A stretch of 64,000 nt of DNA from Malachius bipustulatus (Eukaryota; Arthropoda; Insecta; Coleoptera; Melyridae), in assembly GCA_910589415.1 (NCBI GenBank), contig OU342630.1:25143867-25207866 (forward strand), in the 5' to 3' direction. Below are positions 1 to 64,000 of this stretch, piece after piece (the stretch's first letter is position 1; each line of letters begins with the position of its first letter). Under the pieces are notes generated by a model. The model saw only the letters and a program-made list of their open reading frames with translations. It did not search any database and had not been told where the DNA came from. The translations under genes were made by a program, and so were the position numbers.

Positions 1-269
1 ACTAGTACGGCAACCATAAAAAAAAACCCTGCAAACGCAAGTTCATATATGCTCCATTTGCGGAAGAACGCAAGTTCCAAAGTTTTGATAAAAAAACGAC
101 AGAGAGCCAATAAAAAATATAAGCTACTTACCCAATTTCATTGGGGTTTCTTTACACTACACTAAACCCAAAAAACTCTACTAACAAAAGGTTGAGCACG
201 CTGATAGAAACAACGATCGGCAACTAGACACAATAATAACTAGGCGAATGACGTAAGGAGATTATTAAT

Positions 270-425
270 AGTATATTGTATACCTAGGCGGTAAAGTGGC
301 ACTTTTCAGGCCTCAAGAAGATATGGCCAGGCGAGGCGCAGCCGAGGCTGGCCACTTCTTGAGGCCTGAAAAGACACTTTACCGCCGTGGTGTACACATA
401 ATTTTTTATCCTACACAATAATAAT
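270..425. repeat. Short hairpin repeat (GGCGGTAAAGTG arms)
   Basis: Positions 287-386 form a nearly perfect 100-base hairpin. The arm starting GGCGGTAAAGTG is mirrored by the arm ending CACTTTACCGCC, and the GC-rich tip is itself self-complementary. It stands out sharply from the AT-rich surroundings. A flank with the motif TATCCTAC follows. A related copy lies at 1575-1680. Function unknown; most likely a small foldback transposon. Confidence 0.7.
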
Positions 426-443
426 AATAATAATAATATATTT
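421..443. repeat. (ATA)n microsatellite
   Basis: A simple ATA/AAT trinucleotide run directly follows the hairpin repeat. Such runs are the tails of several non-LTR elements in this window, but no retrotransposon body is recognisable upstream here. Confidence 0.6.
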
Positions 444-1574
444 TTTTTTGAACAAAAATTGTTTTGAAAGAAAATTTATTGAATACCTACATAAATGTTT
501 GCTTAATACATTACTATCAGTAAGCGTAGATTACCTAGTTAAATTACAATCAGTAATTTATTTTTTGACAATTCGGACAAATGCGGTAAAATTACACTTT
601 CACAATAGCTGCTTTCTTTCGACCGTAAATTCGTGATCCGAACGCGTTATAACGCGTTTGGATTCAAACAGGCGTGTTCTTTCGTAAACGGATTCATCCC
701 CACTCTTTACCAGATTTGGATCGCGATCCGTAATCCCCTCACCCCTCCGAATCGTAGAATTTTTAGGATCGGAACGGATTGATCCGGATCCGAAAAACGT
801 AACCTAAGATTCCTAAGAATATGTTTACGTTTTCATACTTTTATGTCTGTTTATTCTCATTTTGTTCATGTACATTTTCGAAAGTAATGGAATAGTCTTA
901 CATTTAGAATATTATGATGGGTTATTTATTGGGTATACCTACCACATCCATTTCGTGCCATTTTTAAATATTATAAATAAAAAAATTAAAAATTATTATT
1001 ATTATTGTTAATTATTATTTTGTTTTAATAATTCGACTTTAGCAATTTTTTCCATTAATCTTACAATAATAATAATTCGAATCAACTTTACACTTCCCTT
1101 TGCTGTTCTTTCGTCGCGATAAGAAACGGTCCTATTGAATCCGCGATTCAGTGATCCGGATTCAACTTTCAGGATCCATGATTCAAAGTGGCTGAGCGAA
1201 AGAAAGCACCTTATATTTCTTAATTTGCTTGGAAGCACACCATTCCATAAACAGTTTGTATTGGAGGTTATATTTTGCTTTCGATTTTTCTGGTAATAAA
1301 TCAAGTGTGACTTGCTTTGCTTTAGCTCTAATTTCTACGGCGGAGTGAAATACAATATTTCTTCTGATTCATTATCCGTTAGTTCCATTGTAATTCAAAT
1401 CTAATATCCTCAATAACTTCAAAGCTTAAATCAACAAATCTTCAATAAATAATTTTTAATTTGCTGGGTCTTGCTGGTCTATTGACATTGACAGATTGAC
1501 ATACAGCTAGCTTGCTTGCTATTGGTTCCCTCTGGAAATAGCTTCAATTGCAATTGGGTGGCCCTCTAGCGTGA
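444..1574. other. Gene-free stretch; possible decayed inverted-repeat element
   Basis: No protein resembling a known family is visible on either strand. Positions ~607-1212 are rich in GGATCCGGA-like motifs and are bounded by GCTTTCTTTCG and its approximate complement CGAAAGAAAGC, so a worn inverted-repeat transposon is possible. The match is short and I could not define a target duplication. Confidence 0.3.
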
Positions 1575-1680
1575 AAATATAAAAATAATTTTACCGCCTA
1601 GGCAGGAAAAGTGGCACTTTCTCCGGGGGCATGCAGTCGAGAAAGTTCAATTTTCTTATGGGGTAGGATAAAAATATATT
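1575..1680. repeat. Second copy of the GGCGGTAAA hairpin family
   Basis: Contains TTTTACCGCCTAGGC, AAGTGGCACTTT and TAGGATAAAAA. These are the same blocks as in the repeat at 270-425, in a diverged arrangement. The two copies may be independent insertions or may flank one element. Confidence 0.5.
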
Positions 1681-2494
1681 GTTAAATTCTCACACGACCA
1701 AATACGAAGACCTTCCTTAAATCAATCCCATTCGAGACGGCCGTTTCTCTGCTTCCCTCTCTATCAGCCACCTTATCAATTCCACCTAAAGATACTGAAT
1801 TAATGCGAATAAATCATTCCTTGTTTACCAACAACGAAATAGAACCTAAACTAATAAATTTCTATAATAAAATGAAATTGGGGAGTCTATTAATTATAAA
1901 CGTATCGCCAAATAAATATTCCTTGGTGCTATTGTACCATTATAAAGAACTCGTTAGCCAAAGAAATAAATCTTTATTTTGAAATGTTACAACAGTGCGG
2001 TATTCCTAAGTGACTAGTGAAAAGTAGTAAAGTGTTATAGACCAAGTAAAGTTGTTGTGTATAAGAAGTAGTGATATTTGTAACATTGTAATCTGAAATT
2101 CTTACGGACATTAAATAAATAAATAAAACTGTAAATCTGTGTTTCCCAATTATTCGTCGAGCCTACGGTTAGGAAATCCGTAACAGTATTATAGTTATAA
2201 AGAATGTAATATTCTAGAAAAATAAAGATTATTATTATTATTATTATTACTACGTGAAAAAAAAACAACATAGGAATATCCCAACCCAACAAAACACCGA
2301 TATCAATCACAACGCAATAGAGTAATCTCATCATCTTACCCCATGTGTAAATAGAATACAATAAATAAACAAATAATACACAATAAATAACTCGTATGAG
2401 AGCATAATTGAGAAATGTCTGTCATCCCAAAAACGCGCGAGCACCGAACCTCCGCGTACCTATATGCCCCAGACACCATGGCCATCCACCAAGA
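1681..2494. other. Gene-free stretch with a non-LTR-like 3' tail
   Basis: No coding sequence recognised. At 2220-2248 the string AATAAAGATTATTATTATT matches the 3' end of the intact non-LTR element at 30319-34777 (AATAAAG followed by ATT repeats), so a short 3' remnant of a retrotransposon probably ends here. Confidence 0.35.
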
Positions 2495-3225
2495 TCACAA
2501 CAAGCATTGCCTCTGATATAATTGCGAACGGTACATTCGTTTGAAAGCTCTCACAGTCGCGCCCCTCAAAGCATCAGACAAGGGATTGTAAATCTTTACA
2601 ATTTGGTAGCTAAAACTAGCTTTGAAGGCTTCGGTTTTGTGAGCTGGTATAGTTAATAAACCCCTAAATCTGACGTTGAGGTTATGCACATCAGTTCTGT
2701 AAGTGATCCTATTAAGTAAGTAGGGTGGCCTCTTACAGAGCATAAATCTATTAAAAAAGCAACCAGCATGTAGCTCTCGTCTGTTGGACATGTTGAGCCA
2801 GTTATTTTCTTTAAGTTTATGCGTAATGTGTTGCCCGCGACAAATATCATAAATGAACCTAAGGCAGGAATTCTGTAGAACCTGTATCCTACGAATATCC
2901 TCAGTATCAATATTAGGCCCATATACCATATCACAATAATTCAGTCTGGACAGAACTAAAGTCGCAAAGTTTAGACTTAAGCTTCTAGTCATGAAATGCC
3001 TTTTGTTATAGAGCAGCTTTAGAGGGTAATAATCTTTCCTAATACATTCTGAGACATGAGATCGGAAACGCAGTGTACTATCAAATGTTACTCCCAGATT
3101 CTTGGCTTCCGATACCGTGCCAACATCAACTCCTCCCACGTTAACAACAAAATTAGGAGCCAACAGTTCGACAATACGCTGGGGACCAAATAGAATTATC
3201 TTAGTTTTAGAGAAGTAAGGTGATG
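2495..3225 (-). pseudogene. Jockey/CR1-type reverse transcriptase, C-terminal fragment
   Basis: The minus-strand reading is open for about 240 codons, with an upstream extension containing a K-x-K-I-I-L-F segment. It matches the region after the reverse transcriptase palm in Jockey/CR1-group ORF2 proteins: an NLGVTFD motif, then a long C-terminal domain with the order LNYCD, IQVLQNSCLRFI and YNPLSD. Endonuclease and YADD palm are missing, so this is a 5'-truncated copy. The open frame suggests it is not very old. It abuts an RTE-like fragment at about 3225, meaning one was inserted into or beside the other. The family group is clear; the exact clade is not. Confidence 0.75.
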
Positions 3226-4640
3226 GATGTCATTGAAACCGTCAATAAATTTAGTTGCTGGATACTCTCCTACAATATGAGTAATTGTTTCCTCAACTTC
3301 ACCACAAGTGAGGAAATTTAGACTTGGAACTGCCACCCATTTGAATAACATTGAGTTACAACATCCATGGTCAGTTCTTAAGAGCTTCCTTGGTAGGTCG
3401 AATCCGGGAATTTCCTTTGCTGGATCTTGGATAAGATTATGCTTAAAAACATTCTGAACTCTCCATACAGACTTCCAAGAATCCAGTGGGGAAAAGATTT
3501 TGTTGTTTAAATGGACTTCGAGATGTCAGTCGTGTTGTAGGAGGATTCTGAAGAACTTGGCAGAATGGAAATTCGGGTGTGCGTTTGTCGAATTCTTGCT
3601 TAACCGCTATTTATTTTTTGATTTTTGGTGGTATAATGTTTGAAATTACCGGCAGCCAAGTTGTTGGAGTTGACTATAGCCGGTAATAACGCACATGCTG
3701 GTGTTCAATTCAGAATAAATTTTATGGATATGAGCTATTCATCCAGACTTGGCAACAATATTCGGCCATAGAATACACAAGCGAAATGCTTTCAACTCTA
3801 AATGTGTCTGCATGAGCTCACCAATCTGAAACGGCAAGTTTTTGTAAAATGTTGTTTGTTGTTTAAGTTTCTTCCCCAATTAGTCAATAATGTGGCTTGT
3901 ACGAAGTAGGTATCAAAAGTTTCTCCAAGATATACCTATGGATTGAATTTGTGTTTCAGAACTGTGTATACATTTGTTTATCGAGACTTGTAGTTTTCTA
4001 TGTGTTTCGTGGTTGTTCAGATGGAAACAAGATACTTCGGTTTTGTTGGGATTGGGGCAAAGACGTCATTTCTTAAAATAGTCTACCATTATTTGGATGT
4101 CTTCATTTAGTACATTTTCGATTTCTTCAAAACGTTTATGTTGATAAGAAAGAGCCAAATCATCAGCGTATATGAATTTTCTGCAGGTAGTCTCTGGTAA
4201 GTCACTGGTATATAAGTTGAACAATAATGGCGCTTGTAGTGATCCTTGACAAAGTCCATTATTGAGTTATTCGACTTTACTGATTTTTTCATTAATTAAA
4301 ACTAGTAGTTTCCGATTTGATACCATATTATCAATTAATAAGATGTCAACTCTTATATAATTAATGGTTTTGTATAATTGGTGAAGACGGCCATTGCCAA
4401 ACAGTATCATTATGCGGATGTTAGATTAATTCTTGCAATTCCTGTTTTCAATTGTTTTTGAGAACCTGTTTCGATGTGAGTAGTGAGTGATAATATTTGA
4501 TCACAACAGTTTCTGTTCGGACGAAGACCAGATTGTTCTGGGGAAGCATATCTTTTAGCAAAGGAGAAATTGTAGTGTTGGTGTTATATAACATACAAAA
4601 CGAATTTTCGAGACTAATTTTCAAACAAATGTTCAAGCTA
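3226..4640 (-). pseudogene. RTE-like reverse transcriptase relic with several frameshifts
   Basis: Read on the minus strand across several frames, the region gives, in order, an N-terminal RT segment, a QGSLQAPLLFNLY-like motif, a degenerate YADD box (IYADDLALSYQ-like), and a C-terminal domain with LLRTDHGCCNS...KWVAVPSLNF and CGEVEETITHIV, like the terminal Cys-His domain of RTE-type ORF proteins. No frame stays open throughout; I count at least three frame changes and several stops. It is a dead fragment. The assignment rests on motif order and is an inference. Confidence 0.6.
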
Positions 4641-4667
4641 ATATAATATGTTCGTTCACCGTGTATA

Positions 4668-5010
4668 CAGGCTGATCCATCTTCACCCCCGAAATAGTAA
4701 TTTTAAAGAGTTTTAAACTTTGATGTTAAAACAGGCAGAAGAATGATTGACAACTTTAATAAAGAGATCAACATAATCTGAAAAGTGTAGGTATAATAAA
4801 TTCTTGAGTTAACTGAGCTGACGAAATCTCTATTGTATCTAAGCGTTCAATGGCATACCCCCTGTGAAGTTGCACTACTACTATTTACTCAGTTTACTCA
4901 ATAATAATTTATGATACCTACTCTTTTGTAATTAATTTTTTTGATATTTTTTTCGGCTATTTTGATTTTATTAATCGATTTCTACCGATGTATGGAAGGA
5001 AGAGTATATT
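4668..5010. repeat. Dispersed repeat shared with 58095-58375
   Basis: The block around 4735-5005 (motifs GAATGATTGACAAC, CATACCCCCTGTGAA, ACCGATGTATGGAAGG) recurs in the same order at 58095-58375. It starts near ACAGG and carries TTCACCCCCGAAATAG, whose complement is found at ~58510-58526. This looks like one noncoding DNA element family with variable interiors. Confidence 0.55.
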
Positions 5011-5891
5011 ATTCAACAAGCGCATAATGATAGCTATTATCCACGAAGATGAAAATTGCAGCACGAGCCTCTGGCGAGTGCTGTAACATATAAGTAGATA
5101 TTTTTTATTCATTAAAAAATATGGTTTTCTCTTTAAGTAAATATTTTGGTTATTGAAATATTGTCAAAGTACAGAAAATATCACATACTTCACTGTCGAC
5201 TGCAAATTTGTAAAATAACTTTAAAAGGAGAAAAATTACAAAATCAGGGTGAAAGATTTCGTCGCGCATCCTATTTCACTTTTGATTTTGCAGGCAGTAA
5301 ACCATTAATTGATGCATTTCTTGCTTTTCCCCATATTATATCAGGTGGCGTATTATTCAAGATGTTATTTTCTTCGAAGAACATCCTGTATTATTCTGCT
5401 TATAATAATTTTAAGTTTATAGTCCCGAGGGATTGTTAAGTTGCCCGAGGTTATTAACATCTAATAACTCCCGTGATACATAATCTATTTTATTTTATAC
5501 TAAATGAAATATAAAAACGAAATCTGTTGGTTTTTAAAATTAAACGAATGTTTTTAATAATTGAGTAACCATGATTATTGATTACCATGGATACATCAAC
5601 TGAAAAGTTTGTAGAAAATGACATATGAAATCCAAATATTCAACCAACAATGCAATAACAAAAGCAACATCCAATGGTTACCAGAATTAAACCAATAGTA
5701 ATATTAGAGGGAGTTATAGATTCATAACAGTCCCAAGGGAGTTATGAGTATGTTTATAGTTACGGTAACCAAGCGTTTATCTAGTTATAATGTATTAGTA
5801 TGAAATAAACTTGTTTTCTTCGCCACTTTACGTAGATTATGTAATAGTTTATAAACTTTGGGATTTTGCTTCTATTTCAATTGCCACTATA
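5011..5891. other. Gene-free AT-rich stretch
   Basis: No protein family recognised. The last ~60 bases (about 5828-5891) closely resemble 58716-58780, so the CAGGGTG element that follows was inserted into a dispersed repeat. Confidence 0.5.
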
Positions 5892-6470
5892 CAGGGTGGG
5901 CCATCGAAAAGGAAACAAGCCTAATAATTTGGAAAGTGAAGATGTATGCGAAAAACGCCGAAACAGGTGGGATTTTATTATCGAGGGGGTACATATTTTC
6001 GTGACAAATTTAACTACCCAAGCTCACCCCCTTGGCAAGGATAGCTACCCCTTTGCTTATCATCATAGGGAACAGCTATCGAGTGATACATCATTTGAAA
6101 GCTACTTGAATTCTCTTTACAAGGATATTCAACATTTTGGGTTTCGATTACAAACAGGGTAGCCTACATTCAAGTGATTAAGGCGAGTTACGTTTTCGTT
6201 GGGCCACCCTGTATGTGAGCGAAACCCAAAATGTTGGATATCGTTGTAAAGAGAATTCAAGTAGCTTTCAAATGATGTATCACTCGATAGCTGTTCCTTA
6301 TGATGATAAACAAAGGGGTAGCTACCCCTGCCAAGGGGGTGAACTTGGGTAGTTAAATTTGTCACGAAAATATGTCCCCCTCGATAACAAAATCGACCTG
6401 TATGCGTTTTTCGCATACATCTTCACTTTCCAAACTATTAGGCTTGTTACCTTTTCAATGGCCCACCCTG
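5892..6470. mobile_element. CAGGGTGGGCC foldback element, 579 bp
   Basis: Begins CAGGGTGGGCCATCG and ends with the complementary ...GGCCCACCCTG, with TA on both sides (5890-5891, 6471-6472). The first 320 bp (5892-6211) is a complete unit with its own inverted ends. After a TA, 6214-6470 is a partial inverted copy of that unit, giving arms of roughly 250 bp. No coding capacity: the apparent reading frames on the two arms are mirror images. TA flanks fit Tc1/mariner-type mobilisation. Confidence 0.85.
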
Positions 6471-6510
6471 TATATATATATATGACAAAAAAATAATTAG
6501 TGGGCTTTTG
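6471..6510. repeat. TA run and left copy of a 22-bp target duplication
   Basis: 6471-6482 is a TA dinucleotide run. 6489-6510 (AAAAATAATTAGTGGGCTTT plus TG) is repeated exactly at 6912-6933, flanking the insert between them. Confidence 0.8.
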
Positions 6511-6911
6511 GCTCGAATAGCAAAGCGAGCTCCAAGGCAATCGGCAAGCAGAACCATCTGACGGAAGACACAGACAGCTGTTTCGACCTCCTTGTGGTCT
6601 CTTCAGTGTGCCACATCCATGCAGAGGTTGCTCTGCCGAATGCCTGGAGCGCTTTGATACCTTAAGCCAAATCCATTTGTACGGGTCCCCGTGTCATCAT
6701 GGATTCAGCGACATCTATCTGTCGATGACGGAGCTACCAGCCGCATTGGCAGCTTGCGCCCTCTAGGAAACCTGACTCCGCGGTTTGGAGGATTTGACAA
6801 GTCTCTATGTGGCAGTGCTATACCAACAACCAGCAGACACCGCCATCTCTTATTCGCCCATAAAGAAATTATAATAATAAAAGATTTTAGTCGAGTATAA
6901 ATTAATAACAG
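6511..6911 (+). mobile_element. SINE-like retroelement, ~400 bp, with 22-bp target duplication
   Basis: The insert starts with a GC-richer leader (GCTCGAATAGCAAAGCGAGC...) and ends in an A/T-rich tail (AATTATAATAATAAAAG). It is flanked by identical 22-bp direct repeats, a length typical of LINE-driven retroposition. No A/B-box promoter or protein stands out. About 110 bp of the leader recurs, in reverse, at 10050-10176. It sits inside a DIRS-like fragment, and the duplicated target is part of that fragment. Whether it is a SINE or a deleted larger retroelement cannot be decided here. Confidence 0.7.
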
Positions 6912-6933
6912 AAAAATAATTAGTGGGCTTTTG

Positions 6934-7210
6934 CCCACTTCTTTCACAATAGGTAATGAATAGTACCTATGCATCTTTCAAGTCTATGCTAGCGAACCAT
7001 CAGTCTGATTTCGAAATTAAATTTAAAGCCGTTCGATAATCTTCCAGCTTAAAATGTGGAGGCTGAATAAATTTTTGAGATTTTTAAGATTAAAAAAAAA
7101 TCTATATTTGCCATTGGGCTTTTTTATCATAAAATATGATGATAAAAATTCACCTAGTTCACGTTTACAATAATTGTAAGAAAATGTTTCAAATAAAAAA
7201 AATAGCATTT
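6934..7210 (-). pseudogene. DIRS-like reverse transcriptase, N-terminal palm fragment
   Basis: The minus strand gives, across two frames, MIKKPNGKYRFFFNLKNL, then PPHFKLEDYRTALNLI, then SIDLKDA and IPIVKE. This is the start of the RT palm in tyrosine-recombinase (DIRS-group) retrotransposons: K-P-N-G-K-Y-R, N-L-K, H-F-K-x-E and the first catalytic Asp in IDLKDA. At least two frameshifts and a stop break it. The SINE-like insert at 6511-6911 interrupts the downstream part. A second DIRS copy begins at about 10190. Confidence 0.7.
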
Positions 7211-8213
7211 AAGGAACTACTCAAAAAAACCTCTGATTTGATTTTTCGCTAGGATGTACCTACCATTTCTGAAAAAAAATTTGTTTTGGTGTTAAGAAAA
7301 AAGAATGATTTTTTTGTTTTTTGAATAAGTCGCTTTTGTGGACTTTTCACGTGAAATTTCAACATTATCTTTTTTGTAGGCAATGAACGACTCTAACCCA
7401 CTGTTTTATTGTTTTTCCGATCGATTCGAGAAAAAATTCGAAAAAAATTCGAAATCATGCGCAGAGAGTGAAGCAAAATTTCAATTTTTTACTTATTTTT
7501 AATTTGCCGCTCGCCTTAATTTTTTTTTCGAAAAACGATATCTATAAAGTTTGTACGTCTATGCATTCCCTGAGTAACTGTGGAAACAAAATCACTCCAC
7601 AATGTACCGTTATCGAGAAAAAATCCTATAGGTGGGACGTTGCAAGAAAAAGTACGGCCCTGAACGCGGGTCTTGAAATTCTCGGATCCGGCCCATTTTC
7701 AATAGGTCGTATTTGGGGGTCCCAAGGTACGTCCCTACCAAGTTTCATCCCGATCGGTACAACTTTCAGACACTTAGAGTGTTTCCTAGGCTATTCCCGA
7801 AAAATCCCGAAATTCCCGAAAAAATACCCTTCACGGGAACAGATCCCGCTCATTTTCAATAGACATCGTGGGACCGTGCGCCGCTTCAACCGAGCCAAAT
7901 TTAAACTTTCCCAGATGAAAACTGGCGGCTGTAGAGTGTTTCCTAGAAAGCGAACAGACCGACAGACCGAGTGACAGACATTTTTGGGGTGGTAGTTTCC
8001 GTATACTTACGAAAAATTTCTAAAATTTAAATTTTCAATCTAAATTGTAGGATTTTCGTTATAAATCGTAATAAACCGTGCAAGGTTCATTGTTTGCACC
8101 TCCTGTAAAAATGTAAGTTACAACGTTACTCCGGCCAATGCTACAATTTCTGATAGCCCCAATCTTTATTAATTGATTAATTTCTATCTTGTATGATAAT
8201 GTTTCACTTAAAC
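7211..8213. repeat. Gene-free stretch; unclassified repeat at ~7440-8010
   Basis: No protein recognised. From ~7440 to 8010 the base composition changes (CCCGAAAAATCCCGAAATTCCCG-like short repeats, then GACCGACAGACCGAG and ACAGACATTTTTGGGG). One + strand frame stays open for 168 codons, but its product has no recognisable domain and the repeated CCCGAAA pattern suggests noncoding repeat DNA. Confidence 0.35.
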
Positions 8214-9190
8214 GGCCCACAGAAGATGCAATTTGTCGTACAAGTTGTACAATCTTGGTTGGTTCGACCGTCTGAATGATAATTGGAACGTGTGTGGTGC
8301 TGTAGTACAACTAAACAACGCGGTCGAATCGTTCGGAAGATTAGCATGTTTAAAAATCTGTCGTACAACTAGTTGAATACCTATAATAAGACAAGTGTGA
8401 ACGAGTGTCCCTATTCGCCGATTTGTTGATACGATTTCAGCGACTAATCAGTGAGTACGAAAGCATTGCGTAGATAGGTACCGAGCTTGTCCTAAAACAA
8501 CTATAGCTTAATAATTATAAAACAATGGAAACAAATAAAAAATTTTGGACCGACTTTATTGAGATTTATCGAGAGCAATCTTGCTTATGGCATGTGAAAG
8601 GTAGTGACTATTCGAATAAACGTAAACGAAATGCAAATTATCAAATACTTAAAAAAAAAATCAAAAGAAATTAATCCAGTAGCAACGACGGAGCTGTTGA
8701 AAAAAAATATTAACATTAGAACAGCTTTCCGAAGAGAGTTGAAAAGGGTAAGTTATTATTCAAACCTCCACTTTAAATTACAACCCTCACTTGTAAAATC
8801 TTTTTTGAATCTTACTAAACCACACCATATACGTGTCATATAAACACGTGTCATAAAATTAAGAAAATAACACAAATAAACCAGTAGAGTTTTGATGTAA
8901 ACACTGTTTTTATTTAAAAAAAAGTGTTAACAAAAGTTCAAATATTTTTTTTTTATAAAATCAAGGTACATGAGTCCAAAGAAACAGGAACGGGAACAGC
9001 TGTTACCTTTTTTGAAACGGCTGGTGCCATGGTTAAAAAACAAAATATTTTATACTGAACTAGTTGTACAACCGATCGCTTCTGATCATTTCACGTCTGT
9101 GAACAAAATGTTGTACGATCTGTCGTAACGATTTACAGGGCAACCGATTGTACGATCGGTAGTACGACAAATTGCATCGTCTGTGGCCCC
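8214..9190. mobile_element. PIF/Harbinger-like element, ~980 bp, defective
   Basis: Left end GGCCCACAGAAGATGCAATT and right end (complement GGGGCCACAGACGATGCAATT) match over about 30 bp, both continuing into TTGTCGTAC. The interior carries the start of a MADF-domain gene, the usual partner protein of PIF/Harbinger transposons; the DDE transposase is absent. I could not define a clean 3-bp target duplication. Confidence 0.7.
8525..8747 (+). pseudogene. MADF-domain accessory protein of a PIF/Harbinger element, exon 1, frameshifted
   Basis: From the ATG at 8525 the frame reads METNKKFWTDFIEIYREQSC, then LWHVKGSDYSNK, a classic MADF start: conserved W-F-I-Y, C-L-W and Y-S-N-K/R residues. In a run of ten A's near 8650 the frame shifts, and the rest of the domain (KEINPVATTELLKK...NIRTAFRRELKRV) continues one frame over. 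An exon end with a strong donor, AAAGG|GTAAGT, follows at 8747. In PIF/Harbinger elements the MADF/Myb-like protein binds the transposon ends and escorts the transposase. Here it is inactivated by the A-run indel, and no later exons are seen before the right end of the element. Confidence 0.75.
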
Positions 9191-10048
9191 CTTTATTAGT
9201 TTAATATTTACTATCAGTTATTATTACCAAACAAAAAATCATCAATTTGGCAAGAATTCATACTTTTTGCAATATCTGTCTTCAAAAAAACGTTTCGACG
9301 CATGCCTGCCATGTACTGATATTTAATTTGGTATATACGTTACAAAAGATTTGTTCTGAATCAGCAAGCCTAGTCAGTTCGTTCGTCTCTGATTCATTTG
9401 AGTTTTAACTAAAAACTACTCATAACTTTTGCCAGAGCTGCTTAGCCGGACGCTGAGATAACTGCGTCTGTATTTGAGTAAGCACAAAATCTTGTGACTT
9501 TGCCTCTTTCTTGCTTTGCCGATTCTGAGTTTGCTCTCAAAGCTTCCAATAACTTCGCTAATTTGGTTTCTATTTCCAGCAGGCTCAATATGATCTGTAA
9601 TTACAAATCATAATGATATTTTAAGGTCAGGTCAGATTGAAATCTGTCTGCATTGAAGATTTCATACGAATTGTAATCATCTCTCAATATACCATACTAT
9701 AAAGATAAGTCTGGCAACTGCCCTCCCTTGATCCTTAATTAAGAAGCCCTTTTTCTGCCTATTGTACTAAGTACTTATATACAATATACTAATAATTGTA
9801 TAATTTTAAAAAAAGGCTAAGCAACTGCTTAGGTGTTTTGGGGTTACAATTTATCTTACCTACCTTCTACTTCCTCCGAGGTACTATTCTGCTCCGAATC
9901 TGACATTTCCCCAATTTTCCTTTTTATGTCTTTCCACTCTTTCATAAGCAACTCGTATTTTATATCGGTTTTAAGGTGTTTTCCTTTCATAATTCTACCA
10001 CTTGTGTTATTTGTTCATTCTCCATTTGAAGTATCGCTTGATAAGGAT
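9191..10048 (-). other. Possible two-exon minus-strand fragment, unrecognised
   Basis: Mostly AT-rich. On the minus strand one open segment (about 10000 down to 9862) ends ...DSEQNSTSEEVE just before a donor-like GTAGGTAAG. A second open segment starts after TGTAATTACAG at about 9598. Both are charged and low in complexity; no family is recognised. They lie downstream of the leader at 10050-10176, so this may be the 5' part of a retroelement. Low confidence: frames change in the first segment and the spliced reading is a guess. Confidence 0.25.
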
Positions 10049-10049
10049 A

Positions 10050-10176
10050 AGTCAATTTCGGACCTAGCCAATGCCGGTCTAGACCACAAGGAGGTCGAAA
10101 CAGCTGTCTATGTCTTCCGTCAGATGACTCTGCTTGCCGATTGCCTTGGAGCTCGCTTCGCTATTCGAGGATAAAG
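10050..10176 (-). repeat. Copy of the retroelement leader seen at 6511-6911
   Basis: Read on the minus strand it begins CTCGAATAGCGAAGCGAGCT and continues through GCAAGCAGAGTCATCTGACG and AGCTGTTTCGACCTCC. It is over 90 percent like the start of the 6511 insert by eye for ~110 bp, then diverges. This marks a common 5' module of two different inserts. Confidence 0.7.
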
Positions 10177-10199
10177 AAAAAAACAAGTGGTATTAGTCA

Positions 10200-10580
10200 A
10201 CTTTCGGAAGCTAAATATCATTTTTACTTCATATCTTGATGGTTTTTTGTTTATTGCTCAAACAAAAGAGGAAGCCAATTATAATGTTTCGAGAGCAATA
10301 TAATTGCTGTTAAAATTAGGTTTCATAATAAATTATTCGAAATGTGAGTTAACTTCCCAGCAAGAGATAATTTATTTTGGGTTTAGGATTAATAGCAATA
10401 ATATGACTTTATCATTGCCTTCAAACAAGAAGGAAAATAATAAAAGGGGTATAAAAGAATTGTAAGAAATGGAAAAGTTAGAATTAGAGACTATGCAACA
10501 ATAGTTGGTAGTCTCGTAGCGGCTTGTCCGGCTGCAACTTACCATTGTCGTAAGTGGTTACATCCTTATTTAGATCCGAG
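10200..10580 (+). pseudogene. DIRS-like reverse transcriptase, palm/thumb fragment
   Basis: The + strand frames give SYLDGFLFIAQTKEEANYNV, LLKLGFIIN, a GFRINSNNMTLSLP segment and IVGSLVAACPA. This is the DIRS-group RT region around the second catalytic motif: the normal (Y/L)DDF is here L-D-G-F, so a catalytic Asp is lost. It continues through the LGF-I-N and L-V-A-A-C-P-A thumb motifs. One stop and a few frame changes are present. It is in the same orientation and order as the tyrosine recombinase pieces at 11030-11265 and 17250-17672, so all three belong to one broken element. Confidence 0.75.
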
Positions 10581-11029
10581 ACTAGTGGTATTAATCGGCG
10601 CTTGTGTCAGGACCGTGCTTTCCTTGCACTCTCAAAATCAATTTTTTAAGTCGTTTTGTGGCCTTCCCTTTCAGTTGCAAAACTAATGAATACCTTTCTG
10701 GCGTTACTATAGGTATGCTCTCCACCCCTATATAGGTGCCATAGTGAAACTGTAGGAGCCGCGGATGTATATAATTACCCTTTTTTAATAGACTCATTAA
10801 TAATTATTAGAAGCAACCTTGCGGCTTACCATTTGCTTCAGGAAATGGTGGCAGTAGCAAGGAATGTTAATCCGTATGATTACACCTTGAATCGGTTCTT
10901 AGAGTAGAAATACACGGAACAGGAGTTACTCCTTTTTATATTTTTTAATATGCTACTGTAGCATATTCATCTTTGAACACGCATAGAGCAGCTTTAGCTT
11001 TAATACTAATAATTCCTGAAGAGGACCAA
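10581..11029. other. Stretch between DIRS RT and recombinase, not resolved
   Basis: Should correspond to the RNase H and linker region of the DIRS element, but I see no clear RNase H motifs. Base composition is less AT-rich than the surroundings. A 68-codon minus-strand frame has no recognisable domain. Confidence 0.3.
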
Positions 11030-11265
11030 AAAAATTGTCAAGAGATTTCTTAGGGGTGCGTTTAATGGCAAGGCATCCTTACCGAAGTATGCGGCGACCT
11101 GGGACCCGGCGCAGGTTGTAAAATATTTGTCAAAATGCTATCCTATTAGAAGATTTGTGTTTTGGAGAAACATACATACAAATTAGTCACATTTTTGGCA
11201 CAAACCTCAGAACATCGAGTGCAGACATTGTCAAAGATTTCAATAAATGATATTTCAATTTCAAT
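11030..11265 (+). pseudogene. DIRS tyrosine recombinase, N-terminal part (interrupted)
   Basis: Translates to VKRFLRGAFNGKASLPKYAA, then TWDPAQVVKYLSKCYPI and, one frame over, KLVTFLAQTSEHRVQTLSKI. This is the core-binding and first catalytic part of the DIRS/Ngaro-type tyrosine recombinase: the RFL-KG-F...PKY..TWD signature and the catalytic Arg in HRVQTL. The sequence stops abruptly at the tail of the minus-strand non-LTR element and resumes after ~6 kb. A frameshift near 11150 separates the two blocks. Confidence 0.8.
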
Positions 11266-11401
11266 TTCAATTTATTGTCCAACAGAGTAGTAACTCCCCT
11301 TACAGAACAAAATTAATACAATAAATAGATGCAAGAAAAAAGAATATACCTACTAATGTATACAATCAATTAACACATTATAATTTAAATTAAGAAAAAC
11401 A

Positions 11402-12686
11402 CTATTCCAGGATCTTCTCAGCTACACAGGTCAATAACTGGACTGAAAAATCCTTGGATAAGTCACAATGTTCGCACACAGTATTATATCTCCTACACAT
11501 GACGTACAGGGGCGACCTTAATCCTATATCGGTATTGGATACTTCATTGTAAAATGATAACTGCTTCCTCGTATTAAACTTAGGAACAGCAAAGTTAATA
11601 CAGGATAATAATAGCGGACAGTCAATCCTACCCTGTAGTAGGTTAATTAAGAATTTGAGTGACGCTACAATACGATGATGCTCCAGCGACCGATAACTGG
11701 ACTTTTGTAGAAGAACCTGATGGTCGAAACCTCGCTCAGGGTATATCCCATCATTCCTGAAAGCAAGGTACTTCAGGAATCTACGTTGTACAGCCTCACA
11801 AGCTCGTTTGTAGCAGTCATAGTACGGAGACCACACTAGAGAGCAGTACTCCAGCCTCGACCGAACAAATGCATTGAACACCAGTCTGTGAATGTCTGTA
11901 TCGGTAAAATCTCGACACGTTCTCATTATAAATCCCAGAGACCTGAGTGCCATTTTCAATACATTATCAGTGTGTTGTATGAATGACAGTTTGTTGTCAA
12001 ATAATACACCAAGATCCTTGACTGTATCACATCTCTGTAATTCAGAGTCGTGAATCTTATAGTCGGTAACTATAGGCATCGTTTTACGGGTATAAGACAT
12101 TATCTTGCTCTTATCGATGTTTAGGACCAGCCTGTTGCGAATACACCATTGTTGAACCTTATCTATCTCATTCTGCAGCAAGACGGTATCATGTACCGAT
12201 TCTATTTTGACATAGATTTTTAAGTCGTCCGCAAACAGTTGATGATTATAGCAGAGGTTGCGGCTGAGGTCATCTATGAATAAAAGAAAAAATAGGGGAC
12301 CTAGATTTGAGCCCTGGGGTACACCTGAGGACGCAAGTATTGGGTTCGAACTGTGACCACGGTAAGTAACATACTGAGTTCTATCTAACAGGTAAGATGA
12401 GAGAAAAGTTATCATATGGTCACCGAAGCCAAATGATTTCAGTCTATTAAGTAGTATCTGATGATCGAGACGGTCAAATGCTTTTGAGAAATCTGCATAA
12501 AATACATCCACCTGACCTCTGTCATCAAGACTCTGAGACAAAAACTGCATAAATGATAGCAAATTTGTGGTGGTGGAACGACCAGACATAAAACCATGTT
12601 GGCTATTGGAAAGAAAGTTTCTCAGGGAGGGATATACACGATTGTAAATACAGCACTCAAATACCTTGGCAAAATTAGATATACTC
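11402..12686 (-). pseudogene. Element C ORF2, reverse transcriptase C-terminal half
   Basis: An open frame of 395 codons plus an upstream extension to the insert at 12687. In order it shows SNFAKVFE, SQHGFMSGRS, the first catalytic Asp in FYADFSKAFDRLDH, SGVPQGSNLGP, the palm box FADD (Phe replaces the usual Tyr of YADD), LVLNIDKSK, KDLGVLFD and the C-terminal AVQRRFLKYLAF and RSPLYVMCRRYN blocks. These match the intact ORF2 proteins of this window closely. The RT would copy the element RNA at a nicked target. It is disconnected from its N-terminal half by the 805-bp insert, so it cannot be made as one protein. Confidence 0.85.
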
Positions 12687-13493
12687 TGTACACTGAGAGT
12701 TGTCTGTTGTGATAACTAAGGATACATCATCTCGTTATGTTTCTTACTCCTTCTATTGCATTGCATAGTCAATCGAGTTAAAATGGGACGTATTGTCAGA
12801 AATACGTTTGAATCGTCTGCAATTCTAAAAAGATGAGCGAGAGTGAGACGGAAGTACCGACTCGCGTCTTGATACGCTTAGATTGATACGATATTACGAT
12901 AAGATTGTCGTCGCTACTTTCAGTAGTGTCAGTGTCAGCGTTAAATATACTAATAAGGTTTGCGTTGTGATTTGAAACGTTTTTAATTATACGAAATTAG
13001 CAGAATTACCTGTACCTGTGTTATTGTACGGTGTGATAAACTATGAGTAACAATTTCGCGAATGCCTAAAAATCTATTTCCTTGTTTTGCCTGGGAAACG
13101 ATTGAACTCCCTAGTACGTGGTCTTGTGGTAAAATTGCTGGAATATTTTACTTGCAAATAAGAAAACGGAGGTGTTATTCTTTCTTTTAAACGGCAACCA
13201 GCAGGTAGGTGACATGATATTTCTATCATGATGATAACAATAATTATTATGATTCTTATTTACTTGTATTATATATATATTTGTTATCAAAAAGTTGCAA
13301 GGCTCTACTTCGTCAATAACTTGTCGAAATAATATATTTGTAGGATATTCATTATTCCTCAACACACGCCACTGACACGAACTGCGATACCACATCTGGT
13401 TCGACTTAGATTAAGTGTACGATTCAAATCGAATTAAATGAAATTGTTTAGTCAGAATCAGTGTGGCATGACAACGGACAACTCTCAGTGGAC
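12687..13493. mobile_element. Inverted-repeat DNA element inserted in element C ORF2, ~807 bp
   Basis: The left end CACTGAGAGTTGTCTGTTGT and right end (complement CACTGAGAGTTGTCCGTTGT) match over 20+ bases, and the retrotransposon reading frame is interrupted exactly between them. The interior is AT-rich with scattered ATTAT repeats and shows no transposase. The superfamily is not clear, and I could not identify an unambiguous target duplication. Removing it brings the HAV and QSISNFAKVFE parts of ORF2 together. Confidence 0.7.
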
Positions 13494-14990
13494 AGCGTGT
13501 ATTATGCTTATGAGCCGGTAATTACTGTTTTCCGAAGCGGCTCCGGATTTGTGAACAGGGCAAATCTTGCTGACTTTCCAAGTGCTAGAAAATGTAGCTG
13601 TTTTTAGGGATAGATTGAAGAGTATCATAAGAGGATAATATGATAAAATATGCTTACAGTCCCTCACTATAAAGCTGGGAATTTGATCGGGGCCAGATGT
13701 ACTGCCCGTTCCAAGCTTAGACATGGACATGAGTATCTCTTCAGTTGAGAAACACGTGATATTAATGTTGGGCATATTGTAACCAATACTGCCCAACGCA
13801 TCATCTAACACTTCGCTACTGGCCGGTATATAAGAGCTATTAAAATGATTAGCGAATTCATTAACAATCGCCTTCGGATCGGTATACTCCACATTGTTGA
13901 GAGTAACCACAGCCGGTATTCGAGTGGTACCCTTTCTTTCATGAGCAAAAGAAAAAATATTCTTTGGGTTAGTTTTTATTGTTTTTTGAGTGTCAGCTAT
14001 ATAAGCATTGTAATCTCTACGAATATGTTTTTTTATGTCGCATCTCAAGTGTTTAAAACTATTAGGTTTATTGTCTCTTAGACGCCTGAGCTGGGCTTCT
14101 TTCTGCTTTATGAGAAATACCGTCTCTCGATTGTACCATTTTGGGTAGGAATGGCTTGAAGTTTTAGATCGTCTCAGTGGTACATGTCTGTCAAAGACAG
14201 CATAAATTCGACCATAGAACTGTTGACAGGCTTGCTCTATGTCTGTATAGACCAATAAGAAATTCCAATCAATCAACAAAAGATCATGATACAGGGCTTG
14301 AAAGTTTGCTTTATTGAAATTATAGGACAAGCACAATGGATTTGATGAAAAGTTTTTCCTCTTACCTCCACTGTGCGTGGCCATGATGAAGAGTGCAGGG
14401 TGATATAGGTCCTCCTTGGTCAATGGAGCAACGTCGTGATTCACACGACACTCAAGGTTACTAAATATAAGGTCTAAGAGGCGATTAAATACGTCATTAT
14501 ACTGTTGCAACTCTCTGAAAGCTGCAAATTGAGCGATTCTCGAAGATTTGATATCATCCTGTATTAACACATAATTTGGAGCATTAAAATCTCCAAATAG
14601 GAACATATTATCAAGGCCGAAGCATAACTCCTCTAACATATCAAAAAAATACTCATAGTCATGCAATGGTAGGCGTGGTGGTAAATATACTAGGATAACT
14701 TAAACAGTACGTACAATATTTGATACATCTAGCAGTCTTATCTTTAGTTGAGTTTTTTAGTGCTAATAATATTATACCTCCACCTTGCGATAACGCAACA
14801 TCGCTATGTCTACGATCACATCTTAACACGTTATAACCACTTGGTAGCAACTCACTCGAGTCAACATTGGATGACAACCAGGTCTCCGTAAGGCCAATCA
14901 CATCGAATTCGACGTCACTGACATCACGCTAGAATTCACTGACCTTAGTGTTCAATCCTCGTAGATTCTGGTAATAGTATCTTAGCGGAG
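13494..14990 (-). pseudogene. Element C ORF2, endonuclease and RT N-terminal part
   Basis: Minus-strand segments give YYQNLRGLNTK, an in-frame stop at about 14930, then FDVIGLTETWL (first catalytic Glu of the APE-type endonuclease) and QGGGIILLALK. A frameshift and a missing stretch near 14665 follow, then LFGDFNAPNYV (GDFN catalytic motif), LYHPALF, and the linker to the RT start WKVSKICPVHKSG and SNYRLISII. Compared with the intact relatives, roughly 60 residues of the endonuclease are missing. The gene is dead independently of its DNA insert. Confidence 0.8.
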
Positions 14991-16162
14991 TGCCATGATG
15001 ATATTGAACGGCAGGTTTGTGATTTATGTCCCTGGTATGGGGGGACTGTTCCTGTGTCAAAAAATCGACCTAGAGTAGTCGGTGAACTTTTTAAACGCCA
15101 TTCAGTCGGCCAAAAATCAGGAGAGAGCAATTTGTCTTTCATAGTAGCTGGAACACCTACCTTATAACTCCTATACGACTTCGAGCGTACTTCTAGCTCC
15201 TCACAGGAGACTTGCAAGTCAGGCATTTTACGTTGGATGTAAGTTGTTATATTTTCGCCGGTGACACTTAGGTTTAGTTTCGACACATGTATGTAACTGT
15301 GAGGGATGAATGCTGCAATTTCCTCGCTATTGTCTCCAATACTATACTTCGTTTGGTTTTTTCGACGATTGTTCTTATTGGCAGGTGGGGCAGCTAGTAC
15401 CTTGGCATAGCTAAGAGAATGCGTTTTTGTAGACTTGGATGGATAGACTGTATCGGTGGGTGTTGTGTCACCCCTTATAGTAGGTATCTGTGGTAAGTTA
15501 TGCGTATACAAAAAGTTCCCCTCACCATTTATGCTGCTTGAGGGTGATGGAATTGTGGTATTATCACTTAACAGGGTGTGCAATTTTGTGTTGCCTACCT
15601 CTCGTCGCAGGCCAGCTGAAGGCTCAGAGACCTTAACGTTGCTGAATTTCATCTGCTTGATATCAGCTGTTGTTTGTTTACCTTCTGTTTTAGTCGATTT
15701 CAACACATTCTTAGTTTCTAAATCAGACAAAGTACGTTTTAGTTTTATAATTTCAGCATCTTTCGTCGTTAGAGTCGTTTCAAGATTAACCACTCTCTCA
15801 TTAAGTAGCCTATTCGATTGGCGTAGTTCTGTAATCAGCAGTTTAAGTAAGGATAAGTTACCTTCCGTCAGGTCCGATACAGCATTAATGGCTCGATCAC
15901 AATCATCCTCAGATAGAAGTAATATGTCACAGCATCTCTGTAATCTAGATGCACACCTTGGGTGAAACACTATACCACACAACACAAGTTGGACCGGTCT
16001 TTGCAATAATTTTACAATATTTACACTTAGATTTCTGATTCTTGGACGAGTCATCGATCGAAACGTCTGTACCCGGAGCCATCTTGAAGTTATCCGGTAA
16101 ATAAAGTCAGGTTCCTTGGGGTAAGTTCCAGAACGGATAAACTTTATGGCCTTATATGACAT
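14945..16162 (-). CDS. Element C ORF1 protein (5' end cut by a foldback insert)
   Basis: A 405-codon minus-strand frame. Near the N-terminus is a worn Cys/His cluster (CGIVFHPRC...RCC) like the end of a PHD-type zinc finger. Next come about 80 residues of predicted coiled coil (repeated Leu/Glu/Lys heptads around ERVVNLETTLTTKDAEI), a Ser/Thr-rich linker and a C-terminal globular domain (HVSKLNLSVTGENITTYIQR, then LLSPDFWPTEWRLK). Element B ORF1 has the same layout. ORF1 proteins bind element RNA and help target-primed reverse transcription. The frame ends exactly where the CAGGGTG foldback begins at 16164, so the true start and the front of the zinc finger are displaced or lost. Confidence 0.75.
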   Translation of the reverse strand: MSYKAIKFIRSGTYPKEPDFIYRITSRWLRVQTFRSMTRPRIRNLSVNIVKLLQRPVQLVLCGIVFHPRCASRLQRCCDILLLSEDDCDRAINAVSDLTEGNLSLLKLLITELRQSNRLLNERVVNLETTLTTKDAEIIKLKRTLSDLETKNVLKSTKTEGKQTTADIKQMKFSNVKVSEPSAGLRREVGNTKLHTLLSDNTTIPSPSSSINGEGNFLYTHNLPQIPTIRGDTTPTDTVYPSKSTKTHSLSYAKVLAAPPANKNNRRKNQTKYSIGDNSEEIAAFIPHSYIHVSKLNLSVTGENITTYIQRKMPDLQVSCEELEVRSKSYRSYKVGVPATMKDKLLSPDFWPTEWRLKSSPTTLGRFFDTGTVPPYQGHKSQTCRSISSWHSAKILLPESTRIEH

Positions 16163-16163
16163 A

Positions 16164-17021
16164 CAGGGTGAGGCGCGAGAACCTTAGGGCATTTTTATAT
16201 GGAGAAGTCCTGGGAGTAGAAGTCTAAAAATTTGTACGGGTATGATTTCGGTTTTGCCGAGCTGAACTAAAATATTCACAACCCCTCACCATTTCCGGTT
16301 ATACCGGAAGTTGCCATCAACTTTCATATTTTAAATGGTACACCCTGTATATTATTATATTTTCAGATTGTCTGAAAAAATGCAATAAAAATGGGGTTTA
16401 CAGTTCAAAATTGTACCGAGTGGTTTATGAGTTATAAACAAATGAAAATCGCAATTTTCCGTTTTAAAAGCAGCTTAGGTCGAAAACGGGTCAAGATATC
16501 GGAAAACGGCTTACATGTCCCTATCTTAACTTTTCACCTAGTATCCTATGGTGCTGATGAAATTTGTATACAAAGTGATGAAAAATCAGCGATTTAAAAA
16601 AAAATTAATAAAAAATATTTATTTTTTGTAGGTACTCTAGCGTAGTATACAAAAAGTTAGGATAGGGACATGTAAGCCGTTTTCCGATATCTTGACCCGT
16701 TTTCAAGCTAAGCTGCTTTGAAAATGGAAAATTGCAATTTTCATTTGTTTATAACTCATTAATTGGCCGTTACAAATTTGAACTGTAAACATCATTTTTA
16801 TTACTTTTTTTCAGGCAATCTGAAAATGTAATAATATACAGGGTGTACCATTTAAAAAAAGAAAAATATAGCAACTTCTGGTATAACCGGAAGTGGTGTG
16901 GAGTTGTGAATATTTTAGTTCAGCTCGTCAAAACCGAAATTATACACGCACAAATTTTTAGACTTCTACTCCCAGGACTTCTCCATATAAAAATGCCCTA
17001 AGGTTCTCGCGCCTCACCCTG
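16164..17021. mobile_element. CAGGGTGAGGCGCG foldback element, 858 bp
   Basis: Starts CAGGGTGAGGCGCGAG and ends with its complement CTCGCGCCTCACCCTG, flanked by TA on both sides. The whole element folds on itself with arms of ~420 bp. Each arm contains a 183-bp unit (16164-16346 and its mirror) that itself begins CAGGGTG and ends CACCCTG. The centre holds the shared module with GTTATAAACAAATGAAAATC and TTACATGTCCCTATCTTAAC. No real coding sequence. It separates element C ORF1 from its 5' UTR. Confidence 0.9.
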
Positions 17022-17249
17022 TATACGACTACGCTTGTATCATACATGTTATTTCCATGAGCATGATGGTTGTATTAATAATGAACGTGATATAACCACA
17101 CTCAACACAAGCGCGCTTACTCAGTATAAGTATAAGTAGGTACAAAAATTCCACTGGAGTTATAAAAATATTATCCATTTTCAGTAGAGCGAGTAGATAT
17201 AGTAGAGATATAGAGATAGAGTAAGATATAGTAGAGATAAACAAAGGAA

Positions 17250-17672
17250 TATAAATTAGAATTATTATAGATAGGATAAAAACTTCTGGATATAAAAAAC
17301 TGCAACCACTAAACTAGTATTTCCAAAATTTGAAGCTAGACCGGAATTGTGTGTTGTGATAACAGTGATGTTCTACTTGAGTGAAGTGGCGCCACTAAGG
17401 CCATGGGGAGAAGAAAAGCTTCTGCTGACTTGGAAAAAGCCACACCATGCTGCCACTTCCCAAAGAATCAGTAGATGGATAAAAAAGGTCCTGCAGGCCA
17501 GTGGGATCAACATTATTAGGTATTCGGCGCATAGCACTCGGCACGCAGCAACGCCTGCTGCCTTTAGGGCAGGAGTTAATACAGAAACTATCAGAGCCGC
17601 GGCAGGGTGGTCAAACAGATCCAATGTCTTTAATATATTTTATAAAAGACCCGTTACAGTAAATCAATCTTA
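17250..17672 (+). pseudogene. DIRS tyrosine recombinase, catalytic C-terminal part
   Basis: Resumes the recombinase after the 6-kb interruption: a short frame with DRIKTSG, a frameshift near 17315, then an open 108-codon frame from 17347. The frame has LLLTWKKPHH, ISRWIKKVL, the H-x-x-R motif in AHSTRHA (H62, R65), AGWS (W88) and the catalytic Tyr in NIFYKRP (Y99). These are the tyrosine recombinase residues R-H-x-x-R-H/W-Y, in the form typical of DIRS/Ngaro elements, which integrate circular cDNA without target duplication. The frame ends TAG at 17671-17673, at the natural C-terminus. The gene as a whole is split by element C. Confidence 0.85.
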
Positions 17673-17896
17673 GTTTGCCAGGTCGATTATTGAAAATTCT
17701 AATTCTTAAATAAAAATTTAAGTTTTTTGTGTTATTATTATTATTAGATTTCAGGTGAAGCGTTGTAGTGTTAGGTTCTATCAGTTTGCATTAAGATTGC
17801 TATTATCTAACTTTAAAACTATTTAAAACAGTAATAGTACGAATATGGTATAGTAAAGCAGTTATACTTAGATCGCTAGTTTTTTTCGAGCAGCTA
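17673..17896. other. Probable DIRS 3' flank, gene-free
   Basis: AT-rich sequence after the recombinase stop with a short ATT run at 17733-17745. It probably contains the terminal repeat region of the DIRS element, but I could not pair the split repeats. Confidence 0.3.
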
Positions 17897-18272
17897 CAGG
17901 GTGAATAATCATCTAGGACAACAGCGAGGAATAATTAATGGATTGATCGACTTACCTGCTTAGGAAGATCGATTCAAATTATTCGAGCTGTTGTCATTAA
18001 TGATCATGTTCCCTCCCTCCCTTAGTGTCTACATGAAACTTATTCAGAGCGATCTATAAGGGTCTAATCAATCAATGCAATGAGTAATAAGAGATGGATC
18101 GGAGCGGCAGTTAATCAGCAGATAAGAACGGTGTTTTTTGCTTTGTCTTTGTGATTGTGCGAGTTGGCATGGAAATATGCATACTACAGGGTGAATAATC
18201 ATTACGGACAACAGCTCGAATAATTCGGATCGATCTTCCTTAGCAGGTAAGTCGATCAATCCATTAATTATG
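17897..18272. mobile_element. CAGGGTGAATAATCAT foldback element, ~376 bp
   Basis: CAGGGTGAATAATCAT occurs at 17897 and again at 18187 in the same direction, both followed by GGACAACAGC. The second copy runs into GATCGATCTTCCTTAGCAGG, and its complement lies right after the first end (17931-18015), giving inverted arms of ~84 bp around a 170-bp spacer. The element appears rearranged, with one extra end. Confidence 0.65.
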
Positions 18273-18754
18273 TTCTAATAATTTGTAATTTTGTTCTAAT
18301 TATTACTATTATCTATTTTGTTCTAATTAATAATTATGTTCTAAATTAAGTTTTAAGAATAAGATTGCGCACTATAGCCTTTAAAATGACTGTTATCGAG
18401 CTGATAACAGGTTTTGTTGCTTCGCTTCATAAATATTCCCCGTTTAGTCAGGACTAAATTAGGCCCTTACTACATCAAATGAAACTGCCAAATTTCAAGA
18501 ATATTAGGTAAAGTATATTTAATATACACTGTGTTGCATAGGAAAGCAAACATAGGAAAATTAGTATGGAGAAATATTTAATATATCCATGAGACCTGAC
18601 TAGTTTTGGACAACCTTTGCTATGGAAATGAGTTCACATCGTTTTCTTGGTCAAGTCATAACAAGGAGTTTTTTGGTTTATATAATTTCATCTGTAATTG
18701 AGGCATGGAGGTAGTAATTAATGTTTTGAACATCGCGGTTGATAATAATCCTAA
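18273..18754. other. Gene-free stretch
   Basis: Low-complexity TTCTAATTATTA-type sequence at 18270-18350, then unique AT-rich DNA. No coding or repeat feature recognised. Confidence 0.4.
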
Positions 18755-19488
18755 AGCCTTGTCCACACCAAAGAAACACAGGGGAACATTTTGTTGCTGG
18801 TTGCCGCAACCTGTTTATGGAAACAGAAACAACAGCAAAAGTTCCGTAAACATTCTGTCCACACCAAGTAATTCAGTTTTGCGAATGTTTCGTTGTGTTG
18901 CCGCAAGAGGAAACGTTGTGTCTACACCAGTGCAGTGTATGTTTCTAAACAATGTGGTACGACGAAGAAGATTTACAGGCAGCCGCAGCTGCAATTGTAA
19001 TTATTTTACAAAAACACAAAAAACGAGTCCGTAAATGTTGGACTAGACCAAGTCTTTTAGACAGAAAGTCACATGGTGTCATACGTCACATTATATTTTC
19101 TGTCGTCCATTTAAACGGCATGATTTTTATTATTAATTAATCTTTTTTATTATTATATGTATACTGAACTAAGTCAAGTTAAAAGCGATGTTTTCGGCAA
19201 CTACGCGACGGTTTCAAGACGCAAGTTTCGAGCTTTGGGAACAAGGAACAACGTGTCCACACTGATAAAAAGACTGTTGAGAAACAAAAAATGTTTACCA
19301 ATGTTTCTATATTTTCTTTGATCTTTGCCGCTAAATATGGAAACAAGCAACTTATAGGAACTTTTGTTGCTGCAATGGTAAACAATGAGGAACTTAAATA
19401 AACTTTTGGCAACATTCAGAAACAAGTTCCAGGAACAAGCAACATAAACAAAATGTTCCTATGTGTTGCTTTCGGTGTGGACAAGGCT
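18755..19488. mobile_element. PIF/Harbinger-type element, 734 bp, with TAA target duplication
   Basis: Left end AGCCTTGTCCACACC, right end GGTGTGGACAAGGCT, flanked by TAA at 18752-18754 and 19489-19491. A 3-bp TAA/TTA duplication is the hallmark of PIF/Harbinger. Similarity of the ends extends to ~40 bp (…GGAACATTTTGTT). Inside, TGTCCACACC-like motifs recur at ~18857, 18921 and 19255, likely subterminal transposase sites. It keeps only the first ~45 codons of a transposase. Confidence 0.85.
18952..19083 (+). pseudogene. Harbinger transposase, N-terminal remnant
   Basis: The frame MWYDEEDLQAAAAAIVIILQ, then KHKKRVRKCWTRPSLLDRKS resembles the start of Harbinger DDE transposases: an acidic start, an Ala/Ile helix, a basic stretch, then the conserved W-x-R-P. 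The sequence then loses similarity and the frame ends by 19140. The catalytic DDE region is absent, so the element is non-autonomous. Start chosen at the Met before the acidic residues. Confidence 0.6.
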
Positions 19489-19499
19489 TAAGATCCAAG

Positions 19500-19663
19500 T
19501 GATAATTTACATGATACACACTAAAATGTTCAAACTGAACTCGATGGAACTGAATAGATAAAGTGACGAGATAATAAAAAAATTCTCATTGGATAAATGT
19601 ATAAAAATTTAATATAACATAAACAAAATATTTCAAGGAACAATAATCATCTTATACCTAAAT
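19500..19663. other. Flank of the mariner-type relic, gene-free
   Basis: AT-rich DNA; no inverted ends of the adjoining transposase relic could be identified here. Confidence 0.35.
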
Positions 19664-20395
19664 CTAAATTAGATGTTCAAACAAATTTCCGTTTTCTATC
19701 AAACAATAACTTAATCTGTTATAAAAATGAATATTATCCAACATAAGAAGTGTTATATTAAAACATGCTTCAACAATACTGTCCTCTACTGATTGCAAAT
19801 TTGGGTGACGTCTTTGGGAATAAATTTTATTCTTTAAATATCCCCATAAAAAGAAATCATTCGGAGCTGAGTCAGGAGACCGTGGCGGCCATATGATAGA
19901 TCCTTTCCTTCCTATCCATGAACCTCCAAATGTCGCATCTAGGAAATTCCTAATAACATTTACATCATAATGTCCTGGAGCTCCATCATGTTGATATGAT
20001 ACGGTTTCAATGTCCTCGGACAACTCAGCTAAAGCAAGGCAAATCTTAGTGACTAGCAAGTTCATGTAATCATCTTCCGTCAACTGTCCATCGATGAAAA
20101 AAGGTCCAACAACTGCATTGCGGAAAATACCAGCCCAAACGTTGACACTCTGACGGTGCTGAGTATGAGTTTCAACGAATACAATGCGGATTCTCGGTGC
20201 TCCAGTGACGATAATTCTGTACGCTCGGTGCACCATGAAGTGTGAATGTTGCTTCATCGCTGAACCAAATTGAGCTTAAGAAGTTTTGTCATCTTGGTTA
20301 CATCTCTCCAACATTATTTCACAAAATCTTATCCTATTTTCAGCATCTTTCTTAAACAAAGCTTTCCCGAATATAGTTCATAGAGCAAACTCATA
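19664..20395 (-). pseudogene. Mariner/Tc1-type transposase relic, catalytic domain
   Basis: The minus strand gives, in order, [24 protein letters not shown] (first catalytic Asp), SVNVWAGIF, VSYQHDGAPGHYD (second Asp), IIWPPRSPDSAPNDFFLWG (third Asp), then a C-terminal tail. Spacing between the second and third Asp is 42 residues, one more than the DD41D copy at 24607. The last 197 codons are open, but the first catalytic block lies in another frame, with a stop and a frameshift around 20240-20270. The N-terminal DNA-binding domain is missing. It is a dead copy of a DDE/D transposase that moved by cut-and-paste at TA sites. Confidence 0.8.
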
Positions 20396-20424
20396 TTATA
20401 ATTTGATTATCTATCGTTTCCTGG

Positions 20425-21165
20425 AGTTGGTAGCAAGGTTTAAATTTATTGTTTAAGCGGAATCGTAATTGGCATCGCAAAAAAAAAATGAAAATGAGTA
20501 ACATCGGAATATAAAATGTCTAATTCCATGCTTTTTCTCATTGGATGACTTCAAAACGACCGAAAGTTCACTTTGCGCATATCCCAATAATTTGAATGTG
20601 TGGCAATATAGAAATTAATTTTTTAGCGGGATCGTAATAATTGCGATCGCGAAAATATCATTAAAATTGGCAAAATCAAGATCGGAATATCTAAGTCCGT
20701 GCTTTATATCCATTCGATGACTTCAAATCGACCGAAAAATCCCTCTGCGCAGAAAATTTTTATCTGAATTGGTGGCAAGGTTTAAATTAATTTTTTAAGC
20801 GGAATCGTAATTTGGATGGCAAAAAAATATGAAAATTAGAAACATCGGAATATAAAATGTCTAATTCCATGCTTTTTCTCATTACATGACTTCAAATCGA
20901 CCAAAAATTAACTCTGCGTAGAAAATTTTAATCTGACTTGGTGGCAAGATTCAAATTTATTGTTTAAGCGGAATCGTAATTGGGACTCCAAAAATAATAT
21001 GGAAATTAGCAACATCGCAATTTAAAATGTCTAATTCCATGCTTTGTCTCATTTGATGACTTCAAAACGACCGAAAATTCACTTTGCGCATATTGTAATC
21101 TGAATTGGTGGTAATATTTAAATTAATTTTTTTAGCGGAATCGTAATTGTGACCACAAAATGTTT
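20425..21165. repeat. Tandem satellite, ~169-bp unit, 4.3 copies
   Basis: The phase marker AGCGG(A/G)ATCGTAAT occurs at about 20457, 20626, 20799, 20968 and 21135, giving steps of 169, 173, 169 and 167 bp. Each unit also has GGTGGCAAGGTTTAAATT and AATTCCATGCTTTTTCTCAT. Units differ by roughly 10-25 percent by eye. This is a small satellite array between a mariner relic and a TIR element; no coding potential. Confidence 0.85.
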
Positions 21166-21177
21166 TTGCAAATTTTT

Positions 21178-22571
21178 ACTAAATGCCTGTGTTAAAACTA
21201 GAATTTACTAGAGCTTAAAATTTAATATCAGTTAAAACTAGTTCTTACTAGACAAAACGTGTCTTTCCGAAGTGAATCAGTTAAAACTGTTCAACCGAGG
21301 TTAAAGTTGATCGTACCTTATTCTGATTGGTTGCGAGACGTCTTCTGTGGATATTACCCAGGAAAGGAATTCCAGCTCCAATAGCGTAGTAAAAAAAGAC
21401 GTGAGATATTCTTTTTTCGTCTGGCTCCCAGCTTGAATGTCATCTTGGAGAAGGTCACTCTAACCCCTTTACATCCTCTGATTTTACCTGTGATAGTGAT
21501 TTTTATTTGTGGGATATGTCATCCCTTGATGTTACCTGTGATCGTAAGATCAGAGTGAGAGGAAAAAAATGTCTGACATAACGGGGGATACCAAACTTCG
21601 AACGATACTTTTTCAACGTTTTGGGAATTCTTTCGAAAGGAAATAAATATATGGACTTATAATACTGTTCACAAGTTGACGAGAAAATGATCTTCTAAAG
21701 GGGAAACGCATATGCGAGACGTAGCCGCATCTTCTCGCGAGAAGGAAAAGATGCCTGAGGAGTAAACGTCAAGACACTATGGTGGACACGGCTAAACAAG
21801 GTGACAATAATCCATGCACGAAAAACGCCTTTAGGAACACTCATGCTAATCGCAAACGATTGTCTTTAAAAAATAGTTTAGGCAACTGACAAAATCATAA
21901 CTCTCATATCACGAATTGGGCTGTCTTCTCTGCATCCTCGAATACTTTAGATACGAGTAATAAATTTTCTCTAACCATCATCTTCCATTTTAGATTTTGA
22001 CCCTTTTCCTATACGCTCATCAGCATAAAAAGACCTCAAAGTTTTAACAAATGTGAGTCGACAATAATTAGTGGCATCCTAATTTACCTTTGAGAACTGT
22101 TGCTAAGGAAGCTAGCAGCCATAGGAACAGGCCATTTATCCGCTGCGTACGCAAGAAAGGATGTAGGTATGTCAAAAAGGTGTCTCTGCACGAAAAATCG
22201 GTACCTTTGTAACTCACAATGCCACAATAGTTTGTCTTGATACTTCATCCTTTTTTAAGTATAGGGTTGTTTGATTATTTTTTATTGTATGTTGAATGTT
22301 CCTTAACAATGTTCCTTTTTAGAATTTTATCGTTATGTTCTGTTGACTTGTTTGATTGTTTTATTTACCTTTAATTAATATTGTCACCTTGGCAACTACT
22401 TTATGTCGATATTCCCTAAAATGTTTCTTTAGTAAAGGATTTTTATTTTTACTATTTATTTCCCAATTTAGTTTCTCTGTTAGTTTTAACTAAAGCTCGG
22501 AGTAACAACTAGTTTTATCTGAAAATCAAATATATCAGTGGTAAATTCTAGTTTTAACAAAGCCATTTAGT
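21178..22571. mobile_element. Unclassified TIR element, ~1.4 kb, with repeated GTTAAAACTAG motif
   Basis: The left end ACTAAATGCCTGTGTTAAAA and the right end (complement ACTAAATGGCTTTGTTAAAA) form ~31-bp inverted repeats. Near both ends GTTAAAACTAG and its variants recur several times in both directions, including just outside the right end (22575-22630), so the true boundary may be slightly larger. The interior carries no transposase. The superfamily is not recognisable. Confidence 0.6.
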
Positions 22572-22748
22572 GAAAACGAGTTTTGACTAGGGAAAACTAG
22601 TTCTAACGGAAAACGGGTTTTAACTATAACATACATATATTACAACCTACTAAATGTAGACAGAAAATAAATTCTAATTTACCACTCTTAAAAAGTGAAG
22701 TTTACCGCAGCATGCTCTGACTGCGCGAGTTACTGATCACCCTGTATA
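22572..22748. other. Flank with an extra CACCCTG end
   Basis: Contains further GTTTTAACTA motifs, then GTTACTGATCACCCTG ending at 22744. This is the right end of another CAGGGTG-type element, and it abuts the next element with only TATA between. Its left end was not found. Confidence 0.5.
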
Positions 22749-22828
22749 CAGGGTGGGGCGCGTCGAACGCCTCGGTCTGTGTAGCCTAAGTCGTGCACGA
22801 TTTAGAAAATTTTAAATTGGGTCTTATA

Positions 22829-24087
22829 CAGGGTCGTAGTGCCCACAACGTAAAATTGTTTAGGACTACACAGCATGTTTCATATAAGAGTGACATATCA
22901 AAGTTATGTTTTTTTAAATGGAATGCTGATATGTTATTGCATTTTTAGATTGTCTGAGAAGAAAAATTAAGATTGAATTTTACAGTTGGGGTTTAAAAAC
23001 AAGTGAAAATCGTCATTTTTGAAGTTCAAGGCCCTGTAGGTACAACGAAAACGGCTCAAGATAGGGAAAAACGGCTTACATGTCCCTATTTTATCTTTTC
23101 ATGTACATCATATATACATCATTTACATCATATTCTATGATGTAGATAAAATATCTATACGGGGTGATAAAAAATTTAAAAAAATCTGAGATTTTTCCAC
23201 TCGTCGCCAAATAAGAAAAACAAAGAAAGTACAAATGTTTCTATACCATAGGATAGTACATAAAAATTAAAATAGGGATATGTAAGCCGTTTTTCTCTAT
23301 CTTTAGCCGTTTTCCTTGTACGCAGGGCCTTGAACTTCAAAAATTACGATTTTCACTTGTTTATAACTCATTATTAATGTATAATGAATTGTAATTAAAT
23401 ATAAAAATTTATTTTTCCACCGAAACAATAGACTGGTTACAGAATTTGAAGCTCTTGTAAACAAAATCTACATTAACAGCCAGATAACCTCAGAAGGGCA
23501 AAATGATTGGAATACTTCAAACCAATCTCAACAGGATGGTGTGTCTAGGTTTTTTAATGGGGTTTTCCCTAGACTATTGCCCGTATTCACAAACGATAAT
23601 TTCCTAAATAATTACGTAATCAATTATACCCATCTCACTCTATTGCAAAAAAACTGCATATCTCCATCTCACTCATTTAAATAATTACGTAATTATTTAG
23701 AAAATTATCGTTTGTGAATTCGGGCATATGTCTCTCAAAGCAAATGCTTCACCATGATGTCAACATCGCATCAGAATATCCTACAGATCGTTCTTTTCCC
23801 CATGATCGACGAAACCAATCATATGTAATTTAATAAACTAAACAACATGTATCGTAAGACTGCAATTTGTAATTTCAAACGAATATATATATATAGCCTC
23901 ATAACTCACAAACTTCTGAATTTAAACACCAACTGTGAAAACCAATCTTTTTTTTCTCAGGCAATCTAAAAATGCAATAACATATAGGAGCATTCCATTT
24001 AAAAAAACGTAACTTTGATATGTCACTCTCATATAGGACATGCTGTATAGTCCAAAATAATTTTAAGTTGTGGGCACTACGACCCTG
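22829..24087. mobile_element. CAGGGTCGTAGTGCCC foldback, 1.26 kb, with inner inserts
   Basis: Ends CAGGGTCGTAGTGCCCACAA and its complement, flanked by TA. The outer arms extend ~100 bp. Within are the shared palindromic module (22930-23400, with ACATGTCCCTATTTTATC and its mirror), a small MITE (23574-23730), and an 80-bp block repeated at 47622. The inverted similarity continues just outside the ends (AAATTGGGTCTTA and TAAGAACCCAATTT), so the insertion site itself is palindromic. Confidence 0.75.
23574..23730. mobile_element. 147-bp MITE, copy 1 (GCCCGTATTCACAAACGAT)
   Basis: Inverted ends of ~40 bp, GCCCGTATTCACAAACGATA continuing through ATTTCCTAAATAATTACG, surround a 60-bp core. A second copy lies at 55443-55600 with the same ends and the same short flanks (CTATT and ATATG). 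No coding capacity. Confidence 0.8.
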
Positions 24088-24275
24088 TATAAGAACCCAA
24101 TTTATATATTTTTAGTCACTATTTTTAATAAAAAAAATACACTATTGAGGACGACATCACTTTTCGAAAATCACCCAAACTCATCAAATGTCCACCGATC
24201 CTGACCCCCAGATCACGAAAAAGTGGTTTTACCTCGATTTAAAACGGATCTCAGCTTGGTACAAAAACGTGTATA

Positions 24276-25853
24276 CAGGGTGTTCTACAAGCTCTATGAC
24301 AAACTTTGACAGATTGTAGGTTGCTTGATTTTAAACATATTTTTTTTAATAAACATGGGTCCGATTCGTTTTTGTTTAGAAGTTACAAGCATTTAAAGAA
24401 TCGTAATTTTTTCAGTCAACCAGGAAGTGACACTAAGTCGCTATGTCACTAAGACACTATGTCAACCAATGTACACTTATAAAATATACACTTACTTCAA
24501 TGAAAAACTGCTGATAAATAGAAATATCGGTTGTTATGACAATAATAATTGTTAGTGTCATTTTAGTTATTTATTAGATATTATGTGTGAAAGTTATAAA
24601 TAAAAAATGCATTTATTCTCGACTGAGGAATATGCAGATATTGTGTTTGTATATGGGTATTCCAATGGTAACGCCAGACAAGCTGCTCAAGAATACCGAC
24701 GCAGGTATCCAAATAGACATCAACCTGCCCACACGGTGTTTAGTGCATCATTTCGTAGACTTCGAGAAGCAGGTAATCCCGCTCCAAAGAAGGCTATTCG
24801 CCCTACTGAAGTAAATGTACAAGATGAAGAAAATGTGATAGATGCTGTCCTCGATAACCCTTCAATCAGTGTTCGGCGTATTTCTAGTAACCTTCATGTA
24901 TCACCGAATTTTGAATGGCGTGTATTGAACAGAGAAATGTTACACCCGTTTCATCGCCAAAATGTACAGGCATTGCATGCTGGAGATGCCCCACAGCGAT
25001 TAGGATTTTGTCGCTGGTTACTTCAGCAACAAGCACAAAATGATAGATTCATTTCGCTTGTCATGTGGTCTGATGAAGCGTGCTTTACTAGGGATGGCAT
25101 AAATAATAATCATAATGAACATGTATGGGCGTTGCAAAATCCACTTGCAATTAGACCAAGACGATTTCAGCAATGATTCAGTGTCAACGTTTGGGGTGGC
25201 ATTTTCAACAATAATTTATTACCTGTGCATGTTCTAAATGATCGTTTAAATGCAGATCTTTATAGACATTTCTTAGAACACGACCTTTTAGAGTTTATTG
25301 ATGACGTGCAACTCAATATTATTCAAAATATGTGGTATCAGCATGACGGTGCACCACCACATAGAGGAAGACAAGTTGCTGCTTGGCTAAATGAACATTT
25401 CCCGAATAAATGGATAGGTCAAGGCGGTCCAATATCATGGCCACCTCGTTCTCCCGATCTGAATCCTCCGGATTTTTATTTATGGGGACACATGAAGCAG
25501 CTGGTCTACCATGTTGAAATCGCTACCCATCAGCAGTTACTTGAAAGAACTCAAGATGCAGCTAACCAAATAAGAAATGATCCAAATCTCATTCTTCGAG
25601 TCCGAATCTTTAGTTCGTCGATGTGAGGCTTGCATTCAAGCTGAGGGTGGACATTTCGAACAATTTTTATAGTCTTAAGTTTTGTGATTATCATTTAATT
25701 TGAATTTTTATTGTTGATTGTTAATAAAGTTTAAATGCTTGTAACTTCTAAACAAAAACGAATCGGACCCATGTTTATTAAAAAAAAAAAATGTTTAAAA
25801 TCAAGCAACCTACCATCTGTCAAAGTTTGTCATAGAGCTTGTAGAACACCCTG
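24276..25853 (+). mobile_element. DD41D mariner/Tc1-type transposon, 1578 bp, with 122-bp inverted ends
   Basis: The left inverted end spans 24276-24397 and the right 25730-25853. They start CAGGGTGTTCTACAAGCTCT and stay nearly identical for ~122 bp, with TA on both outer sides (24274-24275, 25854-25855). The single gene inside is a transposase of the DD41D group (rosa/VISITOR type). End similarity this high suggests recent activity, although the transposase carries one stop and one frameshift. Confidence 0.92.
24607..25672 (+). pseudogene. DD41D transposase, one nonsense and one frameshift
   Basis: From the ATG at 24607 the frame has an N-terminal helix-turn-helix (STEEYADIVFVYGYSNGNAR, then RRRYPNRHQ) and a second HTH (ISVRRISSNLHVS). 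The catalytic triad is D156 (WSDEACF), D247 (YQHDGAPPH) and D289 (PDLNPPDFYLWG), with 41 residues between the last two: DD41D. A TGA stops the frame at codon 190 (25174-25176), where relatives have Arg, so a CGA-to-TGA change is likely. The frame continues unbroken after it. Near 25598 a frameshift moves the conserved tail (SLVRRCEACIQ...GHFEQFL) one frame over, ending TAG at 25670-25672. Otherwise full length (~355 residues). It would cut and paste elements at TA. Confidence 0.92.
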
Positions 25854-25859
25854 TATATA

Positions 25860-28545
25860 ATATTTATATATTTCTCCAAAAACGCGAAATTTCGATTTAA
25901 AAAACCCTCCTGTAGCTTTATCTTTGAAGATTAGTGAACGAAATTTTGGATCCTTGTAAACCTTTGGAAGGACGTTGGATTTTCGTTGAAAAACTTTCCA
26001 AAAGTTGCGTTACTTCTACAGGCTGTCCTTTCAAAGTTCCAGAAATCCGGTTTTTGTCATCTCATTTTAGGTCGCAGTTTTCAATCTTGTGTGTGTGTAT
26101 GTCGAATGTTTTGGCTACGGAAACTACGTCCATCCGCCTATTTCCCAATAATTTATGATACTTTTAATTTGAGACAGTATTCTACACCACTTTACTTGTA
26201 TACTAATTTCTTTCTATGGTTTACTATCTACTTATATGCTTAAATGTCCAGATTGCTGTTTTTTATATGTCTGACCAGTCTTTTTAATTCATCTGCGTTG
26301 GGGGTTCTTAGAATTTGTGTGAGGTTGAAAGGTAGGGTAATAGTGTTATTGTCATTGTAATATATGTCTTTCGTGTATCTATCTGTTTCGTTAGAGTTCA
26401 GACTGCAGTTAAGAATCATATGTTCCGCGTCCCCCATTTCTCCACAACGGCAATTTGGGGAGTCTGACAATCCTATTTTGTTTAAGTGTTGGGGTACCCG
26501 TCCATGGTTACATCTCAGTCTAGTTACCGTAGTTATTTCTGTTCTGTTCAAATTCATATTTTTGAACCAGGAATTTCTGAGAGGAGTTTCTTGTATATTT
26601 TTAATATAGAATAATCCTTTTGTGCTGTTGGTATATTCTGACGACCATATACTACTTACCCTATCTTTCATGCGAACCATTATGTCTTGCCAAGGGTATT
26701 TATACTCTGCTAGCGTTCCTTTTCGTATGGATTCTTTTGCCATTTTGTCTACTATTTCGTTGTTTTTTACTCCACAGTGCGCTTTGACCCACACTAAGGA
26801 GACTTTTTTACCCTTGTTTCTGGCTTTATTTAATTCTATTAGGATTCTATTTACGATATAGTTGTGGTGTCTCCCGCCCGTCATTCTTTGTATACTCTGT
26901 AATGCGCTCTTGCTATCAGATATTATCATAAAATTTTGTTGTTGACATGTGTTTGCATAATTCAAAGCTTCCAACATTGCGATTAGCTCCGCAGTAAAAA
27001 TGGACATAAAATCTCTTAGTTTGATGAGTTTTTTGTAACCATTTTCTTGAACATATATAGCGCACGCCGTACCCTCCTTATTTTTAGATCCGTCCGTGTA
27101 TATACAATATGCATTGTTTCTATTTCTCATTTCCTCCAAATCGCGCTCAATCATTTTATTTCGTATCTGTTCCGGGTAATTTTCATAGCTATTGATGTTT
27201 TCAATCTAGGGGACTGAAATTTTTGTGGAAGTAAGATATCTATAAAAACTGGTCTGGTATTGTACTTGAGCAAAATCGGTCAAGCCGTTTCAAAATGGCG
27301 GTCAGTTTAATTTTTGAAAAATTTGCTAATTTTTGAACCCCTGTATGAGCAAGATGGAAAAAAACTTTGAAACCAAATCAACAGGGTTTGAAGAAAATTA
27401 CTTGAAATTTAATTTAATGTAATAAAATTTACATTACTTTTATTAATAAGCCAGTGGCGTGGGTAGGAAAAGGGTAAAAATGGTTAAATTTCTCTAACAA
27501 TTTATGAGCACATTTTTGAAGGAATTCAACTGAAAGTTTTTTTTTACAGTTTACACTTTTACAGTTAACAGCTATACTAATAGCCTTTAACCCTTGAAAG
27601 TTTTAAGAAGTAAATAAGAAAGATGGCGGAGATATTCAATTTTTTCTTACATGATGTTTATTTCTCTAAAATTTTAAGAACGCTCCTGTAGCTTCAATCT
27701 TTCAAGATTAATGAACGAATTTTTTTACTCTTGTGAAACTTAGGGATGACGTTTGATTTTCGTAAAAAACATTTTCCTAAAATTGCATTGCTTTTACAGG
27801 CTGTCCCTCCAAACTAAAAAAAAAAAAAACTTTTGGTAGTAAGATAGCTGCAAGTAGGCGTCTGGTACTGTATTTGAATTAAATCGGAAGAGCCGTTCCA
27901 AAATGTTGATAAAATTGATAGATTTTGAAGCCCTAAATAAGCAAGTTAGAAATAAAAACTTTTAAATGAAATTAGCATTATTGGAAGAAGATTATTTTAA
28001 ATTTGAGTTATAAAATATTGAGTTAAAATATTACAATAAAATTTGCAATATTTTTATTATTAAGCCAGTGGCGTGGGTAAGAAAAGGGAAAAAAGGCTAA
28101 ATTTCTATAACCGTTTATGAACACATTTTTGAAGGAATTGAACAAAAATTTTTCCAGTAGACAATTATACTAATAACCCTGAACTATGAAAAATTTCAAG
28201 AAGCAAATAAGAAAAATGGCGGAGATATTAGAATTTTGTTACATACTATGTTTTATTCCTCTATAAAATTTCAAATTTTCGGTTTTCAAAGCTCCCCTTT
28301 CACTTTTTCCGTTCTATTAAAGGTAGTGTAAAATATAGTATTTTTTAATTAAGTTAGCCAGTGGCGGGCATAGGAAAAGGGACAAAATTGTTAAATTTGC
28401 CAATTGTTTTTTGTTTTGTTTATTGCAATTAAAAATCCATTCTAAGGCACGTTTTCAAATAAAATGAAATGCAATTTTCACAGTAAGCCACTACGCGAAT
28501 ATGACGTGACTATAGAAAATTTCAGAAAGCCAATTTAAAAAGTAG
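25860..28545. repeat. Diverged tandem duplication, ~610-bp unit, about 2.5 copies
   Basis: The blocks CCTGTAGCTT...TTACAGGCTGTCC, then GTAAGATA...CTGGTA(C/T)TGTA, then AAGCCAGTGGCG(T/G)G recur in order: 25905-26030; 27215-27460 with 27670-27815; and 27835-28080 with a final AGCCAGTGGCGGG at ~28353. Units are well diverged. The first is split by the RNase H fragment at 26065-27207. Function unknown. Confidence 0.6.
26240..27205 (-). pseudogene. Non-LTR ORF2 C-terminus: RNase H domain and Cys-His motif (I-group type)
   Basis: A minus-strand frame open for over 304 codons. The RNase H active site is intact: D21 (YTDGSKN), E56 (FTAELIAM), D80 (ISDSKSAL) and D136 (NEIVDKMAKE), with the conserved His in VKAHCG. 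A C-terminal Cys-His motif follows (CRCGEMGDAEHMILNC). RNase H after the RT is found in the I group of non-LTR elements, not in the CR1/Jockey elements elsewhere in this window. The frame runs open upstream of the first Met to ~27200, where similarity stops, so this is a 5'-truncated insertion into a ~610-bp repeat unit; flanks at 26065 and 27207 mark its limits. The open frame suggests a fairly recent insertion. Confidence 0.85.
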
Positions 28546-28673
28546 TGAAAATATTCATAATTGAATCAACGCATAAAAATACACTATTTCTGCGATTGAT
28601 GCGCAAGAAGGTTTTTTTTAATTGTGTACGACTTAGGCTACACAGACCGAGGCGTTCAACGCGCTCCACCCTG

Positions 28674-29069
28674 TATTTGATTCATGTTTCGATTCTCATT
28701 TTGATTAAGTTAGAACTTTTGCTTTTTTAAGACCCTTTGCTGTCACGGCCTACTAACTCCAAACGAGTCTTTCCCAAACACCGTGTATTTACAAGATCCT
28801 AGTCATAATTATTCCTCAATTAGCCATCCTAAATTATTATACGATTCATCAAGTTAATGTTTCAAATTCCAAGGTTAATTGCAAATTTATCCTTGAACTC
28901 CACAATTCTAATGAAAATGATGATATTACTAATACTAAACTTAATAAATGATGGATAAAATCATTATTGCAGGTCCTTTTTAATAAATTCTGAATATCGT
29001 AGGTATCATTAGTGTTCATAAAATTGTTGGAAGACAAGTAAAGCGGGAAAATACGTAAAGCGGGTTACT
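28674..29069. other. 5' region of the odorant receptor gene, gene-free
   Basis: AT-rich, non-repetitive by eye. An in-frame stop at 29019-29021 lies upstream of the receptor's first Met. No TATA box or initiator can be named with confidence. Confidence 0.4.
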
Positions 29070-29283
29070 ATGGCCAAACACACTCAAGCAGAGAAAGAAG
29101 TAAACAAATACCTTAGCAATGCATTTATTCTGGGACGTTTAATCATATTTTTACCAGATGAAAAGAAAACTATTATTTCTTACATAAAATTTATGTTAAA
29201 TGTTGCGATGTACTTTCCAGTGGCTTTCGTTACTGTTGGAGGCGTTTACCATGGAATGTATGTTACATTTTACATCATTGAAA
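29070..29283 (+). CDS. Insect odorant receptor (7tm_6), exon 1
   Basis: Encodes the receptor N-terminus and first membrane segment: MAKHTQAEKEVNKYLSNA, a basic/polar cytoplasmic stretch with FLPDEKK, then a hydrophobic helix (NVAMYFPVAFVTVGGVYHGM). Odorant receptors are membrane proteins with a cytoplasmic N-terminus that form ligand-gated cation channels with Orco in sensory neurons. The exon ends at a strong donor, GAAA|GTAAGT, in phase 1, matching exon 2 (starts in the complementary phase after AATTTTAG). The start is the first Met after an in-frame stop at 29019. Intron 1 is 14.4 kb, filled by two retrotransposons and foldback elements. Assignment to the same gene rests on phase match, order and topology; expression data would settle it. 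Confidence 0.75.
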
Positions 29284-29363
29284 GTAAGTTTTCAAGAAAG
29301 TAAACTAGTTAGAGTTAGCTAATTTTATGAATAAATTATAATTTTTGTACCAACCTATATTTT

Positions 29364-30318
29364 CCGGCGTTTCTCAATTGGGCGAAATTACCTGAGTGAC
29401 CCTTCGACACGACGGGGGTCGTTATAATCCTATACAGCTCAATTGGGCGAAGGAATTTCTAAATACCGTTGAGTTATTAGCATGCTCTTGTATGGCTACG
29501 TTGTCAGATTTTACAGAAATTCCGATTTTTTACATTAAATAAAATTAAAAAAAAAAAAAATAATATTAATACTTGATGCATTATTTTTTTAAGTTCTATC
29601 AAATACATCATCAAGCCCTTAGTGTATTTACAATTATTTTATACTATACCTACAGCAGAAACATGAAACATCAATAGAAAAGTAATATACATATAATGAA
29701 TATGGCGATACACATTATAATAATTAATTATAGTGGTATTTATTATTTTTTTTCCGCACTAAAACCGGTAAGCCAGGTCTTTGGTCAGGGTAGGTTTTTT
29801 TTTTTCATTTCTTTTTCCACCTGACCAAAGACCTGACTTACCGATCACGCTAAAGTGCAATACCTATCCGATCTACTAAAAGCACCACTAAATAAATCTG
29901 GCAACACTGCTATATATATGGGCAAGGCCGCACATGTATTTCTTGTTTGTCCAGTTATCTCTTATAATCCCCTAGTTTCTCGTTTGTCGCCCAATTGACC
30001 CCTGGGATTAGTGAATAACAAAATCCTTCGCCCAATTTTGGTATCGCCCCTACAGCCGGTGTCGCGATTTACATTCATTTATTAATTATTATTGTTAATG
30101 TTTCTGCTATTACTACCATTAATTAGAAGTTATATTGTTGTTTTGTAATCAGTGTGAGAAGTGTAATTTCAGTTGTAGGTATTATTTATAATCAGTAACT
30201 AATTACTACCTATGCTACAGTTCATTTGGGCGATACCGAATTGGGCGAAGGATTTTGTTATTCACTAATCCCAGGGGTCAATTGGGCGACAAACGAGAAA
30301 CTAGGGGATTATAAGAGA
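29364..30318. mobile_element. Palindromic foldback element, left arm and hinge
   Basis: Begins CCGGCGTTTCTCAATTGGGC. This arm is mirrored by sequence ending at 40589 (…GCCCAATTGAGAAACGCCGG). The hinge is about 30055-30225. The right arm starts at 30225 with GGGCGATACCGAATTGGGCG and is then cut by non-LTR element A, resumes at 34778-34869, is cut by element B, and resumes at 39470. The motif CAATTGGGCGAA recurs at the outer end and near the hinge. Before the insertions the element was ~1.5 kb. No coding capacity. Confidence 0.8.
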
Positions 30319-30855
30319 TAATTCGACAATAAATTGCCGTAGTGTATACAGTGTTCTGAGTGCCTCTCTTCATTATTCGTTGAATTCGAGCAGTTTGACT
30401 TGCGATAGCCGTGTCTGAGTGGTATCGATCTTGAGCTGAGGTTCCTCACTACTTGACTGGTAATTGTGATTATTCTAGATGTGCTGCAACATTGTCATTT
30501 TTCCTATTTATGTAGTTTAATAATTGCATGCACAGCGGTTGAATTAAAGCTGAGAGCATATCAATTGTGATTATTTTTTTGCTGCCTGTTGATAGCGAGT
30601 CGTTCCTCGCAGATATTCACAACCAATACTGATTTAATTGACAAGCATAATTTATTTATTTTACTGGCATCTCTTTTCCCCTCATATAACATACAATACC
30701 TACTCCGTGGCCTTCCTGCTGTTTTTTGTCTTAACGTTAGTCACCTTGATAGGCCCCTAGGTGTGAAGAGTGTGTCCCTGTTTTTTATCTGATTTTGTTA
30801 CTTTCCCAATCTCATTGCATACTGTTTACTATCCTTACTAAATTCAAAATTAAAT

Positions 30856-31641
30856 ATGAATAATTGTCTTAATTGCGGTAATATAGCTAAATCATCCGTA
30901 CCATGCGATGGCTGTAAGGGTCCACTTCACTATGGCTGCGTGGGCTTATCCGAGTCTGATATTAGGATGACTCGTGCCAAATCAAAATCATTTAAAGTGG
31001 TATGCAATAGCTGCTCCAGCAATATGGCCTCTTTTAGCGACCTAAAAACCCTAATATCTTCTATTAAAAATGATTTCACTACTGCGCTGGATAGATTGCG
31101 GTCTGACTTCGATTCTCAAGTCAACGATTTAAGACAGTTGATGGAGCGACAGAGTCGTCCGGGTGAGGGTGAGGACACATTCGAGGATGTCGTGCAGGAG
31201 GTATTTGAACGCCAAAAAAGAAGCAAAAATATTATTATATTTAACCTCCCAGAACAGCAGGAGACTGCCTCAAAGCCGCAGCGTGATCAGGATGAGCGTC
31301 GTTCCTTATCCGATATATTTAGTGTTCTTGCCCCAGATACCGACGTATCTCGGGTGCGCTGTCAAAGGTTGGGCCGAATAACCGCTTCTAATGCTCATCC
31401 GCGCCCCTTGAGAGTTTCGTTGGATAGTGAGGCCGAAGTTACTGGAATTATACGCCGTGCTAAACACCTGAGAGATCATGAATTATTCAGGGGTGTGTCT
31501 GTGGCCTTCGACAGGACACCAAAGCAGCTTCAACTACACAGAAAGCTTCGTGAAGAGTTAAAATTGAGATCTGAAGGGGGCGAAGCTAACCTTAGACTAC
31601 GTTATGTGAATGGCAGTCCTAAGATAGTGTCTTTAAACTGA
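30856..31641 (+). CDS. Element A ORF1 protein (PHD-type zinc finger, coiled coil, RNA-binding)
   Basis: 261 residues. N-terminal PHD-like finger: C4-x2-C7, C17-x2-C20, H25-x2-C28 and a final C-x2-C pair near residues 51-54 (VVCNSCSS). Residues ~60-100 form a likely coiled coil (repeated D-L/I-K heptads). The C-terminal half (RSKNIIIFNLPE, then RVRCQRLGR, then RPLRVSLDSEAEV) resembles the RRM-like domain of L1/CR1-type ORF1 proteins. The protein coats element RNA and acts as a nucleic acid chaperone in ribonucleoprotein particles. The start has no upstream Met in frame nearby and the finger begins at residue 4. Its C-terminal domain differs from that of elements B and C, marking a separate family. 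Confidence 0.85.
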   Translation: MNNCLNCGNIAKSSVPCDGCKGPLHYGCVGLSESDIRMTRAKSKSFKVVCNSCSSNMASFSDLKTLISSIKNDFTTALDRLRSDFDSQVNDLRQLMERQSRPGEGEDTFEDVVQEVFERQKRSKNIIIFNLPEQQETASKPQRDQDERRSLSDIFSVLAPDTDVSRVRCQRLGRITASNAHPRPLRVSLDSEAEVTGIIRRAKHLRDHELFRGVSVAFDRTPKQLQLHRKLREELKLRSEGGEANLRLRYVNGSPKIVSLN

Positions 31642-31676
31642 ATTATACACCCAGTTGCAAAAGTTTCGATTTATTT

Positions 31677-34505
31677 ATGTTTTACCAGAGCGTTAGAGGG
31701 CTTAACTCTAAAATCCAGAATTTTTGTAATAATGTGTCAATGTGTGAATTTGACATTATTTGTCTAACTGAGACCTGGCTCTGCGAAGATGTCTACGATA
31801 GAGAACTTATTGATACCGATAATTATGTAGTGTATCGCAAAGATAGGAACTTTCAAGCTCTGGGTGTCTCTAGGGGAGGTGGTGTTTTGTTAGCAATAAA
31901 AAATGTATTTAGATCCACACTGGTGGATGTGTCAAATATATCAAATGAGATACCAAATGTTGATCTATTGTGTATTAGAATTGAAATTAATTTTGTTGAC
32001 AACCTATATATTTTACTTTTATATATTCCACCCGCATTATCTGTTGAACGCTACGAACTTTTATTTAATCTACTTAGCGATACGCTGGAGGCCCATGATG
32101 GTAGGGTTGTAATCCTTGGTGATTTCAACGTGCCTCAGTTCGCCTCTGGTGTGTCCAGTAAAACTAATACCTTAATAAATTCCTTTCAGCAGATGCATGA
32201 ATTGGTGCAACGCAATACAATTTGTAATGATTTCGGTATAGTCTTGGATCTGGTTTTTTCAAATGTTGACTGTAGCGTAACAGAATCAGTAAATCCACTT
32301 GTAAACCAGGATAGATACCATCCAGCTATTGACATCTCTCTGAGTGTGAAAAAGGATTCAAAAGTCAACTTTGAAACCAAAGTTGATATAAGGCAATTTA
32401 ACTTCAGGAGAGCAAATTTTCCACTGCTATATAACCACCTCATAAATGTGGACTGGAGCTCCTTGGAGTCACATAATGATGTTAACACTGCCTGTGCTGC
32501 ATTCTATGAGATATTGAATGGTTTACTTGAATTGACTGTTCCTAGGTTTCGTGTTCCTCGTCGGTCTAGACACCGTTATCCTCCCTGGTTTGATTTGAAC
32601 ATAATCAACCATATTAAACTAAAGTCGTTTTATTTCAGACAGTTTAAGCGGACCAGAAATGAGTTTTCCCATGTTAAATTCCGTGAACTACGTTCACTCT
32701 GTAAGAGGTTGATATCTTGCGCTTACAAGGCGTATATCAGGGATGTTCAGGGTTCTATTTCAAGGGACGCAAGAAAATTCTGGTCATACGTTAACAAAAA
32801 AAAGGGTAATACTAGAATACCCGGACTTGTAAAATACAATAATGCTGAGATGCGTAACCCCCAGGAGATTGTTAATGCTTTCGGTGATTTCTTTCGTGGT
32901 GTTTACATTCATTCTGATGTGTCGCTTGCTGGCACACCATCTTTCCATAGTTATACTAATCAGACTTTCTCCATTGGTTGTGTATCTGAGGATGAGATTC
33001 TAACTGCCCTAAAACAGTGCAAAAATTCTCTCACTTGTGGCGTCGACATGATCCCTAGTTTTCTGTTGAAGGACTGCGCTTGTCTACTAGTGAAGCCGCT
33101 GAAAACTTTATTCAATCTAGCAATAAAATCGTCAATATTTCCAGAGATTTGGAAGCAGTCTAGCATTACGCCTATTCACAAAAAGGGAGATAAATCTTCG
33201 GTGTACAACTATAGACCTATCTCACTATGCTGTAACTTCTCCAAAGTTTTTGAATCAATACTGTATCGACACATCTACTCCTTTGTTACTAATTACTTGT
33301 CGCCGAACCAGCATGGATTTGTCGAAAAGCGCTCTACAATCACGAACCTGGCCTCTTTTAGTCAGTATACAGCCGAAGTGATCGACGGCAAAGGTCAGGT
33401 CGATGTGGTATACACAGACTTTCAGAAGGCCTTTGACCAAATCGATCACTTTATTCTTCTAAATAAATTGCACTCGTTTGGGTTCTCTGACGATCTGGTT
33501 AAACTATTTAGATCATATCTAACTGATCGGCGACAGTTTGTAAAATACAATAACTATATGTCAGATACTTTTGTACCCACCTCTGGTGTCCCTCAAGGGT
33601 CCAAACTTGGACCCCTCTTATTCCTACTTTTTATTAACGACATTGAAAAAGTGATCACCTGCAATAAATTGTTGTATGCCGACGACCTCAAGTTGTTTAC
33701 CTCCATTAAGTCCATCAATGATTGTGTAACCTTGCAAGAAAACATTGACTCCGTGAGTCGATGGTGTGCTAGTAACAGACTATCTCTCAATGTCTCGAAG
33801 TGTAATGTTGTTTCCTTTACAAGAAAGAAGTTATATATCACATATGACTACTCCGTAAATAATATGATACTGAATAGGCTGGAGAGTATAAGGGATCTGG
33901 GCATAATATTTGATAGACGCCTACACTTCGGTGAGCATGTGTGTACCACAATTTCTGGAGCGTACAGGATCTATGGATACATATATCGCAACTGTCGGGA
34001 GTTTAAAGATGCCAATATCCTTATTACTTTGTTTAAGACTCTGATTAGGGCTAGGCTGGAATATGGATGCCTGGTGTGGTATCCCATTTACGGAGTGTAT
34101 ATTAACAACCTTGAACAAATACAGAGAAGGTTTCTGAAATTCGTGTCATTTGTAATGGATGGTGTCTATCCTGATGGGGGTTTGGATCACGTCATGCTTT
34201 TAACCAGGTTTGAAGTGTGTTCCCTGGAGTTGAGACGAATTATCATTATTGTAAGATTTCTATTCAATCTTATGCATAACTTGATAGACTGCCCATCTCT
34301 GTTGGGCAATGTCTCGTTTTTGGTTCCACGAGTCAACTCCAGGAATAACGCAATATTTTACTGTCCACGTTCGAGCTCTAATGTACTTATTAGGTCTCCA
34401 GTGTTTCTTATGTGCAAATATGGCAACAACTTGTCACAGCTTTGTGACCTAAACTCTGATAGTCTTGCCACGGTGGTAGCTACTATGTCGAGACTTCATG
34501 TATAA
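31677..34505 (+). CDS. Element A ORF2 polyprotein: APE endonuclease + reverse transcriptase
   Basis: 942 residues, uninterrupted. The endonuclease (residues ~1-230) has CLTETWL (catalytic Glu), RGGGVLLAI, VILGDFNVP (GDFN) and DRYHPAIDI. The reverse transcriptase (about 490-760) has YNYRPISLCCNFSK, YTDFQKAFDQIDH (first Asp at 579-582), SGVPQGSKLGPLLF and the palm box YADD at 667-670, then LSLNVSKCN and RDLGIIFD. The C-terminal domain has QIQRRFLKFVSF and RSPVFLMCKYGN. There is no RNase H. It nicks the target and copies element RNA in place. Both catalytic centres look intact. It starts 35 bp after ORF1 and may be translated by reinitiation; a GC-poor spacer is the only visible signal. Confidence 0.92.
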   Translation: MFYQSVRGLNSKIQNFCNNVSMCEFDIICLTETWLCEDVYDRELIDTDNYVVYRKDRNFQALGVSRGGGVLLAIKNVFRSTLVDVSNISNEIPNVDLLCIRIEINFVDNLYILLLYIPPALSVERYELLFNLLSDTLEAHDGRVVILGDFNVPQFASGVSSKTNTLINSFQQMHELVQRNTICNDFGIVLDLVFSNVDCSVTESVNPLVNQDRYHPAIDISLSVKKDSKVNFETKVDIRQFNFRRANFPLLYNHLINVDWSSLESHNDVNTACAAFYEILNGLLELTVPRFRVPRRSRHRYPPWFDLNIINHIKLKSFYFRQFKRTRNEFSHVKFRELRSLCKRLISCAYKAYIRDVQGSISRDARKFWSYVNKKKGNTRIPGLVKYNNAEMRNPQEIVNAFGDFFRGVYIHSDVSLAGTPSFHSYTNQTFSIGCVSEDEILTALKQCKNSLTCGVDMIPSFLLKDCACLLVKPLKTLFNLAIKSSIFPEIWKQSSITPIHKKGDKSSVYNYRPISLCCNFSKVFESILYRHIYSFVTNYLSPNQHGFVEKRSTITNLASFSQYTAEVIDGKGQVDVVYTDFQKAFDQIDHFILLNKLHSFGFSDDLVKLFRSYLTDRRQFVKYNNYMSDTFVPTSGVPQGSKLGPLLFLLFINDIEKVITCNKLLYADDLKLFTSIKSINDCVTLQENIDSVSRWCASNRLSLNVSKCNVVSFTRKKLYITYDYSVNNMILNRLESIRDLGIIFDRRLHFGEHVCTTISGAYRIYGYIYRNCREFKDANILITLFKTLIRARLEYGCLVWYPIYGVYINNLEQIQRRFLKFVSFVMDGVYPDGGLDHVMLLTRFEVCSLELRRIIIIVRFLFNLMHNLIDCPSLLGNVSFLVPRVNSRNNAIFYCPRSSSNVLIRSPVFLMCKYGNNLSQLCDLNSDSLATVVATMSRLHV

Positions 34506-34777
34506 CCTTGTACGAGTGGTCCCGAGTTCGTTGTTGCTATGTTTACGACTGTTTTTTTTCTCCTCTTATTGTTTTGATAAACTGGTGTATATATCATTGT
34601 ACTCACGCTTCATATCAACATGTGTGTACAATGTAGTGAATTGCAACGACCTTGTTGTTATTGTCGATTTTTTTTACTGTTGTTTATATTTCAATTTATT
34701 ATTTCCTGTAATTGGGTGTATAAATACCTGTTGGGAATAAAGATTATTATTATTATTATTATTTATTATTATTATAA

Positions 34778-34869
34778 CTGGACAGACAAGAAATACATGT
34801 GCGGCCTTGCCCATATATATAGCAGTGTTGCCAGATTTATTTAGTGGTGCTTTTAGTAGATCGGATAGG
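34778..34869. repeat. Foldback right-arm segment between two retrotransposons
   Basis: This ~92-bp piece (CTGGACAGACAAGAAATACATG... to GGATAGGTAT) is the complement of 29866-29960 in the left arm. It shows that elements A and B inserted in the same pre-existing palindrome. Confidence 0.85.
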
Positions 34870-34900
<31 letters not shown>

Positions 34901-35039
34901 GTTTATTGTCCAACAGAACGATAGCCCCAATTAATGGACAAGCTATATTATAACAAGCATCAATTATTATAAAACATCAACAATAAATAAAGTAAATCGA
35001 ACATAATATACATACAGGATTTAAATAACGCAAAGTAAA

Positions 35040-38000
35040 TTAAAAATACAGATCCACATGTTCCTTCAGTTCCTTAATTGACGTGTGTGAGATATCACAG
35101 ACTGATGATATTCTGTTAAATAAAACTGACATTACATAAATAGGAGATCTCTTCATTAGGTTCGTATTTGCACGGGGACACACGAAAGCAGACATATCTC
35201 TGCTACCAGGTCTGGGCACCCGGAAGTTTATTTGGCTCAGAATCTTTGAGCAGTCTACATGGTTATTTAGGATTTTATAAAGAAAAATCAAACAGGCAAC
35301 AATTCGCCGCTTTTCCAAAGACACAATCTCGAACTCCCCGAGCAAAAGATTATGATCAAAACCCTGGCACGGATACAAATTATGAGTCCTAAAGTAAATA
35401 TATTTTAAAAATCTCCTCTGGACTCCTTCCAATAAATTTTTGTGCACATTGTAAAGAGGCCACCAGATCAAAGAGCAATATTCCAGCTTTGACCTAACAA
35501 ATGCAAAGTAGAGTCTCTTTAGGGTCTCAACATTGCTGAATGAGTCGGAGTTGCGTACTACAAATCCGAGGACACGGTAGGAAGATCTAACTATATTTTC
35601 GACGTGAGACGAGAATGATAAATGAGAATCGAACTCCACGCCCAGATCCCTGACTGAATTGCCTCTAGTGATGACTATTGAGTCGAATCTATAGTCAAAC
35701 ACTATCGGTGTCTTACATCTAGTGTAACTAATCACACTACACTTTCCAACATTCAGCGACAGTCTATTAATACTGCACCAAGCTAAAAGAGTATTAATAT
35801 CATTTTGTAAAATAACACAGTCAGCCTCACTTCCTATCGATCGAAACATCTTAAAATCATCAGCATAAAGCAAACATTCACACTTAATTCGTCTAGGGAG
35901 GTCATTTATGAAAATAATGAACAAAAGTGGGCCTAAAATGGAGCCTTGAGGGACACCTGAACCACCCGTGTACATTTCAGAAGTGTAACCTTTGTGGCAT
36001 ACAAAATACTGACGATTATTTAAATAAGAAGATAAAAATTTCACAACCGATTTGTTCAGATCGAATTGTAAAAGTTTCTCGATAAAGATGGAGTGGTCAA
36101 CTCGATCAAAAGCTTTAGAAAAGTCTGTGTAAATGGTGTCAACTTGACCTCCATTGTCCACTTCATTAACTAAATATTGTGACATACAGGAAAGATTCGA
36201 AACCACAGATCTACCTGGAAAAAATCCATGCTGCTGAGGGCAAAGTCTACTTCTGACAATTGAGAATACATGATTGTAAATAGCTTTCTCGAAAATCTTA
36301 GAGAAGTTACTTAACACTGACACCGGTCTATAATTGCTAATTTTTGTTTTGTCTCCACTTTTGAAAATTGGGGTTACCTTACCTTTCTTCCACATATCTG
36401 GATACGTGGTAATTCTTAAGGATAAGTTGAATAGGGACAACAATGGTGCAACCAAGACAGCCGAGCAGTCTTTGACCAAAAACGCAGGAATCAAGTCTAA
36501 TCCACTAGACATTCCACCTCCAAGTTCACGTATGCATCGCTCAATATCATCCTCAGTGAGCTGAAAACACGTGTCATCATATCCACCCTCATGCCCAAAG
36601 AGATTATTAGAACTCAAAGGAGGAGAAAAGACACCCGAGAAATATTTAGCAAAGCCATTGACAATATCACCAGGTGAATCATAGACACGATTGGTATCAT
36701 CCACCATACAGTCAGGTACTCGGGAAGAGTCCCTACGCTCATTAACAAACGCCCAAAAACGCCTAGGGTCAGAAGAGAAGTCACTTTCCAGTCTGCCATG
36801 ATACGTCCTGTAATCAATCAAAGCACGTCTTTTACACCAAGCACGAAGCCTACCAAATTCCACAGCGCTCACAGGATCCTTAAACTTAATATAATTCTTA
36901 CGGTATCTAGCCTTTAAACTTATCAATGACACAAGGTCACTGGAATACCAAGGGGGATACTTTCTCTGCCGCATGGGAACCCTCGGCACGTGCTTGTTCA
37001 AAATGTCATACAGAACAGTGTAAAATCGTTCACATGCTGAGTTGACGTCCGAACAACTGTCCATAAATGACCAATTGGTATTTGTTAGATCCCTATACAA
37101 ACTGATATAATCAGCTTTCCTGAAATTGTATTTACTAGAGTGTTCATTACATCCCATAGCAACAGTGATGGACCCAGAAAGAGAGAGCTCAACAGATAAG
37201 GATGGATGGTAAGGGTCTTCTTTAAGAAATGGGGCGTTCTCCCTAGTAACACGTAAACATTTTACCTCATCATCAGAACATATAACAAGGTCCAAAAGAC
37301 GTCCACAACTGTTGGTGACACCATTCATCTGCAAAAAGTTATTATATGCAAGAAAGTTACTTAAATTAACTGCTTTAGGATCATTAATTGAGACATCATT
37401 AAAATTTGTCACATTAAAATCACCAACAATCAAGACATTATTCGACCCCGCTACAACATTATCAATTAACTCTAAAAGTTCAACCAAGGAACCAGAAGGA
37501 AACCCTGGAACAACATATATACATATCAGCAAAATCTTTGTAAAACCTAAAAAAACTCTACATGCAACCATGTCAATCACCGGAAATATGCTAGTAACAC
37601 CGGTTACATCTACTTGTTCAGATCTATATCTGTTGCGAATAGCCAAGAGCACTCCTCCTCCAGTCTTATATCCTAGCACACTGCAGTCACGATCACATCT
37701 ATATACAGTATAGTCATCAGGAAAATATTCACTGTTATTATGATCACAGGACAACCACGTTTCAGTAAGCGCTATAACATTATAATCACATATAGATGCA
37801 GAGGCAAAACATTCCTGAGACTTTCTTCTTAAACTCCTGGTATTCTGGTAGTATATGCTCAATGTCGATCCTCCCGATCCACCAGAAGTAGTCACTTTAT
37901 GTCTTCCAGTAGACTGAGAGACAACCCCTCCCTCTTTATCGCTTCCTCGGTGAGAGACGAAAGGGCCTAACCAGAACTCCGGCAGGCCACAATGATGGAA

Positions 38001-38087
38001 CAAGCAGTTCTTCGCTTGAAACATTACATCCACCCACCTTAAAAGATTTTTTGGCGCTTTTCGCCTTGAGATCAAACGCCAGTACAT
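35040..38087 (-). CDS. Element B ORF2 polyprotein: APE endonuclease + reverse transcriptase
   Basis: The frame has 1015 codons; the first ~70 overlap ORF1 and probably are not all translated, because the endonuclease starts near LSIYYQNTRSLRRK. Endonuclease motifs: ALTETWL, TGGGVLLAI, NVLIVGDFNVTNF (GDFN), DPYHPSLSV. RT motifs: SNYRPVSVLSNFSKIFE, IYTDFSKAFDRVDH, SGVPQGSILGPLLF, LLYADDFKMF (YADD at residues 741-744), LSLNVGKCS, RDLGVEFD. C-terminal blocks: GVQRRFLKYIYF and RSPIYVMSVLFN. No stops or frameshifts; catalytic residues present. It has the layout of element A but a clearly different sequence, closest in this window to element C. It may be expressed by ribosomal coupling across the ORF1/ORF2 overlap. 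Confidence 0.92.
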   Translation of the reverse strand: MYWRLISRRKAPKNLLRWVDVMFQAKNCLFHHCGLPEFWLGPFVSHRGSDKEGGVVSQSTGRHKVTTSGGSGGSTLSIYYQNTRSLRRKSQECFASASICDYNVIALTETWLSCDHNNSEYFPDDYTVYRCDRDCSVLGYKTGGGVLLAIRNRYRSEQVDVTGVTSIFPVIDMVACRVFLGFTKILLICIYVVPGFPSGSLVELLELIDNVVAGSNNVLIVGDFNVTNFNDVSINDPKAVNLSNFLAYNNFLQMNGVTNSCGRLLDLVICSDDEVKCLRVTRENAPFLKEDPYHPSLSVELSLSGSITVAMGCNEHSSKYNFRKADYISLYRDLTNTNWSFMDSCSDVNSACERFYTVLYDILNKHVPRVPMRQRKYPPWYSSDLVSLISLKARYRKNYIKFKDPVSAVEFGRLRAWCKRRALIDYRTYHGRLESDFSSDPRRFWAFVNERRDSSRVPDCMVDDTNRVYDSPGDIVNGFAKYFSGVFSPPLSSNNLFGHEGGYDDTCFQLTEDDIERCIRELGGGMSSGLDLIPAFLVKDCSAVLVAPLLSLFNLSLRITTYPDMWKKGKVTPIFKSGDKTKISNYRPVSVLSNFSKIFEKAIYNHVFSIVRSRLCPQQHGFFPGRSVVSNLSCMSQYLVNEVDNGGQVDTIYTDFSKAFDRVDHSIFIEKLLQFDLNKSVVKFLSSYLNNRQYFVCHKGYTSEMYTGGSGVPQGSILGPLLFIIFINDLPRRIKCECLLYADDFKMFRSIGSEADCVILQNDINTLLAWCSINRLSLNVGKCSVISYTRCKTPIVFDYRFDSIVITRGNSVRDLGVEFDSHLSFSSHVENIVRSSYRVLGFVVRNSDSFSNVETLKRLYFAFVRSKLEYCSLIWWPLYNVHKNLLEGVQRRFLKYIYFRTHNLYPCQGFDHNLLLGEFEIVSLEKRRIVACLIFLYKILNNHVDCSKILSQINFRVPRPGSRDMSAFVCPRANTNLMKRSPIYVMSVLFNRISSVCDISHTSIKELKEHVDLYF

Positions 38088-39057
38088 CTTCCGCTGAATT
38101 CAACTTTGACTTTAAGAAGTCAACCACATTATTAGCAGTTGTCCCACGCGATAAACCTCCAACCCATATCCAAGACCTACCCCTCGGAGCTGGGACCAAA
38201 ATATTACTCGGATCTCCAGACCCTCTGGTTGGCTCCTTTCCGATAGCCCCAGCGGGAGACCGTGAGGCCGACAGGGGCAACGTCACCGGAGGGGGAATGG
38301 AACACTGATGCATAGATGATTGTAGCCTGTTAGTATCTGGCTTTCCAATTGGGTTTTCATTATTATTAGATTCATCAATCTTAGAAGAACCCTCACCAGA
38401 AGAGCTCTTTCCAGACCTATTACCTTTTCTCTGCTTTTTTAACACCGGGATAAAATCATCGTTACTAGCATAGGTGTACGGCTCACGAAGATCCAAATCC
38501 ATCCCGCGGTCAACAACAATATCCTTATTAGGTTTATTGAACTGCCAGCCATCAGATGTCAGGAGGCGAACTAGTTCAACATTAGAGTCCTTAAGTGTAT
38601 TCACCTCACGCCTTACTTCCGCCCACCGAAGTAGAATCTCATTCTTCAAAGCTGAACTCTCCTCCGATAATCTATCAATCCTGACGTCCAGTGCATTAGC
38701 TATCATATTTTCGATTTTATTAAGTGAGATAGAATCCTGAGGCTCAGAAAGAATACCTATTACCTCAGGAGATGTTGCCTGGTCTTTATTAGGAGAACCT
38801 GTCATAGGATTCGTAAGCTTGTTCATTGCGACCAGTGAGCATGGATTGCAAAACCACCATAGATTGGCCGATTCTTGAATAGATTTTAGGATTTGATCCT
38901 TTACTTTTACGCATTGGGGATGAAACTGATACTGACAGTATCTGCACTGAATGATCTTGTTGCTAACAATAAAGTTATCTGTACAGATCGAACAAGTTGC
39001 CATTTTTCTTGAGCACTCTGTATAAGCGATTTTATAGAAACATAAACAATATTCCAC
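37936..39057 (-). CDS. Element B ORF1 protein (PHD finger, coiled coil, RRM-like domain)
   Basis: 373 residues. The likely start is the second Met, in MATCSICTDNF (39003), right before the zinc finger: C-x2-C, CRYC, H-x2-C (FHPQC) and a final WWFCNPC, a full PHD-type Cys4-His-Cys3 pattern. A coiled coil follows (SLNKIENMIANALDVRIDRL), then a Ser/Gly/Asn linker and a C-terminal domain (SWIWVGGLSRGTTANNVVDF, later LLVPSLWPAGVLVRPF) also found in element C. The role is RNA binding in the retrotransposition particle. It overlaps the ORF2 frame by ~150 nt. Confidence 0.85.
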   Translation of the reverse strand: MEYCLCFYKIAYTECSRKMATCSICTDNFIVSNKIIQCRYCQYQFHPQCVKVKDQILKSIQESANLWWFCNPCSLVAMNKLTNPMTGSPNKDQATSPEVIGILSEPQDSISLNKIENMIANALDVRIDRLSEESSALKNEILLRWAEVRREVNTLKDSNVELVRLLTSDGWQFNKPNKDIVVDRGMDLDLREPYTYASNDDFIPVLKKQRKGNRSGKSSSGEGSSKIDESNNNENPIGKPDTNRLQSSMHQCSIPPPVTLPLSASRSPAGAIGKEPTRGSGDPSNILVPAPRGRSWIWVGGLSRGTTANNVVDFLKSKLNSAEDVLAFDLKAKSAKKSFKVGGCNVSSEELLVPSLWPAGVLVRPFRLSPRKR

Positions 39058-39468
39058 AGCTTATTAATTTATCGCTTTGCAGATTTATTTTAAATTTTAA
39101 ATTTCTTCCTCTTTATTTCTTTAATTCACTTATCAGGGTACTGATTAAGATAACGGTTAATTTCCAACAAATAAAACTATTAGCATCTAATTACCAAGTC
39201 AGTCAACTGGATCGGAATAAAACAAAAACAACACTATGTAGAGTAAATTCTCAGCTTTCAGCAGAGACCACTTTTATATATTAACTTTACTTTAAACTAG
39301 ACAAAAATCACCATCAAACTGCACTACAATTTTGCATGAATTCACGAATTCACGTATTTTTGAAAATTTTTTAAAAATTTTTTTGAAAAATACCTAATCA
39401 GTTTATTATTAATAATTGAAGTCGAGTAGGCAGTAGGTACGTACCTACCTCAGTACCTACCTATGGCT

Positions 39469-39642
39469 ATGTTGCACTTTAGTGTCATCGGTAAGTCAGG
39501 TCTTTGGTCAGGTGAAAAAAATTTAAAAAAAAAACCTACCCTGACCAAAGACCTGGCTTACCGGTGAGTTTTAGTGCGGAAAAAAAATAATAAATACCAC
39601 TATAATTAATAATTATGTGTATCGCCATAGGTATTCATTATA
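39469..39642. mobile_element. Foldback right arm, resumed (first part)
   Basis: GCACTTTAGTGTCATCGGTA through ACCTACCCTGACCAAAGACC is the complement of ~29690-29860. It contains its own small palindrome (GGTAAGTCAGGTCTTTGGTC and its mirror around an A-run). Confidence 0.8.
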
Positions 39643-40253
39643 CAGGGTGTATTGTAACGTCCGCATAATATTAGCACCACGCGATTCTACATCAAAAACA
39701 GAACAAAAAAGTCCTCAACAGTTTTTTCTTGATGTACACAGTATTTTTTTTTTTAAGATATGGATTTTAAGATATGGACAATTTAACGTTCTTAAATTTT
39801 GCAACACTGGCGCTGGTATAAAAATTAAGATAACTTATTAGACGTGAAGTCACCTCACTGGTATAGTGTGCCGTTGCTATGTAATCGAAAAAAGGTGCAA
39901 CAAGACAAATGTCATGCTGCGACGTGTCAATGTTGCAATTTTTTTTAAGATTTTTTATTTTTTCAACTCAGGAAATCAAATAATTCCTAGTTTTGAAATG
40001 TTAATTAAAACCATTTTTACCAAAAAAAAAATCTAAAATTTTGGATAATTTGGCTATTTTACTTCTTACTTAAGAATTTTTTAATAATATTAAGCAATAT
40101 TTTTGAGTATTAAAAAACTTCAAATTTAAACTACAATGGTCGATAACTTCGTTATTTGAGGTCTAAGAGCTAAACGGTATTAAAACTTTATGTTCTGTTT
40201 TTGATGTAGAATCACGTGGTGCTAATATTATGCGAACGTTACAATACACCCTG
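39643..40253. mobile_element. CAGGGTGTATTGTAACGT element, 611 bp
   Basis: Begins CAGGGTGTATTGTAACGT and ends with its complement; inverted ends ~60 bp (through ATAATATTAGCACCACG and GATTCTACATCAAAAAC). The matching position of the left foldback arm (~29687-29705, read in reverse: ATTCATTATATGTATATT) is uninterrupted, so the empty site is visible in the same window. No transposase. Confidence 0.88.
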
Positions 40254-40589
40254 TATTATGTATATTACTTTTCTATTGATGTTTCATGTTTCTACTGTAC
40301 GTATAGTATAAAATAATAATTGTAAATGCACTAAGGGCTTGATGATGTATTTGATAGAACTTAAAAAAATAATGCATCAAGTATTAATATTATTTATTTA
40401 TTTTTTTCAATTTTATTTAATGTATAAAATCGGAATTTCTATAAAATCTGGCAACGTAGCCATACAAGAGCATGCAAATAACTCAACGGTACTTAGAAAT
40501 TCCTTCGCCCAATTGAGCTCCCGGATTATAAGGACCCCCATCGTGACGAAAGGTCACTCAGGTAATTTCGCCCAATTGAGAAACGCCGG
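40254..40589. mobile_element. Foldback right arm, outer part
   Basis: Complement of 29364-29690, ending GCCCAATTGAGAAACGCCGG. Differences from the left arm are mostly single bases and small indels, so the palindrome is old enough to have diverged but still pairs over its whole length. Confidence 0.82.
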
Positions 40590-41375
40590 TTCATTTCATC
40601 TTAGGTCCGCCCTAAACTTGGGCATCCTAAAAGCACTTAAATTTCGGTGGTATCCTATTCCTATTCGGCGGCGTTATCATTTCTTTAAATAAAAGTGGTT
40701 TCGCTACAAGGCGGTTCGCTAGCCTGATCGCTATATTTGGTCTTACGAGCTGAATCGCTACAAGTAGGTACTTTGAACAAAAATTCGATTTTTCTAGCAT
40801 TAGAATAGATTATTCAATTGGAGTAAAACAAAGTAGTCATGACACACTATAAGTGAGAAATAAAAAATTAAATAAAAACAAATTTTACATTTAAAATGGT
40901 ACTTAGGTATGTGGTATTGTTGGATTTGTACAAATGTATAGAATCCAAAAATATAATAATATATAGGGTGTCCCATTTAAAAATAAAATTTGGTAACATT
41001 TCCGGAAAAACCAGATGTGAGAAAAAAAATTAAATTTTCTGCTAAAAAGTGCGCTCTATTGAGAATATGCGACGTACCAAATTTCAAAAAATTATCTTAA
41101 AAAATAAAGAAAAAAAAGGGGGTGTACCATGCCTGTCACATACTGTATTTTAAAATTGAGTGAAAAATTTAAATAAGAAACCATTCTTATTTAAATTGAG
41201 TATTTTAAATAGATTTTTTCATGAGTTATAAACAAATGGAAATTATTATTGGTTTCTATATTCAAAACAGTACCTACCTAAATGTTGAAAGTGGTCTCAA
41301 ACATCGGAAAACCGTGTGCATGTCACTATCTTATCTTTTCATTTACTATTCTGTAGTACCAACAGAAAAAATATA
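40590..41375. repeat. Intron stretch with one copy of the shared palindromic module
   Basis: 40590-40960 shows nothing recognisable. At ~40966 TATAGGGTGTCCCATTT resembles a worn CAGGGTG end. 41221-41350 carries the module GTTATAAACAAATGG...CGGAAAACCG...CATGTCACTATCTTATC seen at 16164, 22829 and 53892. The other end is not found. Confidence 0.45.
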
Positions 41376-41749
41376 CAGGGTGTTGATTTTCAAAGCGGGC
41401 CATAGGGATTAGCATTGCGAAAGTGGTTTTTAAGGATTCCTGCTCGCCGTTTAAACTGACAAAAATGATTTTGGTAACAAAATGAAGCTAAAATTATTGC
41501 GCATAACGCTTGACATCAGAAATTAATATAATTTCACGTTGTTTTCTAAAATTCTTAAGTAAAAATTCAAGTAATTGTTAATGTTTAATCACAAAATAGC
41601 ATGCCTTGCCTAAACAATAATGACGTTTCTACGTTTTGACAATCCAATAATAAAACTTTATAAGTCATGGGTAATAATAAAGTCTGGTTCTATTTAAAAA
41701 TGGGTTAATGCTATCTATTCCCTATGGCCCGTTTTGAAAATATAGCCTG
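41376..41749. mobile_element. CAGGGTGTTGATTTTCAAAG element, 374 bp
   Basis: The left end CAGGGTGTTGATTTTCAAAG continues to CGGGCCATAGGGA; the right end has the complement TCCCTATGGCCCG followed by TTTTGAAAATATAGCCTG, ~36 bp with small mismatches, TA-flanked. No coding capacity. Confidence 0.75.
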
Positions 41750-42497
41750 TATATAGGCACACAAAAATATAATAAAGCTTCTCTCTAAAAGACAACTCTA
41801 TTTTTTTACTAATTTGAAAATGTGATGATTATACAGGATATCATAGTTAAAAAAAGATAACTTATGCTTTGTAAATACAAAGTATCTATGCATTGTATGT
41901 CTTCTTCGTGACCCAAAAAAATAAAATGTTTTCTGGAACTGCAGAAGATTTTCGCAATCCATAAAAGATAGATAATAATGAGCGGATTCCAAGCAATCGA
42001 AGCATACTCAAATTGGGACCTAAAGAATGTAGCAAACATAGGTTTAGATATTCATTTAGATTTGGTTTAGATTTCTCGTGAGTGGTTCATTGTGGCACCC
42101 TCACTGCGACCAAAGATCTATTATTGTGGCTCACATCTAGTCATGCTACATTAACCCCAGGTAAGCCTCTTTGAGGCTGCTGACTTTGACTATTGGTAAC
42201 GTATCCATATCCTTCGGTGTGAGAAAATTACTTTCAAAGGTTTGCAGTCTGGTTCTTCCCAAAACGGGATACTGCTTTGCTATTTCGTCATCCTCCGAGC
42301 AACCTGATTGTTGAAACTGCTTTGAAATTTGAAAATTGAGATTTTTACTAGGTAGTTTATAACTATACTATGACATAACCTACTCAAATTAAACTGCAAC
42401 TGTAAACGATAATTTTATTAATTTTTTCCAGAAAAAACGAAAAATGTAATAAAACACAGGGTATGTCATTCAAAAATCATAAATCATAACTTTGATA
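41750..42497. other. Intron 1 stretch, gene-free
   Basis: Contains ACAGGATATCATAGTTAAAA at ~41832 and CACAGGGTATGTCATTC at ~42466, likely orphan ends of CAGGGTG-type elements. The minus strand at ~41990-42040 shows a short RT-like string (FATFFRSQFEYASIAWNPL), a tiny non-LTR remnant. Confidence 0.4.
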
Positions 42498-43488
42498 CAT
42501 ACCGAGTGACAAGTTTCAAAGCAGGACATAGAGCGGATAGCATGGGAAATCACATAATTACAGTTTATTTCTCACCATTATTATCTACAAGAACGGTAAT
42601 GGTGTCTATTGAAAGAGAATTAGTTTCTCAACACGTCGATACCAAATACTTACGAATTAACAGCTTTCAATCATGGCAGAATATTTTAAACATTTTCAAC
42701 ATTAAAAGACGAGCAGCCATGACATGGTAAATTTGGATAGCTTCTTCACTGCCAAAGCAAATATTTTCAATTATTAAATTTATTTTAATTCTGATTGAAC
42801 ATCATTAAAAAATTACGAAAATCCTCATTTACCATCATTTTGTTTTACCAAAAATTGGCCATGAAAAAAAAAGCACGTAAAATAATTGAACTAAAACAAT
42901 AACTAACAACAAAAATATTCTAATAGTCCTCCATTTTGAAATCAATATTCTCACCCTATTATAAATTGCGCTTCGAACTTGTCCGAGTTGTTGGCTATTA
43001 ACGAGTGCACATTTTTGTCAACGACGAGCTCCGTAAATTTTGTTTTTAAGGTAACCCCAAGATCCCAATAAAAGCCAAAAAAGATAATGATAATCGGGAG
43101 ATCTGGCCGGCCAGTAATAGCACCACGACGATAAACACGCGTCCCGCATTAGAATAGGTAGCTATTATTATTATTCATTACCAATCTTTTCAGGTAAACT
43201 TGTATTAGTAAATAAAAGTGTTTGTTTTGGCAGTAACAAAATTATTATTTATAACAAAAGTATAGGTATGTCATAGCCGCTCACACTTTCAATTTTGAAA
43301 ATGTCTAAGTTATTATGTCATGATAAAAAAAAAAACTGTTAATTATTAAGTATTTGGTATCAGCATGCTCAGAAAACAATTCTCTTTCAACCGTTTTTGT
43401 AGATAAAAGTGGTGAGAAATAAACTTACAAAATTTGATTTCCCATTCTAATCGCCATGTCCCGATTTGAATCTTGTCACACGGTATAT
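42498..43488. mobile_element. Foldback element, ~990 bp (GTGACAAGTTTCAAAGCAGG)
   Basis: The left part (GAGTGACAAGTTTCAAAGCA, GGGAAATCAC, AAGAGAATTAGTTTCTC) is mirrored at 43370-43488 (GAGAAAC..CAATTCTCTTTC, GATTTCCCATT, CGATTTGAATCTTGTCAC), giving arms of ~130 bp. The interior is AT-rich without genes. The terminal CAGGGTG is not preserved. Confidence 0.6.
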
Positions 43489-43720
43489 TCTGTTTCAATA
43501 AGGAACGTGATATTGTATAGCCTGTATAACCCTGTATATTAAAATGATTTTAAATGTTCAAATTTAAATGTTAAAAGATGTATGTAAATTCGTAAAAAAA
43601 ATTTTGAAAAATCCATCGTTTGGCTCACAGAGACCTTGGAAACTTTGTACCTATATTATATTATAACAAAATGTGAAAATTATCTAGATATATTTTATAC
43701 TAATAAAATCAAAATTTTAG

Positions 43721-44187
43721 ATGGAAATTTCGAGGCCGCATTTTTAGACGATGGATCCTATTACGCTTCATCAGTGGTTATCGCACAAATGTACCTAGCG
43801 GGAATTATTCTGCAAAAGGTTTATTTAAAATTTCTTCGTAAATTGTGCACATTTATAAATAGGAATGAAAAACCTGCTAAGATGATTTATATTAATGAAG
43901 ACTGGAACAAGAAATTTCCTTTAGTTTTTGTTGCATTTTCGTTGATGGTTACAATGTTCATGATTATTAGAGTACTAACTAATGAAAATTGTCAATCTTA
44001 TAAAGCAATGAATATGAGCTATGTATGTGGGATGGTATTTTCGGTGAAATATCCTTTCGATATCAATTATAGTCCTCTTAACAAAATCGTGATGGCTATG
44101 GAGGTATTTACTGGAGTGTTGATATCGAGTTCAGCGTTTTTGGTCGGGTACTGTATTTTTATTACTACGGCTTGCATTTTATCTATA
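43721..44187 (+). CDS. Insect odorant receptor (7tm_6), exon 2 (3' end cut by an insert)
   Basis: Starts after the acceptor AATTTTAG in the phase left by exon 1. Encodes the first outer loop and membrane segments 2-4: GNFEAAFLDDGSYYASSVVI, a cytoplasmic KVYLKFLRKLCTFINRN, the hydrophobic FPLVFVAFSLMVTMFMII, then the family signature KYPFDINYSPLNKIVMAMEV and the TM4 start VLISSSAFLVGYCIFITTAC. The P-F-D...S-P...Q/E-V pattern is typical of insect odorant receptors. After ILSI at 44187 the sequence becomes the inverted end of a transposon. The following ~30 codons (SHFRRFWIQVG to a stop at 44270) are read from that end, not receptor. Coding resumes at 46442, but the frames differ by one across the site, so the allele looks disrupted. 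Confidence 0.88.
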
Positions 44188-44541
44188 TCCCATTTCAGAC
44201 GTTTTTGGATTCAAGTTGGCTGTGATATTTTTTCTTCAAGTTGGATACCCTGGACAGTCAATTTGAGCTAAAAAAGTTCAAATGACTTCCCACTTCACTC
44301 ATATGCCATTAGGATTAATTTCTTACCTAATAAAAATATGTTTGACGTATGAAAACAATAATTCAATAATATACGATTGTTGTTATTTTTTTAGTAAAAA
44401 ATATTTAATTATTAGACGTTCAGTAACTTCATTCAAAAAGTTCTGTCAGATTTTCAGCATCTTATTTCAATCCTTTTAAAATTGAAAAGAACTTAAATCT
44501 CCTTTGAATACTACATTATTATATTATAATGCCAAAAGTAA

Positions 44542-44745
44542 TTGAAATGTGTGGCACAGTGTCTACCGAAAACCAACACAAAGAGATCGTTATTTACACA
44601 AGAACTCCAATCAACACCCAGCCCAAAAACGAGCTCTGTAATACAAACCCCGGTGAATCGTGCTTCCCGAATTTGTGAGACTCAGTCCTACCTCGAAGAA
44701 GATGAGCTCTACACCATGCATGAATGCTTTGCTTCAGGATGACCA
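44542..44745 (+). pseudogene. Penelope-like reverse transcriptase fragment
   Basis: VYRKPTH in one frame is followed, one frame over, by QELQSTPSPKTSSVIQTPVN, then RASRICETQSYLEEDELYTM. This fits the part of Penelope-like RTs after the catalytic palm (Y-R-K-P-T-H-T-D-R-Y...H-P...K-x-x-V-x-x-T-L-V-x-R-A...I-C...L-x-x-E-L). About 65 codons survive with one frameshift. The palm YADD and the GIY-YIG domain are absent. It is a short dead fragment inside the insertion that splits the receptor. Confidence 0.65.
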
Positions 44746-45396
44746 CGCCGTGTGCTACGAAAAGACGAAAATTTTGTCTACTACGTCACACTATTGCATC
44801 CATGCATCTGACTCTATACTGTGCATATACTGTTTTATAATAAATTGAAATCCAGAAAATATAAAGGTGGAGTAACCAATAACCATCCTTAAATTAAACC
44901 GATTGGATTCAGAAAATTTATAGTTCTACCCAAATATAATTTTTATTCATATATTTTAGGCAGCCTCAGTATCAAACGACAATAACGAGATAAGAATTTG
45001 TCATAACTCATCCTCAACCGAGTTAGCAAGACTTTCCTCAACTAGCAAAAAAATCCTCCAACTCCCTACAATAAATTGAAAATGAAGAAAAACTTATTGG
45101 CAACCTACAAAGATCATGAGGCTCATTCCATCTGCTTTCTTCAAAATTTGAATTAAATTAGTTGATAAAGGAATAAAAACTACCCCTACTTTTTCTTCAA
45201 ATGTTCTTGTGAAAATTAAGCATTTCAAGAGTCGGGGACATGACATATGATATATGTTCCTGAATTTCACCATATGACGCGAGAGAGAGAAGTCCAGCAC
45301 TTTAAGTTATTTAAGACAATAGAGAACAAATCAAAGATCATAAATGTAAATGTGATTGAGTTTTTTATTATAATTATTATTAAATAACTTTTATTT

Positions 45397-45632
45397 TGAG
45401 TGCGGCGGTTTAGGTCACTGACTATAATTTTATTGAGCCGTTGACGCTGCCACCGTCTGGGTTCAAATCCCAGCTCGGCATGGTTATTTCTCGGTAATTT
45501 AACTATGTATTTATAAATTTAAAATTTGTGTCTGGCCAAATTAGCTAGTTCTGAGAGCCAAATTACTAGATCGGAATGACTAGGTCTTATCTACACGGTT
45601 AAGACCAATGCTCCCTCTTAAAAAAAAACTTT
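45397..45632 (+). mobile_element. tRNA-derived SINE
   Basis: The head has a box A-like GGCGGTTTAGGTCACTGA and a perfect box B GGTTCAAATCC within CTGGGTTCAAATCCCAG, which pairs as a T-arm stem. The body follows (GGTTATTTCTCGGTAATT, TGGCCAAATTAGCTAG), ending in an A-run at ~45622-45630. It does not fold as a complete tRNA (no good acceptor stem), so a SINE rather than a tRNA gene. Length ~235 bp. Confidence 0.65.
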
Positions 45633-46441
45633 GATATTGGAAAATTGAAGTCAGTTGAAAAAATTTGTTGAAATAGCCTTTTATAAATTTCCAGGGCATA
45701 ATCTTTATCTTCGAATCTAAACCAACTCAATAAAATTTGAGAGTAAAATCAAGAAGTATCGCGAGCAAAAAAATCCGAAATAATATTATGTAGATTTTTA
45801 TAAATAATGTTGTAACCGCTAGCCTTTAAATTACTTCTCTGGATAACATTTCTTAATTTTCTAGTTGAATATTTCTTGTTCAATAACTATAAAAGCATTG
45901 TAGAAGTGTATAGAACTGTAGAAGTGTAGAAATATAGCTTACCTTATAATATATGAATCTTATTTTAACCGTTAAACAAGAAATTTTAATGACAATGAAC
46001 ATAACTTGTATTTTTATCTTTTATTACTAAACTTAAAACAAACAATAAATTATGATAATTTTTATATTTCGTATTTTTTTGGATAAAAATTAAAGTTTTG
46101 AAATACAGAAAACATATTTAAAGGAATCGTTAATAATTTTCACATATAGTTGAAAAAAATCGATCAAGAAATAAATCCAATAAATTGTCTGATTTTACAC
46201 AAAAATAAATATTTCCCCGAATATTAGTATAAGTACCTACTTTACATAATATATTCCTGTTTTTGGCAACGCAGCGTAGGTGAAATTTAAAACAAAGTCA
46301 AATTTGATTAGAAACATCCACAACCTTAAAAAATTTAGCTTGTCAAAGGTAGTTCAAAACTCAGCTTTTGGAAAGGTACCAACATAATTCGAATTTTCCA
46401 TAGCCAACTCTGAATTCAAAAACGTCTGAAATGGGATATAG

Positions 46442-46549
46442 ATTAAATCACTTAAGGACACTATTTAAAAAAATGGTCAGTGAGAAAAATGTTCAACTAC
46501 AAAAACAGCAGCTAAAGCAATGGGTTATCTACCACAATAGGCTATTGAG
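46442..46549 (+). CDS. Insect odorant receptor (7tm_6), exon 3 remnant
   Basis: Frame LNHLRTLFKKMVSEKNVQLQ, then KQQLKQWVIYHNRLL: the intracellular loop after TM4, with the family pattern H-x-x-x-L...L-K-x-C/W-I/V-x-x-H-x-x-L-L that leads into TM5. The exon ends at AG|GTAGGC in phase 2, matching exon 4. Its 5' edge is the transposon junction: the G-A-T-T-A after the TATA repeat creates an AG acceptor-like site. Before the insertion it was probably continuous with exon 2, but the frame is off by one, so either an indel followed or the gene is a pseudogene. Confidence 0.75.
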
Positions 46550-46613
46550 GTAGGCATTACTTACTATTTAAGAAAAAATAATATAATATATAAATACTGT
46601 CTTTTTCTTAAAG

Positions 46614-46803
46614 CCTGATAACATCTTATAATGGAATACTTTTCCCATCTACTTGCGGCTTATGGCTATTAAGTCCTCTTGCAATTGGTATTCTGGAAGC
46701 AAATGTTATAATCTTTCATGGTTTGCTTCCAGCTTGTATTCTATGTTGCTGGTTAGTAGCTCAGTCGGTGATCCATTACCTAGGACAAAGGCTGATTGAT
46801 GAG
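46614..46803 (+). CDS. Insect odorant receptor (7tm_6), exon 4
   Basis: 190 nt; begins after TTCTTAAAG in phase 1 (joining AG|C as Ser) and ends GAG|GTAAAA in phase 0. Encodes TM5 and TM6: LITSYNGILFPSTCGLWLLS, a hydrophobic stretch (LAIGILEANVIIFHGLLPAC), then WLVAQSVIHYLGQRLIDE. The last block matches the family pattern Q-x-x-x-x-C/H-x-x-G-x-x-L-x-x-E before TM7. The tail of intron 3 is 64 bp, a normal insect length. Intron 4 extends 4.8 kb to exon 5 and contains retroelement debris. Confidence 0.85.
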
Positions 46804-46849
46804 GTAAAAGCTTGTTTTTGTAGCATGTAATGTGAATTTTTAAATCTAA

Positions 46850-48289
46850 TTTTGTTGTTAATTTAATTTAATTTAATTAATTACATTAAAGTTTACTTTC
46901 CGGCATAGAGTTGATCTTTAAATGAATAATTATTCACACCTTATTGCAAATTATCATTACGTTGTTTCAAAAAATTAAGAGCGGGCAGGATAAGTTATTT
47001 ATGTTCATTACAATTTAACAACAGTCAACAACGATACTGATGGGCACTAATGATGGGTAGTTGAAGTCAGATTCCTTGGTATCAGGGTTATTTATTTGCA
47101 CGATGTCGAAAGAGTTTTACATTTTTTACGTAGAAAACTGTAAAAAACGTGAAAAGCTGTAAAAATGTCAAATATGAAAAAATGTAAAATTCTTAAAAAT
47201 TAGCTTAAAACTGAACTTTTGAACTGGCTGAGTAGTCCAAGAGCTTCACCCAGTTCCAGTAGCCATCTTCACAGAGCAGAGAGAGAATAAAAAGAAAAGA
47301 CTGATTTCTTGTAATCTAAAATTATTAGTATTTGATAAGGATAACGTTTCACTGATTTCTATTTACCACTACTACTGGTAATTGCTTACTACTCTAATTT
47401 GCGTTAAAGAAGTGCTGGGAACACGTAAAAAGTTTGTTGAAAAGGTTGTGTGGAGAAGGCCTCGATGGTAGGATAAATTATGAAAGACTGGGATTTGAGT
47501 ATATCCAACAAGGAAAACTTTGTTTTTTCCTTATCAAATTAAATTCTTTGGTTATTTGTGTAATTTTGATAACTGTTAATATTCTGATACCTAATTTTAA
47601 TTCTGATAATAGTTTTTATTTTAAAAACCAATCATATGTAATTTAATAAACTAAACAACATGTATCGTAAGACTGCAATTTGTAATTTCAAACGAATATA
47701 TATATATATTTTGAATAAAGGAACAATAGACTTCGTTTTCAATTATATTTTTTACGTTTTTTACATCCTTTTGCTTATGTAAATTACTTGAATTTTTCAC
47801 CTGTAAAAAGCGTGTAAATTACTCTGCCAACCCTGCTTGGTATTCATATTTTTTTCAAAACCAAAATAAAAAGTTACGTCTCCTACCAACGTGAGAAAGA
47901 CTTGGACTTTGACTTGCCTCATGACTTTGATGGCATGTGGCATACGATAATAGACCGCCAAACGAATAGATTTATCTGTTTCTTATACCGACTGCCAAGT
48001 AATAAGTCAAGACACAGTTTCTGTCCCTTACAGACTGTTGATTTACAGATAAATTACCCTAAATTTACTTTTTGTATTTTCTTTCGCTGGAATATTACTT
48101 GTCCAACACTATGTTCTTCCGTTTGTAGTGGAGTATTTTGATCATGTCAAAATTTCAAAGAAAAACAAAAAAATTGAAAAAAAAAAAAAAAACTCAAAAA
48201 AATTTCAACAATGTCAAAGTGTCAAAATTTTTTGCGTTTTGTATAGTTCTTGTTAGGGTTCATTTACTCCTTACCGTTTACTTTATCAG
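46850..48289. other. Intron 4 stretch with dispersed repeats
   Basis: 47622-47702 (ACCAATCATATGTAATTTAA...CGAATATATATATA) is nearly identical to 23814-23895. A 70-codon + strand frame just before it (47434-47646) is unrecognised. 48180-48230 is an A-rich run. Nothing else can be supported. Confidence 0.4.
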
Positions 48290-49043
48290 AGCACCAAAGG
48301 AATGTATTCAGTTACCAATAACCTGTATATCATCACGGTGGAAGCTCCACAGTGTTCCTTAGACCACAAACTTGTCTTAACAACATGTGGCTTACCAATT
48401 AGTATCAAAGAAGCAAGTAAACCGCGTTCAGTTTGGAACTATCGATTCGCCAAGATGGAAGAACTCAAGTAACATTATCGAGCTTATCTATGGCGGAGCG
48501 TTTGTTTCAGCTGTTTCATCCATCTGTTTGTGCTAGGGAAGTTGCTCAAGTCATCTTAACTGCTGTCATGGCAGCCTACTTTCCGTTTTCGAAAATACAG
48601 CCCTCAAACAGCAAACCTTGGTTCAAATAAAGATGCAAGGAAGCTGTCGCATCCGTGCTCGAAAAAATAAATAACAGACCAAGAAAGCTCATATTCAAAG
48701 AATCAGGAATAAACTTCTCTCCTGCCCTAATTGTTCGAAATCTTCTTGGCCGATCACTAAGGCAGTCAGCCAGAATTTCACCAAATCCACAATTCCACCA
48801 CTAACATGTTTATACGGGTCTATTGCAGCCAGGTAGCCATGGCTTCTGAGAAGACAAACCTGTTGGCTGGAGTATTTTCTTTATTACACCTCGTACCATC
48901 TTATTTCTTTCATATACAGAACCGCATCACTTTGGAATAGCATTCCAAGGGAATTATTTCCTGAGGAGTACAACCGGCAAGGATTCAAAGTCAACGTGAA
49001 TCGACATCTCCGCTCATGCGCCGCTCCCAGAGCATCATAGTAG
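48290..49043 (+). pseudogene. Non-LTR ORF2 fragments (endonuclease/RT junction and C-terminus)
   Basis: The + strand frames give APQCSLDHKLVLTT and RSVWNYRFAKMEEL, the end of an APE endonuclease and the linker of an RTE/Jockey-type ORF2. After a large internal deletion, the C-terminal RTASLWNSIPRELFPEEYNR, then GFKVNVNRHLRSCAAP (48908-49043), follows. That C-terminal motif is common in insect Jockey-like elements. Frames change several times, so it is a dead, internally deleted copy in intron 4. Confidence 0.6.
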
Positions 49044-51622
49044 TAACATTGGTTACACTTTATGAGAAAATATATGAGAAAACGCCAAAGTTCAAAAACT
49101 CCCACAACTGATTAATCTACTCACTTGGTTTCCGTACACGTCGACCGGGTTCCCATATGCCGCTAAACCTAGTTCCTGCAGCCAACAGGCTGCAGCTAGG
49201 CGATCGAGCAGTATATGTATTTATACTGACTGAAAACTTGTAAGTGGGTCATAGGAATTTAACATACAAATTCAGTTTTGTACAAATAATATCTCCAGGT
49301 TGAGATTAGCGAAAAATTTTAGGGCAAATAATTTTTGACAATAACGATGTGTAACGTTTACCCCCATAGGCCTTTTGATCTTTTGTAAAAATCAAATGTG
49401 ATCGTCTAGAAAAATGGCGGTTCCTATCGTTGTCTCTTTTTAGTTACCCCATACCCAGATTCTTTGATTAAGGTATGCCCGGACTTAGTGGTAACAGAGT
49501 TGCGGAAACTGCCCTGATTCTGTGCTACAGGATTCTCTCTCAAAAAGATTTGTCAGAGAGTATAAAAAAAAGAACGAGAAAGGATACCTTTCATACATTT
49601 TTCAAACTCTTGTCCAACTCGGACACCACTCTTTTATATCTCTGTGCTATCTTATTATTTCCTTCCTTTTATTTTCTTTTGCCTAATTTCTTTGATTTCA
49701 TTTCAAGCATCAGCTTGAATTAATTGAAGAAAAACAACCTTGGAGAACCTTAATTTGTTGTTCTCGTTTTACCTATTCAATATTTATTGAATAGGTAAAA
49801 GGATCGTCTCTTCCTTTCATTTGAAAATTTTAATGACTGTTTATTGTTACTCCAGCCTGATACACAGGCACGCTCAAACGCTACCATAAAGTTTAGCCAT
49901 TTGCTGCTGGTCCTATATTGTTGTTTGACTCGGGGATAACACCCGGTCGAGAGTAGTGTTGCCATTTTTTGATCATTACCTTCGTCTTACGTGTTATAAG
50001 AATGTCTTGGTCTTGCCAATTGCCGTCTAATTGTGAAAGCGTGATTTTAGAAATTGACGTCATACTCATGATCGTTGTTTCAACTCATTTGGTTTGGTAC
50101 ACCTTTGTATTGCCCCCTGGGCTATATTAATTTGGTCGTGCTTTGACCTTTTGAATACCTATTATGGCATTGTGGGCTACCTTTACTCGGTTATATTTGA
50201 ACTTTTTTAAATACCTATTGGCCTGCGGGCTACCTTTACTCAGTATTGAGTTTTACTCTCTGCCCGTAGGCAACCTGTTTGTTCTACCTCGCCTGGTAAG
50301 GCTATGAGTTAATATACCTTATCATTTTCAATATGACGCTTTTTTCCATTTTTCGCATTATAAATGTGATGACCAACAACTGACCAAGCTACAGGCCGCT
50401 ATTCTAAAATTATTTCTCAGGGTTCCCGCGAGCCTGCCTGGGTAATAATTGAATGATTGAATTTTTATATTGATACCTACGGGAGCCTGTTTGCGGGAAT
50501 TTGTATCGAGACCAGCGATCGATCCCACCGTGGTCCAGTTTTTTTTTTTACCCCTAGCACCTGTTTAGAAAGCAGATAACTCAGTCCAGACTTGAAATTA
50601 CATAATTATTATAGCGATTATCTGCGAATTCGCATTTACATTTTGATTGGAGTTGACATTCGTATGACACGCTAAATGAGTTTTTATTTTGATTGATTTT
50701 ACAAGCAATTCCACTCTTGACCTTTGTTCAATTACGTAATTTGGTTGGTATTATTTTACTTTGGTTGAGGATTCAATTTCATCTCGTTTTAAAGTGTAGA
50801 AGTGACAACCCTGCCTTATACAGTCCAGGCGCTTCCTAGCTGTGGGTGACCTAACGGTACTCTGTGTATACGAGTATAATAAACTACCACTATGCTGACA
50901 CTGACAACAATAGTAGCTGCTTTTACTAGCCTAAACAAACAAATCTTGTAGCACAGTTGTATTAAATATTATTTAATTTTTCGTTCATTATCCTAATGGC
51001 TAAAATTATTCTAGGCCTGCATTTATGATGGCTACACGGGATTTCAAAGTTAATAATTATTATTCCTGCTTTATTCCTACCGAATTCTAATTTTTGTTGC
51101 GATGTCCATGTCTCGGTGTGAGGTACTCGCGCTGGGGACGCTAGCTAATGATCTTATTCGAAGAAGTAGAGCGACTGAGGACAGAACGATTGGCCGGTGC
51201 CAATCTCCTTTTACGAGAAGACATTTCGTTGTTATTGGTAATTTATGAGAATGGATAAGTTTTTTTTTGATTATTTATTTCACGGGCTGGGAAAACCGGA
51301 CAATGAAGATTACTTTTCTTTATCTTGAAAATGGGCGAGGAGAAATTGAAGTTTTACCAGATACAGCGCATACACACAGAAGTATGTTCCCACTACACCG
51401 GGCAGGCTACTTGCATTAAAAGCATATCAACAAGTGATTCTCGTTTAATACAGGGGAAGTTAGGAAAGGCAAGTCGCGCATACATACATATAGTATGTTC
51501 CCACTATTTGCTAGGATCGGAGTGAAAAATTTTGCAAATTCACTGACTATGAATATAATAATTCATGACCTGATAATTATTGTAGAACAAATTATATGTA
51601 CGTTACCTCTTTTAAATTTCAG
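49044..51622. other. Intron 4 stretch, no gene found
   Basis: The 2.6 kb contains GGGCTACCTTTACTC repeated at ~50176 and 50227, and AGTATGTTCCCACTA repeated at 51381 and 51491, but no protein family. 50510-50900 is slightly GC-richer and could be part of an LTR or UTR; I cannot show paired ends. Confidence 0.4.
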
Positions 51623-51778
51623 GGGGAAAAGTTATCTGAAACCATTTACAATACAAAGTGGTATCAATTGGACCTGAAACTTCAACGAGATGTCCACATA
51701 ATATTTATTAAGAGTCAGCAAATGCTTTGCCTGAATTATGGACCTTTCTCTTCAATCTCACACGAAACTCTGTTCCTG
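51623..51778 (+). CDS. Insect odorant receptor (7tm_6), exon 5
   Basis: 52 codons between the acceptor TTTAAATTTCAG and the donor CTG|GTTTGT, phase 0 on both sides. GEKLSETIYNTKWYQLDLKL, then QRDVHIIFIKSQQMLCLNYG, then PFSSISHETLFL carries the best conserved receptor block: S-x-x-I-Y-x-x-x-W-Y, then I-x-x-x-x-Q, G-x-F-x-x-I-S-x-E-T-F/L leading into TM7. It follows exon 4 directly in sense (GQRLIDE + GEKLSETIYNTKW). It lies 4.8 kb downstream of exon 4. Confidence 0.93.
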
Positions 51779-51827
51779 GTTTGTTTAACATTTTATAAAT
51801 TATTTCCTTCTTTAAAATATTTTTTAG

Positions 51828-51878
51828 GGATTGAAACTGGCATACAACCTTATGGCTTTTACTTGTCAAATAATCTAA
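51828..51878 (+). CDS. Insect odorant receptor (7tm_6), last exon
   Basis: Begins after the strong acceptor TATTTTTTAG and encodes GLKLAYNLMAFTCQII followed by TAA, the end of TM7. Odorant receptors usually end within a few residues of this helix, and a tiny last exon after a short intron (here 49 bp) is common in the family. The six exons total about 395 residues, the usual receptor length, which supports the model. No polyadenylation signal can be singled out among many AATAAA-like strings. Confidence 0.85.
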   Translation, partial: GLKLAYNLMAFTCQII

Positions 51879-52429
51879 AGTATGGGACATTGGAAAATTG
51901 TACGATTACGGACTAATACTGGAATTTCATTGCGTACAATGTACTAAAGCTTCTACATTTTAGCTATGTGTCAACCCTATTTAATAACAGAGTTATGAAT
52001 TTTGAAAAAAATCTGGCTGACAAACATTTAGGTAGTATCAAATACACTGAACTAACAATACCTGATACTCTTCGTTAAATCAACGGACAAGTTTGACAGC
52101 ATCCTCATGCAGAGGTGGAGTCGTATATTGTTAATAAAAATATTGCAAACTTTGTTATTTATTGTTTTACTAACTCATCCGTGTAATTAAGCTTGTGAGT
52201 TTTGTTTTTAGTACGTTGATATTTAAAACTCCCTCCATGTTCGCCAAATATTTAGTTTCACCTCTATACGTTTGGCGGGGTGTTGCAGTTGTCCTAAATA
52301 AACACAGTGCCAGTGCAGTAAGTATAGGAGTGTCGGGTATTGTTAGTTGAGAGTATTTTGTAATATTATGTACTTGATATGAAATATTACATCAATATTT
52401 CATGTATATTGATGTATATTATGTATATA
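51879..52429. other. Receptor 3' flank, gene-free
   Basis: AT-rich; includes AATAAAA and AATAAAC strings that could serve as polyadenylation signals. No other feature recognised. Confidence 0.35.
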
Positions 52430-53315
52430 CCGGGTGTCCCAACGTATAGAATTCTCGCGAAAAATGGTATTTCTAATTAAAATTTTTATATGAAAATTTA
52501 CATACGTGGATTACAATAAACCTACTATTATATCATGTGTAATCATTTTTTGTAAATTAATTAAATGTGACTTTCGATTTTCGACATCGATTTTATATCG
52601 AAATACTAATCGCATCTCTATGATTTTTCATACACTTGTAGAAAAAAGTTTCTCCTATAAAAAACAGTACCTAATTTGTTTATCGATATCTTTAACCAGA
52701 ATTGAATAATTTGCCATCAAATTTAAACATAAAATCGGAAAAAAGTTTATGATTATTATTATTATAAATCCGTCACTACAGCAATAATTTACAACTTTAG
52801 TGACATGCTAGTGAACAAGCTGTTTTGTTGTTACAATTAAACAGGCACATGGAGAAAGGTTTCTCCCTATTTCAAAGAATTGGAGTCCACCTTTATAGGG
52901 GAGAATGCCAAATGTTAATTCTCGACTAAGTCTTGAATAACTAGCACACTGGGCCATCTTAATACCTTTCACCACTTTTAATAGCTTTACAAACAAAAAT
53001 CGTCATAAATTATGTCTGATTTTTCCTGATTTGACATTATCTGCAATTAATGGCATTTTTGCTTTATAAATTTTCAATTTATAATTTCACAAACGGATTT
53101 CTAATGATGTTTAGAATTTATTGATATATAAAATATTTTTTTTTGTTGCTAAATTAGTTTTTCGAGACTGCAAGATTAATTAAGCTCACTACAAACATGC
53201 GGATTAGACCAAATTATGGAGAATTAAATTATTCATGAATATGTCGCGAATAAAATACTCTAATTTAATTATAAAGTGTACTTTTCGCGAGAATTCTATA
53301 CGATGGGATACCCTC
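52430..53315. mobile_element. CGGGTGTCCCAACGTATAGA element, 886 bp
   Basis: The left end CGGGTGTCCCAACGTATAGA continues to ATTCTCGCGAAAA. The right end is its worn complement (TTTTCGCGAGAATTCTATAC then GATGGGATACCCTCTA). Inverted ends are ~36 bp. CAGGGTG is degraded to CGGGTG and GAGGGTA. AT-rich interior, no gene. Confidence 0.75.
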
Positions 53316-53352
53316 TATATGTATAATATATGCAAATTATATGTATATTATA

Positions 53353-53875
53353 CAGGGTGTTAAGAAAATGACGGATAAACTCTTCAGTACATTCTAGGGG
53401 ACACTCAGTAGAGTACGGGAAAAATAATTTTAAAAAATCCAGAACTACATTGTAAAAGATATAAGCAAAATATTGAACAATAAATTTGGCAACGTTTAAC
53501 ACGATAACAGTTGGTATTTGGTAATTTCGTCTAATTTCTAACAATGTAGGTAGTTAAGGTATCAAAACCGTTGTTGCCAAATTCATTTTTCAGCATCTTA
53601 GAAAAGAAAAAAAATCATCTTATTAAATTTTCCAAGCCTGGGATACATTTTAAGCAATTTTTTTCAATTGATAACGATTAAGGTACCCTTTTTATATCTG
53701 TAAAATCATCTGGTTTTTGCAAATAACGAAAAACAAAGATAGTAAAATGTTAACTTTGGCATTTTTTATCTCGCCAAATTGAAGACCAGAATTTTTTTAA
53801 TTATTTTTCCCGTACTCTACTGAGTGTCCCCTACAATGTACCATAGAGTTTATCCGTCATTTTCTTAACACCCTG
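53353..53875. mobile_element. CAGGGTGTTAAGAAAATGAC foldback, 523 bp
   Basis: The left arm (CAGGGTGTTAAGAAAATGAC, GGATAAACTC, TAGGGGACACTCAGTAGAGT) is mirrored at the right (ACTCTACTGAGTGTCCCCTA ... GTCATTTTCTTAACACCCTG). TA flanks. Arms are about 220 bp around a short centre. No coding capacity. Confidence 0.9.
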
Positions 53876-53891
53876 TAGTTAGTAGTATGCT

Positions 53892-55428
53892 CATAGGGTC
53901 ATCAAAGTTAAGTCGGAACTATTGCTAATTTCGTTATTTTTGTGTATAAAAAATCGGTTAAATTAGCAAACTAGTAGTATCTATATGTATAGTAGTATTT
54001 TTTCCGCTGAATAAAACGATGAAAATATAAAAACAATAATTCAACATCGCCTTTTCGAGTTATGTTAAAAAGTTCTTTTTTTTAATAAGACACCAGGTAT
54101 ATTTTTGTGTTTTCCTATTTCCTGAGAAAATCCATTTTGATTTCCACAGTTGCGGTTTAAATTAGTTAGATTTTGGCTTATAAACAAATGAAAATCGCAA
54201 TTTTCCGGAAACGACACATTATATCGGAAAACGACTTATTAAGCCCCTATTGTAACTTTTTATACATACATATTATATCCTATGATGTACTTAAAATTTT
54301 TATACCAGGATGATAAAAATGATCAGATTTTTCATCACCCTGTATAAAAATTCCATCTACATCATAGGATAGTACCTAAAAAGTTAAAATAGGGACATTT
54401 AAGCCCTTTTCCGATATAATAAGTCGTTTCCAATATAGGTACCTACGTTGTTTTGAAATTTGAAAATGACGATTTTAATAATAATTTAATAATAATAATA
54501 TGAATAGATTACTCAACAGATACAGAAACCAATTACAGAGTAATATAAGCTACTGACACCCCTTACAATTCAGTACATGATAACATTCTGACTTTCTAGT
54601 CGCCATTCCAGAAGAACCGAAATAAAATCAAGCCATTTATTAATTACCTACTTATGGTAGGTACCTTTTGACATGCTATTTTATTATGGCTAATATTATG
54701 CATTATTGACGTAAAGACTGTTCTACTGTTTGTAATGTGTTTTTTGTGTTTTTGTTTTTAATTCAACCTGTAAAAATAGAGAAGTCATGCATGTCGAGGT
54801 GAAATGTTTCTGTCCCCTCATGTATTAGTCCAGCCACGATAAAAAATCAACGTCTTAAAAATAATTTTTCTTAAAAATTGTGATGGCGGTGATGGTGGTG
54901 TAGGTACTGATATACCCATTCAGCGCTATGCATTTCAAGTGGCAGAGTGGCGGAATTTGCTAGGTTCTTGCCTGGTATCCTGATGGTACGGTGTTTAAAT
55001 CCATGAAAGATTTTTTTTTTAAGTAGTTGGAGTTTTCACAAAAGAATATGCGGATATTTTTTTCATTATATAAATTATAAGAATAAATAGGAAGAAAATA
55101 TTCATTATTGAATCGCATAAAAATACACTATTTATGCGAGTGATGCGCAAGAAGGTTTTGTTTTCAATTGTTTATAACTCAAAAACTAATTAAGTTAAAC
55201 CACAGTTGTAAGAACAGGAAATATGAAAATACAAAAATATACCTGGTGTCTCGTTAAAAAAAAAACTCATTTACATAGCTCGAAAAGGCTTTGTTTAATT
55301 GTTTTTCTGGTTTCATTGTTTTATTCAGCGGAAAAAATACTACTATAGTTTGCTAATTTACCCGATTTTGTAGATCCAAAAATAACGAAGGTATCAATAA
55401 TAGTGCCGACTTAACTTTGATGACCCTG
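53892..55428. mobile_element. Foldback, 1.54 kb (AGGGTCATCAAAGTTAAGTC)
   Basis: The left end AGGGTCATCAAAGTTAAGTC is mirrored by GACTTAACTTTGATGACCCT at 55409-55428, and further inner matches (AATACTACTATA.., GACACCAGGTATATTTTTGT and their mirrors) give arms of ~230 bp. Inside is the shared module (54100-54480) whose own core is a 40-bp mini-palindrome TACCAGGATGATAAAAA...TTTTTCATCACCCTGTA, plus a tRNA-like relic. At least three palindromes are nested. Confidence 0.8.
54938..55022 (+). repeat. tRNA(Leu/Ser)-like relic, probably SINE head
   Basis: Has box A-like TGGCAGAGTGGCGG and box B-like GTTTAAATCC at about the right spacing for a long-variable-arm tRNA, followed by a T/A run. Acceptor stem pairing is poor and box B has lost GGTTCGAATCC. 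Not a functional tRNA gene. Confidence 0.4.
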
Positions 55429-55442
55429 TATATATAATAATA

Positions 55443-55600
55443 CTATTGCCCGTATTCACAAACGATCATTTCCTAAATAATTACGTAATTAATTAAATAA
55501 GTGAGATGGAGATATGCAGTTTATTTGCATTAGAATGAGATGGAGATAACTGATTACGTAATTATTAGGGGTAATTATCGTTTGTGAATACGGGCATATG
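55443..55600. mobile_element. 148-bp MITE, copy 2 (GCCCGTATTCACAAACGAT)
   Basis: Same inverted ends and short flanks as the copy at 23574-23730; the core differs slightly. It lies directly beside the 1.54-kb foldback. Confidence 0.8.
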
Positions 55601-55739
55601 GTATATTATATATTTTGTATGAATTATTACATTTTAAATTATAAGGATGTGGATATGATTTAGATAATATGTCGTATTTTACAATTTTACTATTCCATTT
55701 CTATGGGGGTAGAACGGTTTGTAGGATATAAAGATGAGT

Positions 55740-56514
55740 TGTTGACATTCTGGTGAAGCATTTTCACTTTTTCAGACAGTCTAGGAAACACCGCATCTAA
55801 AACTCATTCTGTTTATATTGGTTTTAGACTTTGTAACCAATCTACTGCATCTGGACTAAGGTGGTGGATGTCATTGAAACCGGATTTATCATTGGGATGT
55901 CCTCTTCTTTTGTGAATGAAGAGACTGTTAAGCTTTTGTATTTCTCCCTTGTTAGGTTGAAATTAGAATATGCTGCCCTTGTGTGAAGTCCCTATTATAG
56001 TAGGTACTTATTCTAATAACATTGAGAGGATGCAGCGCATGTTTGCAAAATACCTTTATTTAAGATCGAATGGGATGTATCCGGAGAGAGGATTTCCACA
56101 GCCAGCGGCACCTGTTGGACGAGTTTGGTCTTCAACCTCTTGACTTTCGTAGCACTAGATGTATTACTTTTAGAGTGCCTCCTGTTTTTACTAGGAATGA
56201 GGAGACTTTTCGATGTCCTAGGGCTGGTACGAATGTAATGCTCCGGTCTCCGATAACTGTTATGCTGGGGACCTTTAATAGAATCTCCGCTAACTGTGAC
56301 ATAATTATTTGTTTGATGGGTAGCATTCTAGAGGTCGCCAAACAACGCCTGTTGAATGCTGCTTAGTCTTTGCATCAGCTAGTTTAGCTTAGCTTTGTAG
56401 TTATGGAGTAGGTATACTTACTTTTGTGATTTTATTTAGTTGCTGTTTTTTCTTTATGAAACCCTGTATTGGATCGAAATCTGTTGAGCAATTTATCTAT
56501 TATTATTATTATTC
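55740..56514 (+). pseudogene. 5'-truncated non-LTR ORF2 C-terminus and 3' UTR (element B/C family)
   Basis: The + strand frames give NEETVKLLYFSLVRLKLEYA, a stop, IERMQRMFAKYLYL and GMYPERGF. After a frame change come ITFRVPPVFTRNEETFRCPR, RSPITVMLGTFNRISANCDI and the natural stop. These match the C-terminal domain of element B ORF2 block by block (RSPIYVMSVLFN). The 3' UTR ends TCTGTTGAGCAATTTATCT with an ATT run at 56498-56513. At least one stop and two frameshifts. A dead, truncated copy. Confidence 0.8.
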
Positions 56515-56579
56515 GATTCATTCTCAGCATTCTCAGCATCATAGCTGGTGAGATTATCCATGCAGACGGGCTCAGTCCA

Positions 56580-58012
56580 AGTCTACACAGATTTCATTAT
56601 CTTTGATTTAAGAAGTTTCGAGTGATGTTGCATGTTTGAAGTATCGTTGCTTTTTGCGCCTGTGTGTGTATGTAGTGTGGCAGCTGAAGTTGTGTGAGAT
56701 GTTGTGTGAATGTGTGCGGCGTGATTCCAGTTACTGATATTATAAAGGGTAAGATGTAAACCGACTTCTGTTTCCATATCCTTCCAACTTCTATGGCTAA
56801 TGGTTGATAGTTTTTTTTTTCTTTTCTGCGTATTCATTTGTTATGTTGGAGTCTGATGGAACTGCGATGTGAATGATGAATGTTACGTGTTCTTTTTTAT
56901 TTACAAGCGTGATATCTGGCCTATTGTGCATAATTGTTGTATCAGTTTGTATGGTGAGGTCTCAATATAATTTGTGATCCTGATTTTTCAGTATTGCTTG
57001 CGGTGTGTATTTGTAGTAGGGTTGAGGTCTGCATGAAGATTGTAGTGGAGTCCAATGGCTTAGTGTATTGTTTTTGCTACTGTGTTGTATCTATCAGTAC
57101 CTATATGCAGTTCCTGCAAGGAGCTTGCAGCCAGAGGTGATGTGATCTATTGTCTCTGGAAATTCTTGGCATTTTCTACATGCGTCACTGATTATTGATG
57201 CATCTTTTAATATGTGCTTTCTGTAGTTATTGGTTTCAATTACTTGGTCCTGGATGGCAAGAAGAAAGCCTTCGGTTTGAGGAAAGAGAAGGCAGTTTTC
57301 CAAAAATCTATACGACAGCTTTTTGTTAATGTTGGAGTTATTGACTTGATTGTAGTGTCTGCCATGTAGAGCCTTATAGAGGACCATATCTCTTTTTTTT
57401 TGTTCGACTGTTCTTGGTTGTTGATCAGTTGGTGTTTGTGAATGAAGATTCAGCGGTGTGTTGTAGTTCTTGTCTGTATCCACTATTGCTTTGTGTAGTT
57501 TGTGTTCTCTTGAATGGCAGTATGTCTGGAGTGAATTCAATAATAATTGTTTGGCATGTAGTGAATGTAGGTCTATTATTCCTGTCCCTCCTTCTTTTCT
57601 GCTTATGTTGAATCTTTCCTTACATGAGTTGGGGTGCAGTATTCTATTTTTCGTTAGGCAGTTTTTGTTCGTATGTTAATGTTTTCCAGGTCTGTGGTCG
57701 ACCATTTGATGATTCCGAAGGAATTGGTGAGAATGGGGATCGCGTAAGTGTTAATAGCTTTAAATAGATTTCTGGAGTTCAAGTGTGTTTTGAGAAGTTG
57801 ATTTAGTATTTTTTCATATTCTGCTTGAAGCTGTGATTTTATTTCGATGTGATTAAGTCTGAAGCTTTGTTGAAATCCCAGGTATTTACACAAGTCATTA
57901 AGGTGTAGTTGTTGCAATGTTTGATTATTCAGTACTGGATGATTTGGTTCCTGAGTTAGTTTCCCCTTTTCCAGATGGAGTGTTTTGCATTTGTCCACTC
58001 CGAACTCCATTT
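56580..58012 (-). pseudogene. R2/R4-like non-LTR reverse transcriptase C-terminus, decayed
   Basis: Minus-strand blocks in order: MEFGVDKCKTLHLEKGK (palm end, with the G-x-x-K-C pattern), LCKYLGFQQSFRLNHIEIKS (KYLGF block), AINTYAIPILTNSFGIIKWS, the Cys-His motif CRKCQEFPETIDHITSGC, then NRPDITLVNKKEHVTFIIHI, AVPSDSNITNEYAEKK. A C-x2-C-x7-H-x4-C knuckle plus a PD..(D/E)xK-like restriction-type endonuclease region (RPDI...IHIAVP) at the C-terminus marks the R2/R4 branch, which uses a site-specific-type endonuclease rather than APE. Three separate frames are needed, so it is inactive. The RT palm upstream of 58012 is missing (5' truncation). Confidence 0.7.
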
Positions 58013-58094
58013 TTATGTCTGTTGATATTGTTTATAGATATTGTGATAAATAAAAATATAGTTATATAAAAATGACAGGTAGAATGATTGACAG

Positions 58095-58375
58095 GTAGAA
58101 GAATGATTGACAACTGTAATAAAGTGATCAATGACATACCCCCTGTGAATTTGCACTACTACTATTTACTCAGCTTACTCAATAATTTATGATACCTACC
58201 CTTTTCAGATAATATTGTTCACTTTATTATACATCGTAAATCAATCATTCTACCTGTGCTTTCTATATAACCATATTTAATTTAATAAAGTCCTTGTAAT
58301 TATTTTTTTAGATAATTTTTTTCGCCAATTTTGATTTGATTAATCGATTACTACCGATGTATGGAAGGAAACTCG
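58095..58375. repeat. Dispersed repeat shared with 4735-5005
   Basis: Same order of blocks as the first copy (GAATGATTGACAACTGTAAT, CATACCCCCTGTGAA, ACCGATGTATGGAAGG) with extra sequence inserted at ~58205-58290. 58716-58780 matches 5828-5891. No gene. Confidence 0.55.
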
Positions 58376-58971
58376 ATTTCGTCACTTCATCACTAAATAA
58401 GAGTTTTTTGGAGAGAGCTTGAAAAAATAATGAAACTGACTATGCCATTCTGTGGTCCTGTAATAATTACAAAGATCCTCGAAGTTTCAATTTTCTATCT
58501 TCAAAATTTATCTCTATTTCGGGGGTGACGACTGGGAAGAAATTACGTCAAAGTGTCAGTAGTATTATGAACGACAGCTATTATAGATCTAGTGGAGAGC
58601 CCCCTAAATTTGGACAGGATGTTCAAAGGACCATCAAAACGAAGATGATCAAATGTAAACGTTACATAAATATAATTAAAATTATTAATTTTTACTTTTT
58701 TATATTAAGTATTTAACTACTTAGATTATGTAATAGTTTAGAAGCTTTGGGATTTTGCTTCTAATTTAATTGTCACTATAGGTTCCATTTACAGAACGAA
58801 TTAGAATTAGTATATTATGTGAGGTGGAACTGAAGACATGGACTGTAACGTTTCGTTCTTATTATGGACTCATCAGTTCAATATCACTTAACCTCAATCT
58901 AAAGGTCACGGTGAAAAAATGAGTCATACCACATCAATTCTTGATTTCACTAATTATTAAATCACCGAAAA
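58376..58971. other. Gene-free stretch
   Basis: Includes TATTTCGGGGGTGA (~58515), the complement of a block near 4690, and the repeat at 58716-58780. Short frames here lack any recognisable domain. Confidence 0.35.
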
Positions 58972-59833
58972 TACTCGGGTAAAGTTAACGACGAAAAGTT
59001 AGCGACGTGAGTAGCTAAACATCCGGCGCGGGTAAGATGGTAATTTTATTACTTAATTTGCTATTATTTCTTGAATGACAATGGATAGCCACTTCATGAA
59101 GTCATGTGAGGATGATTGCATCCAAAAGTAAAATCCTAGCAACTTATAATCGGCAGTTATTTCAGTTCAAGATCATTTTTAAAGCTGGAAACCTGAACTT
59201 AAAAAATTCATGGTGGCCGTTATCCGCCCGGACGGCTAGTTTTCACTAAGGCCTGATAGATTTGATCTCTCTCCGTCGTATGAAAAGATAAAAACCTCAA
59301 GTGTTGTCATTTTCGATTTTGAGCTATAGAAACTGCCTTTCGTGCGTCGCTGGGGTTTTTATTTTTCCATACGACGGAGAAAGATCAACCCTATAGCGTT
59401 TTAGCGAAAACTCGCCTTGTCCGGATCCAGAACGGCCACCATGATTTTTTAAATTCAGAATCTGGATATTCAGGTGTTCTAATTTTCGATTTTAAGCTAC
59501 GAAAACTGTCTTTCGTGCGTCGCTGGTGATTTTATTTTTCCGAACGACGAAGCAAGATCAACCATATCAGGCTTTAGTGAAAACTCGCCTTGTCCGGTCC
59601 CAGAACGGCCACCATGAATTTTGTAAGTTCAGATTTCCAGCTTTAAAAGTGATCTTGAACCGAAAGAACTGCCGATTATAAGTTGCTAGGATTTATTTTT
59701 AATTTTTGGTGGAAACATTCTCACATGACTTCATGAAGTGGCATTCCATTGCCATTCAAGAAATAATAGCAGATTAAGTAATGAAATTACCCACTCCCGT
59801 CGCTAACTATTCGTCGTTAACTTCACCCGAGTA
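58972..59833. mobile_element. TACTCGGGTAAAGTTAACGACG foldback, ~862 bp
   Basis: The left end TACTCGGGTAAAGTTAACGA continues to GAAAAGTTAGCGACG, mirrored at the right by CGTCGCTAACTATTCGTCGT then TAACTTCACCCGAGTA. Outer arms ~230 bp pair throughout (e.g. CTTCATGAAGTCATGTGAGG and its mirror). The centre contains a ~175-bp unit twice in direct order (59313 and 59487; CTTTCGTGCGTCGCTGG) and partly once inverted (59205-59310). No transposase. Confidence 0.82.
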
Positions 59834-60154
59834 CTGAAAATTCGATAAACAACTTTAAATAATAAATGTATGTAGGTGTACATATAGGGATCAGAGTGTA
59901 GCTTCTTAGTTCTCTGCATAGAGAAAGATAATATAATAGAGTATTCGATTACACGTTAGACTCTAGGTAACCTGCGACGGTGGCGACTACCTGGGCTACC
60001 GGAGACATTATTGGTAAGCGCGGGACATTCAAATTTAAATTTATACCTAATTATTATTTGAAACATTATTTTTACGGTTGAAGTGTCGCCACTTCAACAA
60101 ATAAACTTTCAGGCATCAATATAAAACTTCTTTATTCTTAATAGATGCACAATA
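59834..60154. other. Gene-free stretch
   Basis: Unique-looking DNA with GCGACGGTGGCGACTACC near 59977; no feature recognised. Confidence 0.35.
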
Positions 60155-60701
60155 CAAGGTGTCCAGGTATAAGTGTAAGAGCTACACGTGGCGACCTTCC
60201 TTGGACTATTTTGAGTAAAAAATCTTAATACAATAATGCTCTAAACCTCTTCACGGTGCCACAGGAGGTCATCAAAGTTAGAAATTCTGGGTCACAAATA
60301 TGCATATTATTGAACTTCTATTTCCTTTTGCAGTTACGGTTAACATTTTCAAAGACTTTTGCAAAGTATTTTTCATTTAATTTTCGTAACAGTGCAATTA
60401 TCAACTTTTTTTAAATTTCTAAAAAAAAAAATTAGGAAATGTTAAAAAAGTTAATAATTGCACTGTTACGAAAATTAAATAAAATAAGACTTTGCAAAAG
60501 TGTTTAAAAATGTTAACCGTAACTGCAAAAGGAAATAGAAGTTCAATAATATGCATATTTGAGACCCAGAATTTCTAACTTTGATGACCTCGTGTGGCAC
60601 CGTGAAGAGGTTTAGAGCATTATTGTATTAAGATTTTTTACTCAAAATAGTCCAAGGAAGGTCGCCACGTGTAGCTCTTACACTCATACCTGGACACCCT
60701 G
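60155..60701. mobile_element. CA(A/G)GGTGTCCAGGTAT foldback, 547 bp
   Basis: Begins CAAGGTGTCCAGGTATAAGT and ends with the mirror ACTCATACCTGGACACCCTG, TA on both sides. Arms of ~250 bp are almost identical, around a short A/T-rich hinge at ~60415-60435. No genes. Confidence 0.92.
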
Positions 60702-60705
60702 TATA

Positions 60706-61907
60706 CAGGGTGTCCCATAATATGTGGGCAATCTCCCGGATTTAGGTAAATTTCGCAAAAATAAATGAAAAAATAGTTATAAAATTAATTCCTCAGAGAC
60801 ACCCCTACAAAGATATTAGCTGTTGAAGTTGAGGGTTGAAAATCAATTTTTTGCAATAACTTTTTTTATTTCTTGGCCGATTTTGATAATTTTTGGTTTT
60901 ATTTTGTATTATTTTAGACTGTTTAGAATAGTGTTTCATAATCTTTGGTAGCACATACATAGACCTCGGGATGGCATAACCCCCTCATTCACTTGAAAGA
61001 AAACAATAAAAATAATAATTTTACAGTTTTTTAAGGTTAATTTTCTTTTTATTTGATATTTTTTACATAAAAAATGTATCTTTATTTATTTCGATAGAGC
61101 GAACCGTTATCGAGATAAACGTCCTTCTAATAGGTGATGCGTCGCAGGAACTTTCTAAATTTCAAGTAAATTTCAACAAAATGGCTGACCTTTGACAGTA
61201 AATTGAACAGGAAACAAAACAAAACCCTAATTAAATACACGTCAAATAGTGTCAAAGATTTCATTTCATGCAGATTCAATTCTAACTGATTTTAAAATGA
61301 GCTACACAAACGCTGAATATGCAGAAAATCAGTTAGAATTGAATCTGCATGAAATGAAATCTTTGACACTGACGTGTATTTAATTAAGTTATTGTTTTGT
61401 TTCCTGCTCAATTTACTGTCAAAGGTCGGCCATCTTGTTGAAATTTACTTGAAATTTAGAAAGTTCCTGCTACGCATCACCTATTAGAAGGACGTTTATC
61501 TCGATAACGGTTCGCTCTATCGAAATAAATAAAGATACATTTTTTATGTAAAAAATATCAAATAAAAAGAAAATTAACCTTAAAAAACTGTAAAATTATT
61601 ATTTTTATTCTTTTCTTTCAAGTGAATGAGGGGGTTATGCCATCCCGAGGTCTATGTATGTGCTACCAAAGATTATGAAACACTATTCTAAACAGTCCAA
61701 AATAATACAAAATAAAACCAAAAATTATCAAAATCGGTCAAGAAATAAAAAAGTTATGGCAAAAAATTGATTTTCTACCCTCAACTTCAACAGCTAATAT
61801 CTTTGTAGGGGTGTCTCTGAGGAATTAATTTTATAGCTATTTTTTCATTTATTTTTACGAAATTTACCCAAATCCGGGAGATTGCCCACATATTATGGGA
61901 CACCCTG
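60706..61907. mobile_element. CAGGGTGTCCCATAATATGT foldback, 1202 bp, transposase start at hinge
   Basis: A near-perfect palindrome: left arm 60706-61296, right arm ~61332-61907, flanked by TA. The ~35-bp hinge contains ATGAGCTACACAAACGCTGA..., i.e. M-S-Y-T-N-A-E-Y-A-E, which looks like the start of a mariner-type transposase (compare ...STEEYAD in the 24607 gene). The arms therefore appear to be the inverted end plus 5' leader of such an element, doubled head to head. It directly abuts the previous foldback with only TATA between. Confidence 0.93.
61297..61331 (+). pseudogene. First ten codons of a mariner-type transposase, at a palindrome hinge
   Basis: ATG at 61297 reads M-S-Y-T-N-A-E-Y-A-E before the sequence turns into the complement of the left arm. 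The E-Y-A motif opens the N-terminal helix-turn-helix of the DD41D-type transposase found at 24607 (E-E-Y-A-D). The match is short, but its position, immediately after a long leader at the exact centre of the palindrome, makes chance unlikely. Confidence 0.6.
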
Positions 61908-62009
61908 TATACGAGTATACTTAATAATTGTAACAAATGCTTCCCACAAAATTTTCTTCACATAAATACAGAATACAGGTCCAGTTTTTACAGAAGATGC
62001 TTCTATTTA

Positions 62010-62215
62010 ACCAGTTTTATCAACGTGGAAAGACTTTTCCAGGAAAATAAAATTATAATAATAATATTGTTGTTAATAATTTTAACATAAAAGGTATTGC
62101 AGCCATCATCTGCTGGCTCGTGCACCGCAGACGCCGTCGCTTGGTTAAGATGTGTAAACCTATTGCTACCTACGATCCACCGAAGTGGTAGGTCACGTAA
62201 CTGAGTCCTTTTCAA
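62010..62215 (-). repeat. Probable retroelement 3' fragment with ATT tail
   Basis: On the minus strand, a GC-richer segment (GGTTTACACATCTTAACCAA, GCGACGGCGTCTGCGGTGCA) runs into an (ATT)n-rich tail at 62050-62075. A 70-codon minus frame has no recognised domain. The tail type is that of the non-LTR/SINE inserts in this window. Confidence 0.4.
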
Positions 62216-64000
62216 AAGGGAAGCCGAAAAAATCTATCTGAAAAAAATTACAAAAAACTCAATTTTTCTGATTATTAATTAGTTTCCAGTGAAGCAGCAG
62301 ACGTTTTAAAGAAAAACTTCAAGAGTCAGAAGGCGATTTATACTTCTACAGGGGATTAACCCTCTTATTCTCAAAAATTACGAAAAAATTTACGCATATT
62401 CTTTAGACAAAAATAAGCAAACTTTTTCTTCATACTCCTCCCTTCTTTTGTAAAAAATATCAAGACAAATAATGCATAGACCTTCATTTGATGATTTTAC
62501 TGAGAAGGAAGAGTTTTAGCAGAGAAACTCCAAGAAACAAAAAAATACTTATTTTTATCAAAGAATATGCCTGATTTTTTTCAGAGTTTTTCGGGCAACA
62601 AATAAGCGGCCCATTATTTGAGGTTTCCAGCTCCGAAGAGGGCCACGTGAACTTCTTTACTTAGTAAAATGCCCAATAGTAATGTACCAAACTAAATAAG
62701 TATAAACAGAGAAGATAACATACACCGCAGCATCACCTCAGAATCTCAGCATCTCAAAAGATTTGTATTCGTTCATCTACTTCATCTACCTTCTAATAGT
62801 GTTTTAATGCAGTTTTTCTTGGGTGTTGTATTCATAACTTTGATAGATCCATCGTTGTGATTAGAATTGCTTTTAAACCAAGACGCAGACAGAATGTGGT
62901 TCCTAAAACAATTATTTCGCATTCAGGAAGAGTTTTTTCGATTTATTTAAAATAATTTTTATTACCTACAAGAGCGTGAAACAACATTGATTGCACTTAC
63001 CTTTCAAAAGTCAACAAATATGCGAAAGTTTTACGTTATACTGTTATTAATTGGGTAAATTATTATAAATTATATTTCTAAATAGTTTCAAGGTAAAATT
63101 CATCTAAAATTTATTATTAGTTTGATAAAATACTCAAATTAAATAAATCAAATTTTACACAATTGCAAAACTAAACGTCAGATTATGTCAAAATGAGAAT
63201 TGATATCTAAAGGCAGCTTCATTTTAGTTTAGAAATCGTCCGCAATGCGCGATGCGCTACCGGAATGCGCGTGAACAGTGTACCCATTTTCGTCCGTCGA
63301 TCTGACGGTCTCTTTATAGTATGTTGTCTCTGGTTCTCTGTATTTGAATCAACGCCTCATATCCGTGACGTCTCTATAGACAATACAAAAGACGCTTGCA
63401 GCTCTTGTATGCTGCTTTCTCTGAATGCACACCAATTGAATTAGAATCTAAATTCTAAATCCCAAAGAATTCTCAAATTTTAAATAGTTTTTACTGTTGT
63501 GAATAATTATTTATGGCACTATTATGTAATACATATTTCATATTCTATTATGGTTTTTGTTTCAAACCAAGCGTCCTTGGATTAAATATCATCAATCAAT
63601 GATAATTATCAAAATGTTGCCTCTTAGCACCTTATTGTCAGCGAAACCTGCTTATGTCATCGATTTTTTGATTTATTTGGAATAAGCCATTCATGCATGT
63701 CGACAAAAGATTAGTTCAGATTTGTAACTTCGGTTTTTTAACAAAATTTTGTTTATAATTTTCAGTGTCTATCACACTTGGCAATTCATCTAGAATATAA
63801 TACTGATATTATCTTCATTTACGGGTTTTTCAACAGTCGTGCTACTCATGCAGTATCGACTATCAAGATGCAGTAGTATGGTCTGTATATACCTACATAC
63901 GACATATTCTTTGCAGTTTACCAGACGTGGCCCGTTCGATGTCATCTAGAACGAGACCGGGCAGAAATACACGTCGAGCCGCAGTAGCTCATCCCTATTA
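62216..64000. other. Gene-free right end of the window
   Basis: No repeats with paired ends, no protein family on either strand and no RNA gene found in 1.8 kb. 63236-63300 is locally GC-richer (GCAATGCGCGATGCGC). It could be unique intergenic DNA or part of a gene continuing beyond the window. Confidence 0.4.

Follow-up and report, generated by a model that had tools for sequence, protein, structure and literature searches.

What is the origin of a 1.2-kb palindrome whose two arms meet at what reads as the start of a transposase gene? The palindrome lies at 60706-61907 of the window, the 64,000-nt stretch of DNA analyzed here (C1:25143867-25207866 in the 544-Mb, 52-contig assembly that was searched). 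Its parts, named by comparison with gene-carrying relatives in the same genome (the parental elements L031, L100 and L101), are as follows:

60706..61907, + strand (oriented by the hinge): palindromic, gene-less foldback transposon, 1202 nt (locus L002, among the 37 complete copies aligned)
60706..61293, + strand: 5' arm, 588 nt, consisting of ~516 nt of TIR and then most of the parental transposase 5'UTR
61222..61293, + strand: 5'UTR portion of the 5' arm, past the parental TIR; present twice in the foldback and once in the parent when the foldback arms are aligned with the parental 5' and 3' ends
61294..61324, + strand: hinge, the transposase gene start, 31 nt, AAAATGAGCTACACAAACGCTGAATATGCAG, with two C/T differences from L031 and L100
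61297..61323, + strand: codons 1-9 (MSYTNAEYA) of the lost transposase gene, with the ATG at 61297-61299
61325..61907, - strand: 3' arm, 583 nt, in which the 5' end (TIR and 5'UTR) is repeated in inverted form
60702..60705, no strand: left flank TATA, of which TA is read as the target duplication
61908..61911, no strand: right flank TATA, read from the sequence

Aligned to each other, the two arms have 568 identical positions, with 15 mismatches and 5 gap positions; shuffling the element 20 times gave no more than 341 identities. Exact CAGGGTGTCCCA occurs within the window only at the two ends of the palindrome. A TA-flanked palindrome of 1.2 kb had been described at this position in a first-pass annotation, and is confirmed by the arm alignment and by the TATA on both sides. 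The same annotation took the hinge to be the only non-palindromic bases. This is correct for the consensus of the 37 copies, whose arms of 587 and 583 nt show zero mismatches over 583 aligned positions and one 4-nt indel, but not for the window copy, in which the arms differ at 20 positions. Similarly, nine of the ten codons read there as MSYTNAEYAE lie inside the hinge, but the last (E) extends into the arm. Reading frames that open at the hinge ATG meet a stop inside the arm, leaving the foldback without a transposase gene. By script, TATA flanks 29 of the 37 copies on both sides and TA flanks 34; of the three copies that could not be parsed, two have TA likewise by eye and one is truncated. 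The left TATA of the window copy doubles as the right flank of a neighboring palindrome at 60155-60701. Four of the 37 copies (L002, L009, L014 and L026) have the 5' flank ACACCCTGTATA, directly adjoining another CACCCTG end. A scan of viral contigs with the 20-nt foldback end gave no matches.

The foldback is present throughout the assembly in high copy number. The start pattern ATGAGCTACACAAACGC was found at 914 places with up to 2 mismatches (52 for the reversed-pattern control), and the first 100 places listed, a non-random sample, were read: 28 at L001-L028, 21 at L029-L048 (two at L044) and 51 at L049-L099. The foldback junction is present at 91 of these and the parental arrangement at two (L031 and L059). 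The script rule classed the remaining seven as other (L052, L058, L060, L063, L073, L080 and L084); by eye, some of these, L058 and L084 among them, look like damaged foldbacks. Direct searches place the junction with its 31-nt hinge at 843 sites (up to 3 mismatches allowed) and the parental reading at 15 (at most 2 allowed), with zero control matches in either case; by these counts the gene-less form exceeds the gene-carrying one about 50-fold. Ten extra matches to the parental reading at 3 mismatches are all foldbacks on reading. For the alignment, 48 loci were fetched with their flanks and the 37 with both complete arms were kept, the 11 omitted being truncated, rearranged, double or parental. 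Mean identity is 97.8% to the consensus and 96.0% between copies.

Two 22-nt forms of the hinge, GCTGAAAATC and GCAGAAAATC, were found at 89 places (up to 2 mismatches; control 0). The short-hinge copies form no single clade in a weakly supported tree. The 22-nt forms could be 9-nt deletions from the 31-nt hinge, and the GCTG form may represent a second independent origin. Repeated formation has left no clear sign within the family: those 91 of 100 places have the junction in common, and a single hinge predominates among them.

If the hinge is the remnant of a gene, a full-length element with the same ends and a MSYTNAEYA-type start should exist in this genome, as the first-pass annotation predicted, and its leader should open a long DDE frame. 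Three such loci were read. In L031, L100 and L101 the leader is followed by ATGAGTTACACAAACGCTGAATACGCAG and the gene, and it runs into ATGAGTTACACAAACGCTGAATACGCAGATATG... and a DDE transposase frame. L100 (C1:31560800-31563400) is a complete element of 2258 bp at 127-2384, with CAGGGTGTCCCATAACATGTGGG at both ends; this end differs by one base from that of the window copy. Its TIRs (127-642 and 1870-2384, ~516 nt) are 98.5% identical, and its gene starts at 717. The element is bounded by TATA before CAGGG and by TATT after CCCTG, in agreement with a TA target duplication as judged from its own flanks. Given these flanks, TA is the safest reading, ahead of a TATA duplication or ends of the form TACAGGG. 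L100 is the full reading of L059. Over 1980 nt, L031 and L100 are 99.5% identical, and the L031 gene is open; L101 is more worn and carries an insert. None of the three parental loci read (of 15) is an intact autonomous copy, L100 having a 1-nt frameshift in its gene, L031 lacking the outer 5' TIR and L101 containing stops. On the parental 3' side, ~20 nt separate the stop from the TIR and bear no resemblance to the 5'UTR, which in L100 and L101 is found only at the 5' side.

The parental gene contains a predicted 60-nt GT...AG intron, placed by the reading frame and by relatives of equal length. The spliced L031 product has 357 aa and matches DUF4817 over the cut-off (E 7e-12); HTH_Tnp_Tc3_2 and DDE_3 also match, below their curated cut-offs. 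In a large database, 2407 of 4102 candidate proteins match it at E 0.001. The closest relatives among the matches listed are three partial proteins, 72-89% identical, and full-length relatives, equal in length, are mostly 48-54% identical. D158, D249 and D291 are near-invariant in a 17-row alignment, with a spacing of 41 residues between D249 and D291. With a profile built from this alignment, the best solved relative is Mos1 (3hos; E 2e-16), and the D motifs are aligned. We take these residues to have the catalytic role that they have in Mos1. Judged by its sequence, the parental transposase is a member of the DD41D group (rosa/LTIR/VS) of the Tc1/mariner superfamily, and the first-pass label 'mariner-type' was right at the superfamily level. 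According to the parts of PMC5490172 consulted, the DD41D rosa/LTIR elements of aphids include LTIR elements with TIRs above 460 bp; the parent shares with these the DD41D triad and, in L100, a TIR (~516 nt) of more than that length. DD41D/VS elements are also known in bees, according to the portion of PMC8472432 seen. Transposases of this kind form a large load in the genome: 150 DUF4817 domains were matched in the 150 candidates scored, out of 2620. The window contains, at 19664-20275 (-), a fragment of another DDE transposase with ~46% identity to the L031 protein over 123 aa.

Alignment of the arms to the first ~600 bp of the parent, as the first-pass annotation proposed, defines the structure of the foldback. 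Consensus positions 1-619 correspond to L100 127-745 (96.8% identity), spanning the TIR, the 5'UTR and the gene start, and positions 619-1201 correspond to L100 713-127 reversed (96.1%). The foldback consists of the TIR, the 5'UTR and the first 28 nt of the gene, followed directly by the inverted TIR and 5'UTR; both of its ends are 5' ends. Two inverted copies of a transposon end plus leader had been suggested earlier. The doubled 5' end is indeed found, but most of each arm is already TIR in the parent, and it is the ~70 nt of 5'UTR that shows the doubling.

The large share of parental TIR (~516 nt) in each arm is what one would expect of an ordinary MITE, formed by internal deletion between the long TIRs of the parent and inheriting its palindromy from them, and internal deletion is the origin stated for the MITEs of the related aphid elements in the text of PMC5490172 available to us. 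A MITE of this type is collinear with its parent; the foldback, with the 5'UTR inverted in its 3' arm, is not. Since both arms run ~70 nt beyond the TIR into 5'UTR that the parents have at their 5' end only, deletion alone is insufficient and the 5' end must have been doubled in inverted orientation. We therefore reject plain internal deletion, which appears very improbable. The ten codons would by themselves be weak evidence, and they could be a chance reading in a palindrome unrelated to the transposase gene, were it not that the same start behind the same leader opens the gene in L031, L100 and L101 and that the parental reading recurs at its 15 places. The three genes rule out this explanation, whose probability is negligible. 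The foldback lacks a transposase gene, is present in high copy number and has ends common to L100 and L101, as is characteristic of a MITE or non-autonomous foldback. Its origin from a long-TIR DD41D parent is almost certain, and it is very likely a non-autonomous derivative of such a Tc1/mariner transposon, formed by doubling its 5' end in inverted orientation. The parental loci read are 3-4% off the foldback consensus and are without two foldback 5'UTR states (GTGTC and CTAACTG), indicating that the founder came from a sister lineage and that these loci are sisters rather than the direct ancestor.

Because its ends and its TA target are the same as those of the parent, the foldback would probably be moved in trans by the parental transposase.

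A second derivative of comparable structure is related to another element in the window:

24276..25853, + strand: sister full-length DD41D-type element, 1578 nt, with a TIR of ~124 nt, CAGGGTGT ends, TA flanks and a normal gene layout
24607..25626, + strand: sister transposase gene, ATG at 24607, matching DUF4817 (PF16087) over the cut-off and DDE_3 (PF13358) at E 1e-5, below the cut-off

The sister gene has one in-frame TGA, at 25174-25176. At L018 (5394-6001) and L102 (C7) we find a TATA-flanked 713-bp derivative of this element. Its left end is the inverted right end of the sister element, reaching 38 nt past the TIR, and is joined to internal position 1024 via TGAT, a 4-nt microhomology. 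The derivative is the mirror case of the foldback, at the 3' end of the sister element.

By what route could one end of a transposon be duplicated in inverted form? Faulty repair of an excision gap has, in our estimate, about an even chance of being the answer. Excision would leave a gap, and each broken end could enter either long TIR of a sister copy. One broken end would copy the 5' end inwards; the other, bearing the same TIR reversed, would enter at the 5' TIR rather than at the 3' TIR, so that it copied the 5' end as well. Synthesis would stop past the 5'UTR and gene start, and the two new strands would be joined with an overlap of 1 nt, giving a palindrome whose hinge is asymmetric: one side includes 28 nt of the gene, and the other ends 3 nt before the ATG. 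After the duplication, the arms would have exchanged sequence. The 1-nt overlap is compatible with routes other than gap repair as well, and the mirror case in the sister element supports the faulty-repair class of event. Abortive gap repair is reportedly treated by Rubin and Levy in 1997. It is an event class proposed to underlie defective transposon copies, there for deletions (cited in PMC4678618 and PMC4877112, each seen in part); for an inverted end duplication we infer that entry into the wrong TIR is needed in addition.

An identical anatomy is expected if two full-length copies had come to lie tail to tail with their 5' ends outward, and a deletion had removed both gene bodies and left the remainder mobile as one unit. 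Elements do cluster, the window copy adjoining another CAGGGTG element and the ACACCCTGTATA flank recurring as described; the 0.5% difference between L031 and L100 makes near-identical pairs possible, and the mirror case at L018 could arise likewise. The route nevertheless demands that two nearly identical copies be suitably oriented and that the deletion stop at near-mirrored points, 28 nt into one gene and 3 nt before the ATG of the other, and we consider it a less probable route. Palindromes with a short loop can also form in another way. Fold-back priming usually yields a perfect palindrome with a short loop, and the hinge region is A+T-rich near TTTTAAAA, as would suit a break near the start codon at which the 3' end folded on itself and primed synthesis. 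Replication of the hairpin would give a palindrome that includes flanking DNA, from which the transposon part would later jump out. At the junction, however, there is only 1 nt to prime on, and palindromic flanks are present in 0 of 37 copies (at best 25 of 40 flank bases, including the shared TATA), although the founder locus may be lost. This route seems rather unlikely.

Later exchange between the arms can be evaluated from variants in the 37 copies. Common variants are mostly near-equal in number in the two arms; position 351, for example, is variant in 16 and 17 copies. Those closest to the hinge are tied to one arm (position 556, 9 and 0; position 574, 0 and 13). Co-occurrence of the same variant in both arms of the same copy was counted 66 times for 28 common variants; 2000 shuffles, which ignore the relatedness of the copies, gave 30.6 on average and never more than 49. 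Because of this, the co-occurrence figure alone could mislead; variants private to one copy, of which 17 are in both its arms and 300 in one arm, are harder to explain without exchange. On these patterns, the foldback arms appear to exchange sequence variants. Sixteen of the 17 private both-arm variants lie at arm positions 237-452, one lies at 543 and none is nearer the outer ends, so that exchange seemingly favors the middle of the arm. A 4-nt deletion at ~538 is found by script in the 3' arm of 28 of 37 copies and in the other arm of 2 of 37, indicating that exchange is incomplete.

Sites that separate the two parental TIRs give a mixed answer as to the TIR from which the arms may derive. 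At 482 both arm consensuses carry the 3'-TIR state, and at 514 the 5'-TIR state. At 199 and 209 they agree with the 5' TIR of L100 only, the 5' TIR of L101 agreeing with the 3' TIRs; at 209, the 3'-type base is present in 24 of 74 arms.

The first-pass annotation extended its mechanism to the many CAGGGTG palindromes in the window. The hinges inspected lend no support to this extension as worded: by eye, the hinges of 5892-6470, 16164-17021 and 60155-60701 contain no start like that of the foldback gene. The hinge of 60155-60701 has no ATG, that of 5892-6470 has one ATG with an immediate stop, and the few ATGs in that of 16164-17021 open readings unlike the foldback gene start. No parent for the 60155-60701 family was found among 40 scored of 536 first-look candidates; all 40 are two arms around a short hinge, the second, reversed arm sometimes partial. 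Doubling at the start codon is shown for the 60706-61907 family only. The other palindromes have structures of their own. That at 60155-60701 has a 16-nt A+T hinge and CAGGGTGTCCAGG ends. The one at 16164-17021 is nested, with outer CAGGGTGAGGCG arms of ~154 nt around an inner palindrome with CAGGGTGTACC ends, and L036:330-1188 is a 93% copy of it. The third, at 5892-6470, is nearly complete; both of its arms contain open frames of ~90 aa, and close to the hinge there is an additional CAGGGT/ACCCTG pair.

The Foldback (FB) elements of Drosophila have long inverted arms with little or nothing between them; the foldback described here resembles them in its arms and differs in its Tc1/mariner-like parent. 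In Galileo, a Drosophila element of the P superfamily, non-TIR sequence, and even gene sequence, has been recruited into both TIRs, and changes are passed between TIRs (parts of PMC4168063). Like the foldback, Galileo has gained sequence in both TIRs, and many of its copies are TIRs plus a spacer; unlike it, Galileo makes a 7-8 bp target duplication and has recruited the gene end, rather than the 5'UTR and start codon (same parts of PMC4168063). Among the known systems we found, Mu killer of maize is the closest in structure: in the sections of PMC3440606 consulted, it is a single locus at which the mudrA-side end of MuDR has been duplicated in inverted orientation, and it silences MuDR. In both cases the two ends come from the transposase-gene end, the inverted duplication is internal and the far end is missing. 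Mu killer, however, is confined to its one locus, extends 1.3 kb into the gene and acts as a silencer of MuDR, whereas the foldback inverts at the start codon, belongs to Tc1/mariner and is present at more than 800 places (compared with the same sections). The MITEs of the aphid LTIR elements are described as internal deletions in PMC5490172, and the parts of that paper and of PMC8472432 consulted describe no palindromic 5'-end derivative. In the literature, seen in part, we came across no Tc1/mariner palindrome built from the 5' end and amplified, which does not prove its absence in print. The combination of a Tc1/mariner-type 5'-end palindrome, a gene start as the loop and 843 places versus 15 parental ones looks new.

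These results link a family of palindromic, MITE-like elements to a definite event of origin, with gene-carrying relatives in the same genome and a breakpoint resolved to the base. The doubled 5'UTR and the gene-start loop are diagnostic against plain deletion, and the mirror case in the sister family suggests a recurring repair error in long-TIR transposons. Hundreds of long palindromes also provide a natural set for measuring exchange between arms. A testable idea is that such palindromes feed small-RNA silencing of the parent. By analogy with Mu killer, a read-through transcript of the foldback might fold into a double strand of ~585 bp matching the parental TIR and 5'UTR and silence the parent, as an amplified counterpart of that locus; we regard this as a long shot. 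If true, the more the foldback multiplied on the parent's transposase, the more the parent would be silenced, exchange between arms would keep the hairpin near-perfect, and a transposon's parasite would act as a brake on the transposon.
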